Below are positions 1 through 64,000 of a stretch of DNA of 64,000 nt, piece by piece (within the stretch, counting starts at the first letter, position 1; each line of letters begins with the position of its first letter). The notes under the pieces were generated by a model that was not told where the DNA came from, ran no database searches, and saw only the letters and a list, made by a program, of their open reading frames with translations. The translations under genes were made by a program, and so were the position numbers. Location: positions 1-64,000 of the forward strand of contig NZ_JTLD01000034.1 of assembly GCF_000798815.1 (NCBI RefSeq), in the 5' to 3' direction. Source of the stretch: Alistipes sp. ZOR0009 (GTDB lineage: Bacteria > Bacteroidota > Bacteroidia > Bacteroidales > ZOR0009).

Positions 1-283
1 CAACGAAGGCGGCGCACTCGGCAACCAAGCCTCCGCACTAAACAACGAAGGCGGCGCACTCGGCAACCAAGCCTCCGCACTCAGCAACGAGGGCTCCGCA
101 CTAAACAACGAAGGCTCCGCACTCAGCAACCAAGCCTCCGCACTAAACTACGAAGCCTCCGCACTCGGCAACCAAGCCAGCGCACTAAACAACGAAGGCT
201 CCGCACTCAGCAACGAGGGCGGCGCACTCGGCAACCAAGCGATATCCATCCCCTACCCTAGCGAAAGCGGCAGCTGGGGCTAG
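1..283 (+). CDS. C-terminal end of a heptapeptide-repeat protein (partial)
   Basis: An open frame enters the window at base 2 and ends with TAG at 281-283. It encodes at least 11 heptads of the type N-E/Q-G/A-G/S-A-L-x and then a unique tail, AISIPYPSESGSWG. The Leu recurs every seven residues, so a coiled-coil-like rod is conceivable, but the repeat is rich in Gly, Ser and Asn and could be disordered. The start lies outside the window. Coding is supported by synonymous variation between units. The opposite strand is also open over part of the array but closes at about base 185. I do not recognise a named family, and the function is unknown. Confidence 0.5.
   Translation, partial: NEGGALGNQASALNNEGGALGNQASALSNEGSALNNEGSALSNQASALNYEASALGNQASALNNEGSALSNEGGALGNQAISIPYPSESGSWG
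2..232. repeat. 21-bp tandem repeat array, 11 units (array 1)
   Basis: Eleven consecutive 21-bp units run without interruption from the left edge, so the true array is probably longer. Units alternate mainly between a form beginning AACGAAGGC and a form beginning AACCAAGCC. Each carries GCACT in the second half. Read on the + strand every unit gives the heptad N-[EQ]-[GA]-[GS]-A-L-[GNS], with one Tyr at position 1 in unit 8. Many differences between units are synonymous in this frame (GAA/GAG, CTA/CTC, TCC/AGC), which favours a translated array over a purely structural one. There are no unique spacers, so it is not CRISPR. Confidence 0.9.
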
Positions 284-466
284 GCATGAGCCAGCACCAT
301 CGATGCTGAGACGAGTAACGAAGGAGGCGCGTCGGCCGTGGAGGAGGTTGGAAGGGGCTGCAGGGCGTGGGGAGCCAGCGGAGAGCGGCAAGGTGGCAGG
401 GGGAGCCATCGACCCCAAAAAGAAGCATGGTGGCAGGCGATGGCGGAAGGGGCGACATAAAAAAAT

Positions 467-498
467 CGGGTAAGGGGCTTACACAAGAACCTTACCCG
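467..498 (-). terminator. Rho-independent terminator
   Basis: CGGGTAAGG at 467-475 pairs with CCTTACCCG at 490-498. Read on the minus strand it is followed by a run of seven T. It lies directly downstream of the minus-strand gene ending at 530. Confidence 0.75.
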
Positions 499-529
499 CA
501 AAAAAAATTGTTCATGATCTTTTATATGG

Positions 530-1264
530 TCACTTTGCTTTCCTAAACTCGATGGCGCCAACCCGCTTATACTCGGGGCTTGCGGTGCCGTAAAGGGATT
601 TAACGTACGCCTTTACGGTAAGCGCCACATCGACCAAGCCGGTTGTTGGCTCGTACAGCTCGGCGTTGCGAGCATCGCGGGCGCTATCGAGCGATATTTT
701 TGCTGCATTGCAGGCGTTATTTTTGGTTCTGAGATTGGTGGCCACGGTGCGTAGCGCGGTAAGCTTGAGCTCCGGCTCGTTGGGTGCGTACTCGGGGGTG
801 GCCGCTAGGAACTCCACCAGCCTGTCGAAGTTATCGACCTGGCTATCGAAGCTGCGCTGCGATACCGAAACCGTTTTAGGGGCGCTGGCGGCAGCGGTCG
901 CCTTGGAGGCTGCCTTGGAGGAGGAGCTGCGCGTACCCCTAATTTTACGAACGATGGAGGCTGCCGAGGCATCGGTGGTATCGGAGGAGGAGGAGGCGCA
1001 CAATCCGTTGTAAACGCGGGTAACGAGCCCATCCATCTCGGAGAAGGAGCTGTCGCGCTCCTCGCAGGCCTTAGCATAGGCGGGCATGGCCACGTTTACC
1101 GCATCGACGGCGGCACGGGCTGTCTTCTCCTTTAGGGAGAGCGCCGTTAGCGCTATGGAGGGATTGGTTGGATTGTACTTCTCGCCCATGCTGGTTGCAT
1201 TGGCTATTAAAGAAGAAAAGTTGTCGACGTTTTTTGCATGACCAGTCTCTGAAAAAGTTGCCAT
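530..1264 (-). CDS. Internally duplicated protein of unknown function
   Basis: A 244-residue, probably cytosolic protein with no signal peptide and no membrane segment. It consists of two copies of one helical unit: residues about 14-95 (starting VDNFSSLIANATSMG) and about 143-240 (starting VDNFDRLVEFLAATPEY). Both continue with a Y-x-P-x-x-P...LTAL motif and a second helix rich in Ala and Asn. The two halves are joined by a Ser/Thr/Ala/Lys-rich linker (residues about 96-140). The C-terminus, VKSLYGTASPEYKRVGAIEF, resembles a motif I associate with uncharacterised Bacteroidota proteins. The ATG at 1262-1264 is the natural start. It is followed by its own terminator. Nothing in the neighbours suggests a role; the heptad-repeat ORF lies on the other side of the terminator. 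Confidence 0.8.
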   Translation of the reverse strand: MATFSETGHAKNVDNFSSLIANATSMGEKYNPTNPSIALTALSLKEKTARAAVDAVNVAMPAYAKACEERDSSFSEMDGLVTRVYNGLCASSSSDTTDASAASIVRKIRGTRSSSSKAASKATAAASAPKTVSVSQRSFDSQVDNFDRLVEFLAATPEYAPNEPELKLTALRTVATNLRTKNNACNAAKISLDSARDARNAELYEPTTGLVDVALTVKAYVKSLYGTASPEYKRVGAIEFRKAK

Positions 1265-1710
1265 GTTTGATAAGATTAATTGTTAGAATTAAGGTTATTG
1301 GCCTTAAAATTAAAAACACATATTAACATGCGCAAGTGTTTTTATGACTTTTTTTAGCTACACCCGCATTTTTTTTTATGCTACCACCCTCATAATGCGT
1401 GTAGAATGATTTTGATGTTGTTTTTTTTTAACCATAGAGGGGTGTGGGAAGGGGAAAATGGGTATATTTACATCTAAATAGATCCCTAAAAGCATAATAA
1501 AACAGGAAGTTTCGACTGAAAGTACCTAAACTATAACCAAAATCGGAAATGCCAACTGGCTATATGTTAAGACATGCAAAATACCAATATATAAAGAAGG
1601 ACGAAGTTTTCAAACAAAAGACAAACCTCCAGAAAACAGCATTAGACTACAGAGAATAGAACAGGAGTCTAAAAAACTGTATTATTAACTAAATAAAAAC
1701 CAGTTATACC
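1265..1710. other. Intergenic region between divergent genes
   Basis: A 446-bp AT-rich gap between two divergently transcribed genes. It holds an inverted repeat TTAAGG-N7-CCTTAA near 1289-1307 and an imperfect hairpin at 1358-1404 whose loop contains T9. A possible 36-codon ORF (1549-1659, +, starting MPTGYMLRH) lies upstream of the next gene, but it has no recognisable ribosome binding site or homology that I can see, and I would not call it a gene. No TAnnTTTG promoter box was found. Confidence 0.4.
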
Positions 1711-2994
1711 ATGTCAAATTTAAAAAACTACACAAGCGTTGTTTTATATTACCTCCGATACAACAAGGTAGAAACATTGATATTTATTCTAAGCACATTA
1801 GCTTTATTCTATAGCATATTAGATTATATAATTTCTATAAACAAAGATGGTCAAAAATGGATTAAGATTATAATTACAGGAGCAATATTTGTTACTAATT
1901 TTATTAATTGGATTTACAAGTCACATAAAAACAAAACAAATGGATACGTCATAACGAACATACCTATTGATTATAAAAAAACAATCCCTGAAACTAATTA
2001 CAAAATCGAAGGATACAAAACAAACAATGGCATTAACTATATTACCTATTCAGATATATTAAACCAAGAATTAATCGAATGCAATAATAGAACAATAAAA
2101 ATAAAAATTGACAACGATAAGAAAAAAAGCATACATGAATTCATAAAAAAAAATTTCAAACATCTTTTTTTATTCATAAAATCATACTGTGCTGAAAGTT
2201 TGACAACCAATAGAAATATTTACAATGAATCAAAACTTTGCTTATCCAAGGATATCAAAATGAATGACTCCGTTTATTGCTACAAAAACAGTTATTACGA
2301 CTCCATTGTTACCAACATGACTGTAAACAAACAACTAACAAAAAGCAATAATAGAGAAATAATTTTCAAACATCCAGAAAATGCTTATTTAGAAAACAAT
2401 AAGATTAAATCAATTACATGCACAAAATTAAATAATCACATTGGGGTTAGTACAATTGCGATCACAAAAGACAATTATATCTTCTTATGGATACAAAACG
2501 ACAAATCAATGTCTTCAATTGGGCTTATAGCACCATCAGGAAGTGGATCTTGCGACTGGAAAGATTTTATTGCCGACGACTTTATTAAAACAATAAAAAA
2601 TGCAATGAAAAGGGAATTAATAGAAGAAAGCATGCACAAAAGAAATAATAATAAAATAGAAAGTAAAACCTTAATCACAGGTTTTTTCCGTTGGCTAGAC
2701 AAAGGTGGAAAACCCGAATTTGTTGGAATTACAAAATTAAATATTTACATCACTAATTTAAGAGCTAATATTAATGAAGTAATGGAACCAAATATGCATA
2801 TAAAAAAAACATCTCTCAACAATAATTTTGGGACATTACAAGAATTTGAGACACTACTTAAAGATTTACTAAATAACAAAGCAGTATCCGTTCCTCTACA
2901 CTACAATATCAATACAATTTTATCAACAATTAAAACAAACCCCACATTAATTGAAAATTTCATCAATCACCAATTTGAAATAGAATCGAAATAA
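1711..2994 (+). CDS. Two-TM membrane protein with degenerate Nudix-like domain
   Basis: A 427-residue protein. Two hydrophobic segments (residues about 22-44 and 50-69) anchor a large soluble part. Residues about 240-400 look like a Nudix fold: strands rich in hydrophobics (IAITKDNYIFLWIQ), a Gly-rich turn (PSGSGSCDW, about 275-283) and the helix motif RELIEE at 301-306, matching the REuxEE half of the Nudix box. The first conserved Glu of the box is not visible (Lys or Thr stands there), so hydrolysis is doubtful and a nucleotide-sensing role is possible. Base composition is strikingly AT-rich (poly-A-like lysine and asparagine codons) compared with both neighbours, a sign of recent transfer. 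Linking it to a nucleotide-signalling or defence function is inference only. It appears to be a single gene without an operon partner. Confidence 0.6.
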   Translation: MSNLKNYTSVVLYYLRYNKVETLIFILSTLALFYSILDYIISINKDGQKWIKIIITGAIFVTNFINWIYKSHKNKTNGYVITNIPIDYKKTIPETNYKIEGYKTNNGINYITYSDILNQELIECNNRTIKIKIDNDKKKSIHEFIKKNFKHLFLFIKSYCAESLTTNRNIYNESKLCLSKDIKMNDSVYCYKNSYYDSIVTNMTVNKQLTKSNNREIIFKHPENAYLENNKIKSITCTKLNNHIGVSTIAITKDNYIFLWIQNDKSMSSIGLIAPSGSGSCDWKDFIADDFIKTIKNAMKRELIEESMHKRNNNKIESKTLITGFFRWLDKGGKPEFVGITKLNIYITNLRANINEVMEPNMHIKKTSLNNNFGTLQEFETLLKDLLNNKAVSVPLHYNINTILSTIKTNPTLIENFINHQFEIESK

Positions 2995-3304
2995 TAGATC
3001 CAATAATATCTGTAGATATGCAAGGGAGATGGTTCTCAATAGACACCTTAATCCAAACTGAGTCCCTTATAGTAAATATAGATAATGCATGGCATACTGC
3101 AAATAGCATTTTTTTGAGATAGAAACATTACCTGAATTTTATCCCACAAAAGGCTGCTAGCTAAAAATGCGAGTCAAAATTGCATCGGACAGAAAAAATA
3201 TAAATATATTTAGGCATCAAACGTCAGGAAAGGGGTATAAAAGGCCACTTAGGCACCTATCAACCTGCTGCCATATTTTACTATACATTAAATAGCATCG
3301 TAAA
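2995..3304. other. Intergenic region, nothing recognised
   Basis: About 310 bp between two co-directional genes. It remains AT-rich in its first half, like the preceding gene, and changes to ordinary composition towards the next one. No hairpin terminator, promoter box or convincing small ORF was seen. Confidence 0.4.
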
Positions 3305-4339
3305 ATGGTAAAATGTCAAGCTTGTAGAACAAGATTTGCCGAAATTGTAGAGAGCGACGAGAGCGAAAGCCACCCATACGTGCTATGCTCGTCGTGCTAC
3401 AATCGGCTTATCAACACAACTCTACGCCCACTGGAATACTTTAACCTAAAGGCGATACATGGGGATACGCCATCGCTAAGCGAGTACCTATACGACGAGA
3501 ATGGGGTAGCCTTAAAGCCTTCGGAAGAGGTGGTGCAGAAGGATAGCCTGGCCTTCCCCAAGCTGGAGAACATTAAGGATGACTACGAGATGCTTATCAG
3601 CTACTCGATTCTGCGCTGGAACTGGGACGAGGAGGCGATTTACGCCCTCGAGAAGTTCGATAAGGCCGAGATTCTCTTCTCGCTAAATAGACGAATCAAC
3701 GAAAACAGGGAGCTTAGCGATAAGATCTACGATCTGGCCTCGATAGTGCTGGGCCCGTATGCCGACGACTGGATTAGAGCCGAATGGCGGCTTAGGGATA
3801 AAAAGTACTTTTACGTGTATGCCGAGGCCCTAGCGCGCTGTCTACCCGTAAGCGAGGGCTTTTACTACTTTACCGAGGCCATCCACGAGTCTGAGAAAGA
3901 TGATTTCTACTTCGGAAACATCAGTAGCCTTCGTGTTTTTCAATACAAGGGAACGCTTGATTGGATTGAAAACAATGTCCCCAAGGATGAGAAAGACATC
4001 TCGAGATGGAGCCTTGCGGCTGCGGTGTCTCAGCTGGATTGGGCTAGGGTAAAGAAATGGATAAGCATGGGGCCGCCTCTAGGCATAATTGCGCTAGACT
4101 GCCTAGTGTACTGCATTGCCAGCTCGATGCCTCGCGAAGAGGCTTTCTGGAAGAACGACCCTCCTGCAATACTACACGATCCCGATACGATAGAAAATAT
4201 GAACGAGGTGCTGGATAGCTATACGACCAAGGATGACAATAAAAACGTAAAGCTCCTGATTGAGACGCTAAAGAAAAACTGGCATCTGATACTTCATCAA
4301 GAGAAACAGGAGCAGGAGGGAACGGAGGGAACGGAGTAA
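3305..4339 (+). CDS. Zinc-ribbon protein with helical repeat-like body
   Basis: A 344-residue cytosolic protein of unknown function. The N-terminus carries two Cys pairs, C-x2-C (residues 4 and 7) and C-x2-C (28 and 31), spaced as in a treble-clef or zinc-ribbon site. The rest is predicted largely alpha-helical and rich in Trp, Tyr, Glu and Asp, without transmembrane segments. It ends with a low-complexity EQEQEGTEGTE tail. Base composition is normal for the window, unlike the AT-rich gene before it. It is a single gene followed after 100 bp by a cupin gene. No family name is assigned. Confidence 0.75.
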   Translation: MVKCQACRTRFAEIVESDESESHPYVLCSSCYNRLINTTLRPLEYFNLKAIHGDTPSLSEYLYDENGVALKPSEEVVQKDSLAFPKLENIKDDYEMLISYSILRWNWDEEAIYALEKFDKAEILFSLNRRINENRELSDKIYDLASIVLGPYADDWIRAEWRLRDKKYFYVYAEALARCLPVSEGFYYFTEAIHESEKDDFYFGNISSLRVFQYKGTLDWIENNVPKDEKDISRWSLAAAVSQLDWARVKKWISMGPPLGIIALDCLVYCIASSMPREEAFWKNDPPAILHDPDTIENMNEVLDSYTTKDDNKNVKLLIETLKKNWHLILHQEKQEQEGTEGTE

Positions 4340-4439
4340 TCTACGCCTCTACCTCCCTACCAAATGAAAAATCGCTACTTTTAGCGGCATCTAAAACAGT
4401 AGCACCATCGCTAGCGGATGGTTCTGAAACAACGTAAGC

Positions 4440-4895
4440 ATGAAAAATATAGAGGTTATATCGGAGGGCGATGCCTACTCCGCCGTAGATTTAGGTTCCC
4501 TGAACGGATGGCTCGACTACTCGCTGGTGCATCCTATTAGCAAGCGAGAAATAGAAGGCAAAGTGTTCCTGAAGGAGGCCACCAAGTCGACAGGCACCGA
4601 GATCTCGTTTAACTCAATTGCTCCACGATCGGAGGTACCCTACTTTCACATACACCGAAAAAACGAGGAGACGTACATCATCCTAAAGGGCTGCGGCTAC
4701 TTTCAGGTTGATGAGGATTGCTTTAGCATTAAAGAAGGGAGCGTTATTCGGGTGTCGCCTCAAGGCAAGCGTGGGCTAACCAACACCTCGGACGAGATAA
4801 TGACCTACATCGTAATACAGTCGAAGGAGAACTCGCTCGAAGAGCACACTACGGCTGATGGGGAGCGAATTCCCGTTGAGCCCAAATGGAGGTAA
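4440..4895 (+). CDS. Small cupin-domain protein
   Basis: A 151-residue single-domain cupin. Motif 1 is clear: HIHRKNEETYIILKGCG, with the two His and the Glu of the metal site at about residues 64-71. In motif 2 (GSVIRVSPQGKRGLTN) the usual His after PxGxx is replaced by Gly, so one canonical metal ligand is missing. The protein has no signal peptide and should be cytosolic. Cupins of this size occur as isomerases, dioxygenase-like enzymes and small-molecule binders, and the sequence does not decide among them. It stands alone between the zinc-ribbon gene and an acyltransferase gene. Confidence 0.8.
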   Translation: MKNIEVISEGDAYSAVDLGSLNGWLDYSLVHPISKREIEGKVFLKEATKSTGTEISFNSIAPRSEVPYFHIHRKNEETYIILKGCGYFQVDEDCFSIKEGSVIRVSPQGKRGLTNTSDEIMTYIVIQSKENSLEEHTTADGERIPVEPKWR

Positions 4896-5055
4896 AGCGT
4901 AAGGTAACAATACCAAGTATAGGAAAGTAGCGATCCTGAAGTTAGGGCTACGCAAGTTCTAATAACATCAATGCAAGCGGAACAAAAGGTGGTGGTTGCT
5001 TTTAACATGGGCAAAAACTGCTTAATATTGCAGGCTCAACCCAAATAATCTAAAG

Positions 5056-6144
5056 ATGCACCCAAACACCTTAACCGCTGAGCTACTACAGCCTAAAAAG
5101 CACTTTGCCATCCTCGATGGGCTTAGAGGCGTTGCCGCGCTGGCAGTCGTTATCTTTCATTTCATGGAGTGGGTTTCGCCCGACTACAGCAAAAACTTTA
5201 TTGGACACGGCTACCTAGCCGTAGATTTCTTCTTCTGCCTTTCGGGGTTTGTTATCGGCTACGCATACGACAGCCGCATAAAGGAGATGGGGATAAAGGA
5301 ATTTTTCAAGTCGAGGCTGATAAGGCTACATCCGCTAGTTGTACTTGGAGCGGTACTGGGCATCCTTGGCTTTCTTTTCGACCCGTTTGCCGACCACACC
5401 GGAATTTATAGCGCAGGAAGACTTGCCCTTATTTTTGCCTGCACCCTGCTACTAATCCCCTTTCCTGTAATGGAAGATCGCTACTTTAACCTCTTTGGAC
5501 TTAACGCTCCGGCATGGTCGCTATTTTGGGAATACGTAGCCAACATCGTTTACGCGCTGGTACTTTGTAGGCTAAACCGTAAGGTTATTGCCATGCTAAC
5601 CGCCGCAGCAGCGCTGGCAATTTGCTACGTTGCGTACCGAAGCGGAACGCTATCAGGCGGATGGGGAAAGGCGAGCTTCTGGGATGGCTCCATTCGCGTC
5701 TCCTTCTCCTTTTTGGCAGGTCTGCTGATTTATCGCTACAGCTGGATTATAAAAAATCGGATAGGGTTCATTGGTCTGGCTCTACTCCTTTCGGTAGCCT
5801 TTTTGCTGCCATACTTTTCCTTTAACTGGATTGTAGAAGCGCTACTGGTGCTGCTATACTTTCCTTTGATAGTTGCGCTGGGTGCAGGGTCGGTTCTTTC
5901 AGGTAAGAGCGAAGGGATTTGCAACTTTTCTGGGCGGATATCGTACCCGCTTTACATGACGCACTACTTCTTTATATGGATTTTTGCCAGCTACTTTACC
6001 AGCCACTCTACGACCACTGGAGAACAATTTGCGATCATTTCTGTAAGTACCCTACTGCTTGTAGGTTTGGCCTACTTAGCTCTAATTGCTTACGATGCGC
6101 CTATCAGAAAGTATCTAACAAAAAGGCGCATGGCTAAAAAATAA
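5056..6144 (+). CDS. Acyltransferase 3 family membrane protein (OafA/YrhL type)
   Basis: A 362-residue integral membrane protein with about ten hydrophobic segments. The N-terminal signature DGLRGVAALAVVIFHF (residues about 21-36) carries the conserved Arg and His of acyltransferase family 3. FFFCLSGFVIGYAYDSR follows, with the typical SGF motif, and an RLIRLHP stretch. Family members move acetyl or other acyl groups from cytosolic donors onto cell-surface polysaccharides or small molecules. The acceptor here cannot be told. There is no SGNH domain, so this is the short form. It is a single gene closed by a terminator at 6167-6203. Confidence 0.9.
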   Translation: MHPNTLTAELLQPKKHFAILDGLRGVAALAVVIFHFMEWVSPDYSKNFIGHGYLAVDFFFCLSGFVIGYAYDSRIKEMGIKEFFKSRLIRLHPLVVLGAVLGILGFLFDPFADHTGIYSAGRLALIFACTLLLIPFPVMEDRYFNLFGLNAPAWSLFWEYVANIVYALVLCRLNRKVIAMLTAAAALAICYVAYRSGTLSGGWGKASFWDGSIRVSFSFLAGLLIYRYSWIIKNRIGFIGLALLLSVAFLLPYFSFNWIVEALLVLLYFPLIVALGAGSVLSGKSEGICNFSGRISYPLYMTHYFFIWIFASYFTSHSTTTGEQFAIISVSTLLLVGLAYLALIAYDAPIRKYLTKRRMAKK

Positions 6145-6166
6145 AAACAGGCTTCCACCATACTAG

Positions 6167-6203
6167 AAAGGCATCAGGTAAAAAACTTGATGCCTTTTTT
6201 ATA
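6167..6203 (+). terminator. Rho-independent terminator
   Basis: AAAGGCATCA (6167-6176) pairs with TGATGCCTTT (6188-6197), followed by a T run. It closes the acyltransferase gene. Confidence 0.85.
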
Positions 6204-6219
6204 TAAAACAAACCAAAAA

Positions 6220-6250
6220 TTTGCATACATCGTAATTCTATGTATTTTTG
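6220..6250 (+). promoter_or_regulatory. Bacteroidota-type promoter of the padR operon
   Basis: TTTG at 6220-6223, a 19-base spacer, then TATTTTTG at 6243-6250 match TTTG-N19-TAnnTTTG. By analogy with the SRP RNA promoter in this window, transcription would begin near 6256, at the start codon of padR itself. Confidence 0.65.
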
Positions 6251-6254
6251 TTCT

Positions 6255-6581
6255 ATGTATTCAAAAGAACTACTAAAAGGAACCATGTCGGCAATACTGC
6301 TAAAGCTGCTTGCCGAACATAGCAGAATGTACGGATACCAGATAACCCAGCGGGTGAAAGAGCTCTCCGACGATAAAATTCTGCTAAAAGAAGGCTCGCT
6401 CTACCCTGCGCTGCACAAGCTAAAGGATGAAGGATTTATTGAGGTGGAGACCGAAAATATCGGTAAGCGGGTTAGGCACTACTACTCGCTTACCCCCAAA
6501 GGCGTACAGGAGAAGGAGCAGCGCGAGGCCGAGCTAAAAGATTTCATAGAAACCATCAGTAAAATTATCTCATTAAAATAG
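6255..6581 (+). CDS. PadR-family transcriptional regulator
   Basis: A winged-helix regulator of 108 residues if it starts at the ATG at 6255 (MYSKELLKGTMS). The upstream in-frame ATG at 6240 lies inside the promoter -7 region and is unlikely. The order ELLKGT...LLAEHSRMYGYQITQRVKE...EGSLYPALHKLKDEGFIE is the classic PadR recognition-helix and wing pattern, and the C-terminus is a dimerisation helix. PadR proteins usually repress a neighbouring membrane-protein or efflux gene and release DNA on ligand binding. Here the gene lies 6 bases upstream of a membrane-protein gene, so the two form an operon. The transcript is probably leaderless or nearly so. Confidence 0.9.
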   Translation: MYSKELLKGTMSAILLKLLAEHSRMYGYQITQRVKELSDDKILLKEGSLYPALHKLKDEGFIEVETENIGKRVRHYYSLTPKGVQEKEQREAELKDFIETISKIISLK

Positions 6582-6587
6582 ATAATT

Positions 6588-7196
6588 ATGAACCACCTAA
6601 CCGATCAACAAATCGACTTCATAGCAACAGTTGTTGAAAGAAGTAAAATAGCCTCTTCGGAAATCAAGGAGGATTTAGTAGACCACTTTTGCTGCGCCAT
6701 AGAGGAGCAGCTGGCAAGAGGAAAAAGTTTTGAAACAGCGTATGATTTGGCCTATCATAATATCGCACCCGACGGATTTGACGAAATCGAGCGGGAAACA
6801 ATTTACTTACTAACATCTAAAAAAATTAGCTCTATGAAAAGGCTTCTTTACGTTTCGGGCTACATGTCGCTTTTCCTTGCGACAATCTCGGCTGTACTAA
6901 AGCTTCTCCATCTTCCAGGAGGAAGTATTGGAGTGCTATTAACCGGGCTTACCATCATTCTCCTCTTCCTACCTTCGCTATTCACCTATCTATACCGACG
7001 GGAGATCAACAAATCGGCGGGAAGCAGGGCTATGTACATCCTCGGATTTATGGCGCTTACATTTTTTTGTATGGCATCATTAGCTCATATTTTCCACTGG
7101 CCTGGAACTGTTTCCATGCTAATAGCAGCATTATCGGTAACCAACTTTGCGCTCCTCCCTATCGTTCTCTTCAAAAGATACCATAAGGTGGCATAA
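6588..7196 (+). CDS. Membrane protein paired with PadR regulator
   Basis: A 202-residue protein. The first 80 residues are soluble and helical (MNHLTDQQIDFIATVVERSK...EEDLVDHFCC-like segment), as in the cytosolic heads of small membrane proteins that accompany PadR regulators. Four hydrophobic segments follow (about residues 86-108, 113-134, 146-166 and 172-194). The head resembles the DUF1700/DUF1129-like sensor heads, but I cannot assign it to one of them. Translation is coupled to padR (6-base gap) and both end at the terminator at 7213-7245. A role in envelope sensing is inferred from the operon only. Confidence 0.8.
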   Translation: MNHLTDQQIDFIATVVERSKIASSEIKEDLVDHFCCAIEEQLARGKSFETAYDLAYHNIAPDGFDEIERETIYLLTSKKISSMKRLLYVSGYMSLFLATISAVLKLLHLPGGSIGVLLTGLTIILLFLPSLFTYLYRREINKSAGSRAMYILGFMALTFFCMASLAHIFHWPGTVSMLIAALSVTNFALLPIVLFKRYHKVA

Positions 7197-7212
7197 TGCA
7201 ACAAGCATACAT

Positions 7213-7245
7213 AATAAGGGAGCAATTACGCTCCCTTATTTTATT
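7213..7245 (+). terminator. Rho-independent terminator
   Basis: AATAAGGGAGC (7213-7223) pairs with GCTCCCTTATT (7230-7240) over 11 bp with a 6-base loop, followed by a T-rich tract. Confidence 0.9.
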
Positions 7246-7273
7246 CCCCCTTCTAAACTGGGTTACACTATAA

Positions 7274-7328
7274 TTTGACTCTTTCATCGTGTCAAAAAAT
7301 CATCCACCGTTGTCTAATTCTTTGACAC
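7274..7328. promoter_or_regulatory. Candidate enhancer sites for the sigma-54 activator
   Basis: Three copies of one half-site: TTTGACTC (7274-7281), its inverted form GTGTCAAA (7289-7296), and TTTGACAC (7321-7328). The last two are an exact 8-base inverted pair. They lie 55-110 bases upstream of a sigma-54 promoter, the usual place for NtrC-type activator binding. The regulator encoded at 13270 is the natural candidate. This is inferred from position and repetition. Confidence 0.55.
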
Positions 7329-7381
7329 AAAAACGGCCTTCCTCATCCATCTCTATACTGATAAATAGTAACATGCACCAT

Positions 7382-7399
7382 TAGGCACGCTGTTGGCAT
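7382..7399 (+). promoter_or_regulatory. Sigma-54 (-24/-12) promoter of the efflux operon
   Basis: TTAGGCACGCTGTTGGCATT has GG at 7384-7385 and GC at 7396-7397 separated by exactly ten bases, and the -24 element reads AGGCACG. Transcription would start near 7409, 24 bases before the first gene. The operon ends in a sigma-54 activator gene, which supports the call. Confidence 0.65.
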
Positions 7400-7432
7400 T
7401 CCTACATCGAAACGAAGAACGATATATTAGGA

Positions 7433-8773
7433 ATGATACAGCAAGGAAAAATAGCCGTACTAGCAGTTCTTTTGTCCATGGGAGCATCGAAAGGAATGGC
7501 CCAAGCAGATACGTGGAGCTTAGACCAATGCGTAGAGTACGGCATTAAGCACAGTCCCATAACTGCCCGCGATGCTGCACAGGCAGGCATATACCAGCAA
7601 AACCTAAAGGAATCCATTGCACAGCAGCTCCCCTCGGTTAACGCCAACGCTTCGGTGGGGTGGACCATAGGACGCCTACCCGACCCCAAAACCAACGAGT
7701 ACATTAACGAGAGTAGAATATTTGGCAACCGCATGAGCATAGGAGCCGAGATGACCATATTCTCGGGTTTTAGCCTAACCAATAGCAGCAGAATGGCCTA
7801 CGTAAACCAGCTGGCAGGGCTAGAGCACCAGCTGCAGACGGCCAATAGTCACGGTGTAACCATTGCAACGGCCTACTACAACACCCTATTTAAGCAGGGA
7901 CTGATGGCTCTTGCCTCCGAGCAGCTTTCGCAAAGCGAGCAGCAGCTTAAGCAGCTAACGCGCATGTCGGAGCTGGGCATGAAATCGAAATCGGATGTTG
8001 CAGAAATAAGAGCTAAGCACGCTTCGGACAGCTACAACCTAACGCAAGCCACCAACGACTACCTACTCGCAATGGTAAACCTAAAGCAGGCAATGTCGTA
8101 TCCACAAACCGACACCCTTACTCTGCCACAAAATCTAACCAGCAACATAGCAGGAGAGGTTACTCCTCAACTCCTTTTCGAAAAGGCAGCAACCACACAG
8201 CCTCGCGTAAAGGAAGCCGAGTATAAGCTGCGCAAAAGCCTTCTAAGCGTTTACGTAGCCAAGGGAATGCTGCTACCAACCCTCACAGCATCGGGAGGCT
8301 ATGCCACCTCCTACTCCAAAAATTTAATAAAAGGAGGTGATGATGCCTACACCCGCCAGCTGAAAGATTTGGCAAGTCACTACGTGGAACTTAACCTTCG
8401 AATTCCTCTATTTACTGGGCTAAAGCACCGCTCGGACATTAGGCGCAGCCAGCTGGAAAACCTCATAGAAAAGGCCAACTACGAGGAGACCATGCAGCAA
8501 CTCTACGCCGAGGTTAGCAAGGCCGTTGCCGAATACGAAGGAGCCACAGAGGCAGTAACGCAGGCTCTACGCCAGCAGGAAGCCCAAGATGTTGCCTACC
8601 AAACCAACCAGCGTAAGTATACCGATGGGCTGATTGGCATAATAGAGCTGCATAGCAGCGCCAACAACCTACTTAAAGCAAAAGTAGAAACGCTAAAGGC
8701 TCAAGCGCTATACGCCTTTAGCGCACGCATAATATCCTACTTCGAAGGAAACCTATTTGTAGATAAACTATAG
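7433..8773 (+). CDS. TolC-family outer membrane efflux protein
   Basis: A 446-residue outer-membrane channel subunit. The signal peptide (MIQQGKIAVLAVLLSMGASKGMAQA) is followed by WSLDQCVEYGIKHSP, the typical first helix of TolC-like proteins, and two long alpha-helical hairpin repeats (about residues 110-230 and 320-430) with the beta segments between them. It forms the trans-periplasmic tunnel with the adaptor and ABC permease encoded downstream. It is the first gene of the operon behind the sigma-54 promoter, 21 bases before the adaptor gene. The substrate is unknown. Confidence 0.93.
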   Translation: MIQQGKIAVLAVLLSMGASKGMAQADTWSLDQCVEYGIKHSPITARDAAQAGIYQQNLKESIAQQLPSVNANASVGWTIGRLPDPKTNEYINESRIFGNRMSIGAEMTIFSGFSLTNSSRMAYVNQLAGLEHQLQTANSHGVTIATAYYNTLFKQGLMALASEQLSQSEQQLKQLTRMSELGMKSKSDVAEIRAKHASDSYNLTQATNDYLLAMVNLKQAMSYPQTDTLTLPQNLTSNIAGEVTPQLLFEKAATTQPRVKEAEYKLRKSLLSVYVAKGMLLPTLTASGGYATSYSKNLIKGGDDAYTRQLKDLASHYVELNLRIPLFTGLKHRSDIRRSQLENLIEKANYEETMQQLYAEVSKAVAEYEGATEAVTQALRQQEAQDVAYQTNQRKYTDGLIGIIELHSSANNLLKAKVETLKAQALYAFSARIISYFEGNLFVDKL

Positions 8774-8794
8774 CACCACATAAAACGAAAAGCC

Positions 8795-10054
8795 ATGTCG
8801 ATGGATAAAAAGATTGAAAACAAATCGAAATTCAACCGCAAGACAGTAACCTACGCATCAGCAGCAGTTCTTCTTGCTATCGTTATATACCTGCTAGTAG
8901 GAAAGGACTACAGCAGCACATCGAGAGTAAGGGCAGATAGGCTTACCATAGAAACGGTAACCAAAGGCGTATTTAACGACTACATTAAGCTGATGGGACA
9001 GGTACAGCCTATTACCACCATACAGCTCAGCGCCATTGAAGGTGGTATGGTGCAATCTAAAATGGTAGAGGAAGGAGCGATGGTTAATACAGGAGATGCC
9101 ATACTCCGCCTAAGCAACCCCATGCTAAACCTCAATATACTGGAAAGCGAAGCGCAGCTAGCCGAGAAATCAAACTTCCTTCGAAATACCCTAGTACAGA
9201 TGGAGCAGGAAAGGCTAAGCCTAAAAAAAGAAAAGTTGCAGCTCGACTTGGATATAGAGCGCAAAAGCCGAAAGCATCAGCAGCTATCCAAATTGTATGC
9301 TGAGCAGCTATCCTCAAAAGAAGAATACCTGCAAGCCAAAGAAGATTACGAGTACGCCCTTCGAAACCGCGAGCTGGTGGTAGAGCGACAACGGCAGGAT
9401 TCCCTGTTTCGGGGCGTTCAGGTACATCAAATGGAGGAAAGCCTTTCGAATATGAGACGAAACCTTGCGCTAATACGCCAGCGCATAGATAACCTAATTG
9501 TAAAGGCTCCTCTTGCAGGTCAGCTAGGCCTACTCGAAGCAGAGATAGGACAATCCATTGCAGTAGGACAAAAAATTGGGCAAATAAACGTGCTGTCCGA
9601 TTTCAAAATTGAATCGAAGGTAGACGAGCACTACATAGACCGAATAAGACCCGAATTGCGAGCCTCGCTAGAAAGCCAAGGAAAAACGTACCAGCTACGC
9701 GTACGGAAGGTATTCCCAGAGGTTCGATCCGGACAATTCAGAATAGAGCTGGTATTTGAAGGCTCCCGTCCTGCCGACCTCCGAACCGGACAGTCATACC
9801 AGATAGATATTCAACTGGGGCAACCATCTATGGCCACACTCATACCTCGTGGTGGATTCTATGAGCAAACAGGGGGGCAATGGATGTTTGTTGTGGATAA
9901 TAGCGGCAAGGAGGCCATCCGAAGAAACATCAAGATTGGTCGACAAAACGCCCAATACTACGAAGTGCTAGAGGGCCTTAAACCAGGAGAAAAGGTAATC
10001 ACCTCGAGCTACGAGCTCTATGAGAGCTGCCGAACCTTGCTAATCAAAAAGTAA
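8795..10054 (+). CDS. HlyD/MacA-type periplasmic adaptor subunit
   Basis: A 419-residue membrane-fusion protein. One N-terminal membrane helix (residues about 23-40) is followed by a lipoyl/barrel-sandwich half (GQVQPITTIQLSAIEGGMV...), a long coiled coil (about residues 120-215, rich in Glu, Leu, Arg), the second lipoyl half (VKAPLAGQLGLLEAEIGQSI) and beta-barrel domains (to about 400). It bridges the TolC-like channel and the inner-membrane ABC transporter. A start at 8795 (MSMDKK) or two codons later is equally possible. A hairpin (10097-10126) lies between it and the ATPase gene. Confidence 0.93.
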   Translation: MSMDKKIENKSKFNRKTVTYASAAVLLAIVIYLLVGKDYSSTSRVRADRLTIETVTKGVFNDYIKLMGQVQPITTIQLSAIEGGMVQSKMVEEGAMVNTGDAILRLSNPMLNLNILESEAQLAEKSNFLRNTLVQMEQERLSLKKEKLQLDLDIERKSRKHQQLSKLYAEQLSSKEEYLQAKEDYEYALRNRELVVERQRQDSLFRGVQVHQMEESLSNMRRNLALIRQRIDNLIVKAPLAGQLGLLEAEIGQSIAVGQKIGQINVLSDFKIESKVDEHYIDRIRPELRASLESQGKTYQLRVRKVFPEVRSGQFRIELVFEGSRPADLRTGQSYQIDIQLGQPSMATLIPRGGFYEQTGGQWMFVVDNSGKEAIRRNIKIGRQNAQYYEVLEGLKPGEKVITSSYELYESCRTLLIKK

Positions 10055-10096
10055 AATTTATTGAAGTTAACCCAAAAGTAGCGCGAAAAAAGCAGA

Positions 10097-10126
10097 GGGA
10101 TTGCCCATTTTTGCAGCGGCAATCCC
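10097..10126 (+). other. Intercistronic hairpin
   Basis: GGGATTGCC (10097-10105) pairs with GGCAATCCC (10118-10126). There is no T run, so it is more likely a stability or partial-termination element inside the operon than a full terminator. Confidence 0.5.
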
Positions 10127-10154
10127 CGCCTACTAAATATAAAAAAGAACTACA

Positions 10155-10850
10155 ATGATAAGAACCGAAAAACTATCAAAAGTATTTAGCACCGAAGATG
10201 TAGAAACAACCGCCTTAAAGGAGGTATCGTTGACCATTAGTGCAGGGGAATTTGTTGCCATTATGGGTCCATCGGGATGCGGTAAGTCAACGCTACTCAA
10301 CATACTTGGCCTGTTAGATAGCCCCACCTCTGGAAGTTATCTATTTAAGGAGAAGGAGGTATCTCGTTTAAAGGAGCGCGAACGTACATCCTTCAGAAAA
10401 GGCAACATCGGCTTCATCTTCCAAAGTTTTAACCTAATTGATGAACTTAACGTGTACGAAAATGTGGAGCTTCCCCTCACCTACCTCAACTACAAAGCCT
10501 CCGAACGTCGTAGCATGGTGGAAACTGTTTTAGATAGAATGTCGATAGGGCATAGAGCCAACCACTTCCCCAACCAGCTGTCGGGTGGGCAGCAGCAGCG
10601 CGTTGCCATAGCCAGAGCGGTAGTTACCAACCCTTCGCTAATACTTGCCGACGAGCCAACAGGAAACCTCGACTCCAAAAATGGGTTAGAGGTTATGAAC
10701 TTACTCACCGAGCTTAACCATGATGGAGCCACCATAGTTATGGTAACCCACTCCGACAGAGATGCCTCCTATGCTCACCGGGTGGTAAACCTTCTCGACG
10801 GCGAGATTATCATGCAGCATAAAACAGCCACCTCAACGGCTTTACTATAA
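10155..10850 (+). CDS. MacB/LolD-type ABC transporter ATP-binding protein
   Basis: A 231-residue ATPase. Walker A is GPSGCGKST (residues 38-46), the Q-loop lies in FIFQSFNLIDELNVYENVELPL, the signature is LSGGQQQRVAIARA (about 141-154), Walker B is LILADEPTG, and the switch His is in VTHSD. The sequence is characteristic of the LolD/MacB/FtsE group that drives mechanotransmission-type ABC transporters rather than pore-type ones. It pairs with the FtsX-like permease encoded 30 bases downstream, and with the adaptor and TolC partner upstream it forms a tripartite exporter. Confidence 0.95.
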   Translation: MIRTEKLSKVFSTEDVETTALKEVSLTISAGEFVAIMGPSGCGKSTLLNILGLLDSPTSGSYLFKEKEVSRLKERERTSFRKGNIGFIFQSFNLIDELNVYENVELPLTYLNYKASERRSMVETVLDRMSIGHRANHFPNQLSGGQQQRVAIARAVVTNPSLILADEPTGNLDSKNGLEVMNLLTELNHDGATIVMVTHSDRDASYAHRVVNLLDGEIIMQHKTATSTALL

Positions 10851-10880
10851 TCTACCATAACCCCGATTATCAGATAAGCC

Positions 10881-13214
10881 ATGATAAAACATATTTTTAG
10901 AGCCGCATTCAAAGAAAAGGAGCTCACCATTACCAGCATTGCGGGACTAGCAATAGGTCTTGCAGCGGCCATGTTCCTGCTAACCCATCTCGTATTTGAG
11001 CACTCGTACGACAAGCATCATAGCAAAATAGATCGAATATACAGAACGTTATCCGTTTGGAAAGAGGTTGGCCAAGACGACAACTATCTCTCAATTAACC
11101 TCCGAGCGTTAAAAGAAAAGTTAGAAGTTTTACCCGAAGTTGAGAAAGTTTCTCAACTGTACGATTACGGAACCCCGATTGCCACAAAGGCAAATGGAGA
11201 AATGGTAGAGTTAGGCAGAACAATGATGGTAGATCCATCCTTCTACGCCATCTTTGATGCTAAACTAGTGGCTGGAGAGCTATCTGGAAAAACACTTCAA
11301 CCCAATACCGTTGTCCTCGTAAAATCTGAAGCAGAAAAGCTATTTGGACGACAAAACCCTATTGGAAAAACGCTAGTGATAGATAAAAAAACATGTACTA
11401 TTACAGCGGTAGTTGAAGATCAGCCAATAAATACCATGTTTAGGTACAAGGTCCTATTCGGAATGCATCCAGAAAAAATCAACTACATGCAAGGGTTAGA
11501 ATTACCAACCTATGTACTATTTAAAAAAGGAGTAAACATACCAGAAGCCATAAAAAAGTGTAACAAAATAAATACGGCACTACTTACAGCTCGCTTTGAG
11601 GATGCTAACGCCAAATTTTCCAGTGAAGTAGAACCCTTCTCTAGCGTTCATATTAAAACTAAAGCGGGCTACGATCTGATTAAAAAGGTAAATCGTTTAA
11701 ACCTCCTCTTCTTGATGATTGTAGTTCTATTTATTCTTGGTATTGCAATAACAAACTTCATTAACCTAAGCATTATAAAAGGGGAACGTAGAGCAAAAGA
11801 GATTAGCATACGTAAAGCCAACGGTGCCAACCGTGCCAACATTGTAAGAATGCTACTTGTAGAGTCGTTTGTTGTTACATTGATATCCTTTTTAATCGCA
11901 TTTGTATTGTTACATCTTCTTGGCGATTATATTTCATCCTTTTTAAACATTAAGCTTCCACCTAATTTTTTGCTTAACCCAACCTTCTACCCTTGGATTG
12001 CAGCCGTATTTCTGTTTGTTGTTGCAACCTCATCCGTATATCCATCCTTATACCTATCAAAATCTAGCCCCATAGAACTTCTCCGGAATTCTGTAAAACG
12101 AAGGCATCGGCTAACCATAAGCTCTGTTGTGCTCCAGTTTACAGCCGTTGTATTCTGTCTGATATCGATCATTGTAGTTGCTACACAGCTGCAGTTCGAA
12201 AAAACGTTACCCCTAGGATACGCTGCAGATAATGTATACACCGTAGAGCTACCAGAGAAAATAGATCAAGCCCGCCTAAAAACAATAATTCAGGATCTAA
12301 CCAAAAATCCAGCTATTGTATCGGCAAGCGCATCAGACCACTTCCCCTTTACAGGATGTAGCGGACAAGGCGTAAAAAAGTTAGGAGAAAGTACCTGCTA
12401 CTCGGTAGATGAACGCCGCTGCGATGCCTCCTATTTTGATACGTATAAAATCAAGATCATAGAGGGACGAACATTTACCGGCAACGAAGCAGCCGACAGC
12501 ACCTCCATAATACTATCTCAAAATGCGGTAAAAACTCTAAATCTCAAAAATCCGATTGGCACAACCATCTTACTAAACGATAAGTCAATGCAGGTGATCG
12601 GAATTACTAAGGACATTCGATACGGCTCGGCAAGATCCGGCCCCGGTGTCGACATCTACAATAACGGATGGGGCTCATTCAACAAGCTGTCCATCCTTGT
12701 GAGCAAAGGGCAAATGGATAATGCTCCAAGCTACATAAAGGCAACCCTTACCCGCCACTTTGGGGGAGCCCCCGTTTCCCTAGAAAGGGCGTCGGACTAC
12801 ATCTCTAAGTTCTACAACAATGACCAAAGCATGTTCAACATTATTGCATCGGGAGCAGGAATGGCAATTCTTTTAGCTCTAATGGGACTTATCGCTTTAA
12901 GTCGCTTCGTAGCCAAACAGAAGGAAAAGGAAATGGCTGTTCGAAAAGTGATTGGCGCTACCCTGTTTGAGAATATTTGGGCAATGAGCCGTTACATAAT
13001 GGTAAGAATAATCCCCGCAATTCCGCTTGGAGGCATAGTTGCCTATTTCGCAATGCGCAGCTGGCTAATGGATTTTACCTTCCGAATAGAGATGAAAATT
13101 TGGATGTTTGCAGCAGCCATCACCATAACTCTTCTACTTGGGCTAACAATCATTATTCTACAAACTTTTAGGACGGCCATGGTTAACCCATCATCCATTC
13201 TCCGAAAAGAGTAG
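10881..13214 (+). CDS. FtsX/MacB-type ABC permease, long form
   Basis: A 777-residue permease with two copies of the MacB-PCD plus FtsX unit. There is an N-terminal helix (residues about 17-37), a periplasmic domain to about 270, helices at about 275-300, 328-352 and 370-390, a second helix after residue 410, a second periplasmic domain and a final set of three helices (about 650-770). It includes the conserved cytoplasmic motif EISIRKANGANR and its second copy EMAVRKVIGA. This duplicated architecture is common in Bacteroidota exporters. It works with the ATPase encoded just upstream. Cargo could be a lipid, peptide or toxic compound; the sequence does not tell. Confidence 0.93.
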   Translation: MIKHIFRAAFKEKELTITSIAGLAIGLAAAMFLLTHLVFEHSYDKHHSKIDRIYRTLSVWKEVGQDDNYLSINLRALKEKLEVLPEVEKVSQLYDYGTPIATKANGEMVELGRTMMVDPSFYAIFDAKLVAGELSGKTLQPNTVVLVKSEAEKLFGRQNPIGKTLVIDKKTCTITAVVEDQPINTMFRYKVLFGMHPEKINYMQGLELPTYVLFKKGVNIPEAIKKCNKINTALLTARFEDANAKFSSEVEPFSSVHIKTKAGYDLIKKVNRLNLLFLMIVVLFILGIAITNFINLSIIKGERRAKEISIRKANGANRANIVRMLLVESFVVTLISFLIAFVLLHLLGDYISSFLNIKLPPNFLLNPTFYPWIAAVFLFVVATSSVYPSLYLSKSSPIELLRNSVKRRHRLTISSVVLQFTAVVFCLISIIVVATQLQFEKTLPLGYAADNVYTVELPEKIDQARLKTIIQDLTKNPAIVSASASDHFPFTGCSGQGVKKLGESTCYSVDERRCDASYFDTYKIKIIEGRTFTGNEAADSTSIILSQNAVKTLNLKNPIGTTILLNDKSMQVIGITKDIRYGSARSGPGVDIYNNGWGSFNKLSILVSKGQMDNAPSYIKATLTRHFGGAPVSLERASDYISKFYNNDQSMFNIIASGAGMAILLALMGLIALSRFVAKQKEKEMAVRKVIGATLFENIWAMSRYIMVRIIPAIPLGGIVAYFAMRSWLMDFTFRIEMKIWMFAAAITITLLLGLTIIILQTFRTAMVNPSSILRKE

Positions 13215-13269
13215 CAAAGAGAAAATACATCGCAATCTTTTAGCTAGATTCGAACCTCACCAGAAACAA

Positions 13270-14613
13270 ATGGCAACCACCGAAACAATACTAATTGTTG
13301 ATGATAGCAAGAGCGTTTTAGAAGCACTTTCGTTGCTTCTAAAACCTCACTTTGCTACAATAAAAACTCTTTTCAATCCAGAGGAGCTACATTCGACCCT
13401 TCATCGGCATCATGCTGATGTGATTCTCCTTGACATGAACTTTAAGGCTGGAATAAACAACGGAAACGAAGGGCTTTTTTGGCTTAACCAGATACTAAAA
13501 TACTCGCCATCATCTTCGGTTGTTATGATGACGGCCTACGGAGATGTGGAGCTTGCAGTAAAAGCTATTCGCCAAGGGGCTATCGATTTCATCGTAAAAC
13601 CATGGAGCAACCAAAAGCTAATCGAAACGCTGAAGTCTGCAGCAAGACTGAGCCAATCGAAGCAGAAAATCAAAGTTCAAAATAGGGATACAGGTAAGGA
13701 ACTCCCTCTTCTTGTTGCACGCTCCATGTCATTCTCCCGAGTGCTTAATTTAATTGCAAAAATTGCAGCAACAGAGGCCAACGTGCTAATTACAGGTGAA
13801 AATGGAACGGGCAAGGAAGTTGTCGCCCGCGAAATCCATCGACAATCGGCTCGATCAGAAAAACCAATGGTAAGCGTAGATATGGGAGCCATCCCCGAAA
13901 CCCTATTCGAGAGCGAACTTTTTGGGCATAAAAAGGGAGCCTTTACCGATGCCCATACCGATAGGGTTGGGAAAATTGAAACAGCATCGAATTCTACCCT
14001 GTTTCTCGACGAGATTGGAAATCTCTCAAAATCGGCACAATCCAAGCTACTTTCCGCGCTTCAAAATAGAACAATAGTTCGCGTAGGAGACAATGCGCCG
14101 ATTCCTGTAAATATGCGATTAGTATGTGCTACAAATAGTAACCTATGGAACATGGTCGGCGAAGGTTCCTTTCGCGAAGATTTACTTTACCGCATAAATA
14201 CAATCCACCTAGAAATACCTCCGCTAAGAGAGCGACGAGAAGACATAGAACCTCTTGCTCTCCACTTTTTGCAGCAATACTGTCAGAAATATGAAAAGAA
14301 TAACCTCACCTTCTCGCGAGATGCATTACAGAAGCTGACGCAATACGGCTGGCCGGGAAACATTAGAGAGCTACAGCATGCCGTTGAAAAAGCGGTAATT
14401 CTCTCGAAGGAGGATGTTATTACAGGAGATGAATTTACCCTCACAACACCAGCAACACTCCCAACATCTTTTACTGGGACACTGGAAGATATGGAAAAAC
14501 GGCTTATACGAAACGCTATCGAACGCAATGCAGGCAACATGTCGGCTGTAGCTGCAGAATTAGGCATTACAAGACAAACGCTCTACAATAAAGTAAAGAA
14601 ATATGAGCTTTAG
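13270..14613 (+). CDS. Sigma-54-dependent response regulator, NtrC family
   Basis: A 447-residue activator in three domains. The receiver has the acidic pair DD at 11-12, phospho-acceptor Asp55, MTAYGD and the Lys of IVKPW. The AAA+ domain has Walker A GENGTGKE, the sigma-54 contact loop GAFTDA (Asp in place of the second Gly of GAFTGA, a variant I regard as usual in this phylum), Walker B TLFLDEIG and an arginine-finger region FREDLLYR. A Fis-type helix-turn-helix closes it (NMSAVAAELGITRQTLYNKV). It lies 55 bases after the permease gene and overlaps the kinase gene by 11 bases. A sigma-54 promoter and TTTGACAC sites upstream of the efflux operon are its likely targets. Confidence 0.95.
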   Translation: MATTETILIVDDSKSVLEALSLLLKPHFATIKTLFNPEELHSTLHRHHADVILLDMNFKAGINNGNEGLFWLNQILKYSPSSSVVMMTAYGDVELAVKAIRQGAIDFIVKPWSNQKLIETLKSAARLSQSKQKIKVQNRDTGKELPLLVARSMSFSRVLNLIAKIAATEANVLITGENGTGKEVVAREIHRQSARSEKPMVSVDMGAIPETLFESELFGHKKGAFTDAHTDRVGKIETASNSTLFLDEIGNLSKSAQSKLLSALQNRTIVRVGDNAPIPVNMRLVCATNSNLWNMVGEGSFREDLLYRINTIHLEIPPLRERREDIEPLALHFLQQYCQKYEKNNLTFSRDALQKLTQYGWPGNIRELQHAVEKAVILSKEDVITGDEFTLTTPATLPTSFTGTLEDMEKRLIRNAIERNAGNMSAVAAELGITRQTLYNKVKKYEL

Positions 14614-15931
14614 CAAGAACTACAACTTTCAAGTACTATATTATGTTGGAGCAACAACAATCACGTCTGCATGTACAACTACAGCAATAGTTTTACATTG
14701 GGGTATAGTGCCTATAGGGCTACTGTTGCTGCTTCTAATCCTGTCAATCCTAAAACTCTGCCGATTTATACAGCAGATAAACGAACAGGTATTTTATTTT
14801 GTTAAAGCGGTAGAAAATAACGACACCAGCATTCTATTTCCCTCTAAAATTGGAAATCCTACGGTTGATAAACTTTACGAAGCCTTAAACCGATTAAATA
14901 AACATCTTAACCGAGTGAAAGTCGATAGCCAACTCCAAGAAAAGTACTTTGAGCACATTCTATCGCAGGTTGAAGTTGGCGTAATTCTTTTTAGCAAAAA
15001 AGGAATTGTCCGCCAAGCAAACGCAGCAGCACTTCGACTATTTCAAATACCGGTGCTTACCCACCTCCATCAGCTAGATAAGGTTTACAATGAGCTGTCA
15101 ACACAACTTCTGTTGCTACCTGAAAGTAGCAAGCAGCTTCTATCCATCACAATAAAAGAGGTAAGCGTACAAATAGTGCTACAAAAAACACCTATCCTTA
15201 TTTCCAACACTCCGTTCTACCTGCTAACGCTTCAGGATATTAGAGGGGAACTCGAACGTAAAGAAATTGAAGCATGGGTTAAGCTTATTCGAGTACTAAA
15301 TCACGAAATAACAAATTCGCTTACCCCCGTTACTTCCCTATCGGAGTCACTCTATACGTCATGGAAGCAAAATCAGGAAAAGCCCGACCAGCCACTTATA
15401 GAGACCACAATCAAAGGACTTAATGTTATAGAAGAACGAAGCCGCTCGCTTGTTAGCTTTGTAAACTCCTACCGAATGCTTACCAAAATACCAAAGTTGG
15501 AACTCCATGAGATTGCCATTGAAGATTTCATGAGCCGAATTAGCATCCTAGCATCGCCATATCGTTCCAGCACAATATCAATTACCGTAGAGCCTCCAAC
15601 ATCAACATTCAAATTCGTAGCAGATGAGTCGATGCTCGTACAAGTTATGCTTAACCTAATAAAAAACGGAATCGAAGCTATTGGCTCGAAAGGTGGTGCT
15701 ATAAAAATAAACGCTTACCCTCAGAATGGTAAAGTAGCGATTACTGTCGAAGATAATGGAGCAGGAATACCGCAAGGAATTGCTGACGAAATCTTCACCC
15801 CATTCTTTACAACAAAAGATTTCGGTTCTGGTATTGGATTAAGCTACTCGAAACAAATTATTCGGGCACACAAGGGCTGCCTAAACTTTACCTCAAGCCA
15901 TGGAAATACCCGATTCACTATTGAAATATAA
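14603..15931 (+). CDS. Sensor histidine kinase, NtrB/NtrY-like
   Basis: A 442-residue membrane kinase. Two hydrophobic helices lie at about residues 11-31 and 34-52, with almost no periplasmic loop, so the signal is probably sensed in the membrane or cytosol. A PAS-like segment (about 115-215), the H-box VLNHEITNSLTPV with phospho-acceptor His234, N-box LIKNGIEAI, G1 DNGAGIP and the F/G2 region FTTKDFGSGIGLSYSKQII follow. The HEIxNxLTP form is that of kinases paired with sigma-54 activators. The start ATG overlaps the end of the regulator gene (ATGAGCTTTAG), indicating translational coupling and a cognate pair. Confidence 0.95.
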   Translation: MSFSKNYNFQVLYYVGATTITSACTTTAIVLHWGIVPIGLLLLLLILSILKLCRFIQQINEQVFYFVKAVENNDTSILFPSKIGNPTVDKLYEALNRLNKHLNRVKVDSQLQEKYFEHILSQVEVGVILFSKKGIVRQANAAALRLFQIPVLTHLHQLDKVYNELSTQLLLLPESSKQLLSITIKEVSVQIVLQKTPILISNTPFYLLTLQDIRGELERKEIEAWVKLIRVLNHEITNSLTPVTSLSESLYTSWKQNQEKPDQPLIETTIKGLNVIEERSRSLVSFVNSYRMLTKIPKLELHEIAIEDFMSRISILASPYRSSTISITVEPPTSTFKFVADESMLVQVMLNLIKNGIEAIGSKGGAIKINAYPQNGKVAITVEDNGAGIPQGIADEIFTPFFTTKDFGSGIGLSYSKQIIRAHKGCLNFTSSHGNTRFTIEI

Positions 15932-15956
15932 TGTAAAACGAAATCATTTGACCTAT

Positions 15957-16331
15957 TTACAATCTTAGCTTCGATGCAATTGCCTGCTCTCCCTCCTCGC
16001 TAGCAGAGTGAACAGCATATAGAGGTAAACTTAGCCGATGTCTGGCAGCAAAATCAGCAAGCCAACCTGCACAATCAGCACCTGTACGCTCCACAAACAA
16101 CTCGACAGAATCGGCATCAACATCAACAAACTGCAATGTTGCAATACGGCTATCAAATGAAATAAAACGAGGAAAGGCTCCTCGGCGATGGTACTCTTCA
16201 ATATAAGTGGTAAACTCTTCGTAACTACGAACAACCAGCCAATTTTGCTCTAGGTAAATTTCGTTATCCATTTGAGGATATAAGTCACGAGGGTCTCTAT
16301 AGTCGTCTAAAAAAACTTTATATGTCTTCAT
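15957..16331 (-). CDS. cREC-like stand-alone receiver-fold protein
   Basis: A 124-residue protein resembling the cyclic-phosphate-processing receiver (cREC) family. It begins with MKTYKVFLDDYRDPRD, the usual FLDDxRxP opening, followed by VVRSYEEF. The family's ISLDHDLG motif is replaced here by FISFDSRIATLQF, and the HSxNPxG end by HSASEEGEQAIASKL. It has no output domain. cREC proteins are thought to act on cyclic phosphates or nucleotides in RNA or signalling contexts, but with the altered core this one may only bind. It lies tail to tail with the kinase gene. No terminator is visible in the 25-base gap. Confidence 0.7.
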   Translation of the reverse strand: MKTYKVFLDDYRDPRDLYPQMDNEIYLEQNWLVVRSYEEFTTYIEEYHRRGAFPRFISFDSRIATLQFVDVDADSVELFVERTGADCAGWLADFAARHRLSLPLYAVHSASEEGEQAIASKLRL

Positions 16332-16567
16332 TGCATTAGCTTATTACCGTCAAAGTCGTGCCAATGCATGCATCACATTGAGGAGCGGCAAAGGTAACAT
16401 TCCTTTTTATCTTAATAATCTCCATTCTCTTTTTGAAGATATTTAGGAGAACCCCATCAATATTTTAAACCATATCGTTTAAAATTGATTTATTTTAACT
16501 ATTTTTAAATAAATTAAAATATAACATCATCTGGCCCCTATTTATTCATCTTCCTAATTTTTTGCTG

Positions 16568-17200
16568 ATGAAAACGATTGTTTGGACACAACCCAGCCGA
16601 ATCTTTCACTGGTACATCGCTACAGGGTTTGTATTGGCCTACAGCCTCAGCGACTACATACAAGTACATGCTGCCATAGGGCTTAGCGTTGGAGTAATTC
16701 TTCTTTTTCGCATCATTTGGGGCGTAATGGGACCTCGGTATTCGCGCTTTACCGATTTCCCAATATCGCTGAGAAGAATTAAAGCGCTAGTTTTAAATCC
16801 AAAGGAAGAAGAACGTAAATATACGGGACACAACCCGCTAGCAGCACTAGTTATGCTTCTTCTAATTGCTGATGGCATCGCTGTAGCCATAACAGGTCTA
16901 GTTACCGCACTCTCGGATGATAGCGCATTTTTTGGGACCGCCCTATTCAGCAACTATGAAGGGCATAAAGAAACGCATGAACTTTTAGTAAACCTACTTA
17001 TCGTACTGGCCATCTCCCACCTTTTGGGGCTTGGAGCCAGCCACCTACACAATCGAGAGATGGAAGTAAGCAAATCTATGTTTACCGGATTCAAGCGCAT
17101 GCACGGAATAAATGCAAACCTTACATTACTACAAAAGATAATTGCACTAGCTGCAGCGCTTACAACAATAGCAACTTTGACGGTAGTCCTAATCCAATAA
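16568..17200 (+). CDS. Cytochrome b561 / Ni-Fe hydrogenase b-type membrane protein
   Basis: A 210-residue di-haem membrane protein with four helices. Candidate haem-ligand His residues are in RIFHWYIATGF (helix 1), IQVHAAIGL (helix 2), EGHKETHELLVN (before helix 3) and SHLLGLGASHLHNRE (helix 3 end), the arrangement of b-type subunits of hydrogenases and cytochrome b561. I place the start at ATG 16568 (MKTIVW); TTG 16562 is possible. It transfers electrons between quinones and a partner redox protein, but no partner gene (hydrogenase, c-type cytochrome) is adjacent, so the physiological donor is unknown. A strong bidirectional terminator follows. Confidence 0.88.
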   Translation: MKTIVWTQPSRIFHWYIATGFVLAYSLSDYIQVHAAIGLSVGVILLFRIIWGVMGPRYSRFTDFPISLRRIKALVLNPKEEERKYTGHNPLAALVMLLLIADGIAVAITGLVTALSDDSAFFGTALFSNYEGHKETHELLVNLLIVLAISHLLGLGASHLHNREMEVSKSMFTGFKRMHGINANLTLLQKIIALAAALTTIATLTVVLIQ

Positions 17201-17222
17201 CCAGCATCTACCCTAACAATAC

Positions 17223-17263
17223 AAAAAGCGCATTGACGAAATTTCCTCATCAATGCGCTTTTT
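17223..17263. terminator. Bidirectional terminator
   Basis: AAAAAGCGCATTGA (17223-17236) pairs with TCAATGCGCTTTTT (17250-17263) over 14 bp, with T runs on both strands. It serves the cytochrome gene and the convergent radical SAM gene. Confidence 0.9.
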
Positions 17264-17277
17264 GGCTAACGATTATG

Positions 17278-18321
17278 CTATTGTATCAAACCAAGCATCT
17301 CCTTCTCTCCCAAAAAATAGTTCCGTCCGTAGGCTACATTATTAATAAATTCAGGATCTGCTATCAGGCTTGTTAATGCCTCCACTATATGCCTACTACT
17401 AAACAGCCGGAAACAAACATCGCAAGTTGCATCCTCCACATACTGCCGAGGTAGCAAATGAGCATAACGGCTTTCCAATAAAAGATTAACCAACACCCTT
17501 GGTCCAAAGGTGCGAATAGCATGGAGTATTATATTTGTTTCTGACCTGTCAAACAACGCTGCCAACGATTCCTTTTTTAGATTCCCTAAAAACAACGGAT
17601 GCCCAGCAGGTAGGGTTATTGGAGGTCCTATACACGCAATCACATTCCCATTTGGGAAAATGATTGGGTAGCTGGCCATCGAGCAGGCCGCCTTTGAAGG
17701 CTCTGACGATAGCACAAGCTGGCCATCATCCATCGTTTCGGAAGCACGCCCAACTGGGAGTGTCACCGTCACATGAATTTGATCTTCATCCACAAAATCA
17801 AGAAGTTCATCCCTAAGCCTAAGATACTCCACATCTGCTTCTGATGGAGTAGCAACTGCTATATCATATAGTATCCCCCTTTTTTTGGCGGCCCAAATAG
17901 CATTACGAACATTGGCAAGAGGAATAAAAGTTTGATGACCAACATCGGCACTTACCGAAAGCATTTGAATGGAGCTACAACGAGAAAGCACCCTCAAGGC
18001 CTCTTCCCGAGTTTCGGCCCAATAGGCATTACTCACCACCGACACAACAAATCGTCGATTAGCAGCATAGGATGAAATGGCAGCAAGGTTTTCTACATTG
18101 TAAAAAGGTTCACCTCCTGTTAACGAGATTCCCCTAATATAACCATTCCTATACGATCGAAGCTCATCAATCCACCTAAAGGCATCCTCCAGCAACATCT
18201 CCTCCTTCCTGTTCGGACCTGCCTTAACAATGCAATGAGAGCATGCTATTGTACATTTGTACGTAAGCATCATTCCTACATTACTGAGAAACGGAATATC
18301 CTCAAATCCTTGATCTTCCAT
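17278..18321 (-). CDS. Radical SAM protein with SPASM-like C-terminus
   Basis: A 347-residue iron-sulfur enzyme. The [4Fe-4S] radical SAM motif C-x3-C-x2-C is at Cys23, Cys27 and Cys30 (YKCTIACSHC), followed by the GGEP-type motif SLTGGEPFYN. The C-terminal third has extra cysteines (AACSMASY, NVIACIGPP, and a late CDVC pair in DATCDVCFRL) in a layout similar to SPASM or twitch domains that bind auxiliary clusters. Such proteins modify peptides, enzymes or small molecules by 5'-deoxyadenosyl radical chemistry. The substrate is unknown. A small gene lies upstream on the same strand, but a terminator separates them. Confidence 0.88.
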   Translation of the reverse strand: MEDQGFEDIPFLSNVGMMLTYKCTIACSHCIVKAGPNRKEEMLLEDAFRWIDELRSYRNGYIRGISLTGGEPFYNVENLAAISSYAANRRFVVSVVSNAYWAETREEALRVLSRCSSIQMLSVSADVGHQTFIPLANVRNAIWAAKKRGILYDIAVATPSEADVEYLRLRDELLDFVDEDQIHVTVTLPVGRASETMDDGQLVLSSEPSKAACSMASYPIIFPNGNVIACIGPPITLPAGHPLFLGNLKKESLAALFDRSETNIILHAIRTFGPRVLVNLLLESRYAHLLPRQYVEDATCDVCFRLFSSRHIVEALTSLIADPEFINNVAYGRNYFLGEKEMLGLIQ

Positions 18322-18351
18322 TTACCTAGATATTAAGATTATGAAACCAAG

Positions 18352-18382
18352 AAAAGGAGCCATCGATATGCTGGCTCCTTTT
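18352..18382. terminator. Terminator between the 124-residue gene and the radical SAM gene
   Basis: AAAAGGAGCCA (18352-18362) pairs with TGGCTCCTTTT (18372-18382). In the minus direction it follows the small gene ending at 18393 and is followed by T4. Confidence 0.8.
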
Positions 18383-18392
18383 TAATCCATTC

Positions 18393-18767
18393 TTACCGAA
18401 CAGCCTTAGGCACCAACACAACGTTAATCTTATTGTAATCTAGCCCTGCGTTCTTTAACAGATGCCAAGGCACTGGAATCCCCCGCACGCTTTTAAGTTC
18501 CTTAATGCGTACAGAAAATTCCTTAATACCCAAATCCTTAAAATCTTTTGAAAATTCTCGAGTAGGAGCAACAACTGCGAAATCGTACATTTCTGCAATC
18601 TCCTTGTCCCCTACAATCTCTGGAAGTTTAGCCCTAAGCTTTTCAAGAATCTTAGCATCAATAGCCGGAATTCCTGCCCAATACCTTTTGTCTACAATAC
18701 GAACAGAACCTTTGAACTTGTCTAAAATACGCGCATTAATTACAATGTTTGCTTTTAAATTGTCCAT
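18393..18767 (-). CDS. Small protein of unknown function next to radical SAM gene
   Basis: A 124-residue soluble protein, Lys-rich and without Cys. It has alternating helices and strands (KANIVINARILDKF, GSVRIVDKRYW, NKINVVLVPKAV) and no signal peptide or membrane helix. Its length and lack of a leader-core pattern argue against a RiPP precursor, although it is upstream of a radical SAM gene on the same strand. The terminator between them suggests separate transcription. I do not recognise a family. Confidence 0.7.
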   Translation of the reverse strand: MDNLKANIVINARILDKFKGSVRIVDKRYWAGIPAIDAKILEKLRAKLPEIVGDKEIAEMYDFAVVAPTREFSKDFKDLGIKEFSVRIKELKSVRGIPVPWHLLKNAGLDYNKINVVLVPKAVR

Positions 18768-19190
18768 ATCACTTCTCGTTAAAATGCTGCCTACTCTCTA
18801 TGGTTTTCGGCTTCTCCATTTATTGCATATAAATAGGTCAACAGCAACAGCTGCTGCACACAATATTAAAACAACAAATAAAAAATTCCCAACAAGAAGA
18901 TTTTAGACATCAAACACAGCGGCAGTAAATCAGCGTAAAACTTAACTATTCAAGTATTTGTTTCAATGTATAGAGTATTACAATAATAGCTTATTTTTAG
19001 TTTTAACCAAAACATTTATCCACAAACTAACTATTTATGCAAAAAAACTAATAAAGACAGTATTAAAATGAAGAAACCAATGTAAACAGTTAAAATACGA
19101 GTCTCTTCCCAGCAGTTTGTTAATCAATTTAAAGAGCAATAACATCCTTGTTAGATCAACGCTAACTTTGTGAGGATTAATCGACCAAAT
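18768..19190. other. Intergenic region between divergent genes
   Basis: About 420 bp, AT-rich, between the 124-residue gene (minus) and lrgA (plus). Apart from the TAACTTTG box at 19163-19170 I see no RNA gene, repeat or convincing small ORF. Confidence 0.4.
19163..19170 (+). promoter_or_regulatory. -7 box of the lrgAB promoter
   Basis: TAACTTTG matches TAnnTTTG. No TTTG element is found at the expected distance upstream, so the promoter may need an activator. The predicted start near 19176 excludes the upstream GTG (19170) as initiation codon and leaves ATG 19191. Confidence 0.45.
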
Positions 19191-19532
19191 ATGATTTACG
19201 GACTTTTTGTAATTTTTTTGTTCTTAACCATTGGTAACCTACTCAGCGACCTCATTGGAGGCTTTATCCCAGGAAGTGTTATCGGAATGCTCCTCCTTTT
19301 TGCATCGCTTTTACTTAAAATTGTAAAGGCTGATGATATCAGACCAAGCGCCACCACGCTTACAAGCAATATGGCGTTATTCTTTTTGCCTGCTGGAGTT
19401 GGGGTCATTACGGCTACCGCCATCCTCGAAAAGTTTTGGGCATCAATCCTTATTTCAAGCATAATTAGTACCGTCCTAATTATTGTAGCAGTTGCTTGGA
19501 TTCAACAAAAAATGGAAAAATGGAGACAGTAA
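19191..19532 (+). CDS. lrgA: LrgA/CidA-family membrane protein
   Basis: A 113-residue, four-helix inner-membrane protein. GGFIPGSVIGMLLLFASLLL is the conserved LrgA/CidA core (P-G-S-V-I-G-M), followed by LTSNMALFFLPAGVGVI, the second signature. LrgA/CidA proteins resemble phage holins and have been tied to murein hydrolase control, cell lysis and, more recently, pyruvate or small-metabolite transport together with LrgB. The ATG start at 19191 is chosen because of the promoter box; an in-frame GTG lies 21 bases upstream. It overlaps lrgB by 13 bases. Confidence 0.88.
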   Translation: MIYGLFVIFLFLTIGNLLSDLIGGFIPGSVIGMLLLFASLLLKIVKADDIRPSATTLTSNMALFFLPAGVGVITATAILEKFWASILISSIISTVLIIVAVAWIQQKMEKWRQ

Positions 19533-20218
19533 AAAATTTATTTGAATCGCAAGCTTTTGTCCTTGCCTTTATCTTTGGAACCTACACCGCTTCTGTTTGG
19601 CTCTTTAAGAAAACAAAAATCAGCTTGCTACACCCTTTGCTTACTAGCATATTTGTCACCATTGCTGTATTGGAGATTTTTAAGGTAGAGTATACGACAT
19701 TCGACAACAGCAGCCATGTTATAAGTTTCCTTCTCGGACCATCAGTTGTTGCGCTTGGAGTAACCCTTTACGACCAAGTTACCCATATAAAAGGCAATCT
19801 AGCATCCATACTTACCGCCGTTTTTGTTGGAGCAGTGGTAGGCATTGTGAGTGTAACTTGGGTGCTACACGCAATGGGAGCTAACGAAATGCTCGTTGCA
19901 ACGCTACAACCTAAATCTGTTACAACACCTATTGCAATGGGCATCTCCCAGAAATTTGGGGGTATACCTTCGCTTACAGCCGTTATTGTTGTTGCCGTAG
20001 GAATATTTGGTGGAATTGTTGGCCCCTTTATTCTTGACAAGCTAGGCATCACAAGCAAGATTGCCCGTGGTTTAGCACTTGGAGCGGCCGCTCACGGCAT
20101 GGGAACCGCCAGAGCAATGGAGTTAGGAGCAATTGAAGGAGCCATCAGCGGACTTGCGATTGGCCTAATGGGAGCTGCAACCGCACTAATGATGCCGCTT
20201 GTAAGATTATTTCTATAA
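19520..20218 (+). CDS. lrgB: LrgB/CidB-family membrane protein
   Basis: A 232-residue integral membrane protein with about seven helices. Conserved LrgB motifs are present: FLLGPSVVALGVTLYDQ, LQPKSVTTPIAMGISQKFGGIPSLTAV and a C-terminal ARGLALGAAAHGMGTARAMELG. The ATG at 19520 (METVKNLF) overlaps the end of lrgA, so the two are translationally coupled. It acts as the partner of LrgA in a membrane transport or holin-like complex. A bidirectional terminator at 20232-20265 follows. Confidence 0.92.
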   Translation: METVKNLFESQAFVLAFIFGTYTASVWLFKKTKISLLHPLLTSIFVTIAVLEIFKVEYTTFDNSSHVISFLLGPSVVALGVTLYDQVTHIKGNLASILTAVFVGAVVGIVSVTWVLHAMGANEMLVATLQPKSVTTPIAMGISQKFGGIPSLTAVIVVAVGIFGGIVGPFILDKLGITSKIARGLALGAAAHGMGTARAMELGAIEGAISGLAIGLMGAATALMMPLVRLFL

Positions 20219-20231
20219 TAATAAGATAAAA

Positions 20232-20265
20232 AAAAGCGACACTGGCTTTAGCCCTTGTCGCTTTT
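20232..20265. terminator. Bidirectional terminator
   Basis: AAAAGCGACA (20232-20241) pairs with TGTCGCTTTT (20256-20265), between lrgB and the convergent glpR. A and T runs flank it on both sides. Confidence 0.85.
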
Positions 20266-20282
20266 CTCATATCATAAGCGTA

Positions 20283-21044
20283 TCATACAATCAAAACTTT
20301 CACACCTCGCTCCTCTATTTTCTCCACCAAGCCTCTATTCACGTTGCTATCGGTAATAATAATGTCAACCATATCTATATCACAAATTTTTCCAAATCCC
20401 TTTCTCCCAAATTTAGTTGAATCTGCTAAAACAATTGTCTTTTGCGCCGCGGTCATCATTATTTGATTAAGATGCGCCTCCTGCATATTGGTGGTGGTAA
20501 GGCCAAAATCAATATCAATACCGTCAACCCCCAAAAAAAGCTTACTGCAAGCAAAATTGGACAGCATCTGCTCTGCGTAGTGCCCTATAACCGATGTTGA
20601 CGATCGGCGAACAATTCCTCCCAACTGAACAATTTCGATATTAGAAAATTTAGTTAGCGCAACGGTTATATTGGTAGACGAGGTAATTACCGTCAAGCGA
20701 TCGATTGAGCCCAAGGATTTTGCCAGCTGAAGCACTGTTGTTCCAGATGCTATTATAATGGTATCGTCAACAGCAACTAGGTCTACGGCCTTTCGGGCAA
20801 TGCTTGCTTTTTGCTCAACCTGCATACCTTCTTTAAGAACAACCGAACGGTCGTTGATATATGGATCAATAGAACTAGCGCTGCCATGTGTTTTGAATAG
20901 CAGTTTCTTTTCTTCAAGAAACTTCAAATCCTTTCGTATTGTTACGGATGAAACATTCAGTTCCTCGCTCAACTCATTAACATACGCTATTCCATACTTC
21001 GAAACTTTATCTAAAATATACTTATGTCGCTCCGATATTGTCAT
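20283..21044 (-). CDS. glpR: DeoR-family repressor, probable regulator of the glp cluster
   Basis: A 253-residue regulator. The DeoR helix-turn-helix fills residues 1-55 (ERHKYILDKVSKYGIAYVNELSEELNVSSVTIRKDLKFLEEK). The DeoRC sugar-phosphate-sensing domain follows, with IIIASGTTVLQLAKSL, TSSTNITVAL, KLFLGVDGID and KTIVLADSTKFG. The D-G-I-D and A-D-S-x-K-F-G motifs bind phosphorylated ligands. It is divergent from glpD, which opens a complete glycerol-3-phosphate cluster, so glycerol-3-phosphate is the expected inducer. The assignment as GlpR rests on this position; the family also holds sugar regulators. Confidence 0.85.
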   Translation of the reverse strand: MTISERHKYILDKVSKYGIAYVNELSEELNVSSVTIRKDLKFLEEKKLLFKTHGSASSIDPYINDRSVVLKEGMQVEQKASIARKAVDLVAVDDTIIIASGTTVLQLAKSLGSIDRLTVITSSTNITVALTKFSNIEIVQLGGIVRRSSTSVIGHYAEQMLSNFACSKLFLGVDGIDIDFGLTTTNMQEAHLNQIMMTAAQKTIVLADSTKFGRKGFGKICDIDMVDIIITDSNVNRGLVEKIEERGVKVLIV

Positions 21045-21073
21045 TTTTTATGGTTTTAGTTTTAACAGCCAGT

Positions 21074-21081
21074 CAAATATA
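21074..21081 (-). promoter_or_regulatory. -7 box of glpR promoter
   Basis: On the minus strand the bases read TATATTTG, matching TAnnTTTG, about 30 bases upstream of the glpR start codon. The upstream element at standard spacing is not obvious. Confidence 0.45.
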
Positions 21082-21126
21082 GCAAAAAATACTACAAATC
21101 CGCATCTGAAAATATTTTTCACTTAG

Positions 21127-21156
21127 TTTCGTTTTATTTTCGTTTTGTTTTGTTTG
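21127..21156. promoter_or_regulatory. Candidate DeoR-type operator, direct TTTCG/TTTTG repeats
   Basis: The glpR-glpD intergenic region contains repeated TTTCGTTTTATTTTCGTTTT followed by GTTTTGTTTG. Direct repeats of TTTCG/TTTTG at about 10-base spacing resemble sites of DeoR-family repressors. It is placed between the two divergent genes. Inferred operator for GlpR. Confidence 0.45.
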
Positions 21157-21238
21157 TATTATTATTTTTTCATTAATTGCACAAGTTTTCTTTCTAATTA
21201 GAAAGCAGCACGAAAAACAACAAGAAAATTAGCATACA

Positions 21239-22801
21239 ATGAAAAGAGAAGAACAACTAAAACAACTTAGCGAAACAAATAATAGCTGGGATGTTGTTGT
21301 CATCGGAGGTGGAGCAACGGGTCTAGGAGTAGCATTGGATGCCGCAACAAGAGGGTTTAAAGTTGCACTTATTGAGCAAGACGACTTTACCAAAGCGACT
21401 TCAAGCCGCAGCACAAAGCTGGTACACGGAGGTGTAAGGTATCTTGCGCAAGGAGATGTAGCCTTGGTTCTTGAAGCGTTACACGAAAGAGGATTACTAC
21501 TAAGAAACGCCCCTCATCTTGTAAAAAACCAATCGTTCATCATTCCTAACTACCGCTGGTGGGAAGGTGCTTTTTATACTATCGGACTAACAATGTACGA
21601 CCTCCTAGCAGGAAGACTAAGCTTAGGAAGATCGTTACATATCGGTAAAAAGAAAACATTAGCGAAACTTCCACACCTAAAAAGCGAAAGCTTATACGGT
21701 GGAGTTATCTACCACGATGGCCAATTTGACGACTCACGCTTGGCTATAAACGTTGCACAGTCGTGCGTTGAAAATGGAGGTTGCGTTGCAAACTACGTAA
21801 AGGCAACAGGCCTTTTAAAAGATGGAAAAGGCAAAATTGTTGGCGTAAAAGCCACCGATCTAGAAACTGGCAAAAATTTAGACATCAAGGCTAAGGTTGT
21901 TGTTAATGCAACTGGGGTATTTGTAGACTCAATCATGCAAATGGACACACCAGAAGCTCACGACATGGTTCGCCCAAGCCAAGGTGTACACCTTGTACTC
22001 GACAAGTCGTTCCTAGATAGCGATTACGCGATTATGATTCCAAAAACAGACGATGGTCGCGTACTATTTGCAGTGCCTTGGCATAGCAAAGTGGTAGTTG
22101 GAACAACCGACACCCTCCGCGAAAAGCCAGAGCTAGAGCCTCAAGCACTCGAAAAAGAGATTGAATTTATCCTTAATACAGCCGGAAGGTACCTTACTAA
22201 AAAGCCAACCCGCAAAGATGTGCTCTCTATCTTCGCAGGTTTACGACCTCTTGCTGCACCTAAAGGTGAAGGAAAAAGCACCAAAGAAATTTCTCGTAGC
22301 CACAAAATCATCACTTCGGAAAGCGGTCTCATCACCATCACCGGAGGGAAGTGGACTACCTTTAGAAAGATGGCGGAGGATACCATCAATGAATCTATTA
22401 AAGTTGGAAACCTAGCCAACCTGAAATGTAAAACTAAGAATCTGAAGATTCACGGCTACAAGCCAAATCCAGATCTAAACAACCACCTATACGTTTACGG
22501 AACCGACGTTGAGTTTATTCAAAAGCTCGAAAACGAACATCCTGAGTATAGAGAGAAGCTGCATCCAAATTTCGAGTATAAAGCTTCCGAGGTCGTATGG
22601 GCTGCTCGTGCCGAAATGGCAAGAACCGTAGAAGATGTACTTGCACGTCGTGTGAGGGTCTTATTCCTCGATGCAAGTTCGAGTATTGCCATGGCTCCTA
22701 AAGTTGCTCAAGTCCTAGCAAAAGAACTTGGACAAGACGAGCAGTGGGTCGAGAATCAGGTTACTGCTTACACCAAGCTTGCTAAGCAATATCTAGCATA
22801 A
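21239..22801 (+). CDS. glpD: Aerobic-type glycerol-3-phosphate dehydrogenase
   Basis: A 520-residue FAD-dependent dehydrogenase that oxidises sn-glycerol-3-phosphate to dihydroxyacetone phosphate and passes electrons to the quinone pool at the inner membrane. The Rossmann dinucleotide motif DVVVIGGGATGLG (residues 18-30) is followed by SSRSTKLVHGGVRYL, the GlpD/GlpA signature, and by RPSQGVHLVLD. VPWHSKVVVGTTDT and TGGKWTTFRKMAED are the substrate and FAD segments. A DAO-C domain ends it. It is the first gene of the plus-strand glp cluster, 37 bases upstream of glpT. Confidence 0.95.
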   Translation: MKREEQLKQLSETNNSWDVVVIGGGATGLGVALDAATRGFKVALIEQDDFTKATSSRSTKLVHGGVRYLAQGDVALVLEALHERGLLLRNAPHLVKNQSFIIPNYRWWEGAFYTIGLTMYDLLAGRLSLGRSLHIGKKKTLAKLPHLKSESLYGGVIYHDGQFDDSRLAINVAQSCVENGGCVANYVKATGLLKDGKGKIVGVKATDLETGKNLDIKAKVVVNATGVFVDSIMQMDTPEAHDMVRPSQGVHLVLDKSFLDSDYAIMIPKTDDGRVLFAVPWHSKVVVGTTDTLREKPELEPQALEKEIEFILNTAGRYLTKKPTRKDVLSIFAGLRPLAAPKGEGKSTKEISRSHKIITSESGLITITGGKWTTFRKMAEDTINESIKVGNLANLKCKTKNLKIHGYKPNPDLNNHLYVYGTDVEFIQKLENEHPEYREKLHPNFEYKASEVVWAARAEMARTVEDVLARRVRVLFLDASSSIAMAPKVAQVLAKELGQDEQWVENQVTAYTKLAKQYLA

Positions 22802-22838
22802 ATGAACCCAAGGTTTAACTATCAAACCAAAACCAACT

Positions 22839-24182
22839 ATGAAATCGTTTCTACTGCCAGCGGCACATAAGCCAAGGATAAACGAAGCAGATATAGACAG
22901 AACATACAGGCAGCATCGCCTAAAGGTTTTTATCGGAATCTTTATCGGATACGCAGGTTACTACCTAGTTCGGAAAAACTTCTCGCTTGCCATGCCCGAG
23001 CTGGTTAAGGAAGGCTTTAGCAAAGGCGATCTAGGCCTTGCCATGTCTGGTGTTGCTATTGCTTACGGGTTAAGCAAATTCCTTATGGGCAGCATATCAG
23101 ACCGTAGTGATGCCCGTAAATTTCTTTCTTTAGGTCTATTAATTTCTGCGGTAATCACCCTTTTTATGGGAACCAAGGTTGGATTATCGTCTATTGCGAT
23201 CATGTTTTCGCTCCAATTCCTAAACGGATGGGCACAAGGAATGGGATGGCCTCCATGCGGTAGAGTTATGACCCACTGGTTCTCGCACAAGGAAAGGGGA
23301 ACCAAGATGGCAATCTGGAACGTTGCTCATAACGTTGGTGGAGGAATTATCGGACCTATGTTTGCCGTTGGTGTTCTTTGGTTTGGAACTTGGCAGGCTG
23401 GCGCATTTGTCTTTCCTGCAGTCATAGCCATTGTGATTGCTCTTATCTCCTTCATTTTGGTAAGAGATACACCCCAGTCGTGTGGACTACCCTCTATTGA
23501 GGAGTACAAAAACGACTACCCTGCCTACTACAACGAAAACTCAGAAAAAGAGTTAACCACCAAGGAGATCCTTTTTACTTACGTATTAAACAACAAGGTG
23601 CTTTGGTTTGTAGCACTAGCAAATGCGTTTGTATACTTGGTTAGATATGGGGTTTTAGACTGGGCTCCAACCTACCTAAGCGAAGTAAAAGGATATTCCA
23701 TTAAGGAAATAGGCTGGGCGTATTTCGCCTACGAATGGGCAGCCATCCCAGGAACCTTAGTATGCGGCTATATCAGCGACAAGTTCTTTAAGGGAAAACG
23801 AGCCATGACTACCATGATCTTCATGCTCTTGGTTACCATTGCCGTTCTAGTTTACTGGCTAAATCCTGCTGGCCATCCATTGGTAGATAGCATCGCGCTG
23901 ATATCTATTGGCTTCTTGATATACGGACCAGTAATGCTTATCGGGGTACAGGCTCTCGATCTTGCACCCAAAAAAGCAGCAGGAACCTCTGCCGGATTTA
24001 CCGGATTTTTTGGATACATGCTTGGAACATCGCTCCTTGCCAACGTCGCAATGGGATATATCGTAGACTCGACTGGATGGAACGGTGGTTTCATAATGCT
24101 AATCGGAGCATGTATACTCTCTATCATTTTTATGGGATTCTCTTGGAAAAAAGAGATCGAAATAAACAATGGTAAAAAATAG
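22839..24182 (+). CDS. glpT: Glycerol-3-phosphate transporter (MFS)
   Basis: A 447-residue, 12-helix major-facilitator antiporter of the organophosphate:phosphate family. [31 protein letters not shown] is the characteristic opening, with the conserved phosphate-binding Arg in [28 protein letters not shown] follows and a second conserved Arg sits in [15 protein letters not shown]. It exchanges cytosolic phosphate for external glycerol-3-phosphate. Its place between glpD and glpQ supports GlpT over the hexose-phosphate carrier UhpT. Confidence 0.93.
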
Positions 24183-24222
24183 CAACTAACTGTTGATTAA
24201 AAATAGGCGGTTATGTATACAA

Positions 24223-24271
24223 AAGCAGTAATAGCGATTTTCCCCCAACATGCTAATTGCTGTTACTGCTT
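24223..24271 (+). other. Intercistronic hairpin between glpT and glpQ
   Basis: AAGCAGTAA (24223-24231) pairs with TTACTGCTT (24263-24271), and the stem extends with TAGCxATT/AATxGCT. There is no T run, so it probably stabilises the 3' end of a processed glpDT message or lowers read-through. Confidence 0.5.
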
Positions 24272-24345
24272 CACAGAAACAAACCGTCACCTAGTTTTAA
24301 GCAACCTCAACGAAATCTTTAATAACCGAATTTAAATCAAAAAAC

Positions 24346-25638
24346 ATGAAAAAGAATCTAGCATTCATGTACGTTCTCGCAGGCTCCTTAGCCCTCGTTT
24401 CGTGCGAAAGCGAGAAATTCGCAGATCCAACACAAGATTGGAAGGATGTTAGCGTACAAAAACTTTCATCTGAGATGCAAAAAGTACGCGACTATGTGCC
24501 TGTAAACACAGTTATAGCCCACCGCGGTTCTACCTTTTGGGTTCCAGAAGAAACAGAAGCCGCATTCCGTTGGGCTAGAAACGTTGGTGCCGACTACATC
24601 GAAGCCGACCTTCAAATGACTAAGGATGGTGTTATTTTGGCTCTACACGATTACGATTTAAGAAGAACCTCTAACATCGAAAACATCTATCCTGAAAGAG
24701 AAAACCAACCTGCAAGTTCCTTCACTTATGAAGAATTGATGAAACTTGATGCTGGATCTTGGTTTAACGATGCAAAACCAGAGCAAGCACGCCCCGGGTT
24801 TAAGTCACAAAAACAGTACATCTCGACTCTTGAAGACCTCATTATGTACGCCCAAGGGAAAAGAATGAAGAGAGATGCAAACGGAAACCGCCTTTATACA
24901 AAAACAGAAGTAAACGGTAAGGCTACCTACACCTTCCAATATGAAGATGATCCGGCTGATAATGGAAACCGCCCCGGTATCTACATTGAAACAAAAGAGC
25001 CTTGGGTAAATCCAGGTATAGAGCAAGCAACCTACAACGAACTAGATAAGCTAGGATGGAATGTTGCGACCAAACCAGCAACTAGCACTGACCATTTTAT
25101 TACCGATAGCAAAGGCCGCACTAACCGTGTTAATATCGGAAATACCAACGGAAAGGTTATCCTTCAAACATTCTCTCAAGAGAGCCTACGAAATCTATTC
25201 AAGGTGTTCAAGGGTAAAGTTCCTACTTGCTACCTACTTTGGTTGGGCAACGGTGCTACCGACATGCCTAAAGATGAACCTCGCAACTACGCCGAATTCA
25301 TCAATTTTGGAATTCAGAATGGAGCACACTTCATGGGACCAAGCATTCCTGGTGCGCCAAACAACTATCCAAACCTTCTTAAACCTTGGCAAGCAGGTCT
25401 TATCCACAAATCAGGAATGAGAACTCACGCATATTCTTTCGACTCATACGAGCAAATGGCTCAGTTCTTCGGCGAATACAACTATGGCACCGTGGTAGAC
25501 GGCATTACCCTTCCTTACGTTGATGGTATGTTTACCAACCGTGCAGACATTACTCTCGACTACTACTTTGGCAAAAAGGTTCGCCCTGTTGGAAAAGAAA
25601 AGTCGGCAACTGAAGTACTTAACGACTTAGGTTACTAA
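24346..25638 (+). CDS. glpQ: Glycerophosphodiester phosphodiesterase lipoprotein
   Basis: A 430-residue enzyme that splits glycerophosphodiesters into glycerol-3-phosphate and an alcohol. The signal peptide ends in a lipobox (LALVSC, Cys20), so it is a periplasmic-side lipoprotein. GDPD catalytic motifs are clear: VIAHRGSTFWVPEETEAAF (HRG and Glu), ADYIEADLQMTKDGVILALHD (E-x-D metal ligands and the second His). An insert at residues about 160-215 makes it longer than bacterial GlpQ. It supplies glycerol-3-phosphate to GlpT, encoded just upstream. Confidence 0.93.
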   Translation: MKKNLAFMYVLAGSLALVSCESEKFADPTQDWKDVSVQKLSSEMQKVRDYVPVNTVIAHRGSTFWVPEETEAAFRWARNVGADYIEADLQMTKDGVILALHDYDLRRTSNIENIYPERENQPASSFTYEELMKLDAGSWFNDAKPEQARPGFKSQKQYISTLEDLIMYAQGKRMKRDANGNRLYTKTEVNGKATYTFQYEDDPADNGNRPGIYIETKEPWVNPGIEQATYNELDKLGWNVATKPATSTDHFITDSKGRTNRVNIGNTNGKVILQTFSQESLRNLFKVFKGKVPTCYLLWLGNGATDMPKDEPRNYAEFINFGIQNGAHFMGPSIPGAPNNYPNLLKPWQAGLIHKSGMRTHAYSFDSYEQMAQFFGEYNYGTVVDGITLPYVDGMFTNRADITLDYYFGKKVRPVGKEKSATEVLNDLGY

Positions 25639-25717
25639 TAAAACCCAAACCATTTCGATGATGACATCCACCTATATGGACGGAAAGATTCACCCGATTT
25701 GTTAAAATATTATTTGT

Positions 25718-27058
25718 ATGAAAAATAGAATGATATATACAGCTATTGCCGCTGGATTACTCATCACTTCGGCATCAGCACAGGAGGTTAAGTTTGGAGA
25801 AGGCGATAACAACTCGCTCTCTAAGACAAAAATTACCATCGGAACTCGAGTTTCTATGGACGGAGCCTACTTTATGGATGATGTTACCCCTCTAAAGTCG
25901 GGTGCTACCATTCCAGATGCTCGCATTCGCATGACCATCCAACACGGAAAGTGGGATGCCTACTTCGATGCCGATTTTGGCAAAGGCGTTTACACCCAAA
26001 AGAACGTTTTCCTACGCTACAACTTCACCGAAAAGAATTCGTTAAGAGTAGGATATGCAACCGAATCGTTCTCTATCAGCTCGCTTACCAGCCAATCGGA
26101 TCTACACTTCATCACCCGCTCGGCAGCTGTAAACGCGTTGGCTCCAGGACGTAACCTAGGCATTACCTACAAGCACAGAGGCAATTCCTTCTTTACCGAA
26201 ACTGGAATTTACTCAGAAAACATGTATAACAAGCAGGAAGTAGGCGACCAAGGTTTTGCCGCTTCTGGACGTTACCTGTACGTACCCGTTAACAACGACA
26301 ACCTAGCCATTCATGTTGGTGCGGTTGCCCGTTTTAAGAAGATCGAAACTGGAGTTGTTGAAGGAAACCCTGGTGTATTTACCAAATACTACCACATCAA
26401 CTCGGGCCTTGAAACAAATGTTGACCCAAGCGTAAAATTTCTTGACGCCAACGTGCAGTGGGCCGACAAGGAGTTCAAATATGGTGCAGAGTTTCTTGCT
26501 GTAACTCCTCGTTTCTTTGCTCAAGGAGAATATATTGGATCTAGAATCGATCGTAGCCGCCCCGACAAGCTACTTTTCGAAAATCAGCTAGGCTCACTTT
26601 GGAGTTGGGGTTCTCTTGCTAGCTGGCAAAAAGGTAATCCTGAACTTACAAGCCTCAACTTTAACGGTGCTTACCTAGAATTAGGATATCTTCTATCTGG
26701 CAACGCGGCTTACAAGTACGATACCGACAATGCGCTGCTTAAAGCTCTTTCTGGAGATAATCTTCTTGAAATTGTAGGCCGCTACAGCTACACTTCGCTT
26801 AACGATGTAAAGAATGGCGACATCTACTGGAAGGCTCAAAACAAGTTTTTCCCTGCTGCGACAGGTATTACAGACTATCCAGCATCCTCTCCTAGCATTG
26901 GCGGTGGCAAGCTTCAAACTTTTACACTTGGTTTGAACTATAACTTCACCTCTAACGTACGAGCAATGCTTCACTACACCTTATCGAAGGTGGATAGCTA
27001 CAAATTCGACGACGAGAACATAAGTATGCTTCAGCTACGCGTACAATTTAAGTTCTAG
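25718..27058 (+). CDS. Phosphate-selective-porin-like outer membrane protein
   Basis: A 446-residue outer-membrane beta-barrel. The signal peptide (MKNRMIYTAIAAGLLITSASA) is followed by a polar barrel with alternating strands rich in Tyr, Asn and Gly and ending in a terminal aromatic, QLRVQFKF, as required for barrel insertion. It resembles the porin O/P family (OprO/OprP). In this cluster it probably lets glycerophosphodiesters, glycerol-3-phosphate or phosphate through the outer membrane. It lies 79 bases after glpQ and is closed by a terminator at 27151-27186. Confidence 0.85.
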   Translation: MKNRMIYTAIAAGLLITSASAQEVKFGEGDNNSLSKTKITIGTRVSMDGAYFMDDVTPLKSGATIPDARIRMTIQHGKWDAYFDADFGKGVYTQKNVFLRYNFTEKNSLRVGYATESFSISSLTSQSDLHFITRSAAVNALAPGRNLGITYKHRGNSFFTETGIYSENMYNKQEVGDQGFAASGRYLYVPVNNDNLAIHVGAVARFKKIETGVVEGNPGVFTKYYHINSGLETNVDPSVKFLDANVQWADKEFKYGAEFLAVTPRFFAQGEYIGSRIDRSRPDKLLFENQLGSLWSWGSLASWQKGNPELTSLNFNGAYLELGYLLSGNAAYKYDTDNALLKALSGDNLLEIVGRYSYTSLNDVKNGDIYWKAQNKFFPAATGITDYPASSPSIGGGKLQTFTLGLNYNFTSNVRAMLHYTLSKVDSYKFDDENISMLQLRVQFKF

Positions 27059-27150
27059 AATAAGGATTAAAGACGCTGTCACTATATCCAGTCAGAAATT
27101 ACTTGATTTATTAAGGAAGCTGCAAACCATAAATTTCTGAATTTTGACAT

Positions 27151-27186
27151 TCCCCGTTGAGACATGCTTTTCAACGGGGATTTTTT
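27151..27186 (+). terminator. Rho-independent terminator
   Basis: TCCCCGTTGA (27151-27160) and TCAACGGGGA (27171-27180) form a 10-bp stem followed by T6. It closes the glpD-porin run and lies upstream of glpK. It also shows that the extended N-terminus of the glpK frame is not translated. Confidence 0.92.
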
Positions 27187-27313
27187 CAATCGCATCCCTC
27201 CCAACACCACCCTACTACAAGCAGCAACAAACAATACCCGCAAAAATTTAGCGGCGAAACGGTCAAATAGGTATCTTGCAGCATTAGTTAATAACAACCT
27301 AACGGCACCAACT

Positions 27314-28825
27314 ATGGATACATCAAAAAAATATATTCTGGCTCTCGATCAGGGGACTACCAGCTCGCGCGCCATCATCTTTAACCACGACGGCAAGCCA
27401 ATAGCCTCGTCGCAAAAGACCTTTACGCAGCACTTTCCGCAATCAGGATGGGTAGAGCACGATCCTAACGAAATATGGTCGAGCCAAGCCTCGGTAGCAG
27501 CCGAGGTTATTGCCCAAGCAGGGCTTTCTGGATTAGACATTGCCGCCATTGGAATAACCAACCAGCGAGAAACTACCATCGTGTGGGAAAGAGAAACGGG
27601 CAACCCCATTTACAACGCCATCGTTTGGCAGGATAGGCGAACCGCCAGCATCTGCGACGACATAAGGGAGCACCACGCAACAACCATACACAAAAAAACA
27701 GGGTTAATTGTTGACGCATACTTCTCCGCAACCAAAATAAAGTGGATACTCGACCATGTAGAAGGCGCCAGAGCGCGTGCAGAACGCGGCGAGCTTTGTT
27801 TTGGAACGGTAGATAGCTGGCTAATATGGAAGTTTACCCGCGGAAGGCATCACCTTACCGATGTTACCAACGCCAGCAGAACAATGCTCTTCAACATTAC
27901 CACCTTAGAGTGGGACGAGGAGCTTTTAAGGCTCTTCGACATCCCCCGCGCAATGCTCCCAGAGGTTCGCTCGTGCAGCGAGCATTTTTGCGATACGGCA
28001 TCAACACTTTTTGCCACCCACATACCAATTTGTGGCGTTGCTGGCGATCAGCAGGCCGCCCTTTTTGGGCAGCAGTGCCTACACGAGGGAATGGCCAAAA
28101 GCACCTACGGTACAGGCTGCTTCATGATGGTTAATACAGGAAACAAACCCGTAATCTCTGAGAATAACCTGCTTAGCACCGTGGCCTGGCAAATAAATGG
28201 AGAAACAACCTACGCCATAGAGGGCAGCGTATTTGTTGGAGGAGCCGCCATACAGTGGCTCAGAGACGGCGCAGGTATTATCAGCTCGTCCGAGCAGAGC
28301 GAAAGCCTAGCCCTAAGCGTGGAAAATAACGGCGGCGTGTACTTTGTACCGGCACTTACCGGTTTAGGAGCCCCCTACTGGGATCAGTATGCGCGCGGAA
28401 CCATTATTGGCATAACCCGAGGGACAACCGCAGCGCACATTACCCGCGCTACCCTCGAAGCAATAGCCTATCAGGTGTACGACGTGCTCGATGCCATGCG
28501 CGAAGACTCTGGGTGCCTTATCAACGAGCTCCGTGTAGATGGCGGTGCCGTTGCCAACAGCTTCTTAATGCAATTTCAGTCCGATATACTAGGTGGAAAG
28601 GTTATCCGACCAGCTATTCTAGAATCGACAGCACTTGGCGCGGCATACTTAGCAGGACTAGCCGTTGGTTACTGGAAAAATACAGAGGAGCTAAGCCTGC
28701 AGCAAAAGGTTGATCGTATTTTTGAGCCCAAAATGGAGCGACAAAGCGCCGAACGCTACCTTTTAAAGTGGCGAAAGGCTGTAGAGCGCGCCCAAGATTG
28801 GGTAGACCTCGACGATGAGCAGTAA
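27314..28825 (+). CDS. glpK: Glycerol kinase
   Basis: A 503-residue FGGY-family kinase that phosphorylates glycerol to glycerol-3-phosphate with ATP. It starts at ATG 27314: [21 protein letters not shown], the usual GlpK opening with the DQGTTSSR phosphate motif. Further motifs are [35 protein letters not shown], the glycerol-binding Trp and Arg region and [12 protein letters not shown]. Length matches the family. The frame is open for 50 codons upstream, but that part contains a terminator. It lies 255 bases after the porin gene and is probably transcribed separately; a hairpin ends it. Confidence 0.95.
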
Positions 28826-28844
28826 GACATAGCCACATAGTAGA

Positions 28845-28889
28845 GCAAGCCGATGGTTACCACTTTTAGGTGGCCATCGGCTTGCCTTT
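28845..28889. terminator. Terminator after glpK
   Basis: GCAAGCCGATGG (28845-28856) pairs with CCATCGGCTTGC (28874-28885), followed by CCTTTT. It separates glpK from the convergent beta-galactosidase gene. Confidence 0.85.
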
Positions 28890-28908
28890 TATATAGGGAC
28901 AGTAAATG

Positions 28909-31509
28909 CTACCTAATAGTTACCACTGTTTCGCCAACCGCTAAGCCATTGCTCGATGCCTTTACCTTAAATGTTCCTTTAGCACCCTTTTTTGCCTTAA
29001 CAACTACCAATACAAGTCCATTAAAAGCTTCCTTTTCGTGGCTACTAAATGGAATAAAGCTGGTAGCATCGCCGTTATCAGTGGCCACAATCTCTCCTGC
29101 CCCCTCCACTTCGAATTTTATAAGCGGATGCGTACGTGGAACGGTAATCCCATCCCTATCCTGCACGCTAACAGTAATAAATGCAAGATCCGCACCATCT
29201 GACGCAATGGCCGAACGATCGGATGATAGGCCCAACTTAGTAGCAGCACCGGTAGTTTTGGTGGTGGAGGACGCCCACTCCTTTCCATTTTTATAGGTTA
29301 CCACCTTAAGTTCTCCCGGTTGGTAAGCAACGTTATCCCATACCAGCCTAAAATCTTGCCCTGCTACCTTATACTTACGCCCAAGGCTCTTCCCATTAAG
29401 AAATAGCTCCGCCTCGTCGCCCGAGGTGTATACATGAACGGGCGTTACCATTCCTACCCGCTCGGGCCAGTTCCAATGCGGAAGAATATGCGCCATTGGA
29501 TAGTCCGGACGCCAATGCGCCTGGTAGAGGTAGAATCTATCTTTAGGAAATCCGGCTAAATCTACAATCCCAAAGTAGCTGCTGCGCGACGGAGCTCTAT
29601 TTTTGCCCAACTCAGCCAGTTTAGCCTCCAGTTCGGCTCTTTTGGCAGGGTCATTACGGAAGTTAAGCAAATTCGTTTCGTCCGAATTGTAGGGCGTTGG
29701 CTCGCCAAGGTAGTCGAACCCAGTCCAAACAAACTCGCCCAAAAGATGGGGGAACTTTGCGTTAGTTCGGAACTGATGGTCGGGCGTGCAACCCCAATCG
29801 GGCTTAGCTAAATCGTACGAGGTAATCTGCCAATGCTGGTAAAGGGAGTCCTTACCAAAGAAGTATTCGCCGCGAGACGATACGCACGAGGATGTTTCGC
29901 TCCCCATGGTAGGCTTACTGGCATAGCGTGGATCAACATCCCAACGGGGTTGCTGGTCGAAGAAGTAGTTAACCCCCATAAGGTCGATACCCACAACCGC
30001 ACCTACCTCGCGCGCACCATCGGGGTCGTTGTAACCGTTCGAAACTGGACGGGTAGGATCTTCGATACGAACAATATCAGCCAAATGCTTTGTCATCTCA
30101 ACATCGCGCTGGTTCATTACCTCATTACCTATCGACCATATAAAAACCGATGGATGGTTACGATCTCGGCGTACCAAAGCTTTAAGATCTCGCTCGTGCC
30201 ATTCGTCGTATAGCTTATTGTAGTCATTCTTTTTCTTTCCAACCTTCCAGGTATCAAAGGCCTCGTCCCAAACAAGGAAACCCATTTGGTCGGCAAGCTC
30301 CAACAGCTCGGGTGCAGGTGGATTGTGCGAAGTTCGAAGCGCGTTGCATCCCATTTCCTTTAAAATGGTAAGCTGACGGCGCAGCGCGCTGGTGTTTATT
30401 GCAGCACCCAAGGCACCTAAATCATGGTGGTTGCAGGTTCCCTGAATCGCCACCCTACGCCCATTGAGCAAAAATCCATTTCGAGGCGTAAACTCTAGCG
30501 TCCGAACACCAAAAGGAGTATTATAGGTATCCACCACCTTCCCATTAACGGTAACGGTAGCTTGCGCAAGGTAGCGGTTGGGCGATATAATGTCCCATCG
30601 CTTGGGATTGGTAATAACGGCATTAACCGTAGTGGCAACGCTTTTACCAGCATCGAGCTTAATTACAGCATTACCAAAACTCGACACCTTTTTACCAATA
30701 CGGTTACCGCTTTCGAGCTCGTAAATGGTAGTTTTAATAGTAGCCTCAACGGTTAAAGGGCCTTGGTTATCGAGTGTTACATCCATTTTTACCGATGCCG
30801 AAGCGTTAGTTACTAATGGCGTGGTAATATAGGTGCCCCAATGCCCAACATGTACGGGATTAGTTTTTACCATCCATACATGACGGTAGATGCCTGCTCC
30901 AGAGTACCAGCGCGAATCCCACTTTTCGGTGTTCAATTTAACAGCAAGCACGTTCTTCTCCCCAAATTTTAGGTACGGCGTTAGCTCCATTCTAAACGAG
31001 CTGTAGCCGTAGGGCCAAGTTCCCAAGTAATGACCGTTAAGCCAAACTTCGGCATAGGCCATTGCCCCATCAAAATCAAGAAATATTCGCTTACCAGCAT
31101 CGGCAGCTGGCATGGTAAAGTGCTTACGGTACGAGCCAATGCCCTTAAAGGGTAGCTTGCCCGTTTCGCCAGTTAGCTCTATACGAAATGGCCCATCAAT
31201 GGCCCAATCGTGAGGCAAATCCAGCTTTTTCCAGTCGGCATCATCAAATAACGGATTTTCGAGCCCCCTTGGCTCTGCAAGCGAAGTTCCGTTTGCCTGA
31301 AGCCCAAAACGTGAAAAAAGCCAAGCCCCATCAAACGATTCGTACGAGGCCGATCCCATTCGCTGAATGACCTTAGCCGATTTATGCCCCTCAGCCACCT
31401 TGCTGGGAGCAACTGCTGCGCTGCTAGCCAAGGCAGGTAGCCCTACCAAAAGCAACAGGGCTAAAAGCAGCCGTTGTTGGTTTATTTTTTTATCAAAAGA
31501 AAGTATCAT
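28909..31509 (-). CDS. Exported GH2 beta-galactosidase-like glycoside hydrolase
   Basis: An 866-residue family GH2 enzyme. The signal peptide (KINQQRLLLALLLLVGLPALASSA) directs it to the periplasm. Domains in order are: sugar-binding jelly roll (about 60-215), Ig-like GH2 domain (about 220-335), TIM barrel (about 340-640) and C-terminal Ig-like domains, including a DUF4982-like part. The acid/base Glu463 is in WSIGNEVMN and the probable nucleophile Glu538 is in MGSETSS. TSHNPPAPELLELADQMG is the GH2 barrel signature. It hydrolyses a beta-linked sugar, galactoside most likely, but specificity is not fixed by the sequence. There is no SusC/SusD pair nearby, so it is not part of a classical PUL here. 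Confidence 0.9.
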   Translation of the reverse strand: MILSFDKKINQQRLLLALLLLVGLPALASSAAVAPSKVAEGHKSAKVIQRMGSASYESFDGAWLFSRFGLQANGTSLAEPRGLENPLFDDADWKKLDLPHDWAIDGPFRIELTGETGKLPFKGIGSYRKHFTMPAADAGKRIFLDFDGAMAYAEVWLNGHYLGTWPYGYSSFRMELTPYLKFGEKNVLAVKLNTEKWDSRWYSGAGIYRHVWMVKTNPVHVGHWGTYITTPLVTNASASVKMDVTLDNQGPLTVEATIKTTIYELESGNRIGKKVSSFGNAVIKLDAGKSVATTVNAVITNPKRWDIISPNRYLAQATVTVNGKVVDTYNTPFGVRTLEFTPRNGFLLNGRRVAIQGTCNHHDLGALGAAINTSALRRQLTILKEMGCNALRTSHNPPAPELLELADQMGFLVWDEAFDTWKVGKKKNDYNKLYDEWHERDLKALVRRDRNHPSVFIWSIGNEVMNQRDVEMTKHLADIVRIEDPTRPVSNGYNDPDGAREVGAVVGIDLMGVNYFFDQQPRWDVDPRYASKPTMGSETSSCVSSRGEYFFGKDSLYQHWQITSYDLAKPDWGCTPDHQFRTNAKFPHLLGEFVWTGFDYLGEPTPYNSDETNLLNFRNDPAKRAELEAKLAELGKNRAPSRSSYFGIVDLAGFPKDRFYLYQAHWRPDYPMAHILPHWNWPERVGMVTPVHVYTSGDEAELFLNGKSLGRKYKVAGQDFRLVWDNVAYQPGELKVVTYKNGKEWASSTTKTTGAATKLGLSSDRSAIASDGADLAFITVSVQDRDGITVPRTHPLIKFEVEGAGEIVATDNGDATSFIPFSSHEKEAFNGLVLVVVKAKKGAKGTFKVKASSNGLAVGETVVTIR

Positions 31510-31815
31510 TGAACCTAGTGTTTAGTCGATAGCTGCGTATTTGCATAGGCTAATGTATAAACTTATGGGCATTAATCAGAATAGCAGCAATAAAAAAGAG
31601 CCAAAAGCTCGATTTATACGCTAACTCCCCACTCCGTGATGATACAGGTTCGTTTAAAGGGTTAATTTTCTAACTTTGCACCCCAACGTAAAATGGCTTT
31701 TTACGGCAATAATAAGTAGATGAGCGAAGCAGCTAGAATTTAAATGCACCACAACCAATAATAGTATACTCATTTCGAATCATCTAAAAGCATTAATTAA
31801 AATCTATAGCCAACA
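31510..31815. promoter_or_regulatory. Divergent promoter region with TAACTTTG box
   Basis: About 300 bp between the GH2 gene (minus) and a lipoprotein gene (plus). TAACTTTG at 31671-31678 matches the -7 box of a plus-strand promoter, followed by GCACCCC. The transcript would have a 130-base leader containing a short hairpin (CGTAAAA with TTTTACG, near 31687-31705). No box for the minus gene was identified. Confidence 0.4.
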
Positions 31816-32388
31816 ATGAATAAGCTTCTTTTCCTGCTTACAATTATCACTCTATCATTCTCCTCGTGCACTAAAGTCGATTACGAAAAGGTAACTCCAC
31901 ATCCTTATCCCGAAATAGTTGGAACTTGGAAATTTAATCTAGCAAACTATTTTACCATTCATATAGAAGATGCCTATAAACAAGAAGAAGTCGCAATCGC
32001 AGATAAGTATGAAACACTCGCCATACGTAAACCATTAATCGATCTTATCATTACCTTTAATGATAACATGACCTGTACAGGCGTAAAAGATAACGGGAAC
32101 GAAGTATTAAGGTATAAAGGAATTTATACGATTGTAGGAAACAAATTATCCATAGTAATGAAGCTTGTAGGCAGTAATAATCAAACCGTTTACTACTCTG
32201 GCAACATAGAAATGAGATATAAAAAATTCTTCTTCTACTATTACAAGGAAACAATTCTCGACGACTACACAAAAGAAATTAAAAGTGGCTCCGAACCCCA
32301 CATAAAATCCATATTCGATTTTTCAGAAGAGGAGCTGCTAAATAAAATATCCTATTTAGAAATGCACTTAATAATGGAAAAGGTATAA
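31816..32388 (+). CDS. Small lipoprotein, lipocalin-like
   Basis: A 190-residue lipoprotein. The signal peptide (MNKLLFLLTIITLSFSSC) ends in a lipobox with Cys18. The mature part begins with IVGTWKF, the opening of lipocalin-like domains in Bacteroidota, and continues with alternating beta strands (IIVTFNDNMTCTG-like, LRYKGIYTIVGNKLSIVMKL). No function is known. Composition is somewhat AT-rich relative to the neighbours. It stands alone, with a repeat array directly downstream. Confidence 0.8.
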   Translation: MNKLLFLLTIITLSFSSCTKVDYEKVTPHPYPEIVGTWKFNLANYFTIHIEDAYKQEEVAIADKYETLAIRKPLIDLIITFNDNMTCTGVKDNGNEVLRYKGIYTIVGNKLSIVMKLVGSNNQTVYYSGNIEMRYKKFFFYYYKETILDDYTKEIKSGSEPHIKSIFDFSEEELLNKISYLEMHLIMEKV

Positions 32389-32498
32389 GCAGGGCTGTAT
32401 ACCATATTAGCCTACTCAATGTTATTTTTTGAATCCTAGGTAGCATTTATTCCTGCCACATCTTTAAGTAAATTTCGCAGGTAATCAGTTATGTGTAG

Positions 32499-32752
32499 CT
32501 GGTTACCATATTTTATCTTTTGGTTAAGAGTTTTACTCCATTGGTTACCATATTCTATACGGTGGTTAATGTTTTTACAGCATTGGTTACCGTTTTCAAG
32601 GCGCCAGTAATGGTAACCGGCTACAAAAAAATGGTAACCGCCAGCTATAAATCCATTACGATAGGAATAAAAGTAGTAACTGTCACCATTTTAAGGGTAA
32701 CTAGGCACGAAAATATAACCTGTAGGCATTAATAAATGGTAACCAGCACCAT
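32499..32752. repeat. 21-bp repeat array arranged as an inverted repeat (array 2)
   Basis: Five units of 21 bp, four beginning GGTTACC or GGTTAAT and one GGTTAAG, run in register from 32502. The strongest core is GGTTACCATATTTT. From 32606 onward the same unit appears on the opposite strand (GGTAACC, AAAATGGTAACC), again with 21-base spacing, to about 32752. The two arms meet at the palindrome GGCGCC (32600-32605), where the last forward and first reverse units share their end. A + frame is open through 11 heptads (ending at TAA 32730-32732) but lacks an ATG at its beginning; translation is doubtful. There are no spacers, so it is not CRISPR. Confidence 0.8.
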
Positions 32753-32780
32753 ATAAATAGAATGCGGAGGGCACAAAAAA

Positions 32781-32821
32781 AGAATCCTCGGTTCAGGTGC
32801 TAACTACCTGCCGAGGATTCT
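32781..32821 (-). terminator. Rho-independent terminator
   Basis: AGAATCCTCGG (32781-32791) and CCGAGGATTCT (32811-32821) form an 11-bp stem. On the minus strand it is followed by T7. It closes the gene ending at 32838. Confidence 0.9.
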
Positions 32822-32837
32822 TCAGAATACCAAACCT

Positions 32838-33560
32838 TTAATTATCTGATGACTTCCCCTTGGATTTTGCCACCTTATTTTTCATATAGATGCTAACATA
32901 CCCCACCTTACGCTCTTCGTTTCTCCAAAAAACGTACTGTCCACAGCGACGAACCTCGTCTACCACCTGCTTTAGGTAGGTATAAGCCTTATTCCTAATA
33001 TCAATATTGGCATTGGTTCCCCTACGCGAACCGTTTAGGCGTGCCAACACCCCAGCCATCTCAGCCGAAAGCGTACCTGCCTCATCAAAAAGCGCCATAT
33101 CAACACCAATTGCAATAAGAGGAACTGAATAGGTTTTACCCAACGCACTCAAATCGCTTAAATCCTGTATCATATCAACATGACCTGTACCTTCGGCAAT
33201 AGCCTGCACCTTTACAAGCACCTCGGGGATGTTGCGGAAGGCATACATACAATCATGAACTAGATCATCTCGTAATCCATAAGCATAGGGCGAGCGTTCC
33301 TTCCATTCCGTCTTAGCCTCATCGCTACTTTGCAACAATTCCGACTGAACGTACCGTAAAGCACCAGCTCTTTGAGGAATACAGGTTACAAATTCCCAGC
33401 TTAAACCCGCCTTAAGTAAGGCTTGCTTATCCTTTTGGCACCAGAGGTAAAGATCTTCGGCCTCCTGAATAAAGTAACGAACAGGGATGTTTGGAATGGC
33501 AGCATCTTCAATGCTCATTATCGCTGCTGCACAATCTTCATAGTCTTTTTTATTGTCCAT
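32838..33560 (-). CDS. Conserved-looking protein of unknown function
   Basis: A 240-residue soluble, helical protein starting at the ATG 33558-33560 (MDNKKDYEDC). A TTG two codons upstream is also possible. It has conserved-looking segments AEDLYLWCQKDKQALLKAG, RYVQSELLQ and RLNGSRRGTNANIDIRNKAYTYLKQVVDEVRRCGQYVFW, the last strongly basic. I recognise the pattern from uncharacterised Bacteroidota proteins but no function is known. It ends with a Lys/Ser-rich tail and its own terminator. Confidence 0.75.
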   Translation of the reverse strand: MDNKKDYEDCAAAIMSIEDAAIPNIPVRYFIQEAEDLYLWCQKDKQALLKAGLSWEFVTCIPQRAGALRYVQSELLQSSDEAKTEWKERSPYAYGLRDDLVHDCMYAFRNIPEVLVKVQAIAEGTGHVDMIQDLSDLSALGKTYSVPLIAIGVDMALFDEAGTLSAEMAGVLARLNGSRRGTNANIDIRNKAYTYLKQVVDEVRRCGQYVFWRNEERKVGYVSIYMKNKVAKSKGKSSDN

Positions 33561-33776
33561 AGACAACTATTTTTTGATGTTAATAAAAAACTACAGCACA
33601 TCGAGGCGGCTTAAGAAGTAGCAACCTCACCCTTCTCCGTGTATAAATTTACAAAATTTTTAATTTCCAAATAAATTTTGATATTTTTTTCTTCCTAAAA
33701 AAAATAAAGGTGCGCTGCAATCGCTGCAGCCCACCCTCCCCTTAATTAATTGTCTACTGACAGTGTAGACACTTTC

Positions 33777-34358
33777 TTACATCTTCTTAACCGAAAAGTT
33801 GTCGTACCTAACGCAAAGCCTATCGGCCAACTCGGTCGATATGGCTGGATTAACCTTCAATAGAAGGTTTTTATCTATCTTCGAAAGAACTGGCTGTTCT
33901 TTTCTTAGCTTCCTAATTATATCCTTATCGATGCTCATGAGCTCCTCCATAACCCCAACTACCGCCTTTTGCTTGGCATCAGTTATAATCCACTCCACCA
34001 ATCCGTTTTCGTGCGAGTACTCTAGCGAGTAGTAGGCGGCTAAGCCTTCCTCCAAAACGGTTCTTTCCGATGGTGCGGTGGGGTTAAGCAGATGGATCAT
34101 CCCGTGGCTAATCTGAAAAATAGCCCTGTTGAAGTCCATTATACAACCCGAGGTTATCTGCATTATTACATGCTTTGACTCCTCGCATACTACCAGAAAG
34201 GGGGTGCTACTGGGACTAATCTCTACCCCTAGTAGGGTGTAGGACATATCTCTTGGTCCAAACTTCCGCTCAACATTTTTTAATATTTCCCCCGCCTTGG
34301 CCACTATTGATGAGCTATGGCCGTTTAATTTCGTTTTTGCTATAAAGATCGAACTCAT
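33777..34358 (-). CDS. Zincin-like protein lacking the catalytic Glu
   Basis: A 193-residue protein starting at ATG 34358 (MSSIFIAKTKL); ATG 34388 is excluded because it overlaps the -7 box. Residues around QISHGMIHLLNP followed by VLEEGLAAYYS resemble a gluzincin-type site (HExxH and a downstream EEGLA helix supplying the third ligand). Here the HExxH Glu is Gly (HGMIH, codon GGG), so both His remain but the general base is gone. It is therefore a probable pseudo-peptidase or metal-binding protein. No signal peptide is present. A small palindrome (TGTCTAC-N7-GTAGACA, 33751-33771) follows it. Confidence 0.65.
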   Translation of the reverse strand: MSSIFIAKTKLNGHSSSIVAKAGEILKNVERKFGPRDMSYTLLGVEISPSSTPFLVVCEESKHVIMQITSGCIMDFNRAIFQISHGMIHLLNPTAPSERTVLEEGLAAYYSLEYSHENGLVEWIITDAKQKAVVGVMEELMSIDKDIIRKLRKEQPVLSKIDKNLLLKVNPAISTELADRLCVRYDNFSVKKM

Positions 34359-34387
34359 GATTAAAATATTTCCATATTCGCACAGCA

Positions 34388-34395
34388 CAAATTTA
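34388..34395 (-). promoter_or_regulatory. -7 box of the zincin-like gene
   Basis: Minus-strand TAAATTTG matches TAnnTTTG. The start of transcription would be near 34382, 24 bases before the ATG at 34358. Confidence 0.45.
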
Positions 34396-34545
34396 AGGTT
34401 TGTTTACGGTTTATTTTAGGTGAAAAACCGAAACTTTCGAAAACAGGAATAAATACCTGCTACGACCATCCATAAACAGGAAACCGCTGCAGACCAACAT
34501 ATGGCAGCGGCACTCCCCCTTTCGCGGTACGTAAAAAAATGCAGA

Positions 34546-34570
34546 CAGCACCATCCAATGGGTGGTGCTG
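34546..34570 (-). terminator. Probable terminator
   Basis: CAGCACCATCC (34546-34556) pairs with GGGTGGTGCTG (34560-34570), with one wobble and a 3-base loop. On the minus strand T7 follows five bases later. It lies downstream of the glycosidase gene ending at 34617. Confidence 0.7.
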
Positions 34571-34616
34571 CCAAAAAAAAGGTACTATAAAGAATGTAAA
34601 AAGTCGAAACCTGCTG

Positions 34617-36866
34617 CTACAGCTTTACGGCCTTAAAGCTGTCAACCATTAGCATGTTTACCTGGCCGTTCATATTCTCGTTATGCTTCTCGAGCGATAG
34701 CCGTATGGTGTTTACACCCTTCTTTAAGGTCACCCCCAGCTGGTTCGATGGCCTCCAGTCGCTCCATGCATCCTGCTCTACAATAGGGAATACCATTGTG
34801 CCCTGCCTTTTTCCGTTAACCGATAGGGTTCGAAGCGCAGCGCTGTTGCCGCAGCACATTCTGTCGGTGCCATTCGAGTAGCGGATCGAAACAAGGTACT
34901 GGCCATCGGCCTCTACATTTACAGGGAACGATATAGCTGGGTTCACCTTCTTCGACGATTCTACAAAGCCGCTACCATCGTAGCTGGTGTAGGGTAATTC
35001 CGACTTTCGGTTGAAATTTTCGACCTCAACAACGTAGGTTTTATCGGCGGGGAACACCTGTATTGGATTACTTAGGAAAGATTGCATGCCGTTTTTATCA
35101 ACCGCCATTACCTGGTACTCCGAGTAGGCATCTATCGGCTTTATTTCGAAGCTGCTTTGCTTTGTTGTGCCTACTTTTGCTCCATTACGGTATACCACAA
35201 ACTCGCGGGCGGCATCGTTAGCCTCCCACTGTAGCATGCTTCCCTGCAGCTGCAGCTTAGGAGTTGCTGGGGCGTATGCTACCGGCTGTAGGTTCACCTT
35301 CGACGATCCAAAAGGCTTGTTCTTCATCACAATTTCTACATTCTGTACACCTGCAACGTTACCGTCTAGCATCGGATTTTGCGCTACCCCGTTAACCTTA
35401 AACGAGGCCACCTCGTCGCCAAAACCGCTAATGGTAATATTTACGGTAGCCTTGCGGTACTTAAAGTTGGTAAGCGTGTAGCTGCCTGCGTACGCCTGTG
35501 GTATGGATGGGGAGAATACGATACCCTTAGGCTCGAAGTTCATCCCAAATATTATCTTGTAGGTCATGCCAATGTTGGCGCCAACGCTCCACAGCTGGCG
35601 GTCGGAGTTGATGGCGGTTCCATGGCAATTGCCCGTGGAGGCTACAAAGTTCTCCTTGTTGGTAAGATACATCGATGCGGCACGGTAGATGGAGGCCATG
35701 CCGTACTCCAGCGCCTTTTCGTTCTTCACTTTGGCCGCTGCGAGGTTCCAAAAAGCCTGTACAAATGGCCAAACGCTGTTGTTGTGGTAGGGCCCAACCT
35801 CTGGAATCTGCGGATATATGCAGGTGATGCCATATTCGGTAATAGGGGTGCTCTCCACCACGGTGCGGGCTCGATGGCTATCGGCAACATCGTAAATTAC
35901 GGCTAATGCCTCGCCCAAAGCCTCGGCACGTGGCGATAGCGATAGGTAATGCTTTCCGTAAAGATACTGCGCGTAGTATCCCTTATCGTTCATCCATAGC
36001 TTTTGGTTGATGCGGACCTTCACCTTCTCGGCGAGCCTTGCGTACTTGCTGCTTTTTACGCCCATAGCGCCCTCTATCATCCCCAAAATGTTGTAGGTTT
36101 GGTAGTGCACCACCGCGGTTCCCAAATTTTCGGAACGGTAGATATCTACGGGCATCATCCACTGCGGGTAGGTTTGCTCGCGCCAGTCTAGGAACGATGA
36201 TTCGCCAGTTGGAAGGCTATTGGGATAGTATATCGTCTTTAAATCGGCCTCTACGCTGTTTTTTACTATTGGGTAGATGGTTTTTAGCCAGCTTTCGTCG
36301 CCGGTGTACTTGTAAATTTCCCAAGCGGCCAGCACCCAGGTCATTCTATCCGACGAAATGGGCCACGAGCCTCCCGATCCGGTATCTTGGATTATATGCC
36401 CATCCTTTGTTTTGCGCATTAAGCCCTTTTTGGCCACATCCGGATCGGCAATGGCAATGCCTAAAATGGTTGCGTAGCTCAAATCTCTGGTCCAAACGCC
36501 TCCCCAGCTCTTTCCGGTATCAAAATAGCCATCGCTGGTACGGAGTAAATCCAGCTCGTTAAGCGTCATATTGTAGAGGGCATCAACCATCGGAACCGAT
36601 GACCGCAAAATAGGATACGCCTTGTTCTTTAATACGATGCTGCGCTTGTAGGCCTCAACGGTGCTGCTATATAACGGCTCGTCGTTGCCCTTAAAGGTGG
36701 AAAAGAGGGTGTCGCCTTTAATAAAGGCCCGCTCATTTTTCCATGTTACCAAATCGGGGAATATCGAAAAGTTGGTAGATGTAAAAATTGCCTTCTGCGA
36801 AGGTTGTCCCGAAGCCGCCAACCCCGCTAACACCAGGGCGGCAGCTGCTATTTTTTTCTTTTTCAT
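34617..36866 (-). CDS. Exported six-hairpin glycoside hydrolase with carbohydrate-binding C-terminus
   Basis: A 749-residue enzyme starting at ATG 36866 (MKKKKIAAAALVLAGLAASG, a signal peptide); the frame is open upstream, but that part is not a plausible N-terminus. Residues about 90-470 form an (alpha/alpha)6 barrel, with SWGGVWTRDLSYATILGIA, GGSWPISSDRMTWVLAAWEI, SSFLDWREQ and GPYHNNSVWPFVQAFWNL, the pattern of glycogen-debranching/GH63/GH37-like glycosidases. A fibronectin-like segment and a C-terminal galactose-binding-type module (about 600-745, YVVEVENFNR...) follow. The exact family and substrate cannot be assigned. It sits alone, with a terminator and a TAAATTTG box upstream (36951-36958). 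Confidence 0.82.
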   Translation of the reverse strand: MKKKKIAAAALVLAGLAASGQPSQKAIFTSTNFSIFPDLVTWKNERAFIKGDTLFSTFKGNDEPLYSSTVEAYKRSIVLKNKAYPILRSSVPMVDALYNMTLNELDLLRTSDGYFDTGKSWGGVWTRDLSYATILGIAIADPDVAKKGLMRKTKDGHIIQDTGSGGSWPISSDRMTWVLAAWEIYKYTGDESWLKTIYPIVKNSVEADLKTIYYPNSLPTGESSFLDWREQTYPQWMMPVDIYRSENLGTAVVHYQTYNILGMIEGAMGVKSSKYARLAEKVKVRINQKLWMNDKGYYAQYLYGKHYLSLSPRAEALGEALAVIYDVADSHRARTVVESTPITEYGITCIYPQIPEVGPYHNNSVWPFVQAFWNLAAAKVKNEKALEYGMASIYRAASMYLTNKENFVASTGNCHGTAINSDRQLWSVGANIGMTYKIIFGMNFEPKGIVFSPSIPQAYAGSYTLTNFKYRKATVNITISGFGDEVASFKVNGVAQNPMLDGNVAGVQNVEIVMKNKPFGSSKVNLQPVAYAPATPKLQLQGSMLQWEANDAAREFVVYRNGAKVGTTKQSSFEIKPIDAYSEYQVMAVDKNGMQSFLSNPIQVFPADKTYVVEVENFNRKSELPYTSYDGSGFVESSKKVNPAISFPVNVEADGQYLVSIRYSNGTDRMCCGNSAALRTLSVNGKRQGTMVFPIVEQDAWSDWRPSNQLGVTLKKGVNTIRLSLEKHNENMNGQVNMLMVDSFKAVKL

Positions 36867-37066
36867 TAGGCAAATAGGTATTTTATTGATATCGCTTGCC
36901 GCATAAATGCTCCATATGGCAGCAAGCTCGTCCAAACATTGCTTTATCTACAAATTTAGCACATCGGTTGCGGTTACTATCCCAACCAAAACGGCTATAT
37001 CTTTTTCCTGTGACGAATGAGGCCAAAAGCACTACATACGCCCGTCTACTTTATGCATAAAGGAGG

Positions 37067-37501
37067 CTAATCCCAAACAAAGCGCCACTCCCCATTGGGT
37101 TGCCTGCGCCACACGGTATGAAATACCCCCTCCGACTCTATCCTCTTACCTGTAGAGTCGGTTGCACTAAATTTGTACTTGCCATAGGTGTAGCCCAATG
37201 TCCCATCGTTGGATGCATCGGCAAAATCGGGCTTCCAAAATAGGGTAACGTTGATAGCCGTGCTCTTCTTCATGTATCCGATCATGGCATCGCGCCCAAC
37301 GAGCAGCACATCGTTGCGGTTTAACACCGCATCTGGAGCCGCAAAATGGGCAAATGCGGCCCTTACTCCGCTATCTAGCGCCATTTTCTGAAATGCAGCT
37401 TCGGCTGCCACTATCTCCGATATCGCCTTCTTTCTCACATCTTGCCCAAAACCAGCAACCGTTAGGCAAAAAAGCATTACTAGCAGAAATAATCTCCTCA
37501 T
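37067..37501 (-). CDS. Exported DUF4440/SnoaL-like protein
   Basis: A 144-residue secreted protein. The signal peptide (MRRLFLLVMLFCLTVAGFG) is followed by a cone-shaped NTF2/SnoaL-like domain: ISEIVAAEAAFQKMALDSGVRAAFAHFAAPDAVLNRN, GRDAMIGYMKK, DGTLGYTYGKYKF and a final FHTVWRRQPNGEWRFVWD. These are the marks of DUF4440. Proteins of this fold are often ligand binders or small-molecule isomerases; the function here is unknown. It is a single gene ahead of the glycosidase gene on the same strand. Confidence 0.85.
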   Translation of the reverse strand: MRRLFLLVMLFCLTVAGFGQDVRKKAISEIVAAEAAFQKMALDSGVRAAFAHFAAPDAVLNRNDVLLVGRDAMIGYMKKSTAINVTLFWKPDFADASNDGTLGYTYGKYKFSATDSTGKRIESEGVFHTVWRRQPNGEWRFVWD

Positions 37502-37556
37502 ACCGATAGTTTTGTTGACCTAAATTTAGGGAAAGTTGCCAATGCTGTCAATAAAA

Positions 37557-37582
37557 AAAAAGAGCGCCGTAGCGCTCTTTTT
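37557..37582. terminator. Terminator, nitroreductase gene
   Basis: AAAAAGAGCGC (37557-37567) and GCGCTCTTTTT (37572-37582) form an 11-bp stem with a CGTA loop. It is followed by A/T runs on both strands and lies just after the nitroreductase gene. Confidence 0.88.
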
Positions 37583-37591
37583 CAAATATTC

Positions 37592-38338
37592 TTACATTTC
37601 GTTATTCATGAATCCTTGCCTCTTTAAAACCTCTAACAGCAGGTTCGATATGGCTACAAAATCCTTTTTGGTGTATCGGTTTTCGGTAAATACCTGCGCT
37701 AAAGTCTCCTTACCATTCTCTTCGAGCAGCTTTTTTGTCAAAGGCTGGCTATCGCGCTCCTCGTAAATCCTATCGATATCGGCAGGGGTGAAATCTTTAT
37801 AGGTTTCCCAATGTACTACCGCATCTAAAGGCAGACGATCTGTTAATCCAGGCGCGTCGGCTGCATATCCCAAGGCAATGGTAGTTACAGGAACAACACC
37901 TTGTGGTAATTTTAGCAAATCGATAATCTTATCGGCAGTATAGGTGGTTGTTCCAAGGTAACAGATGCCTAAACCAAGATGCTCGGCCTCTAAAGCAACA
38001 TTCTGCGAAGCCAAAAGAGCGTCAATGGCCCCCACAACAAACGAATGGAAGTTGTCGTACCCAGGAGTGGCCTTCCGCTGCTCGCACCATTTGCTGAAAC
38101 GGTTAAAGTCGGCACAAAAAGTCATCAAAACTGGCGCCTTAGTAGCAGGCTGGTTAAAGTGACATCCATTAAGAGCCGTACGAACCTCGCTATCGGTGGT
38201 AACAACAATGCTATAAACCTGCATATTTCCAGTCGTAGAGGCTCGAACACCCGCTTCTAGAATACGGTTTAGCGTTTCCTTCTCCACTTTTCTATCCGAA
38301 AAGTTTCTTATCGAACGGTGATTAAATATAGCGTCCAT
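37592..38338 (-). CDS. Nitroreductase family protein
   Basis: A 248-residue FMN-dependent oxidoreductase of the NfsA/FRP type. It begins with FNHRSIRNFSDRKVEKETLNRILEAGVRASTTGNMQVYSIVV, in which the R-S-I-R and Ser/Thr-Gly-Asn segments bind FMN phosphate. AEHLGLGICYLGTTTY (glycine-rich) and VPVTTIALGYAADAP follow, and the C-terminal arm that wraps the dimer partner is present. It uses NAD(P)H to reduce nitro groups, quinones or flavin substrates. The natural substrate is unknown. It lies 17 bases downstream of the glycosyltransferase gene on the same strand. Confidence 0.92.
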   Translation of the reverse strand: MDAIFNHRSIRNFSDRKVEKETLNRILEAGVRASTTGNMQVYSIVVTTDSEVRTALNGCHFNQPATKAPVLMTFCADFNRFSKWCEQRKATPGYDNFHSFVVGAIDALLASQNVALEAEHLGLGICYLGTTTYTADKIIDLLKLPQGVVPVTTIALGYAADAPGLTDRLPLDAVVHWETYKDFTPADIDRIYEERDSQPLTKKLLEENGKETLAQVFTENRYTKKDFVAISNLLLEVLKRQGFMNNEM

Positions 38339-38355
38339 TATCTTATATCTTTTAG

Positions 38356-39498
38356 TTACGAAAGGTCATAAACTCTAAGTATCTCGTCGGCCATCTTGCT
38401 CCACGAGTATTTTCCCTTCTCCTGCTCCGCGTTGGCCATCATCGCAGCCTCGCGGTTGTTGTCGTAAAAGTCGACAATGGCATCGGCTATTGCAGGAATG
38501 CAAGGTTCCACCACATAACCCACCTTGCCATCAGGAATTATCTCCGAGAGCCCTCCAACATTGGTAACCAGCATTGGCTTATTAAAATGGTAGCCTATTT
38601 GGGTAACTCCACTTTGGGTGGCATGCTTATAGGGCTGCACCACCATATCAACGGCACAAAAATAACGGGCAACCTCGGGGTCTGGAATAAACTGGGGATA
38701 AAACTGAATCCTATCTCCCAACCCTAATCGTTCTATTTGGTCGTAGTAAGGCTTTGCGTCAGCATAAAATTCGCCTGCTACCAGCAATTTCACCTTCTTG
38801 TTTCGAATTCGAGTGTCGGCAAACGCTTCAAGCAGCCAATCTAACCCCTTATAATCCCTAATTAATCCAAAGAAAAGCAGGTAGCTCGTATCCTTATCAA
38901 GGTTGAGCAGCGTTTTTGCCTCCTCCTTAGGTATTGAAGCACCAAAGTTGTCGAACAAAGGATGGTGGCAAAACCCAACAGGATGGTTGTAGGTAAACGT
39001 CTTCAAATCTTCGCCTACGCTCTTCGACATTACCACAAAACCATTGGTAGAGTGCACCCAAAACTCCGACAGGAATCGATCGCCAATGCGTTTTTCGTGA
39101 GGAATTACGTTGTCGGCCACACAAATTACCTTTGTATGCCCATTTCCACGCGCAATGCGGGCAATGGTTCCAAAGCAGGGAGCCATAAACGGCAGCCAGT
39201 AGCGAATCAGCAGCACATCGGGACGACGCTGACGTATCTTTCTCCCCACGTTTATCCATGTTATGGGATTAATGGAGTTAACAGCAACCTCCACATCGAG
39301 CTCTTCGGGCTTAGGTTCTGTTGTATACTGCGTTTTTCCAGGAAAAAGGAACGAAGGATACTGAAGGCTAAACGTATATATCTTAACGCTGTGCCCCATT
39401 CGCATAAACTCCTGCGCAAGGCGGTCGTTATTAGCAGCAATCCCACCTCGAAAGGGATGGGCAGGTCCTACAATAACAATATCTAGTGGTTTCGACAT
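38356..39498 (-). CDS. Glycosyltransferase family 4
   Basis: A 380-residue GT-B transferase. The N-terminal domain has VIVGPAHPFRGGIAANNDRLAQEFMRMGH, the acceptor side. The C-terminal domain has LLFFGLIRDYKGLDWLLEAFAD, KLLVAGEFYAD and the E-x7-E region EVARYFCAVDMVVQPYKHATQSGVTQIGYHFNKPMLVTNVGGLSE, typical of GT4 enzymes that use nucleotide sugars. It is likely to act in lipopolysaccharide or capsule assembly, but the linkage made is unknown. It shares the strand with the nitroreductase (17-base gap) and with miaA upstream. Confidence 0.9.
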   Translation of the reverse strand: MSKPLDIVIVGPAHPFRGGIAANNDRLAQEFMRMGHSVKIYTFSLQYPSFLFPGKTQYTTEPKPEELDVEVAVNSINPITWINVGRKIRQRRPDVLLIRYWLPFMAPCFGTIARIARGNGHTKVICVADNVIPHEKRIGDRFLSEFWVHSTNGFVVMSKSVGEDLKTFTYNHPVGFCHHPLFDNFGASIPKEEAKTLLNLDKDTSYLLFFGLIRDYKGLDWLLEAFADTRIRNKKVKLLVAGEFYADAKPYYDQIERLGLGDRIQFYPQFIPDPEVARYFCAVDMVVQPYKHATQSGVTQIGYHFNKPMLVTNVGGLSEIIPDGKVGYVVEPCIPAIADAIVDFYDNNREAAMMANAEQEKGKYSWSKMADEILRVYDLS

Positions 39499-39558
39499 AA
39501 GTTCGAAGATTTTTGGCTAAAGTCCTAAAAATTATTGGAAAAATGAAACGAAACAAGG

Positions 39559-40467
39559 CTAAGCATTTTCCTTCTGCATCACATGGGCTACAATTCCATC
39601 AAAATTATCTGGCGAAAACCAGGCAATATCATCATAACGGTTAAACCAAGTAATCTGACGTTTGGCATATCTACGAGAGTTGCGCTTAATTAGCTCAACA
39701 GCCTCCTCCAAAGTTATTTTGCCATCAAAGTAATCGAATAGTTCCCTGTATCCCACCGTCTGCAACGCGTTTAAATGACGGTTTGGATAGAGCTTTTTAG
39801 CCTCATCGAGCAGCCCTTGCTCCATCATCAGGTCAACTCTCAAATTAATACGCGCATAAAGTTCTTCACGATCGCGCTGTAAGCCCACTTTTATAATCTT
39901 AAAGTTGCGCGTTTTCTCAAAATTTTTCCTTAAAGACGAATACGGAATCCCCGAAATGATGCACACCTCTAATGCTCTGATAACCCGTTGCGGATTATTT
40001 ATGTCTACAGTATTATAGGACTCTTCATCGAGCCTTTTAAGCCAATCTGAAAGAGAAGTGAGCCCCTCATTTTTTAGACGAAGCTTAAGCATCTCCCTTG
40101 TTTCGGGATTAGTTGCAGGAATGGCGTCTATTCCCAAACAAACAGCATCGATATAAAGACCGGAACCTCCTGTAAGTACAACAAAATGGCGCTTTTCGAA
40201 GAGCTTATCAATGGTATTAATTGCATCGACCTCATACATACCTGCTGTATAAGGTTCAAATATAGACCTAGATTCTATAAAATAGTGAGGAACAGCAGCC
40301 AGCTGTTGCTTATCGGGCACCGCTGTTCCTATGTTCATTTCACGATATATCTGCCTAGAGTCTGAAGAGACAATAGGGGCTTCAAGTGCCTTCGCGATGG
40401 AGATACTTAAGTCTGTTTTCCCTACGGCTGTTGGACCAACTAGTACAACTAGAGTACCTTTACTCAT
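39559..40467 (-). CDS. miaA: tRNA dimethylallyltransferase
   Basis: A 302-residue enzyme that transfers a dimethylallyl group to adenosine-37 of tRNAs reading UNN codons. The P-loop is GPTAVGKT (11-18), followed by VSSDSRQIYREMNIGTAVP, the DSxQxY motif, then HYFIESRSIFEPYTAGMYEVDA, LTGGSGLYIDAVC and the C-terminal QTVGYRELFDYFDG and RYAKRQITWFNR motifs. All catalytic segments of MiaA are present and length is usual. It lies 5 bases after the PRiA4-type gene, so the two are probably co-transcribed. Confidence 0.96.
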   Translation of the reverse strand: MSKGTLVVLVGPTAVGKTDLSISIAKALEAPIVSSDSRQIYREMNIGTAVPDKQQLAAVPHYFIESRSIFEPYTAGMYEVDAINTIDKLFEKRHFVVLTGGSGLYIDAVCLGIDAIPATNPETREMLKLRLKNEGLTSLSDWLKRLDEESYNTVDINNPQRVIRALEVCIISGIPYSSLRKNFEKTRNFKIIKVGLQRDREELYARINLRVDLMMEQGLLDEAKKLYPNRHLNALQTVGYRELFDYFDGKITLEEAVELIKRNSRRYAKRQITWFNRYDDIAWFSPDNFDGIVAHVMQKENA

Positions 40468-40472
40468 TTGTA

Positions 40473-40991
40473 CTAGTATTCGTCGTCATAACGGGTATCA
40501 TACTCCTCGTACGACTCAAAATCGTTGAAATCATCCATCACGTCATCATAAACAGACCCGCTGCTTTTTGGAATCTCAATCTGAAAAGGAGCGTCTCCAA
40601 TAGAAAAGGTAACCGCTGGGGATTCCATCCCCTCCTCTGCATTTTTACGATCAAGAACTTCCATAAAAAGCCCCCTGTCGTTGAATATATCGAAGACGTA
40701 GAGCAATCTCTGATTCTTCTCCTCTATAATAGAGTTAAGGGTAACAGCATCCATCGCAACAGGAGCCTCGTGATTGCTGTCGTTTTCATCGCCCATATCA
40801 AATAGCGTAAACTCACGCAACTTATTCCAATCGTGGTCTACCGTAAAAAACGAAGCCATTTGAGCAGGGTCGTAGTTCAAATCCTCCCGAATAAGTTGAT
40901 GAAGGTCGAAAAGGGTACTTTCGCTTGAAATCTCATAGTCGCGAGCGAAATCTTCAACCTCCCCCGACAAAGCCCTGAATTTAAATATCAT
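40473..40991 (-). CDS. PRiA4-ORF3-like (IS1096 passenger-like) protein
   Basis: A 172-residue acidic protein, starting at ATG 40991 (MIFKFRALSG); an in-frame ATG 18 bases upstream is possible. The N-terminal half (STLFDLHQLIREDLNYDPAQMASFFTVDHDWNKLREFTLFDMG) matches the pRiA4b ORF3-like fold that is common in Bacteroidota as a chromosomal gene of unknown function. The Asp/Glu-rich C-terminal tail (DDVMDDFNDFESYEEYDTRYDDEY) is unusual. The PRiA4 fold occurs in proteins beside transposons, but no transposase is present here. A TAATTTTG box (minus, 41020-41027) is a possible -7 element. Confidence 0.8.
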   Translation of the reverse strand: MIFKFRALSGEVEDFARDYEISSESTLFDLHQLIREDLNYDPAQMASFFTVDHDWNKLREFTLFDMGDENDSNHEAPVAMDAVTLNSIIEEKNQRLLYVFDIFNDRGLFMEVLDRKNAEEGMESPAVTFSIGDAPFQIEIPKSSGSVYDDVMDDFNDFESYEEYDTRYDDEY

Positions 40992-41126
40992 AAAACTTCT
41001 ATTATACATTTTTCAATGACAAAATTATAAAATAATGCAGGAAGAAAACCACACCTATAGAGCTTTGTTTTATTAATCATTTTCGTACATTTATAAAGAT
41101 ATACTAACTGCATTAACTATACGCTT

Positions 41127-42377
41127 ATGCTTGCAGGTGCTTTTTTCAAAGAAAACATTAGAATTTCTTGGTTATCAATAAAGTCCAACCCTCTAAGAAC
41201 GATACTAACCATCCTCATTATTGCTATTGGAATAATGGCTTTGGTTGGAATATCAACGGCTATCAGCTCTATTAAAGGCTCAATTAGCAACACCTTTTCG
41301 ATGATGGGAGCGAACTCGTTTACCATTCAAAGCAGGGATTTTCAAATCAGAATGGGAGGTAACACCCGTGGAAGGATCAGAAACAACCCTATAATATCCT
41401 ACAACGATGCGCTGAAGTTTAAGGATCTCTTCAAGATTCCTGCAACAACAAGCATATATATGCGATTAGGTGGTGCCAAAATTGTCAAAGGGAACGGAAC
41501 GGAAACAAATCCTAACAACTCCATTGTTGCAGCAGACGAGAACTTTGTCCGGAACTCTGGGTATGAAATAGAAAAAGGCCGAGATATTGTGAAGTCGGAA
41601 ATAGAAAATCTCAACCACGTAGCAATAATAGGTTTGGACATTGCAAAAAAACTGTACCCACAAAAAAAAGACCCTACAGGAGAATTTATCGTCACGGAAG
41701 GAGGCAAATATAGAATTATCGGGATACTAAAGTCCAAAGGTGGTATGATGGGTGGTGGAACCGACCGCATGGTTATTCTACCTGTTTCTATAGGCAAAAC
41801 GCTTCGCGATAAGAGCAAAACGACCTTCTCCATACTAGTAACTCCAACCAATCCGATGCACTCCAAAGAAGCACCTACTGAAGCAGAAGGAGTTTTCAGA
41901 ACCATTAGAAAATTAAAAGCAACGGATGCATCCGATTTTGAGATTATAAAAAGCGACGCTATCGTAAAAGTTATGATAGACAATCTTTCGATTGTAAGCT
42001 ACGTTGCAACAGCCATCGGCTTTATAACACTTTTGGGTGCTGCCGTTGGGCTAATGAATATTATGCTAGTTGCTGTAGCCGAAAAAACGCAAGAAGTTGG
42101 GATTAGAAAGGCAATAGGAGCCAAATCTCGTAATATAAAGCAGCAGTTTCTTTTCGAATCAATTATGATTTGCCAGTTAGGAGGTGCTTTAGGCATCATA
42201 CTGGGAATTTTAGGTGGGCTTCTTATTTCTATGGGGATAAATACACCATTTATAATTCCATGGTCATGGATAGGTGTAGCGGTGCTACTTAGCTTCTTGG
42301 TGGGAATTGCATCTGGCTACTTCCCTGCAGTAAAGGCAGCACGTCTCGATCCGATTGAATCTTTAAGGTACGAATAA
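41127..42377 (+). CDS. FtsX/MacB-type ABC permease, single-unit form
   Basis: A 416-residue permease. There is one N-terminal helix (residues about 24-45), a MacB-PCD periplasmic domain (about 50-270) and three C-terminal helices (about 290-315, 340-365 and 380-400). The cytoplasmic coupling motif reads EKTQEVGIRKAIGAKSRNI, and PIESLRYE ends the protein. No ATPase gene lies beside it, so it must be powered by an ATPase encoded elsewhere. Probable lipoprotein or peptide exporter. A terminator at 42393-42414 follows. Confidence 0.88.
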   Translation: MLAGAFFKENIRISWLSIKSNPLRTILTILIIAIGIMALVGISTAISSIKGSISNTFSMMGANSFTIQSRDFQIRMGGNTRGRIRNNPIISYNDALKFKDLFKIPATTSIYMRLGGAKIVKGNGTETNPNNSIVAADENFVRNSGYEIEKGRDIVKSEIENLNHVAIIGLDIAKKLYPQKKDPTGEFIVTEGGKYRIIGILKSKGGMMGGGTDRMVILPVSIGKTLRDKSKTTFSILVTPTNPMHSKEAPTEAEGVFRTIRKLKATDASDFEIIKSDAIVKVMIDNLSIVSYVATAIGFITLLGAAVGLMNIMLVAVAEKTQEVGIRKAIGAKSRNIKQQFLFESIMICQLGGALGIILGILGGLLISMGINTPFIIPWSWIGVAVLLSFLVGIASGYFPAVKAARLDPIESLRYE

Positions 42378-42392
42378 CCGATTAAAATAAAA

Positions 42393-42414
42393 AAGGCCGA
42401 CAAATGTCGGCCTT
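42393..42414. terminator. Bidirectional terminator
   Basis: AAGGCCGAC (42393-42401) and GTCGGCCTT (42406-42414) form a 9-bp stem with a 4-base loop, between the convergent ABC permease gene and gap. Confidence 0.85.
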
Positions 42415-42433
42415 AAACGTATAATAGCGTAGA

Positions 42434-43441
<1,008 letters not shown>

Positions 43442-43481
43442 TTAATTGTTATAAAAGAAATAAATTGCTGTTTTCGATACA

Positions 43482-43511
43482 CAAAAATAGAAAAATTGAG
43501 GGATACATCAA
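43482..43511 (-). promoter_or_regulatory. gap promoter
   Basis: On the minus strand TTG (43511-43509) and TATTTTTG (43489-43482) are separated by exactly 19 bases, a good match to TTTG-N19-TAnnTTTG. Transcription would start near 43476, giving a leader of about 38 bases. Confidence 0.75.
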
Positions 43512-43672
43512 TTTTCCGATTGCTGCGCAATTTTAGCAAAAAAAAGAGACATTAGCAAATGTAATTCGCTAACAACCAAACTTTTGATTTACATAAAATA
43601 GCACAAAAAACGTTATAAAACAACGATTAGACGACCGTCTATGTTTTGTTTAAATTACGTTAAGCCTAAATT

Positions 43673-43786
43673 TTACTTATTAGTATGCTTCTGTGGGTAG
43701 GCAGGACAATCTTTTGTTGTTGTACAAGACGAGATAATCCCTACAAGTAAAGTCAACACCAGCATCAACAAGACTAATTTTCTCAT
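43673..43786 (-). CDS. Tiny lipoprotein, 37 residues, CPAY type (A)
   Basis: A 37-codon ORF starting ATG 43786 and ending TAA 43673-43675. The protein opens MRKLVLLMLVLTLLVGIISSC, a signal peptide ending in a lipobox (IISSC, Cys21), and continues TTTKDCPAYPQKHTNK. The mature part is only 17 residues and holds the C-P-A-Y motif. A second related gene lies 86 bases upstream. Function unknown; the length and lipobox suggest a small surface or periplasmic lipoprotein. Confidence 0.72.
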   Translation of the reverse strand: MRKLVLLMLVLTLLVGIISSCTTTKDCPAYPQKHTNK

Positions 43787-43872
43787 TACAATCGTTTTAT
43801 AAAAGTTTATCAAAAAACAATAATCCCAGATAATCAAATTCCCAAGTATCCCTCTAATTCTCCAACAGCTTA

Positions 43873-43989
43873 CTATTTAACCACTGCAGCCGATGCATAC
43901 GCGGGGCATGGAACTGCTTCACGGCAAGAAGTTGTAAGCACAATAATCGACAACAAAATAAAAACCAACGAAATACAACTCTTTCTCAT
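43873..43989 (-). CDS. Tiny lipoprotein, 38 residues, CPAY type (B)
   Basis: A 38-codon ORF starting ATG 43989 and ending TAG 43873-43875. It opens MRKSCISLVFILLSIIVLTTSC, with a lipobox (TTSC, Cys22), and ends REAVPCPAYASAAVVK. It shares with gene A the MRK start, the lipoprotein signal and the C-P-A-Y motif, so the two look like diverged tandem copies. No function is known. It was found by reading the gap and is below usual length cut-offs. Confidence 0.72.
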   Translation of the reverse strand: MRKSCISLVFILLSIIVLTTSCREAVPCPAYASAAVVK

Positions 43990-44042
43990 CCTAAACTTAA
44001 TTTAAATAATAACGGCTCAAAACCATCGGCAAACTATGAAAA

Positions 44043-44067
44043 AAAAGGCATTCTAGGAATGCCTTTT
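44043..44067 (-). terminator. Rho-independent terminator of the glycosyltransferase gene
   Basis: AAAAGGCATTC (44043-44053) and GAATGCCTTTT (44057-44067) form an 11-bp stem, followed on the minus strand by T runs. It overlaps the last two bases of the gene. Confidence 0.88.
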
Positions 44068-45022
44068 ATATTTTTTTATCGACTAGATAGTGATTCCGCT
44101 CTGTTGAACTTCTCGCAACAAGCTCTCCAAGAAAACCTGTTAAGAACAGCTGAGCTCCTATTATCACCAATGTTAGAGATATATAGAAAAGGGGCTGATC
44201 GGTCACCTCGCGCACTTTTAGGTGGTTTGTCAGCAGGTATAATTTCTCTGCAATCATGTAAATGGAGAGAATTCCACCTACTAAAAACGATAAAATGCCA
44301 ATTGTTCCAAAAAAGTGCATTGGTTTCTTACCAAACTTTGAAACAAATACCACAGATAGTAAATCTAGAAATCCGTGAATAAATCGCTCCCATCCAAACT
44401 TGGTTACGCCATACTTGCGAGCTTGGTGTTCCACGACCTTCTCTCCTATTTTCCTAAAGCCAGCCTGCTTTGCCAGCACAGGAATATAGCGATGCATTTC
44501 TCCGTAAACCTCCACGCTTTTAATAACCTTTCGTCGGTAGGCCTTTAGCCCACAGTTAAAGTCATTGAGTTTAATCCCGCTTACAAAACGAGCTGTAGCG
44601 TTGAAAAACTTGCTAGGAAGACGCTTGCCAATCGGATCGTACCGCTTTTGCTTCCATCCAGAAACGAGGTCGTATTTATCCTCCATGATCATCCTGTATA
44701 GCTCAGGAATTTCATTGGGACTATCCTGCAAGTCGGCATCCATTGTAACAACCACCTCCCCTTGAGCAGCATCAAATCCAGAATACAAAGCGGCTGATTT
44801 ACCGTAATTTCGAAGAAAACTAATTCCCCTTATGAACGTCTTTTTAGAAGCAAGTTCCTCAACAACCTCCCACGATCGATCGGTACTTCCGTCATCAACT
44901 AGAACAACTTCAAAAGAGAAACGATTCTCAACCATCACCTTTTCAATCCAATCAACCAACTCCGGAAGCGACTCTTCCTCATTGTAAAGCGGCACTACAA
45001 CCGATATATCTAAATTACTCAT
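44066..45022 (-). CDS. Glycosyltransferase family 2, DPM1-like with two C-terminal helices
   Basis: A 318-residue GT-A transferase: VVPLYNEEESLPELVDWIE, VVLVDDGSTDRSW, GEVVVTMDADLQDSPNEIPELY (the D-x-D metal motif) and a late VSGWKQKRYD with the catalytic region. Two hydrophobic helices (about 235-260 and 270-295) anchor it in the inner membrane. Members of this group charge undecaprenyl- or dolichyl-phosphate with a sugar (for example ArnC, GtrB). The donor is unknown. A DUF4199 gene lies just upstream on the same strand with a 26-base gap. Confidence 0.92.
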   Translation of the reverse strand: MSNLDISVVVPLYNEEESLPELVDWIEKVMVENRFSFEVVLVDDGSTDRSWEVVEELASKKTFIRGISFLRNYGKSAALYSGFDAAQGEVVVTMDADLQDSPNEIPELYRMIMEDKYDLVSGWKQKRYDPIGKRLPSKFFNATARFVSGIKLNDFNCGLKAYRRKVIKSVEVYGEMHRYIPVLAKQAGFRKIGEKVVEHQARKYGVTKFGWERFIHGFLDLLSVVFVSKFGKKPMHFFGTIGILSFLVGGILSIYMIAEKLYLLTNHLKVREVTDQPLFYISLTLVIIGAQLFLTGFLGELVARSSTERNHYLVDKKI

Positions 45023-45048
45023 CTAACAGAATTTTCCGTTTTGACCGG

Positions 45049-45585
45049 CTATTCAAAAACTGGTCTGTTTCTTTTGGCAAATATTGCAGTAATTAAACTA
45101 ATAACCAAACTAATTATCATGCTCCAAACCAGCCCAACAATGATAACTATTGCAGGAGATTGAAACTTCTTTCCAAATGCAATCGCCGCCTCTATCTGGG
45201 CATCAGACATTCCCTTCTCAGCCATTGCCTCTCGTTGCACATCCATCATCTTACTCATAAAATCGGGTTCTATTACATTTTGTAAGATCATTATGAATAC
45301 TAGAGATATAGCTGCACTAATCATCATCGAAATCCAGCCAAATTTAAAGGCTTGCCCATAGGAAAGATAGTTCTCGCACTCTTCCTTTCTGTATTTTACC
45401 GTGAAATAGTATACTAATACGAAAGAAACTAGCAAAGAGACCCAATTCTCCCAGTTATTTTGTTTGTAGATATCACCTGTAAGGTAGGTGACAACAGTAA
45501 AAAGAATGGAAACTACACCTAAGATCAATCCAGTGTTAAGCATATGCTTAAATGGAGACATTTTCTTTTCCACAGCATCTTCCAT
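45049..45585 (-). CDS. DUF4199 membrane protein
   Basis: A 178-residue inner-membrane protein with four helices (about 18-38, 47-65, 78-100 and 145-170). SYGQAFKFGWISMMISAAISLVFIM is the segment I associate with DUF4199. The loop between helices 3 and 4 is Met- and Glu-rich (MMDVQREAMAEKGMSDAQIEAAI). DUF4199 genes often sit upstream of a GT2 gene in Bacteroidota, which is the layout here. No function is established. A TATCTTTG box (minus, 45616-45623) may be its promoter. Confidence 0.85.
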   Translation of the reverse strand: MEDAVEKKMSPFKHMLNTGLILGVVSILFTVVTYLTGDIYKQNNWENWVSLLVSFVLVYYFTVKYRKEECENYLSYGQAFKFGWISMMISAAISLVFIMILQNVIEPDFMSKMMDVQREAMAEKGMSDAQIEAAIAFGKKFQSPAIVIIVGLVWSMIISLVISLITAIFAKRNRPVFE

Positions 45586-45615
45586 ACAAATAGTCTATTA
45601 ATGGTTAATAAAACC

Positions 45616-45623
45616 CAAAGATA
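45616..45623 (-). promoter_or_regulatory. -7 box upstream of the DUF4199 gene
   Basis: TATCTTTG on the minus strand matches TAnnTTTG, about 30 bases before the start codon and divergent from the SRP RNA promoter. No upstream element is clear. Confidence 0.4.
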
Positions 45624-45653
45624 AAACATTAAGTAATTGTGCAGCGAATAAAT

Positions 45654-45683
45654 TTTGGAACTTATAAAATTATTGTACTTTTG
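45654..45683 (+). promoter_or_regulatory. Promoter of the SRP RNA gene
   Basis: TTTG at 45654-45657 and TACTTTTG at 45676-45683 with an 18-base spacer, just upstream of the RNA whose first base is about 45689. This RNA gives an internal calibration: the transcript starts six bases after the -7 box. Confidence 0.75.
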
Positions 45684-45688
45684 TGCCC

Positions 45689-45785
45689 GGGTAAGTCTTA
45701 CACGACCAGCTCCTGCTGAACTCCCCCAGGACCGGAAGGTAGCAAGGGTAGGTGGTTGTAGCGGTGCGATGTAAGTAGCTTACCC
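45689..45785 (+). ncRNA. ffs: Signal recognition particle RNA (4.5S type)
   Basis: A 97-nt small SRP RNA. GGGTAAGTCTTACACGACC at the start pairs with the GTAAGTAGCTTACCC end. The apical part carries the signature CAGGACCGGAAGGTAGCAAG, with the GGAA tetraloop and the asymmetric loop that bind Ffh. It is followed by TTTTTT as terminator. With Ffh it targets nascent membrane and exported proteins to FtsY. Confidence 0.96.
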
Positions 45786-45836
45786 TTTTTTGCGTCTATA
45801 CCTCAAATAAAAAAGGGAAACAGATAGTAATCAAAA

Positions 45837-45870
45837 ATAAAAGAGCTGCTTAATAAAGCAGCTCTTTTAT
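45837..45870 (-). terminator. Rho-independent terminator of the TonB receptor gene
   Basis: ATAAAAGAGCTGCTT (45837-45851) and AAGCAGCTCTTTTAT (45856-45870) form a 15-bp stem with a 4-base loop and an A/T run on the minus side. Confidence 0.9.
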
Positions 45871-45882
45871 TTTATTTCCTCT

Positions 45883-48120
45883 CTAAAAACGATAAGTTAA
45901 TTCCACAAAGACCATTCGTGGCTTTGCCTTTTGCGCATAAAGGTTTTGAAACTTCTCGACTTCATACTCATACATATACGTATTGTAACGCTCATTCGTT
46001 AGATTCTTTCCTCTCAATGTCAAGTTCAGATTTTTATACGTATAGCCCACGGTTGCATTTATATTAAACCAAGGTCTCTGAAACGAAGGCGCATTAGCAA
46101 ACTTCGAAAAGGCGTTAGCATCATTCCAATAATGCTTTCCAACCCTTTCATAATCGACTCCAAGCACGATTGTCGAATTTCCCCTATCATCAAGATTAAT
46201 ACGGTACGAGCCACCCAAACTTAACGTAGAGCGCGGAACAAATGGCAAGTAGTTTCCATCATATACCGTAGCGTCATTCATTCTATAATCCAAAAATTTG
46301 GCAACGGTATAGCCGTATGCACCGTAAAGTTGAACATTTGTAAAAGGAATTGCATTAACCTCTAGCTCAGCCCCCTTGGTAAACGAGTGCCCCGCATTGG
46401 TAATCATCAAACCTTCTCCGCTAGGGAGGAATACGTTGATTTGTTGATCGCGCCAATCTGTATAAAACACAGAAACATTCGCCATTAGTCGGCTATCCAA
46501 CCACTTAGTTTTAACACCCATCTCTACATTTTCGGCAAATTCAGGATTATAGGCAATGGTTTTAGGATTACTCTTATCGTACGACGTATTAAATCCACCA
46601 CTTTTGTATCCCAAGCCCCATGAGGCATAAACATTTTGGCCTAAAAGATCATAAGACACAGTTGCCTTAGGCAAGAACACCAGCTTATCTTTCGAATAGT
46701 CCTTGGTGGTCACCATTGGATTAGGAACATTTGCAGGAAGAGGCACTTTTATAACCCCTGAAGGTGTAGTAATTACAATCGGATTAGGGAGCTTAACGGC
46801 ATTGTAGTAGTCAAACTTTTTATTCTCATAATCCAGCCTTCCACCCAGCGACACATTCAAGCCTTTGATAAAAACATCTGAAAATTGCGACTGATGAAAG
46901 AATGCAATCCCATTTGATTTTTCGCCAGTTTGCGTGTTTACTGCTGCATTGGGAATATTCTTTGTTTTAGAGGGATCTTTTACGCCCATATACCTAGAGA
47001 CATCATTCCCATTCTTTATATCAAACCCTTTATCCATCTTCTGACTAAAGAAAAAGGCTCCAGTTTGGCTCGACCATTTCCCAATCTTTGGCGTAAGGAA
47101 GACAAGCTCGTCGGTTATCAAGTTTTGATACTGTAAGAAGTCGTTGGTATACAAATCTTCGGCGGTGTAGTCATTATCCAGATGCTGATGATCTTGAAAA
47201 TACTGGTAAGAGGTTACATTTCGCAATTCAAAGTCACCAAATTTCTTACTTAAAACAGCTGCACCATTCACCATATTCCGCGTATAGTACGATTCCTCAT
47301 TAAAATTCACATCCTTAAACGCCCCTGTTGATGCATCATAAACGTTAAAAGGGTTACCTCCGTCATTATTTAATCCAAAACCACCTATAACCTTTACGGT
47401 GAATGTCTCATTGGGCTTGTAGCTAACGCTAAATTTTGTGTTCAGATTCTCAAGGTTATCAACCTTCTTCCCATTAAACGAGTTCGTAAAAAAACCATCC
47501 CTTTTAGCATACGAAACTCCTGCAGCAACACCTACTTTGCCATAGGTATTAGAATGTGACGCGAGAAATCGCATAAAATTGTAGTCGCCATAAGACGCAA
47601 CAAGCCTATTTCTCATTGTAGAGCTTGGCTCTTTCGAATAAACAGAAACGGTTCCTCCCATAGAGTTCCGACCAAAGAGTGTTCCCTGTGGACCTCTAAA
47701 GATTTCAATACTTTTCACATCAAAAAGGTCAAAATCGAAAGTTGATTTGTCGAAGTATGGAACGTTATCAACATAAAAGGCAACGCTAGGGGTGTTAAAC
47801 TTAGACCCAATACCCCTTATATAAATCGGAGAATTTACTTTATTCCCATAATCGGGCATGTAGAAGTTTGGAATGCGGGCAGTAACATCTTTTATGCCAA
47901 CAATCCCCTCTCGCTCTATTTTAGAAGGCGTAAATGCCGATACAGACAACGGAACAATGTGCAAATCCTCGGCTCTACGATGGGAGTAAACAATTACAGG
48001 CTCCAGCCTCTTGGTTATTTCAACACTATCCGAAGGGGTAACCTTACCACGATCCTTCCCAAATGCATCTCCCCCCCAAAAAGCTACTGCGCTTAGCAGT
48101 AGCAACATCATTTTTTTCAT
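45883..48120 (-). CDS. TonB-dependent outer membrane receptor
   Basis: A 745-residue ligand-gated channel. The signal peptide (MKKMMLLLLSAVAFWGGDAFG) is followed directly by the plug: EPVIVYSHRRAEDLHIVP (TonB box region near residue 40), DVTARIPNFYMPDYGNKVNSPIYIRGIGSKFNTPSVAFYVDNVPY and IEIFRGPQGTLFGRNSMGGTV, classic plug motifs. The barrel ends in VELTYRF. There is no CarboxypepD_reg N-terminal domain and no SusD partner, so it is of the siderophore/vitamin type rather than the SusC type. The ligand is unknown. It is a single gene with its own terminator. Confidence 0.93.
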   Translation of the reverse strand: MKKMMLLLLSAVAFWGGDAFGKDRGKVTPSDSVEITKRLEPVIVYSHRRAEDLHIVPLSVSAFTPSKIEREGIVGIKDVTARIPNFYMPDYGNKVNSPIYIRGIGSKFNTPSVAFYVDNVPYFDKSTFDFDLFDVKSIEIFRGPQGTLFGRNSMGGTVSVYSKEPSSTMRNRLVASYGDYNFMRFLASHSNTYGKVGVAAGVSYAKRDGFFTNSFNGKKVDNLENLNTKFSVSYKPNETFTVKVIGGFGLNNDGGNPFNVYDASTGAFKDVNFNEESYYTRNMVNGAAVLSKKFGDFELRNVTSYQYFQDHQHLDNDYTAEDLYTNDFLQYQNLITDELVFLTPKIGKWSSQTGAFFFSQKMDKGFDIKNGNDVSRYMGVKDPSKTKNIPNAAVNTQTGEKSNGIAFFHQSQFSDVFIKGLNVSLGGRLDYENKKFDYYNAVKLPNPIVITTPSGVIKVPLPANVPNPMVTTKDYSKDKLVFLPKATVSYDLLGQNVYASWGLGYKSGGFNTSYDKSNPKTIAYNPEFAENVEMGVKTKWLDSRLMANVSVFYTDWRDQQINVFLPSGEGLMITNAGHSFTKGAELEVNAIPFTNVQLYGAYGYTVAKFLDYRMNDATVYDGNYLPFVPRSTLSLGGSYRINLDDRGNSTIVLGVDYERVGKHYWNDANAFSKFANAPSFQRPWFNINATVGYTYKNLNLTLRGKNLTNERYNTYMYEYEVEKFQNLYAQKAKPRMVFVELTYRF

Positions 48121-48257
48121 CCGAATATTACGATTTAACGGATTACAGCCGCAAGATTGCCTCTAAAGGGTGCAATGCGGCATTGTTTATATCTTAATTA
48201 ACTGTACAAAACTAGGTCGACAAAGGTTTTAGCCCTCGCGACTCCTTAAAATACAAG

Positions 48258-48596
48258 CTAACAGAAGGGAGGTGCCCGTAAGCTGGGCATAGAAATGGCT
48301 AACAAGCCTACATATACCTCATTCAATCGAGGATACTCAACTCGTACCTTATTTATGTAGGTAGCAACGCTATCTTCCGTAGAACACGCTGCCAGATGGT
48401 CGCCAAAAAAGTATACGGAATGGCTATCCATAGAAGAGCCTACGGTAGCCGCGCTATAAACAACCGAAATATGAGATTCTGGCTGTACTGATAATTCAGA
48501 TAATGGCTTGGCACAGAAATTTAGCACAAATACCTGCACCAAGATGCCGATAAATGGAAGCAAAAAGCTATGTGCAAAAATTCCTGTAGCAAACAT
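48258..48596 (-). CDS. Small hydrophobic-start hypothetical protein
   Basis: A 112-residue ORF. The N-terminus (MFATGIFAHSFLLPFIGILVQVFVLNFCAKPL) is a membrane helix or signal segment, followed by a soluble part (SHISVVYSAATVGSSMDSHSVYFFGDHLAACS) with a regular coding pattern. It lies 80 bases downstream of cobS on the same strand and might be co-transcribed with it. I do not recognise a family. The reading frame could still be spurious. Confidence 0.5.
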   Translation of the reverse strand: MFATGIFAHSFLLPFIGILVQVFVLNFCAKPLSELSVQPESHISVVYSAATVGSSMDSHSVYFFGDHLAACSTEDSVATYINKVRVEYPRLNEVYVGLLAISMPSLRAPPFC

Positions 48597-48675
48597 ACCT
48601 TAATTTCAGCTGATGTATGTAGCGTTAAAGATAGTAAGAATTAGCAATCGATGGCACTTATAACCATTAAAAGGG

Positions 48676-49425
48676 CTAAATGTTCGGAATGGCAGAAATA
48701 CCCAGATAGAAGGAGACCAAACAAAACTGCTGAGTGGCCATACACTCCTCGAAGTTAATACCTCCTCGTATTCTCTTAAAGAAGAATCCCAAAACAATAC
48801 GCGCAGCTATTACGGGGATAATCGCAACCCAAAGTTTTGGTCTTAAGATCAGCAAAAATGGCAGCAGACCTATCGTCAAAGCCACCAGCCAACCGTCAAT
48901 CCCCAGCTTATGAAAAACAGGAGCCGTGTTGTAGCCTTCTTTAGGCCTAAAATATCGGTTGGTATCAACAAGCGTTATTGCAGAAAGCCTAGCCAACGAA
49001 TCGCCAACCAGTATAACCCAAGGAACAAGCGCAGGACTCATCTCCTGAAGAATGGCAAACTGTAAAATCAGGTTTAGCGCAACGGCTAAAATCCCCTGTA
49101 TGCCGATAGACTTATCAGAACGGTTGCGATTATAAAAGCGCTGGCCATGTCGTCCTCCTAAGTTATCGAAAAAGTAGGCTATCCCCCCTTCCTGCAATCC
49201 GCCCGTCAAAAAAACGGAGAATGTTAGCGTTATTGCTACCGTAACAGGCTGCGTAAACAGGTAGTCTATAAGGTAAAAGGCAAGAGCTGTCAACCCGCCT
49301 ACCACCCATCCTGTTATGGGATAGTAGGGAGCCGTTTGTCCGTAGTCGCTATGCGAAATGGTAGCCCATCGAGCGATAGGAATACGAGTAAAAAGCGATA
49401 TTGCGGCTGCTATTCGTCGGAACAT
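48676..49425 (-). CDS. cobS: Divergent CobS-like protein (adenosylcobinamide-GDP ribazoletransferase family)
   Basis: A 249-residue membrane protein with about seven helices and CobS-like topology. The opening LFTRIPIARWATIS fits CobS, and VGDSLARLSAITLVDT is the second conserved region. The first catalytic region, normally GGxHEDGLADxxDGxGG, reads TGGLQEGGIAYFFDNLGG (residues 74-91): the His is Gln, one Asp is Gly and the next Asp is Phe. Only the last Asp and GG remain. CobS joins GDP-cobinamide to alpha-ribazole in the last step of cobalamin assembly; whether this protein can do so is doubtful. No cobU, cobT or cobC gene is nearby. Confidence 0.7.
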   Translation of the reverse strand: MFRRIAAAISLFTRIPIARWATISHSDYGQTAPYYPITGWVVGGLTALAFYLIDYLFTQPVTVAITLTFSVFLTGGLQEGGIAYFFDNLGGRHGQRFYNRNRSDKSIGIQGILAVALNLILQFAILQEMSPALVPWVILVGDSLARLSAITLVDTNRYFRPKEGYNTAPVFHKLGIDGWLVALTIGLLPFLLILRPKLWVAIIPVIAARIVLGFFFKRIRGGINFEECMATQQFCLVSFYLGISAIPNI

Positions 49426-49478
49426 TTCGCAAGACAGTTACTTCTTAACCCCAGCTGTTTGTTATTTATACGTATCCG

Positions 49479-49925
49479 TTACTTTTTACGTCTCGAGAAC
49501 CACAGCTTAGCCGCACCACTCTTAGGTTGCTCCCCTTTAGTGGCAGTTTTCGCTGCGGGCTTAGCCTTAGAGGCTTGTGGTTTCTCCTTTTTGGGCGCCT
49601 TATCGGCTGATAGTGGCTCCTTACGAGCCTTTTTTTCCTCCTGCTTTTCGGGCTGTGGCTTTGCCTTTCCCAAATTGCGGGTAATTCGCTTCGAGGCAAA
49701 CTCAGGTTTTGGTTTTACGTAAACGGTTTTCTCAATAAAACGAAGCGGCTCCCCGTCTATCTTAATGAAATCCGTCTTAAACGCTCTATCCCCAGGTTTT
49801 GCAGTATGACTGTTTACGGTAACCCTCTCCTGCTCTATAAGCAAATCGGCCTCACGACGAGAGCAAAAGCCAGCCTCGCTAATCAGCTTATTTAAACGAA
49901 CTGCATCCTTTTTACTTTGGCGCAT
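49479..49925 (-). CDS. S4-domain protein with basic tail (RluF-like N-terminus only)
   Basis: A 148-residue RNA-binding protein. Residues 9-60 form an S4 domain almost identical in pattern to the N-terminus of rRNA pseudouridine synthases (VRLNKLISEAGFCSRREADLLIEQERVTVN). The catalytic pseudouridine synthase domain is absent; instead a Lys/Pro/Ala-rich disordered tail (about 75-148) follows. It is therefore an S4-only protein, perhaps an accessory factor in ribosome assembly, not an active synthase. The tail is Lys-rich enough for RNA binding. A candidate small RNA or attenuator lies upstream on the same strand. Confidence 0.8.
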   Translation of the reverse strand: MRQSKKDAVRLNKLISEAGFCSRREADLLIEQERVTVNSHTAKPGDRAFKTDFIKIDGEPLRFIEKTVYVKPKPEFASKRITRNLGKAKPQPEKQEEKKARKEPLSADKAPKKEKPQASKAKPAAKTATKGEQPKSGAAKLWFSRRKK

Positions 49926-50132
49926 AACTTTATATTACAAATGTGATTGAGCACATTACGCCACGAAGGTAATGAATTATTGTTATAATTTCAGCCTAAC
50001 CTCTGCAGCATCGCCCACAGGCTGCCCTATAACCCCACCAAAAGGTCCCATAAGCAGGACTAAATTGTCCGTTTTCCCTTTACAACCGCAATAAAACCGC
50101 TATACATTATTTAATACTATTGCGGCTTACAC

Positions 50133-50195
50133 AAAAAACAAAGATGCAAGGCTCTCGGCTTTCGCCTCAAACCCTGCATCTGTTTCTGAATAATG
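50133..50195 (-). ncRNA. Candidate small RNA or attenuator upstream of the S4 gene
   Basis: On the minus strand a TTTG-N18-TATATTTG promoter (50230-50201) would start a transcript near 50195. About 15 bases on, AGATGCAGGG (50181-50172) pairs with CCTTGCATCT (50151-50142), including one G-U pair that exists only on this strand. The loop contains GGC-GAAA-GCC, a small stem with a GNRA tetraloop, and the structure ends in T6 (50138-50133). This has the form of a 60-nt RNA with an intrinsic terminator, or a premature-termination leader of the S4-protein gene 200 bases downstream. No Rfam family is recognised. Confidence 0.35.
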
Positions 50196-50200
50196 CCTTA

Positions 50201-50230
50201 CAAATATAAACGCTTATATATCATATCAAA
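50201..50230 (-). promoter_or_regulatory. Promoter of the candidate small RNA
   Basis: TTTG (50230-50227) and TATATTTG (50208-50201) with an 18-base spacer, the same spacing as in the SRP RNA promoter. Confidence 0.5.
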
Positions 50231-50344
50231 GAGCAAATCAAAAAAAGTATGAAAAAGATCTTTTTTTTTGTCCATTTCGTCTGTTAAAGCGGACTATCCT
50301 TCTAAAAAAACAGCTTAACAGAATATCCCTTTTATAATAATATT

Positions 50345-50352
50345 TATATTTG
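50345..50352 (+). promoter_or_regulatory. -7 box of the btuB-btuG transcript
   Basis: TATATTTG matches TAnnTTTG; the transcript would start near 50358, the first bases of the riboswitch. Confidence 0.55.
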
Positions 50353-50357
50353 CGCCA

Positions 50358-50528
50358 GTTTTGGTCTCCGCCTCAAACGGAGTGAAAAGGGAATCGGGTG
50401 TAAATCCCGAGCAGTTACCGCTGCTGTAAGTTCTATCCAAACCTTTTGCAACCATCCAGGCCACTGTCATTTCTTGATGATGGGAAGGCGAGCAAAAGGG
50501 GAACAAGCCAGAAGACCTGCCAGAATGC
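50358..50528 (+). promoter_or_regulatory. Cobalamin (AdoCbl) riboswitch of btuB
   Basis: The conserved landmarks occur in order: AAAAGGGAATCGGGTGTAAATCCC, GCAGTTACCGCTGCTGTAAG (the B12-box helix region), GCCACTGTC, TGATGATGGGAAGG and the 3' AAGCCAGAAGACCTGCC. It precedes the btuB start by about 125 bases and is expected to block expression when adenosylcobalamin is abundant. Confidence 0.95.
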
Positions 50529-50651
50529 AAACATTTATAGCTTTCGGATAAAAGGCTTGATGTAATATCCTCAAAAATATTACTGCTCTCTCTTTATTTC
50601 CGCTGGCTTATAAATGGTTGAATCGCTAACGATTTTAATCATTTGTAAAGC

Positions 50652-52541
50652 ATGCTGCTTAACTTTCTGCTTTTAGGCGCTCTCTCCGTAGCCGGCGAAA
50701 ACACGCCTGCTAAAACAAACATTTCCGACACAGTTCGCCTCAAAGAGGTTGTGGTTAACTCCAAACTTAAACGGTACTCGTCTGGATTATCAATGAAGGT
50801 AATTTCATCCGGCGAAATACAGCAAGGGAAAAGCCTACTTCTTTCTGATATGCTTTCGTCCCAGTCAAATATTAGCATAAATACCTACGGACCGGGGGCT
50901 ACCTCAACAGTTTCTATGCGAGGCTTAAGTGCTGCCCACACTGCCGTACTTTGGAATGGCATAAACCTGCAAAGCACCATGAATGGTGGTGTAAATTTCG
51001 GAAATATCCCCACCTTTTTTGTCGATCAAATCGCCGTTCAGCAGGGAGGGAATGGCGCCCTATTTGGAAGTGGTGCTATTGGAGGTGTAATCCATCTCGA
51101 TAATACGTTAGATTTTGGAAGAGGCCATAGTGGCGAATTTTTTCAATCGGTTGGCAGCTATGGGCTAACTTACACCGCGGCAAAATACAGCTACAGTTCT
51201 AAAAAAGTAGCTCTATCCTCCCGCCTATTCTACACAGAAGCCCAAAATAACTACAAGTACCGCGATGATCAAAACAATCTCTTCCGCCAAAATAACTCAA
51301 ACTACCGCAAAGCAGGCTTAATGCAAACAGCAACCTTTGCGCTTACCGAAAAAGATAAGCTGGTAGTCTCCTATTGGGGACAAGATGCGTTTAATCGCTA
51401 TCCGCCCATCATTGGACAGACAAAAAGTAAGCAGCACGACTACTATACTTTTTCTAGAATATCAACACAATGGCAGGCAAATAGAAAAAACATTGATTTT
51501 AATATAAAATCTGCGCTATTTAATGATTGGCAAGCCTACAGGGATCCCTATGGAGCCAACTCCGACCACCGATCGTTAACAGCACAGCTCGAAGGCGAAG
51601 CCATTTTTCGCTTAAACAGCAACCAAACAATCGAAGGTGGAATTTATACCAACCTAGAAAGGGTAAATTCCACAAACTATAAGAATACAAAGAGCCGACT
51701 TCGCCCTGCAATGTCCGCAGTTTATAGGTATAAAACACCAAATGAGCTCCTAGATGCTTTTGCAAGCGTTAGATATGAAGCGGTGAAAGGAGAAACAACG
51801 CCTATTACAGGCTCATTAGGGCTACAGCTTCGCCTACTAAAGGGTCTTTACTTCAGGGCTAACGCTTCTCGAAACTATCGGCTACCTTCCTTCAACGATT
51901 TATACTGGGTACCTGGCGGAAATCCCGATCTTAAGCCAGAAACAGGCTATAGCCAAGAGGCAAACCTTGATTACCTCCTCGTAAAGAACGATTACCTTTT
52001 CTCTATCAAGGTTGCTGCCTTTAATAATACGGTAAGCAACTGGATTTTGTGGAAACCACAAGAAAATGGGTTCTGGAGTCCCGTTAACTACAAAAAAGTA
52101 TGGTCGAGAGGCGCAGAAGGTGCTGCTACAATCAAAAAAAGATGGAGTAAAATTACCGTTGGAGCCGATTTATCTGGATCGATAACCTTTACAACCGACC
52201 AAACCAATGATTCTCAAGATAAAGGGAAGCAACTTTTCTACGTTCCTCGCTATAAAGCAGCAGCATCGATATATGCCGACTACCAAAACTTTCGCATTAG
52301 GTACACGCAAAGCTATGTTGGCCGAAGGTTTTACAAGGATGATCGTAGCGAATGGCTCAACCCCTACTCTCTAGCGAATATTTCAGCCGAAAAAAGCATA
52401 ATAGTAAAAGGATACACCATTCGCGCATTTGCACGAATAGATAATGTGTGGAACGGAAGTTACGTGGTGCAACGTAGCTATGCCATGCCGCTACTAACCT
52501 ACCAAATAGGGATAGCGCTTCAACTTGGAGAAAATCAGTAA
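50652..52541 (+). CDS. btuB: TonB-dependent cobalamin receptor, BtuB-like
   Basis: A 629-residue outer-membrane receptor. The signal peptide (MLLNFLLLGALSVAG) is followed by SDTVRLKEVVVNSKLKRYSSG with the TonB-box region, then plug motifs GPGATSTVSMRGLSAAHTAVLWNGINLQSTMNGGV and GNGALFGSGAIGGVIHLDNT. The barrel ends in GIALQLGENQ. The cobalamin riboswitch in front and the BtuG-like gene behind identify the substrate as cobalamin. Size is typical of BtuB (about 600). Confidence 0.93.
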   Translation: MLLNFLLLGALSVAGENTPAKTNISDTVRLKEVVVNSKLKRYSSGLSMKVISSGEIQQGKSLLLSDMLSSQSNISINTYGPGATSTVSMRGLSAAHTAVLWNGINLQSTMNGGVNFGNIPTFFVDQIAVQQGGNGALFGSGAIGGVIHLDNTLDFGRGHSGEFFQSVGSYGLTYTAAKYSYSSKKVALSSRLFYTEAQNNYKYRDDQNNLFRQNNSNYRKAGLMQTATFALTEKDKLVVSYWGQDAFNRYPPIIGQTKSKQHDYYTFSRISTQWQANRKNIDFNIKSALFNDWQAYRDPYGANSDHRSLTAQLEGEAIFRLNSNQTIEGGIYTNLERVNSTNYKNTKSRLRPAMSAVYRYKTPNELLDAFASVRYEAVKGETTPITGSLGLQLRLLKGLYFRANASRNYRLPSFNDLYWVPGGNPDLKPETGYSQEANLDYLLVKNDYLFSIKVAAFNNTVSNWILWKPQENGFWSPVNYKKVWSRGAEGAATIKKRWSKITVGADLSGSITFTTDQTNDSQDKGKQLFYVPRYKAAASIYADYQNFRIRYTQSYVGRRFYKDDRSEWLNPYSLANISAEKSIIVKGYTIRAFARIDNVWNGSYVVQRSYAMPLLTYQIGIALQLGENQ

Positions 52542-52559
52542 CTAAATAAATCAACAACA

Positions 52560-53633
52560 ATGAGAAAATTTTTGTTTGCTGCCCTGCTTTTTGCTTCGGC
52601 AGCTTCGCTTACCAGCTGCGAAAAGGATAGCCCATCTACAGAGCCCATCAAGTTTAATCTTCCTTACGACATGATTATAACTAATGAAGGAAGTTGGGGA
52701 AGTAAAACGGCTAGTGTTTCTCTCTATTTCGAGAAAAAAGATTCTGTAGGAAACGACATATTCGCCAAGGTAAACGGACGTACTATGGGAGATATTCTTC
52801 AGAGCATGAAAATTGTTGATAGTTTAGGATATTTCATCATGAATGTCCCTGGAACTATTGAAATTGCCAGTCTTAAAACCTTCAAATCAAAAGCAACTAT
52901 CGAAGACCTAGGAAGTCCTCGTTATATGGAAGTTTATAATGGGAAAGGATATGTATCTGAATGGAATAATGATGCCATTGTTGTGATTGATTTAGCCTCA
53001 AACAAGGTTATTAAAAGCATAAAGGTAGGTGTCGATCCAGAAGGTCTTCTTCTTATTGGGGATAAATTGTTTGTTGCCAACAGTAGTGGAATGGGAGGCA
53101 ACAACAATACCGTTTCCATAGTTGATCTTAAAACAGAAACAGTTGTAAAAACTGTAACTGTAGGAGATATCCCTCGTATGTTTGCAAAAGACATTAATGG
53201 TGATGTCTGGGTTATTTGCTCTGGATTCCAAGACTGGAACGATGCTAGCAAAAACACAAATTCTTCTCTTTGCAAAATTGATAAAAACACCTATGCTGTC
53301 ACCAAAGTAGATCTAGGAAATTTCCGTCCAACACAACTTTTCGCTAACCCTGCCAAAAACAAGTTATATTATGGAGCAGGATATGGCGTAAAGGGCATCT
53401 ACCAGATTGATATTACAGCAACCAAAGCCCCCAGCACTCCATTTATTGATGAATACTTCTACGGGTTCACTGTTAATCAATCTACAGGTGAAATTTTTGG
53501 ATTTACCAATGCTGGAATCAAAGAAAAAGCGAACAAAGCGTTTAAATACAATACTGCTGGTGTACTTCTAAATGAGAAAAGCAAGTATAATACTGCTGGT
53601 GTAACCCCCAACGGAGGCTATTTCGTAAAGTAA
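52560..53633 (+). CDS. btuG: BtuG-like surface cobalamin-binding beta-propeller lipoprotein
   Basis: A 357-residue lipoprotein: a signal peptide ending in a lipobox (SLTSC, Cys20) and then a run of propeller strands of the YncE/DUF5074 kind (VVIDLASNKVIKSIKVGVDPEGLLLIGDKLFVANSSG, VSIVDLKTETVVKTVTVGDIPRMF, YAVTKVDLGNFRPTQLF). In Bacteroides such lipoproteins (BtuG) bind cobalamin very tightly and hand it to BtuB. The gene starts 18 bases after btuB, so the riboswitch controls it too. The name rests on position and fold; binding was not shown here. Confidence 0.85.
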   Translation: MRKFLFAALLFASAASLTSCEKDSPSTEPIKFNLPYDMIITNEGSWGSKTASVSLYFEKKDSVGNDIFAKVNGRTMGDILQSMKIVDSLGYFIMNVPGTIEIASLKTFKSKATIEDLGSPRYMEVYNGKGYVSEWNNDAIVVIDLASNKVIKSIKVGVDPEGLLLIGDKLFVANSSGMGGNNNTVSIVDLKTETVVKTVTVGDIPRMFAKDINGDVWVICSGFQDWNDASKNTNSSLCKIDKNTYAVTKVDLGNFRPTQLFANPAKNKLYYGAGYGVKGIYQIDITATKAPSTPFIDEYFYGFTVNQSTGEIFGFTNAGIKEKANKAFKYNTAGVLLNEKSKYNTAGVTPNGGYFVK

Positions 53634-53655
53634 CCCACCCAAACCTTACATACCC

Positions 53656-53688
53656 AAAGCCGAGCGTGCGGACGCTCGGCTTTCTTTT
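53656..53688 (+). terminator. Terminator of btuB-btuG
   Basis: AAAGCCGAGCGT (53656-53667) and ACGCTCGGCTTT (53672-53683) form a 12-bp stem, followed by CTTTTT. Confidence 0.9.
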
Positions 53689-53752
53689 TACCACACCGCC
53701 ACAAAATGGTCGCGCCCTGTAGGCTTATCGTCGCACAAGGCTGCAAAACATA

Positions 53753-53787
53753 AAAAGCGAGCCCGAAGTAGCTTCTGGCTCGCTTTT
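53753..53787. terminator. Second terminator, nhaA side
   Basis: AAAAGCGAGCC (53753-53763) and GGCTCGCTTTT (53777-53787) form an 11-bp stem between the convergent btuG and nhaA genes. Confidence 0.85.
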
Positions 53788-53869
53788 ACCCTTAATAGCC
53801 TTTGCGATTACGCCTGTAGCAGCAAATGGCTTTTATCTAACACAAAAAATACGCTCTACTTAAGTAACC

Positions 53870-55024
53870 TTACAGGTTCTCCTCCGGCTGAACCTCCTTA
53901 AACGTGCGGCTAAGTACCACAAAGCCAATAACACCTGCCGCTAGCGACGATAAAAGAATCGCCAGCTTCGCATTATTTACAATCGTGGCATCGTCGAAGG
54001 CCAGCAGCGTTATAAAAATCGACATCGTAAAGCCGATTCCTCCAAGCAGCCCCACCCCAAGTATCGACTTCCAGCTCAAATCGCTCGGAAGCTTCGAGAA
54101 GCCTAGCTTCACCGCCGCCAAGGTTAGCAGAAAAATACCCAACGGCTTACCGACAATCAGCCCCAGCGCAATACCCACGCTGTAGCTCTGCGATAGCGTC
54201 TCCACAACGCCCGATTCCAAGCTAATGGCCGTATTGGCCAGCGCAAAAACAGGAAGTATCATAAACGCAACGGGCTTGTGCAGTATATGCTGTAGGATGT
54301 ACGAGGGCGATTTCTTATCGCCGCTGCCAAATGGGATGGCAAACGCCAGCAGTACGCCCGTAATCGTCGCATGTACGCCCGAGTTCAGCATAAAGTACCA
54401 CATGGCCACCCCTCCTATAAGGTAAGGAATCAGATTTTTCACCTTCAACCGGTTCAAAACAATGAGTCCCGCAAATATTCCCAGCGAAGTTAGCAGGTTA
54501 GCCAACACCAACGTCTTCGAGTAGAAGATGGCAATCACCAAAATGGCTCCCAAATCGTCGATAACGGCCAGCGCCGTCAAAAACACCTTTAGCGAGGTCG
54601 GTATTCTTTTCCCTAAAAGGGATAAAACGCCCAAAGCAAACGCAATATCGGTGGCCATTGGGATTCCAGCCCCATCTTGACCCGGTGTTCCGTAGTTAAG
54701 CATCAGGAAAAGACCCGCAGGCACCAGCATTCCGCCAATAGCCGCAAAAATAGGAAGCATCGCATCCTTAATATCCGAGAGCTCCCCCTTGTATATTTCT
54801 CGTTCTAGCTCTAAACCTATCAGCAAAAAGAAAATCGCCATCAGCCCATCGTTAATCCAATGCCCAACCGAGTGTCCACCAATGTTGGTTTCCCAAAATC
54901 CGGTGTAGGCATCCCCCCACCCCGTGTTGGCAGCTATCAACGATATTATGGTACAGCCGATAAGCATCAAGCCTCCCGCCTTTTCGCTGCTAAAAAATTC
55001 TTTAAACAGTACTGTCGCCTTCAT
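53870..55024 (-). CDS. nhaA: Na+/H+ antiporter NhaA
   Basis: A 384-residue, 12-helix antiporter that exports sodium in exchange for protons at the inner membrane. Key parts of the family are visible: MAIFFLLIGLELERE, IPMATDIAFALGVLSLLGKR with the first Asp (126), and LTALAVIDDLGAILVIAIFYS with the Asp pair 156-157 that binds the ion. PVFALANTAISL and GKPLGI follow. Length is standard. It is a single gene with the terminator at 53753-53787 behind it. Confidence 0.95.
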   Translation of the reverse strand: MKATVLFKEFFSSEKAGGLMLIGCTIISLIAANTGWGDAYTGFWETNIGGHSVGHWINDGLMAIFFLLIGLELEREIYKGELSDIKDAMLPIFAAIGGMLVPAGLFLMLNYGTPGQDGAGIPMATDIAFALGVLSLLGKRIPTSLKVFLTALAVIDDLGAILVIAIFYSKTLVLANLLTSLGIFAGLIVLNRLKVKNLIPYLIGGVAMWYFMLNSGVHATITGVLLAFAIPFGSGDKKSPSYILQHILHKPVAFMILPVFALANTAISLESGVVETLSQSYSVGIALGLIVGKPLGIFLLTLAAVKLGFSKLPSDLSWKSILGVGLLGGIGFTMSIFITLLAFDDATIVNNAKLAILLSSLAAGVIGFVVLSRTFKEVQPEENL

Positions 55025-55641
55025 GCAGAGTCGTCTTTGTCTATTCTGTTGTTAAGTTTATCCGATTTTCACCTTCACCACATACAGCACGCGATAACGG
55101 CAGCCTAATCTTCTCCTACCAAAAAAAATGCCAACATTGCCCCATCGCATCTATATCGGCATTTAATAAAAGAACGTTAGCTGTGAAGCAAAAATCAGTT
55201 AACTAACAATTATTTCGCCCACATGTTCGTATACCATACCATGTTAGGCTATGCAACCTCTAAAAAAAAGTAAAAACATGGCTACACTAGCCCTATTCGT
55301 AGCAGGCCCATGCCGCAGCGTAGCATCGCCTCCCTACTTTCCTGACAAGCAGATCAAATCACGTTTATAGTAGCCTTCAAGCGCAGCAGACCCGCAAATA
55401 AGCGGCTTCAGCAGGTCGTATTTATTAGGAAGCGATCCTATATCGCAGGCACCCCTCCTCTATAGGTAGGCACAATACCTATTAAATAGGTTACCTCCTC
55501 CAACAACATCCTCCTAGACTCAAAAAAACTCTTTAGCCTATCTCCCATTCCACGCTAAAGGCCCAACTTCTCCCACAGAATAAAGTAAAAAAGCAGCAAG
55601 ACTCCCCAAAAGCCAATTAGAGGTACATACAATAAAAGCAA
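55025..55641. other. Intergenic region, no gene recognised
   Basis: About 600 bp upstream of nhaA and before the third repeat array. It contains short open frames on both strands that lack a start context and homology. No RNA gene, terminator or TAnnTTTG box could be fixed with confidence. Confidence 0.4.
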
Positions 55642-55977
55642 GCTACCATATTTTGCTTTTTGATTTTGGTGCTTTCCTTCCTGATGCTCATGCAATAAAA
55701 TCAAGCTGCAATATTTTATAAGTTGATAGCTGTGTTTTACAATATAATGGGCATATTTCGCAGTATAACTGGCATGATATGCAATATGATTGCCATGTTT
55801 TGTAATGAAATTGGCTTGCAATGCAATATGATTGCTATGTTATGCAATGAAATCGCCATGTTTTGTAAGAAGAGAGGCATGTTTTGATGCATGATTCCTA
55901 TACAATGTAAACTATTTGCCTTGCAAAGTAATGAGAACTCCATGTTTTGTCGTAAGAACTCCATGTTTTGTAATCTA
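55642..55977. repeat. 21-bp tandem repeat array, about 16 units (array 3)
   Basis: Sixteen degenerate 21-bp units in exact register. The best-preserved ones (for example at 55789, 55852, 55936 and 55957) have the core GCCATGTTTTGTAA, and the outermost one (55642) reads CTACCATATTTTGC. All run in one direction. The minus strand is open over much of it, giving heptads of the type L-[QHR]-N-M-[AP]-I-[SI] in one frame and H/Y-containing heptads in another, because 21 is divisible by three. Neither frame has a recognisable start or homology, so I treat it as a repeat and not as a gene. No spacers are present. Confidence 0.8.
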
Positions 55978-56200
55978 ATTTCTCTTTTTTATCAGCAAAC
56001 TTCAATAAAACATCAACGTATACCGCTGTTTTAATGCATCTTAACCCCAATATAAATACAAAGAATTTGTATTGCTTTGTATTTTAGTGTTTTTTAGCTT
56101 GTAAATATTTTGATAAACCTTTTAAAGACTTGAGTTTTTAACAAAATCGCCATAATTTGCCTTAAGGTAACAGCCAAAATAACTATAAATTGATAGTAAA

Positions 56201-57136
56201 ATGAAAAAGGTACAACAGAACAAGTTCGAAATGGAGCAAACAATCGACGAGCTGCTAGTTAGTAATCGCGAAATTACCAAGCGAATTCCTGGCTTCGACA
56301 CTATTTACACTCCATACAAAGAGAATCTAAACAAGATCAGCGATTTACAAAGCGGAAAATCAATCAAAAAGCACGGGTTAGCCAACCATAATCACGATCT
56401 ACACCAAGAGTTAGCCAAAAAAGGGTATAACCTATGCTCCTTTATTTGCGCTTACGCTACCATCACAAACAACACGGTTCTTAAAGACGAATTTGGATTT
56501 ACCGAGTCGGATTTAAATAGAGGCAACGACAACGAGCTCAACAGCCGGATAAATCTTATATGCAACAAGGCCGAATCGCTTCTGGAGCTGCTGCATCCCT
56601 ACGGCGTAACTCCCGAAACAATAGCTTCGCTCCGAAGCCTCAACGCAAAGCATGTCGCAATGGCTCCTAACGTTCGCATGGAAAAAAGCATGAACAAGGA
56701 AACCACCAAGCAAATCGAAGAATTATTCAAGGCAAACGACGCATTACTCGGCAAGTTCGACTCCGTAATCGAGATACTTCGCGATACGCAGCCCGAATTT
56801 TACCGATTATACAAGATCAACCGCATAATTCCCAACAAGGGAACCACCACCATATCCTTAATTACCAAGGTGCAGTGCGGAGCTAGCGGCGATCCTATCA
56901 AGGGTGCTAAGGCAACCATCACGCTTGTTTCCAAAGAGGGCACCACCGCCAACGGCGCTTCCGCAAAGCCTCTTATAAAGAAAACCGCCGAAAAGGGAAG
57001 CTTTAGGGTTAGAAACCTAGCCCCAGGAACCTATACGATAACCATCGAAAAAGCGGGATACGCCACCGTAACCATGACCATCCACATCACAAAAGGAGAA
57101 AATACGCTTGTAAAAGTTACATTAAATAAGAGCTAG
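56201..57136 (+). CDS. Unknown helical protein with CarboxypepD_reg-like C-terminal domain
   Basis: A 311-residue protein. Residues 1-220 are helical and soluble (NKFEMEQTIDELLVSNREITKRIPGF, NKAESLLELLHPYGVTPETI). The C-terminal 90 residues, GDPIKGAKATITLVSKEG...GSFRVRNLAPGTYTITIEKAGYATVTMTIHITKGENTLVKVTL, are an Ig-like/carboxypeptidase-regulatory-like fold (CarboxypepD_reg, transthyretin-like). No signal peptide is seen, which is odd for a domain usually on exported proteins. The function is unknown. The gene is separated from array 3 by about 220 bases and has its own terminator. Confidence 0.78.
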   Translation: MKKVQQNKFEMEQTIDELLVSNREITKRIPGFDTIYTPYKENLNKISDLQSGKSIKKHGLANHNHDLHQELAKKGYNLCSFICAYATITNNTVLKDEFGFTESDLNRGNDNELNSRINLICNKAESLLELLHPYGVTPETIASLRSLNAKHVAMAPNVRMEKSMNKETTKQIEELFKANDALLGKFDSVIEILRDTQPEFYRLYKINRIIPNKGTTTISLITKVQCGASGDPIKGAKATITLVSKEGTTANGASAKPLIKKTAEKGSFRVRNLAPGTYTITIEKAGYATVTMTIHITKGENTLVKVTLNKS

Positions 57137-57143
57137 CCTTAAA

Positions 57144-57180
57144 AAATCGACCTCCCCTGTAAAAATGGGGAGGTCGATTT
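57144..57180 (+). terminator. Rho-independent terminator
   Basis: AAATCGACCTCCCC (57144-57157) and GGGGAGGTCGATTT (57167-57180) form a 14-bp stem, with weak T-rich sequence behind it. Confidence 0.85.
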
Positions 57181-57276
57181 ATATTTTAAAGGTAACCTGT
57201 TCTGTTTAGATTTGATATTACCAAAATAAGAGATTAGCAGCAATATTAATTCTAGATAGACAACTCAAATTCGCCG

Positions 57277-59028
57277 CTAATTTATCTTTTCAATACTACA
57301 TTCCTTATCTTGTACAGTAAGCATAAACTGATATATGCAACCCTGCGAATCTTTCAAAGTAAGAATACTTTTAATGTTTTCATCTTTCCTACAGTTGTTT
57401 GCAATCATTGTAATTTCATTCTCATAAGAGCTATTTAAGTCTGCCGATTTAATTTGAAGAGGTAACGTGCCAGCCCAATTTATATCACCCTCTATATTTT
57501 TTGCAGCAATCAAATCAGCAGCACTCCCCTTTGTTTCTAAATAAAAGGTTATAATTTGGCTATCGTACAACACCTTTCCTCGAGCACTCAAAAAAGGACG
57601 ATCAAGCAACGCAAAATCAGAGATTGCATACCGATGATTATCATTTGGAAGCCTAAATCCTACAATTTTATTACTAATATAGTCAGACATGGATGGTGTT
57701 ATACCTTTTTTCAAATCAGATATCAATATTCTCACTCCACCAACTAGCGGCTTCATTTGAGTATATCGCTGAGCCATTTCAGACAAATTCGAGACGCCCT
57801 CATTTGGAATAATCGAAACCTCAACAGCATCTGAAATAACCTTATCTACAATTAACGAGATATGCCCACTTGAATAATCACCCTCAATAGAGTTAAGTAT
57901 AATTACAGTATTAGGTGTAATTTTATCTAGCTGCCTCTGCAGTTGGTTATAATGTCTGCTATAGTTCTTTTCATTCTCTTGCTTAAAACGATACTTCTCC
58001 AGCATTTCTCCACCAACGTAAATTCCTATTACAAGAAGCAGATATCCCAAAGGAAGAAGCCAATACCACCTCCCGGCAATGCCAGTTCTTTTCTCCTTCA
58101 CTACCGTTGTTTTGCTTAATAAATCATGCCAGCCATCTCCATAAGTAAGAAATGAGAACGATTCAAAAGGAATAAAGCGAGCAAATGATCTGCCAAGGAC
58201 ACATCCTAAAGTAAGCTTACCACCATTAGTTTTAATGGTTCTAGATTCTGTAAGCATCTTCCCAGGTGTCGCTCCAAATAGCCATTCAAATAAGGCATAG
58301 AGAACAAACATCGATAGTAGTATAACTAACGAACGCTCCAAGGATGTAGGTGTCGCAAAATAATCGTTTGATATCACTCCTAAATAAAATGATGCTACTA
58401 AGGCAGAACAAACACCTACTGCAATACAAGTGTCAACCAATGAATGAAATAAGCGCTGTAATTTACTAGGAGATTCATAAATCCCTTTGTTTCCAAACAA
58501 ATCTTCAACCTCACTATCCATTTCCAATTCTCGCTCTTGCATGTAGTGTCGTAACACTATAAAAGAAATAAGACACCAAAAAATTACCATTACAAAGTTT
58601 AGCACCCAAAGAAACAGGTTAAAAGCAGGATTACTAATCCAACGTATGGCATTAATTACCATAAAAAAAAGCGTAATCCCATTTGATAGAAAAACAATCG
58701 AAAAGAAAAAACGAATAAGCCTAATCTCTTTAAATTTGCTCACATAAAAAATAACCAAACCGACTAAACCTGTAATATAAATCAGCACATTAAATAGATT
58801 TACAGGAATAGCATTCCCATTTCCATGATATTGTTGGATATCAGAATTAAGCAACCCCATCTGTAAATTTGGAGAAATACATTTCAGATTCCAGTAAAGA
58901 TGAAAACCTTCTTGAGTTGTAATAAAACCAAGGTAAGCCACCAGCTCAAATATCAACCCCGAAAGAATTGCCAATGCGGCAAATACGGCAACCTTCTTAC
59001 CATTTGTTATTTTAAAAATACTCAGCAT
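57277..59028 (-). CDS. RDD-family membrane protein with unknown C-terminal domain
   Basis: A 583-residue protein. Residues 1-165 carry four hydrophobic helices. An RDD domain follows (about 195-300): DTCIAVGVCSALVASFYL, LSMFVLYALFEWLFGATPGKMLTESRTIKTNGGKLTLGCVLGRSFARFIPFE, with the typical GATPGK and R-x-FAR features. A further helix (about 325) and a soluble C-terminal 230 residues with alternating strands (ITPNTVIILNSIEGDYSSGHISLIVDKV) end it. RDD proteins are often Na+ or stress-linked transporters. The C-terminal part is not recognised. Composition is more AT-rich than the adjoining btu genes. It is a single gene. Confidence 0.82.
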   Translation of the reverse strand: MLSIFKITNGKKVAVFAALAILSGLIFELVAYLGFITTQEGFHLYWNLKCISPNLQMGLLNSDIQQYHGNGNAIPVNLFNVLIYITGLVGLVIFYVSKFKEIRLIRFFFSIVFLSNGITLFFMVINAIRWISNPAFNLFLWVLNFVMVIFWCLISFIVLRHYMQERELEMDSEVEDLFGNKGIYESPSKLQRLFHSLVDTCIAVGVCSALVASFYLGVISNDYFATPTSLERSLVILLSMFVLYALFEWLFGATPGKMLTESRTIKTNGGKLTLGCVLGRSFARFIPFESFSFLTYGDGWHDLLSKTTVVKEKRTGIAGRWYWLLPLGYLLLVIGIYVGGEMLEKYRFKQENEKNYSRHYNQLQRQLDKITPNTVIILNSIEGDYSSGHISLIVDKVISDAVEVSIIPNEGVSNLSEMAQRYTQMKPLVGGVRILISDLKKGITPSMSDYISNKIVGFRLPNDNHRYAISDFALLDRPFLSARGKVLYDSQIITFYLETKGSAADLIAAKNIEGDINWAGTLPLQIKSADLNSSYENEITMIANNCRKDENIKSILTLKDSQGCIYQFMLTVQDKECSIEKIN

Positions 59029-59444
59029 ATAATTTTAAACTTGATTATACAAAATTTTATAAAGCAGAAGTAAATCGGCATGAAAAACTCATAAACCTTA
59101 TTTAGAATACCTCAGATAGTGCCTTAAATAGATCTTAAAGAAATCATGTCAATACCAACAGCCCTCAGAATCTCAATATTTACGAGATCACAAATGAAGT
59201 ACATTTTCGCATTATCCCCAAAGGTTGTCTACCTCAAAATAATCCTACACAACATGCATTAGCTAGCAAAATATTCTCTAAAAAACAATCCGTACCCTTT
59301 AACTCAAGATCATTAGCGCTCACCGTTGAAAGCCATAACTAAGAAACAAACGCACAGCCCCTTCATCAATATTCGTAGCCACCCCTGCGCTGCCCCAACA
59401 GCTTTGCGCCTGCTGGTGGCTACCTAACAAAAGGGCATAAAAAA
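59029..59444. other. Intergenic region with a structured hairpin
   Basis: Upstream of the RDD gene. It contains a GTAGCCACC (59375-59383) / GGTGGCTAC (59415-59423) stem with an inner GCGC/GCGC helix, forming a 49-base hairpin without a T run. It may be a leader structure or an RNA of its own; no promoter was fixed. Confidence 0.4.
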
Positions 59445-59466
59445 AGCCCGTTTCCTTAAACGAGCT
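59445..59466 (-). terminator. Terminator of the btuFCD operon
   Basis: On the minus strand AGCTCGTTT (59466-59458) and AAACGGGCT (59453-59445) form a 9-bp stem with one T-G wobble and a 4-base loop, followed by T7. It closes the cobalamin ABC operon. Confidence 0.8.
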
Positions 59467-59504
59467 CCATGCAATGCTTGCAGGCATTCCCCAAATGCCA
59501 CCAT

Positions 59505-60545
59505 CTACGATGCCTTCAGCAGCTTAAGCAGCATCTCTATCGAATCAGCCGTAAATACCTTCTCCGAGTTACGGTAAACCATGTACTCGCCCGGACATTC
59601 CTCGCTCACATCTACCCTAAACTCCGCATCCGGATCGGTTGATGGCGCAAAACCATTTCGCACCAGCGCGTTGGCTACCCATTGTGCCTCCACGCCTACC
59701 CCGTTTATATGGATAGATTTGGCCAGCGGGTTGTGAACCCTAAAAGATCCCGTCTCCTTGTCGAAAAGAATACCCTCCCGCTCAAAAAACGAGTTGAACT
59801 TGCCCGAAAGTACCAGATCCTCGGGCACACCGCTCACCATAGGGCGCCCCTTCGAGAGCAGCCAAATCCTATCAGCCAGCTGCAGCGCCAGCTCTAGGTC
59901 GTGCGTCGATAAAAGGATGCTCTTGTTGGTGTTGTTTGCCAGCTCGTGCAACAAAACCATTATCTCAATCTTACTGGGCAGGTCCAGAAAAGCCGTAGGC
60001 TCGTCCAAAACAACGATAGGAGTCTCCTGTGCCAGCGCTTTTGCTATCATCGCCTTCTGGCGCTCGCCATCACTAAGCTCGCTCACGTACTTGTTGGCCA
60101 AATCTGCTATGCCAACCTCCTGAATTGCCTTCTCAACCACCAATCGGTCCTTCCGCCTAAGAATTCCGAAGAACCCAACGTGCGGATATCTTCCCAAACC
60201 AACGAGCTCTCTCACCGTCATACCTCCAACCGACGACCGCTCCGTTAAAACCACGCTCACCAGCTTCGAATATTCCTGCTCGTTGTACCCCTCTATACGC
60301 CTGCCGTTAATGGTAACCTCTCCGTCTAGCTTAGGTTGAAAGCCAACCAGCGTACGAATTAAGGTAGATTTACCAGCACCGTTGGGGCCAAGCAAAAAAG
60401 TCAGCTCGCCAGCCTTGAGCTCTAAGTTCAGGTTCTCGTGAATGCGCATAACCTCCTTACCCTTGCCGGAGTACCCTATGCAAAGGTCGCTGGCATAAAG
60501 GTTGGTCGTGTCGCCCGCGCTATTGGTCGTCGCTCTTTTCATCAC
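59505..60545 (-). CDS. btuD: Cobalamin ABC transporter ATP-binding protein, extended
   Basis: A 346-residue ATPase of the FecE/BtuD group. Walker A GPNGAGKST (53-61), signature LSDGERQKAMIAKAL (about 157-171), Walker B TPIVVLDEPTAFLDLPSK and switch His LSTHDLELAL are intact. Residues about 250-346 form a C-terminal extension (RVHNPLAKSIHINGVGVEAQW...) absent from short BtuD proteins and present in some Bacteroidota FecE-like ATPases. It overlaps btuC by 4 bases. With BtuC and BtuF it imports cobalamin across the inner membrane. Confidence 0.92.
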   Translation of the reverse strand: MMKRATTNSAGDTTNLYASDLCIGYSGKGKEVMRIHENLNLELKAGELTFLLGPNGAGKSTLIRTLVGFQPKLDGEVTINGRRIEGYNEQEYSKLVSVVLTERSSVGGMTVRELVGLGRYPHVGFFGILRRKDRLVVEKAIQEVGIADLANKYVSELSDGERQKAMIAKALAQETPIVVLDEPTAFLDLPSKIEIMVLLHELANNTNKSILLSTHDLELALQLADRIWLLSKGRPMVSGVPEDLVLSGKFNSFFEREGILFDKETGSFRVHNPLAKSIHINGVGVEAQWVANALVRNGFAPSTDPDAEFRVDVSEECPGEYMVYRNSEKVFTADSIEMLLKLLKAS

Positions 60546-61582
60546 GAGAAGTATTGAAGTTTCTTTCTATTCAGTATCACGTATATCACCACCGGTGCAC
60601 CCAGCATCGAGGTCACCGCATTTATGGGAATAATGCCCCCCTCACCGGGCAACGTCGTCAGAATGTTGCAAATCAGCGCCACAACAGCGCCCAACAGAAT
60701 GGTAGCGGGCAAAAGTGTCTTATGGTTCGATGTTCCCAGCAGCATACGTGCCACATGAGGTACCGCAAGCCCAATAAACGATATAGGGCCACAAAACGCC
60801 GTTACCACCGCCGTTAGCAATCCCGTCGCAATTAAAATTAGCATCCTCGAACGCTTCACGTTGATGCCCAGATTCGAGGCGTAGCTCTCCCCAAGCAGCA
60901 AGGCGTTTAGCGGCTTTATCTGCAGCAGCGCCACGCCAACACCAAAAAGCGACGCCAGCACAAAAATCGGCATCTCCTTCCAGGTAACGCTCGAGAAGTC
61001 ACCCAACCCCCACACAACAAAAATCTGGATATTCTCTTTAGATGCGTAAAAATTGAGTACAGATATGATTGAAGAGGCAATATACCCCACCATAATCCCT
61101 ATAATAAGGAGCATCGCGGTGTTCTTAATCTTTGTCGAAAAGTACAGAATGATAAAAAGTACGCCCACCGATCCGGCAAATGCTGCCAGAATGCTGGCGG
61201 CAAAGCCCACAAGCGTTCCAAATATCATCGAACCGCTCAGCGCAAGCACCAGAATTGCCACGCCAAGGTTCGCACCCGTGCTAATTCCGAGGATAGACGG
61301 ATCGGCAAGCGGATTACGGAAGAGCGTCTGCAGCAAAAGTCCCGCCGCAGCCAGCGAAGCGCCAGCCAACGTTGCCGTTATCGACTGCGGAATCCTCGAA
61401 ACCCACACAATGTTGTTCCAAGCCACATTATCCGACTCCTTACCCATAATAATAGACATCACCTCCCCCACGGGAATCGTCACGGTGCCCCAAACTACGT
61501 TCAGCAGCATCAGCAACGGTATCAGCAGCCCCAAAAATATCAGCAGCCGCCCGTAATGCCTCCTATGGTTGGTTCCAAACAT
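60542..61582 (-). CDS. btuC: Cobalamin ABC transporter permease (FecCD family)
   Basis: A 346-residue permease with about ten helices. Family motifs GASLAAAGLLLQTLFRNPLADPSILGISTGANLGV and FCGPISFIGLAVPHVARMLLGTSNHKTLLPAT are present. The C-terminal IPINAVTSMLGAPVVIYVILNRKKL is the gate region. It sits between btuF (1-base gap) and btuD (4-base overlap), under the riboswitch upstream of btuF, so cobalamin is the substrate rather than iron. Confidence 0.93.
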   Translation of the reverse strand: MFGTNHRRHYGRLLIFLGLLIPLLMLLNVVWGTVTIPVGEVMSIIMGKESDNVAWNNIVWVSRIPQSITATLAGASLAAAGLLLQTLFRNPLADPSILGISTGANLGVAILVLALSGSMIFGTLVGFAASILAAFAGSVGVLFIILYFSTKIKNTAMLLIIGIMVGYIASSIISVLNFYASKENIQIFVVWGLGDFSSVTWKEMPIFVLASLFGVGVALLQIKPLNALLLGESYASNLGINVKRSRMLILIATGLLTAVVTAFCGPISFIGLAVPHVARMLLGTSNHKTLLPATILLGAVVALICNILTTLPGEGGIIPINAVTSMLGAPVVIYVILNRKKLQYFS

Positions 61583-62737
61583 CTACCTATCCAACTTTTT
61601 AAAGTACTTAGGCTGGTAGCCCTTCATCAGCTCCGGATGAAAGTGGCTCACCAAGTCGGTCAAAATCACGTCAGGCTCCAAAAAGCCATCCTCGTAGTAG
61701 GGCGAACGCCCCGTATCGCAGTTTATTACGTTCCCTTTCTTAAATGCCTTAAAGCTCTTGTAAAGACCAAACTCCTGCTCTAGCCGCGAGTAGGTGTACA
61801 CAAAAGGGGTATTGGTCTTAATCACCCAAAAGTCCGCATCAGATGCCTTGGCAAGCACCGCCTCAAAGCCCAACGACAGCGCACCGGTGCTTTTATCGTC
61901 CTTCCACATAAAGTTCGATCCAGCATCCTCAAAAAATCTGGCCATGTAGCTCGCACCTCCCGGCATGTACCACACCTGCCCAAACTTCTTCTCCGAAAAC
62001 ACCGTCGGACGCGTCTTCACCGCCTTGGCAATCTTCGAAACTCGGTTGTAGCGAGCCTCCACGCTGTCAAAAAGTTGGTTGGCCAACGCCTCTTTCCTAT
62101 AAAACAGCGACAAAAACTTAATCCACTCTGTTCTGGCAAGCGGAGTATTCTCTAAGTACGAGCAATCGTACACCAAGGGTACACCAGTTTCCTCTATCTT
62201 TCGCAGCGAACCGCCCGATACAGGCGATACAATGAGCACTTGAGGGTTTGCTTCGATAACACGCTCCACATTTGCCTGCGCTACTTCGCCCAAATCAACC
62301 ATTTGTCCGCGCTTATACTTAGCAAGCACCAAGCTATCCTTCACGTACTGAATCTCGGCAACGCCAGTCACCGTCTGATTCTCGCCAAGTTTCGCTAATT
62401 CGTGCACGGTTAGCCCATAAAAGCACGCCGAACGCTCTACGGGAACCTTGATAATTGTCCCCGAAGGTAGGTTCGCAGGCTTTTCGGCCTTCCGATCTAT
62501 CAAAATATAGGTCTTAAGGGTCTTGGTAGTGTCGAAGGGATCGCGAACATCCACTTTGGCATAGCTGCCATGGTAGGTAACCTTAAATCCGCGCAAGTAC
62601 TTTAAGCTGATTTTAGTTGAGAAGTAGGATGAATCCTCCCCGTTGCCGGCTGATTGCTGGCTGCCCTGCTTATTTCCGCACGAGCCTAGCAGTAATGCTA
62701 AAGAAACTAACCCCGAAAGGGCGAAAACTCTAATCAT
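61583..62737 (-). CDS. btuF: Cobalamin-binding periplasmic lipoprotein
   Basis: A 384-residue substrate-binding protein of the FecB/BtuF type. The signal peptide ends in a lipobox (LLLGSC, Cys20), which tethers it to the periplasmic face. The two lobes carry SVSGGSLRKIEETGVPLVYD-like and VWYMPGGASYMARFFEDAGSNFMW segments, with the conserved Gly-Gly-Ala-Ser-Tyr motif. The FecB-like family also binds haem and siderophores; the riboswitch directly upstream points to cobalamin. It is the first gene of the btuFCD operon. An unusually long N-terminal segment (about 60 residues) precedes the fold. Confidence 0.88.
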   Translation of the reverse strand: MIRVFALSGLVSLALLLGSCGNKQGSQQSAGNGEDSSYFSTKISLKYLRGFKVTYHGSYAKVDVRDPFDTTKTLKTYILIDRKAEKPANLPSGTIIKVPVERSACFYGLTVHELAKLGENQTVTGVAEIQYVKDSLVLAKYKRGQMVDLGEVAQANVERVIEANPQVLIVSPVSGGSLRKIEETGVPLVYDCSYLENTPLARTEWIKFLSLFYRKEALANQLFDSVEARYNRVSKIAKAVKTRPTVFSEKKFGQVWYMPGGASYMARFFEDAGSNFMWKDDKSTGALSLGFEAVLAKASDADFWVIKTNTPFVYTYSRLEQEFGLYKSFKAFKKGNVINCDTGRSPYYEDGFLEPDVILTDLVSHFHPELMKGYQPKYFKKLDR

Positions 62738-62778
62738 TTGTTTTAAACTTTTAATCCCGAAAGTTGATTTCTGGTTTG

Positions 62779-62932
62779 TTTGGCAGGTCTTCTGGCTCGT
62801 TCCTCTTCTAGAACCTTCCCATCATCAGATGACAGTGGTAAATATCTAAAAGCCGCTACTAGAACTTACAGCTGCGGGTACAGCTCCGGAGTTTAACCGG
62901 ATTCCCTCTAAACCCAACTGGGTTTGCCAAGC
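62779..62932 (-). promoter_or_regulatory. Cobalamin (AdoCbl) riboswitch of btuFCD
   Basis: Read on the minus strand: GAGGGAATCCGGTTAAACTC, GCTGTACCCGCAGCTGTAAG, CCACTGTCATCTGATGATGG, GGAAGG and the 3' GAGCCAGAAGACCTGCCA occur in the standard order. TTGGCA near the 5' end pairs with TGCCAA at the 3' end as P1. It lies 42 bases upstream of btuF. Confidence 0.95.
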
Positions 62933-62937
62933 TGGTG

Positions 62938-62945
62938 CAAAGGTA
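62938..62945 (-). promoter_or_regulatory. -7 box of the btuFCD transcript
   Basis: Minus-strand TACCTTTG matches TAnnTTTG, six bases upstream of the first base of the riboswitch (62932), the same distance as in the SRP RNA and btuB promoters. Confidence 0.55.
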
Positions 62946-63321
62946 TTTAAAAATTTAGAAGTAAAGATATTTCGGCAAGCCAATCTCCAACCGAAACAAA
63001 CCTTAACAAGAGCCCAATATAGGCTAACAATAGCCCATCTAATCACCATTCATCCGCATAAGGTTTCCAACCTATAAAGCAGGCACGCCTCGGAATGCCC
63101 AATAGCATAGCCATACCCCATCTACAACAGCCGTATATGGCGATATTCTCGCCTCTATCCCTTTCTCTTCCCGTCTCAAACTGGGCCAATTTCAGCAAAA
63201 CAGAGGCAACAATGGTTCACACCCAAGCGGCTACTCGCAGTACGCCTTCTCAGCACCTTCCCAATCGAGCATAAACCACCAAACGGCCTTCCTGCATCAC
63301 CAAAACCTCTACTACGCAAAA
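62946..63321. other. Intergenic region, nothing recognised
   Basis: About 375 bp between the btuFCD promoter and the ilvE terminator. There is a short open frame on the minus strand without homology. No RNA gene or repeat was seen. Confidence 0.4.
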
Positions 63322-63343
63322 AAGGGCGACAACAGCCGCCCTT
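63322..63343 (-). terminator. Rho-independent terminator of ilvE
   Basis: AAGGGCG (63322-63328) and CGCCCTT (63337-63343) form a 7-bp stem; on the minus strand T6 follows. Confidence 0.8.
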
Positions 63344-63363
63344 ACATATAAAGATAAAAATCC

Positions 63364-64000
63364 TTAGTCCAAAACAGTCACCCAGTTATGCTTATCTTCC
63401 ACATCGCCATACTGAATACCTACCAAGGTTTCGTAAAGCTTAGTCGATAAAGCGCCAGGACGTCCATCCTTACAGAACTTGTAAGTCTTTCCAGTCTCAA
63501 GATCTGCAATCTCGCCAATTGGAGAAATTACCGCAGCGGTACCGCAAGCGCCAACTTCCTCAAATGTATCCAACTCCTCAACAGGTATCGGACGACGAAT
63601 GGCAGTTAACCCTAAATCTTCGGCAAGTGTTAGCAAGCTCATGTTGGTAATCGAAGGCAAAATGCTCGTACTTTGTGGAGTAATGTAGCAGTTATCCTTT
63701 ATTCCGAAGAAGTTTGCTGCACCAATCTCGTCAATGTAACGCTTTTCTTTAGCATCCAAGTACATTGGCGAACCATAACCCTTGTCGTGAGTCTGAACCA
63801 CACCACGTAAGCTCGCAGCATAGTTTCCACCAACCTTTAGCGTACCTGTTCCTAGCGGAGCCGCACGGTCGCTGTCCTTAACAATGGCAATCTTCACTGG
63901 ATTAAAACCTTCCTTGAAGTATGGCCCTACTGGGGTCACAAATACAATAAAGGTATACTCCCTTGCAGGCTTAACACCAACCTCGGCACCCGATCCAAAC
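63364..64000 (-). CDS. ilvE: Branched-chain amino acid aminotransferase (partial, C-terminal part)
   Basis: The C-terminal part (about 212 residues) of a fold-type IV PLP aminotransferase that makes leucine, isoleucine and valine. The gene continues past the right edge, where the frame reads FGSGAEVGVKPAREYTFIVFVTPVGPYF. Motifs VGGNYAASLRGVVQTHDKGYG (with the PLP Lys expected in the missing or nearby part), VLYLDAKEKRYIDEIGAANFF-like, TPQSTSILPSITNMSLL and EVGACGTAAVISPIGEI are those of IlvE type II. Branched-chain aminotransferase is the firm call; the start is not in the window. Confidence 0.93.
   Translation of the reverse strand, partial: FGSGAEVGVKPAREYTFIVFVTPVGPYFKEGFNPVKIAIVKDSDRAAPLGTGTLKVGGNYAASLRGVVQTHDKGYGSPMYLDAKEKRYIDEIGAANFFGIKDNCYITPQSTSILPSITNMSLLTLAEDLGLTAIRRPIPVEELDTFEEVGACGTAAVISPIGEIADLETGKTYKFCKDGRPGALSTKLYETLVGIQYGDVEDKHNWVTVLD

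Follow-up and report, generated by a model that had tools for sequence, protein, structure and literature searches.

Between two convergent genes of Alistipes sp. ZOR0009 lies a tandem array of 21-nt units that reverses its orientation in its course; the question it raises is whether such a fold-back is a hairpin, a by-product of repeat copying, a remnant of a mobile element, a coding stretch or a set of oriented sites laid out on the DNA helix. The locus was analyzed within a stretch of 64,000 nucleotides (contig NZ_JTLD01000034.1, positions 1 to 64,000; referred to as the window) and was compared with related loci of the genus and the class.

Architecture of the array in the window

The whole array extends from 32480 to 32765 (no strand assigned; sequence read directly, repeat search, profile scan and mirror-center test). 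Its forward arm (32500-32604, plus strand; sequence and TRF) consists of five 21-nt units of the form TGGTTA..., with GGTTA cores read directly at 32501, 32522, 32543, 32564 and 32585. The reverse arm (32606-32745, minus strand; sequence, repeat search and profile scan) comprises about seven 21-nt units, some of them degenerate, and its GGTAACC-type cores follow one another at a step of 21 nt at 32612, 32633, 32654, 32675, 32696, 32717 and 32738 (direct reading; those at 32654 and 32675 are the degenerate ones). TRF reported the forward arm alone in the window (period 21/42, 32500-32591), the repeat search recovered both arms together with their inverted pairs, and in the profile scan a reverse run of three units from 32609 scored 25.9 bits compared with at most −1.0 across 20 shuffles; no further forward run was present outside the template of this array (score −3.3). 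Cores, repeat search and profile scan thus agree with the first-pass annotation of this DNA, which had described two arms of opposite orientation that both keep the period of 21. Indeed, a single register runs across both arms: the distance from the last forward to the first reverse core amounts to 27 nt, that is 21 + 6. The sequence GGCGCC (32600-32605, read directly, no strand), which had been proposed as the center shared by the arms, does sit at the orientation switch; its own center is at 32602.5, however, one base off the mirror center of the cores at 32601.5. The units are arranged head to tail at 21 nt, and a CRISPR-like reading was rejected for want of spacers.

The array fills the gap between a 190-aa ORF with a lipoprotein-like start (31816-32388, plus strand; ORF list, with the lipoprotein reading taken from the N-terminus) and the convergent gene F4 (32838-33566, minus strand), which encodes a 242-aa orphan protein and has the array behind its 3' end. 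A stem at 32780-32822 (minus strand; repeat search, recovered again by a rule permitting long loops) carries its T-run on the minus strand and is therefore the terminator of this convergent gene. The earlier description of an array that follows a lipoprotein gene and precedes a strong terminator holds as far as the presence of the stem is concerned, but the stem belongs to F4 and is situated in the stretch that separates this gene from the array. In the terminator scan with the long-loop rule, the F4 terminator preceded the array in both genomes G000 and G001. F4 is acidic (pI 5.6) and restricted to the genus, being present in the three genomes of the genus and absent from all others among the 395 genomes of the class; no Pfam or NCBIfam family scored above cut-off, a profile search against PDB sequences gave no match, and the single-sequence structure model was unusable (pLDDT 36.6).

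Structured RNAs were identified at other positions of the window: two cobalamin riboswitches (50345-50538 and 62765-62946), a Bacteroidales small SRP RNA (45682-45789) and a DUF805b RNA (18788-18820).

A genome-wide class of 21-nt arrays

Autocorrelation over 864 kb of the window's genome (the window and 40 further stretches; threshold 46 of 84 matches) revealed 17 arrays at lag 21 and 23 at lag 42, next to eight at lag 41, three at lag 35 and at most two at each of the other lags from 14 to 49; these counts still contain some coding and shorter-period repeats. The window itself harbors two more 21-nt arrays of other units, neither assigned to a strand: the first at 1-280, cut by the contig start, and the third at 55685-56038 (TRF and autocorrelation). 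Autocorrelation detected further arrays in the stretches scanned from two congeneric genomes. Many of the 21-nt arrays adjoin ordinary genes. This wider class is not apparent from the fold-back array by itself.

The unit sequence varies from array to array in the window's genome. Used as a DNA query, the array 32480-32765 had no other copy in its own genome beyond weak matches and, besides itself, one weak 40-nt match in 60 relatives; the 14-nt core, with one mismatch allowed, occurred at 37 sites compared with 29 in a backward control. With a constant period in many arrays and a unit that differs per array, the arrays conform to the constant-size, variable-sequence tandem repeats of 20-23 nt, which are presented in the sections of Subirana and Messeguer (PMC8161180) drawn on here as enigmatic, without known function and present in many bacteria. 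At locus L007 (G000:C29; 380-1010 and 1310-1590), a CRISPR-like array (repeat of about 36 nt) and a 21-nt array with a unit near AACCTCGCGAGAAAAACTCCT are separated by a few hundred bases.

A gene family with arrays behind it

Beside the first array of the window, a gene at 530-1264 (minus strand) encodes a basic, helical protein of 244 aa that belongs to an array-linked family, here termed F1. The family was detected in 38 of 395 genomes of the class (E up to 1e-10), with several copies per genome. Thirty-eight of 40 loci were used (L122 and L134 were left out, their profiles being identical to those of L121 and L133); a lag-21/42 array was located within 1.5 kb downstream of the gene in 32 of them, and on either side in 35. 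For comparison, recA (30 loci from 29 genomes, mostly those of the F1 loci; the F1 genomes G014, G031 and G041 are outside this set) had such an array downstream in none of 28 usable loci and upstream in three; two loci were without usable downstream and one without upstream sequence.

A larger set of named relatives, the best 80 of 449, spans Bacteroidales, Pedobacter, Flavobacteriales, Chitinophagales, Cytophagales and one Ignavibacteria bin, among others, and has Breznakibacter xylanolyticus, Pedobacter boryungensis and Pedobacter planticolens among its hosts. In 70 of these 80 loci an array (lags 20-22 and 41-44) was present within 1 kb downstream of the gene. Taken singly, lag 21 was found downstream in 62 of 78 and lag 42 in 67 of 78 loci of this best-80 set, all other lags in at most two; upstream, the respective figures were 4 and 3 of 78. 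Clustering of the best 80 at 70% protein identity resulted in 42 clusters, 34 of which included an array by the rule of the motif set (presence of an array with a length of 105 nt or more; 68 of the best 80 loci). The median distance between gene and array is 40 nt.

When these 68 arrays were aligned by their own profiles, a shared motif emerged, AaCtgCAAaTTTgaAAatacC, which keeps a fixed orientation to the gene: it contains 5.23 bits compared with 2.79-2.95 for permuted columns and 4.16-4.30 for randomised orientation, and only 4 of 68 arrays prefer the reverse direction. Some of the loci are related, and the 68 arrays are therefore not 68 independent cases.

The F1 protein has a median pI of 9.29 (n = 78 of the best 80 of 449 relatives). 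Its structure model is helical, with two parts joined by a stretch of low confidence (pLDDT 86.8; below 50 at residues 114-136), and searches of PDB and BFVD returned no structural match at E up to 0.001. A profile search against PDB sequences gave 12 weak matches (best E 0.018); no Pfam or NCBIfam family was above cut-off and no known DNA-binding fold was matched. PADLOC and PHROGs returned no match for five array-neighbor proteins, F1 and F4 among them.

Arrays also accompany DUF6261 (25 loci in 7 of 395 class genomes; L178-L202). They are located upstream of the gene in 11 of 25 loci, in one of these downstream as well, and are missing from the other 14; the 11 upstream arrays have 42-nt units, many of them built around long palindromes such as TTTCGTCCCGGGACGAAA. 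The DUF6261 protein that was tested is acidic, as is F4.

Fold-backs of the genus and the pairing of their arms

In 28 of 56 arrays of the genus a reverse run exceeded the best null score by more than 5 bits, for many of them because the array also matches itself in either orientation. Fold-backs were picked on reading the rows by two criteria, a reverse run of at least 24 bits and, outside the template, a forward run weaker than the reverse one; L083 and L084 are two hand-added entries among the 56 arrays, L041 was left out as an array of shorter period, and L111 rows belonging to a single fold-back entered the count as one. In the 24 of 56 rows read, at least eight clear switches were recognized (L044, L042:17081, two in L111, L100, L116, L083 and the window array). 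The inverted layout thus recurs elsewhere, with at least seven further fold-backs in the genus and the GGTTAC type in three species, one of its sites being non-syntenic. In G001, F4 and the GGTTAC fold-back are found together in synteny, the F4 proteins sharing 59-60% identity; in G002 the fold-back occupies a non-syntenic place without F4 beside it, and F4 as its constant partner was accordingly rejected. Across the three species, the cores at the switch are spaced by 27, 6 and 6 nt, distances that are equal modulo 21. A more distant F4 homologue of G002 (L083) likewise has a fold-back array behind the gene, with a quite different unit. For the G000 paralogue (L084) a fold-back that seemed convincing by eye was rejected: its diagonal of 12 compares with a shuffle maximum of 13, and its pairing of 37% with an off-register maximum of 36%.

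A cruciform or long hairpin had been named as a possible consequence of the inverted arms. Such an array, transcribed or extruded, would form a long imperfect hairpin, serving for example as a regulatory or 3'-stabilizing RNA; transcription of satellites has been described for Bacillus coagulans (PMC8625621, in the part drawn on here). The region does fold well on both strands: the plus strand, in a stretch including the neighboring terminator stem, reached z −5.9 and the minus strand, without the stem, z −6.0, with none of 100 shuffles as stable in either case, and a second run without the stem gave z −5.7. Both strands reach similar folding energies (−87.6 and −84.3; with other limits −77.9 and −82.9). 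Strong folding energies are to be expected of inverted copies of similar units, whatever purpose these serve. A hairpin under selection would give the best match between each unit and its mirror partner, and no such preference was observed in the window array: the best mirror center pairs 52% of positions, but the next in-register centers pair 51, 50, 48, 48 and 47% (off-register mean 26%), so that mirror partners show no special match. The arms do form inverted pairs in the repeat search; a single ungapped mirror diagonal is only borderline and, at 18, equals the maximum of 60 shuffles (mean 10.2). The cruciform or hairpin reading is accordingly weak, and the sequence does not seem to be maintained for it.

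The mean pairing in register exceeded that off register in seven of nine fold-backs (the exceptions being L084 and the first of L111), and only L083 strongly preferred one mirror center (57% compared with 43%), with partners complementary beyond other units and a fold of z −7.5; hairpins may consequently form in some places. So the features that are kept are the unit, its direction and the 21-nt register; the pairing partners are not kept. Among the F1 arrays, folding with z below −2 was found for 19 of 68 on the gene strand compared with 37 of 68 on the opposite strand, and only 15 of 68 stood out against unit-permuted controls. RNA structure as a general principle finds support neither in these arrays nor in the pairing of mirror partners at the window array. 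A terminator was present within 200 nt of the F1 gene in 27 of 68 loci (none in one shuffle of each), by a finder that allows large loops, such stems having been missed by a stricter version (4 of 68); in these 27 loci a median of 89% of the array lies beyond the terminator. With the arrays of G000 and G001 likewise lying beyond the F4 terminator, an RNA or cruciform function is considered improbable.

Copying, conservation and cassettes

Equally improbable appears a neutral origin, in which slippage or unequal exchange would produce drifting tandem copies whose period reflects the copying machinery and not a function. The variation of the unit from array to array, near-identical units within some arrays (e.g. 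L209) and the gaps required to align the arrays in 21 of 30 related F1 pairs (equal-length pairs, 80-98.5% identity) would fit this explanation. Slippage alone, however, leaves one and the same period in so many arrays unexplained, as it does the motif of fixed orientation and the placement behind one gene family. Moreover, the arrays of the nine gapless pairs, which fall into five locus groups and overlap in members, were more alike than 4-fold sites in eight of nine. For seven of the eight gapless pairs that had enough sequence, conservation of the 100-250 nt after the array equaled or exceeded that of the array; within the group L262/264/269/275, no part between the gene and the element end is less conserved than the array. 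The array is therefore not the sole constrained part of F1 loci. In the pair L228 and L231, the array and the 250 nt behind it are 99-100% identical and the 4-fold sites of the gene 81% identical, a pattern that suggests recombination between loci.

A very unlikely explanation regards gene and array as a transposable or cassette-borne unit, with the arrays as its ends or leftovers. It can draw on the several F1 copies per genome, on discrete blocks of similarity in L204-L206 and on close F1 relatives in which the shared sequence stops abruptly after an imperfect hairpin of the type TAAC...GTTA. Sites resembling attC, called by a rule of our own, follow the array in 16 of 62 F1 loci (score at least 26; the 62 of 68 loci with at least 250 nt left) and were absent from one shuffle of each; nine of 39 further F1 loci also contain them, a count without a control of its own. 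In Bacteroidota bins such sites occur in series 500-800 bp apart (L273, 1551-2960; L279, 5333-7405), in the manner of integron cassette arrays. A looser scan found 39 sites compared with 24 in a reversed control, for which reason the stricter counts of 16 in 62 are preferred. Against mobility stand the lack of any attC-like excess in 1.26 Mb of the window's genus (one site compared with three in the control), the lack of a recombinase family for F1 or F4 in Pfam and NCBIfam, and the rarity of an integron integrase over the NCBIfam cut-off, found in one of 395 class genomes and in none of the 38 with F1. Some relatives of F1 hence share the attC-like site with integron cassettes, though not, in the class sample, an integrase over the cut-off. 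The origin of the window array by duplication through a replication or transposition process, once suggested for it, received no support here. F1 gene and array nevertheless appear to travel together in some lineages, for which the attC-like sites are evidence, though not proof of a working integron. F1 had no match in plasmids; two IMG/VR viral contigs (L294 and L295) contain relatives of 42% and 40% identity.

That the arrays encode heptapeptide repeats is hardly credible: 21 is a multiple of three and a 70-codon frame (32520-32732, ORF list) crosses the window array, yet in the 68 F1 arrays coding is unsupported, as stop-free frames occur in 26 (38%), near the 29% of a unit-permuted control, and the codon-phase spread is below its control (0.132 compared with 0.162 ± 0.009).

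A proposed phased array of oriented sites

A constant length of 21 nt with free sequence, kept direction and register, and no pairing of mirror partners points to the DNA helix. The reading favored here, with a confidence that falls slightly short of an even chance, is that of a helically phased, non-coding DNA array of oriented sites, two turns per unit, to which a protein would bind. Units spaced by two turns of the helix (21 bp, often as 42-bp pairs) would all face the same side of the helix, and a protein bound along this face could form a patch that separates, insulates or anchors neighboring genes; the direction of the unit would matter to this putative binding protein. In the window, two blocks of sites would then point towards each other in the gap between the convergent genes. 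The natural candidate for binding the F1 arrays is the basic F1 protein. At the window array, F4 is acidic and confined to the genus, and a general nucleoid protein is therefore at least as likely a binder.

Counted for the phased array are the preference for 21 and 42 nt, the units that differ between arrays, the register maintained across the switch in seven of nine fold-backs, the arm spacings equal modulo 21, the window array without an outstanding mirror center, the placement behind F1, the oriented motif, the F1 arrays being without coding signal or special fold on the gene strand and, where a terminator was found, mostly beyond it, and the 42-nt units at DUF6261. Counted against it are F1 without a known DNA-binding fold, the acidic nature of F4 and of the DUF6261 protein tested, the G002 fold-back without F4, the hairpin-like L083, the conservation of the region behind the F1 arrays and the many arrays beside ordinary genes.

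A wider and rather doubtful proposal unites gene and array in a single genetic module of a kind not described before: its small helical protein (F1, perhaps also those of DUF6261 and F4) would read the array next to it, such modules would spread within the Bacteroidota, certain lineages having them as integron-like cassettes, and the differing units would provide for distinct DNA-protein patches along the chromosome. The fold-back in the window might then represent the version with two blocks turned towards each other.

Relation to known repeats and significance

Iterons of plasmid origins are direct repeats of about two helix turns near the gene of a small protein. The arrays treated here resemble them in being direct repeats of about two helix turns near a small-protein gene; unlike iterons, they are many per chromosome, each with another unit, and neither F1 nor F4 reached the cut-off of any Pfam or NCBIfam family. 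With integron cassettes they share, in some cases, the succession of F1 gene, array and attC-like TAAC...GTTA hairpin, such hairpins forming a series at L273 and L279; they differ in that the F1 genomes of the class sample lack an integrase over the cut-off and the window's genus lacks an attC-like excess. The TAACTGA direct repeats of Beggiatoaceae and some Bacteroidetes, as far as the part of PMC4679880 drawn on here describes them, are similarly intergenic, short and present in many sets per genome, but consist of a seven-base unit of a single sequence in contrast to the changing 21-nt units. Closest are the constant-size repeats. According to the sections of PMC8161180 considered here, they likewise have 20-23 nt, about two helix turns, a sequence of their own per array and several families per genome; they are mostly non-coding, as the F1 arrays appear to be. 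The Bacteroidota arrays go beyond what those sections describe by their partner gene family, the oriented motif, the fold-backs and the cassettes.

Constant-size bacterial repeats as such are already known, and the additions made here are the gene linkage, the orientation switch and the cassette. A protein on such repeats is one idea offered by Subirana and Messeguer (PMC8161180, same sections), to which a candidate gene family and a layout of defined orientation are now added. The F1 linkage (70 of 80 loci, best 80 of 449) and the oriented motif provide a concrete handle, with protein, DNA and named hosts for binding tests. Should fold-back arrays prove to mark boundaries between convergent genes, this would represent a new way of organizing bacterial chromosomes.
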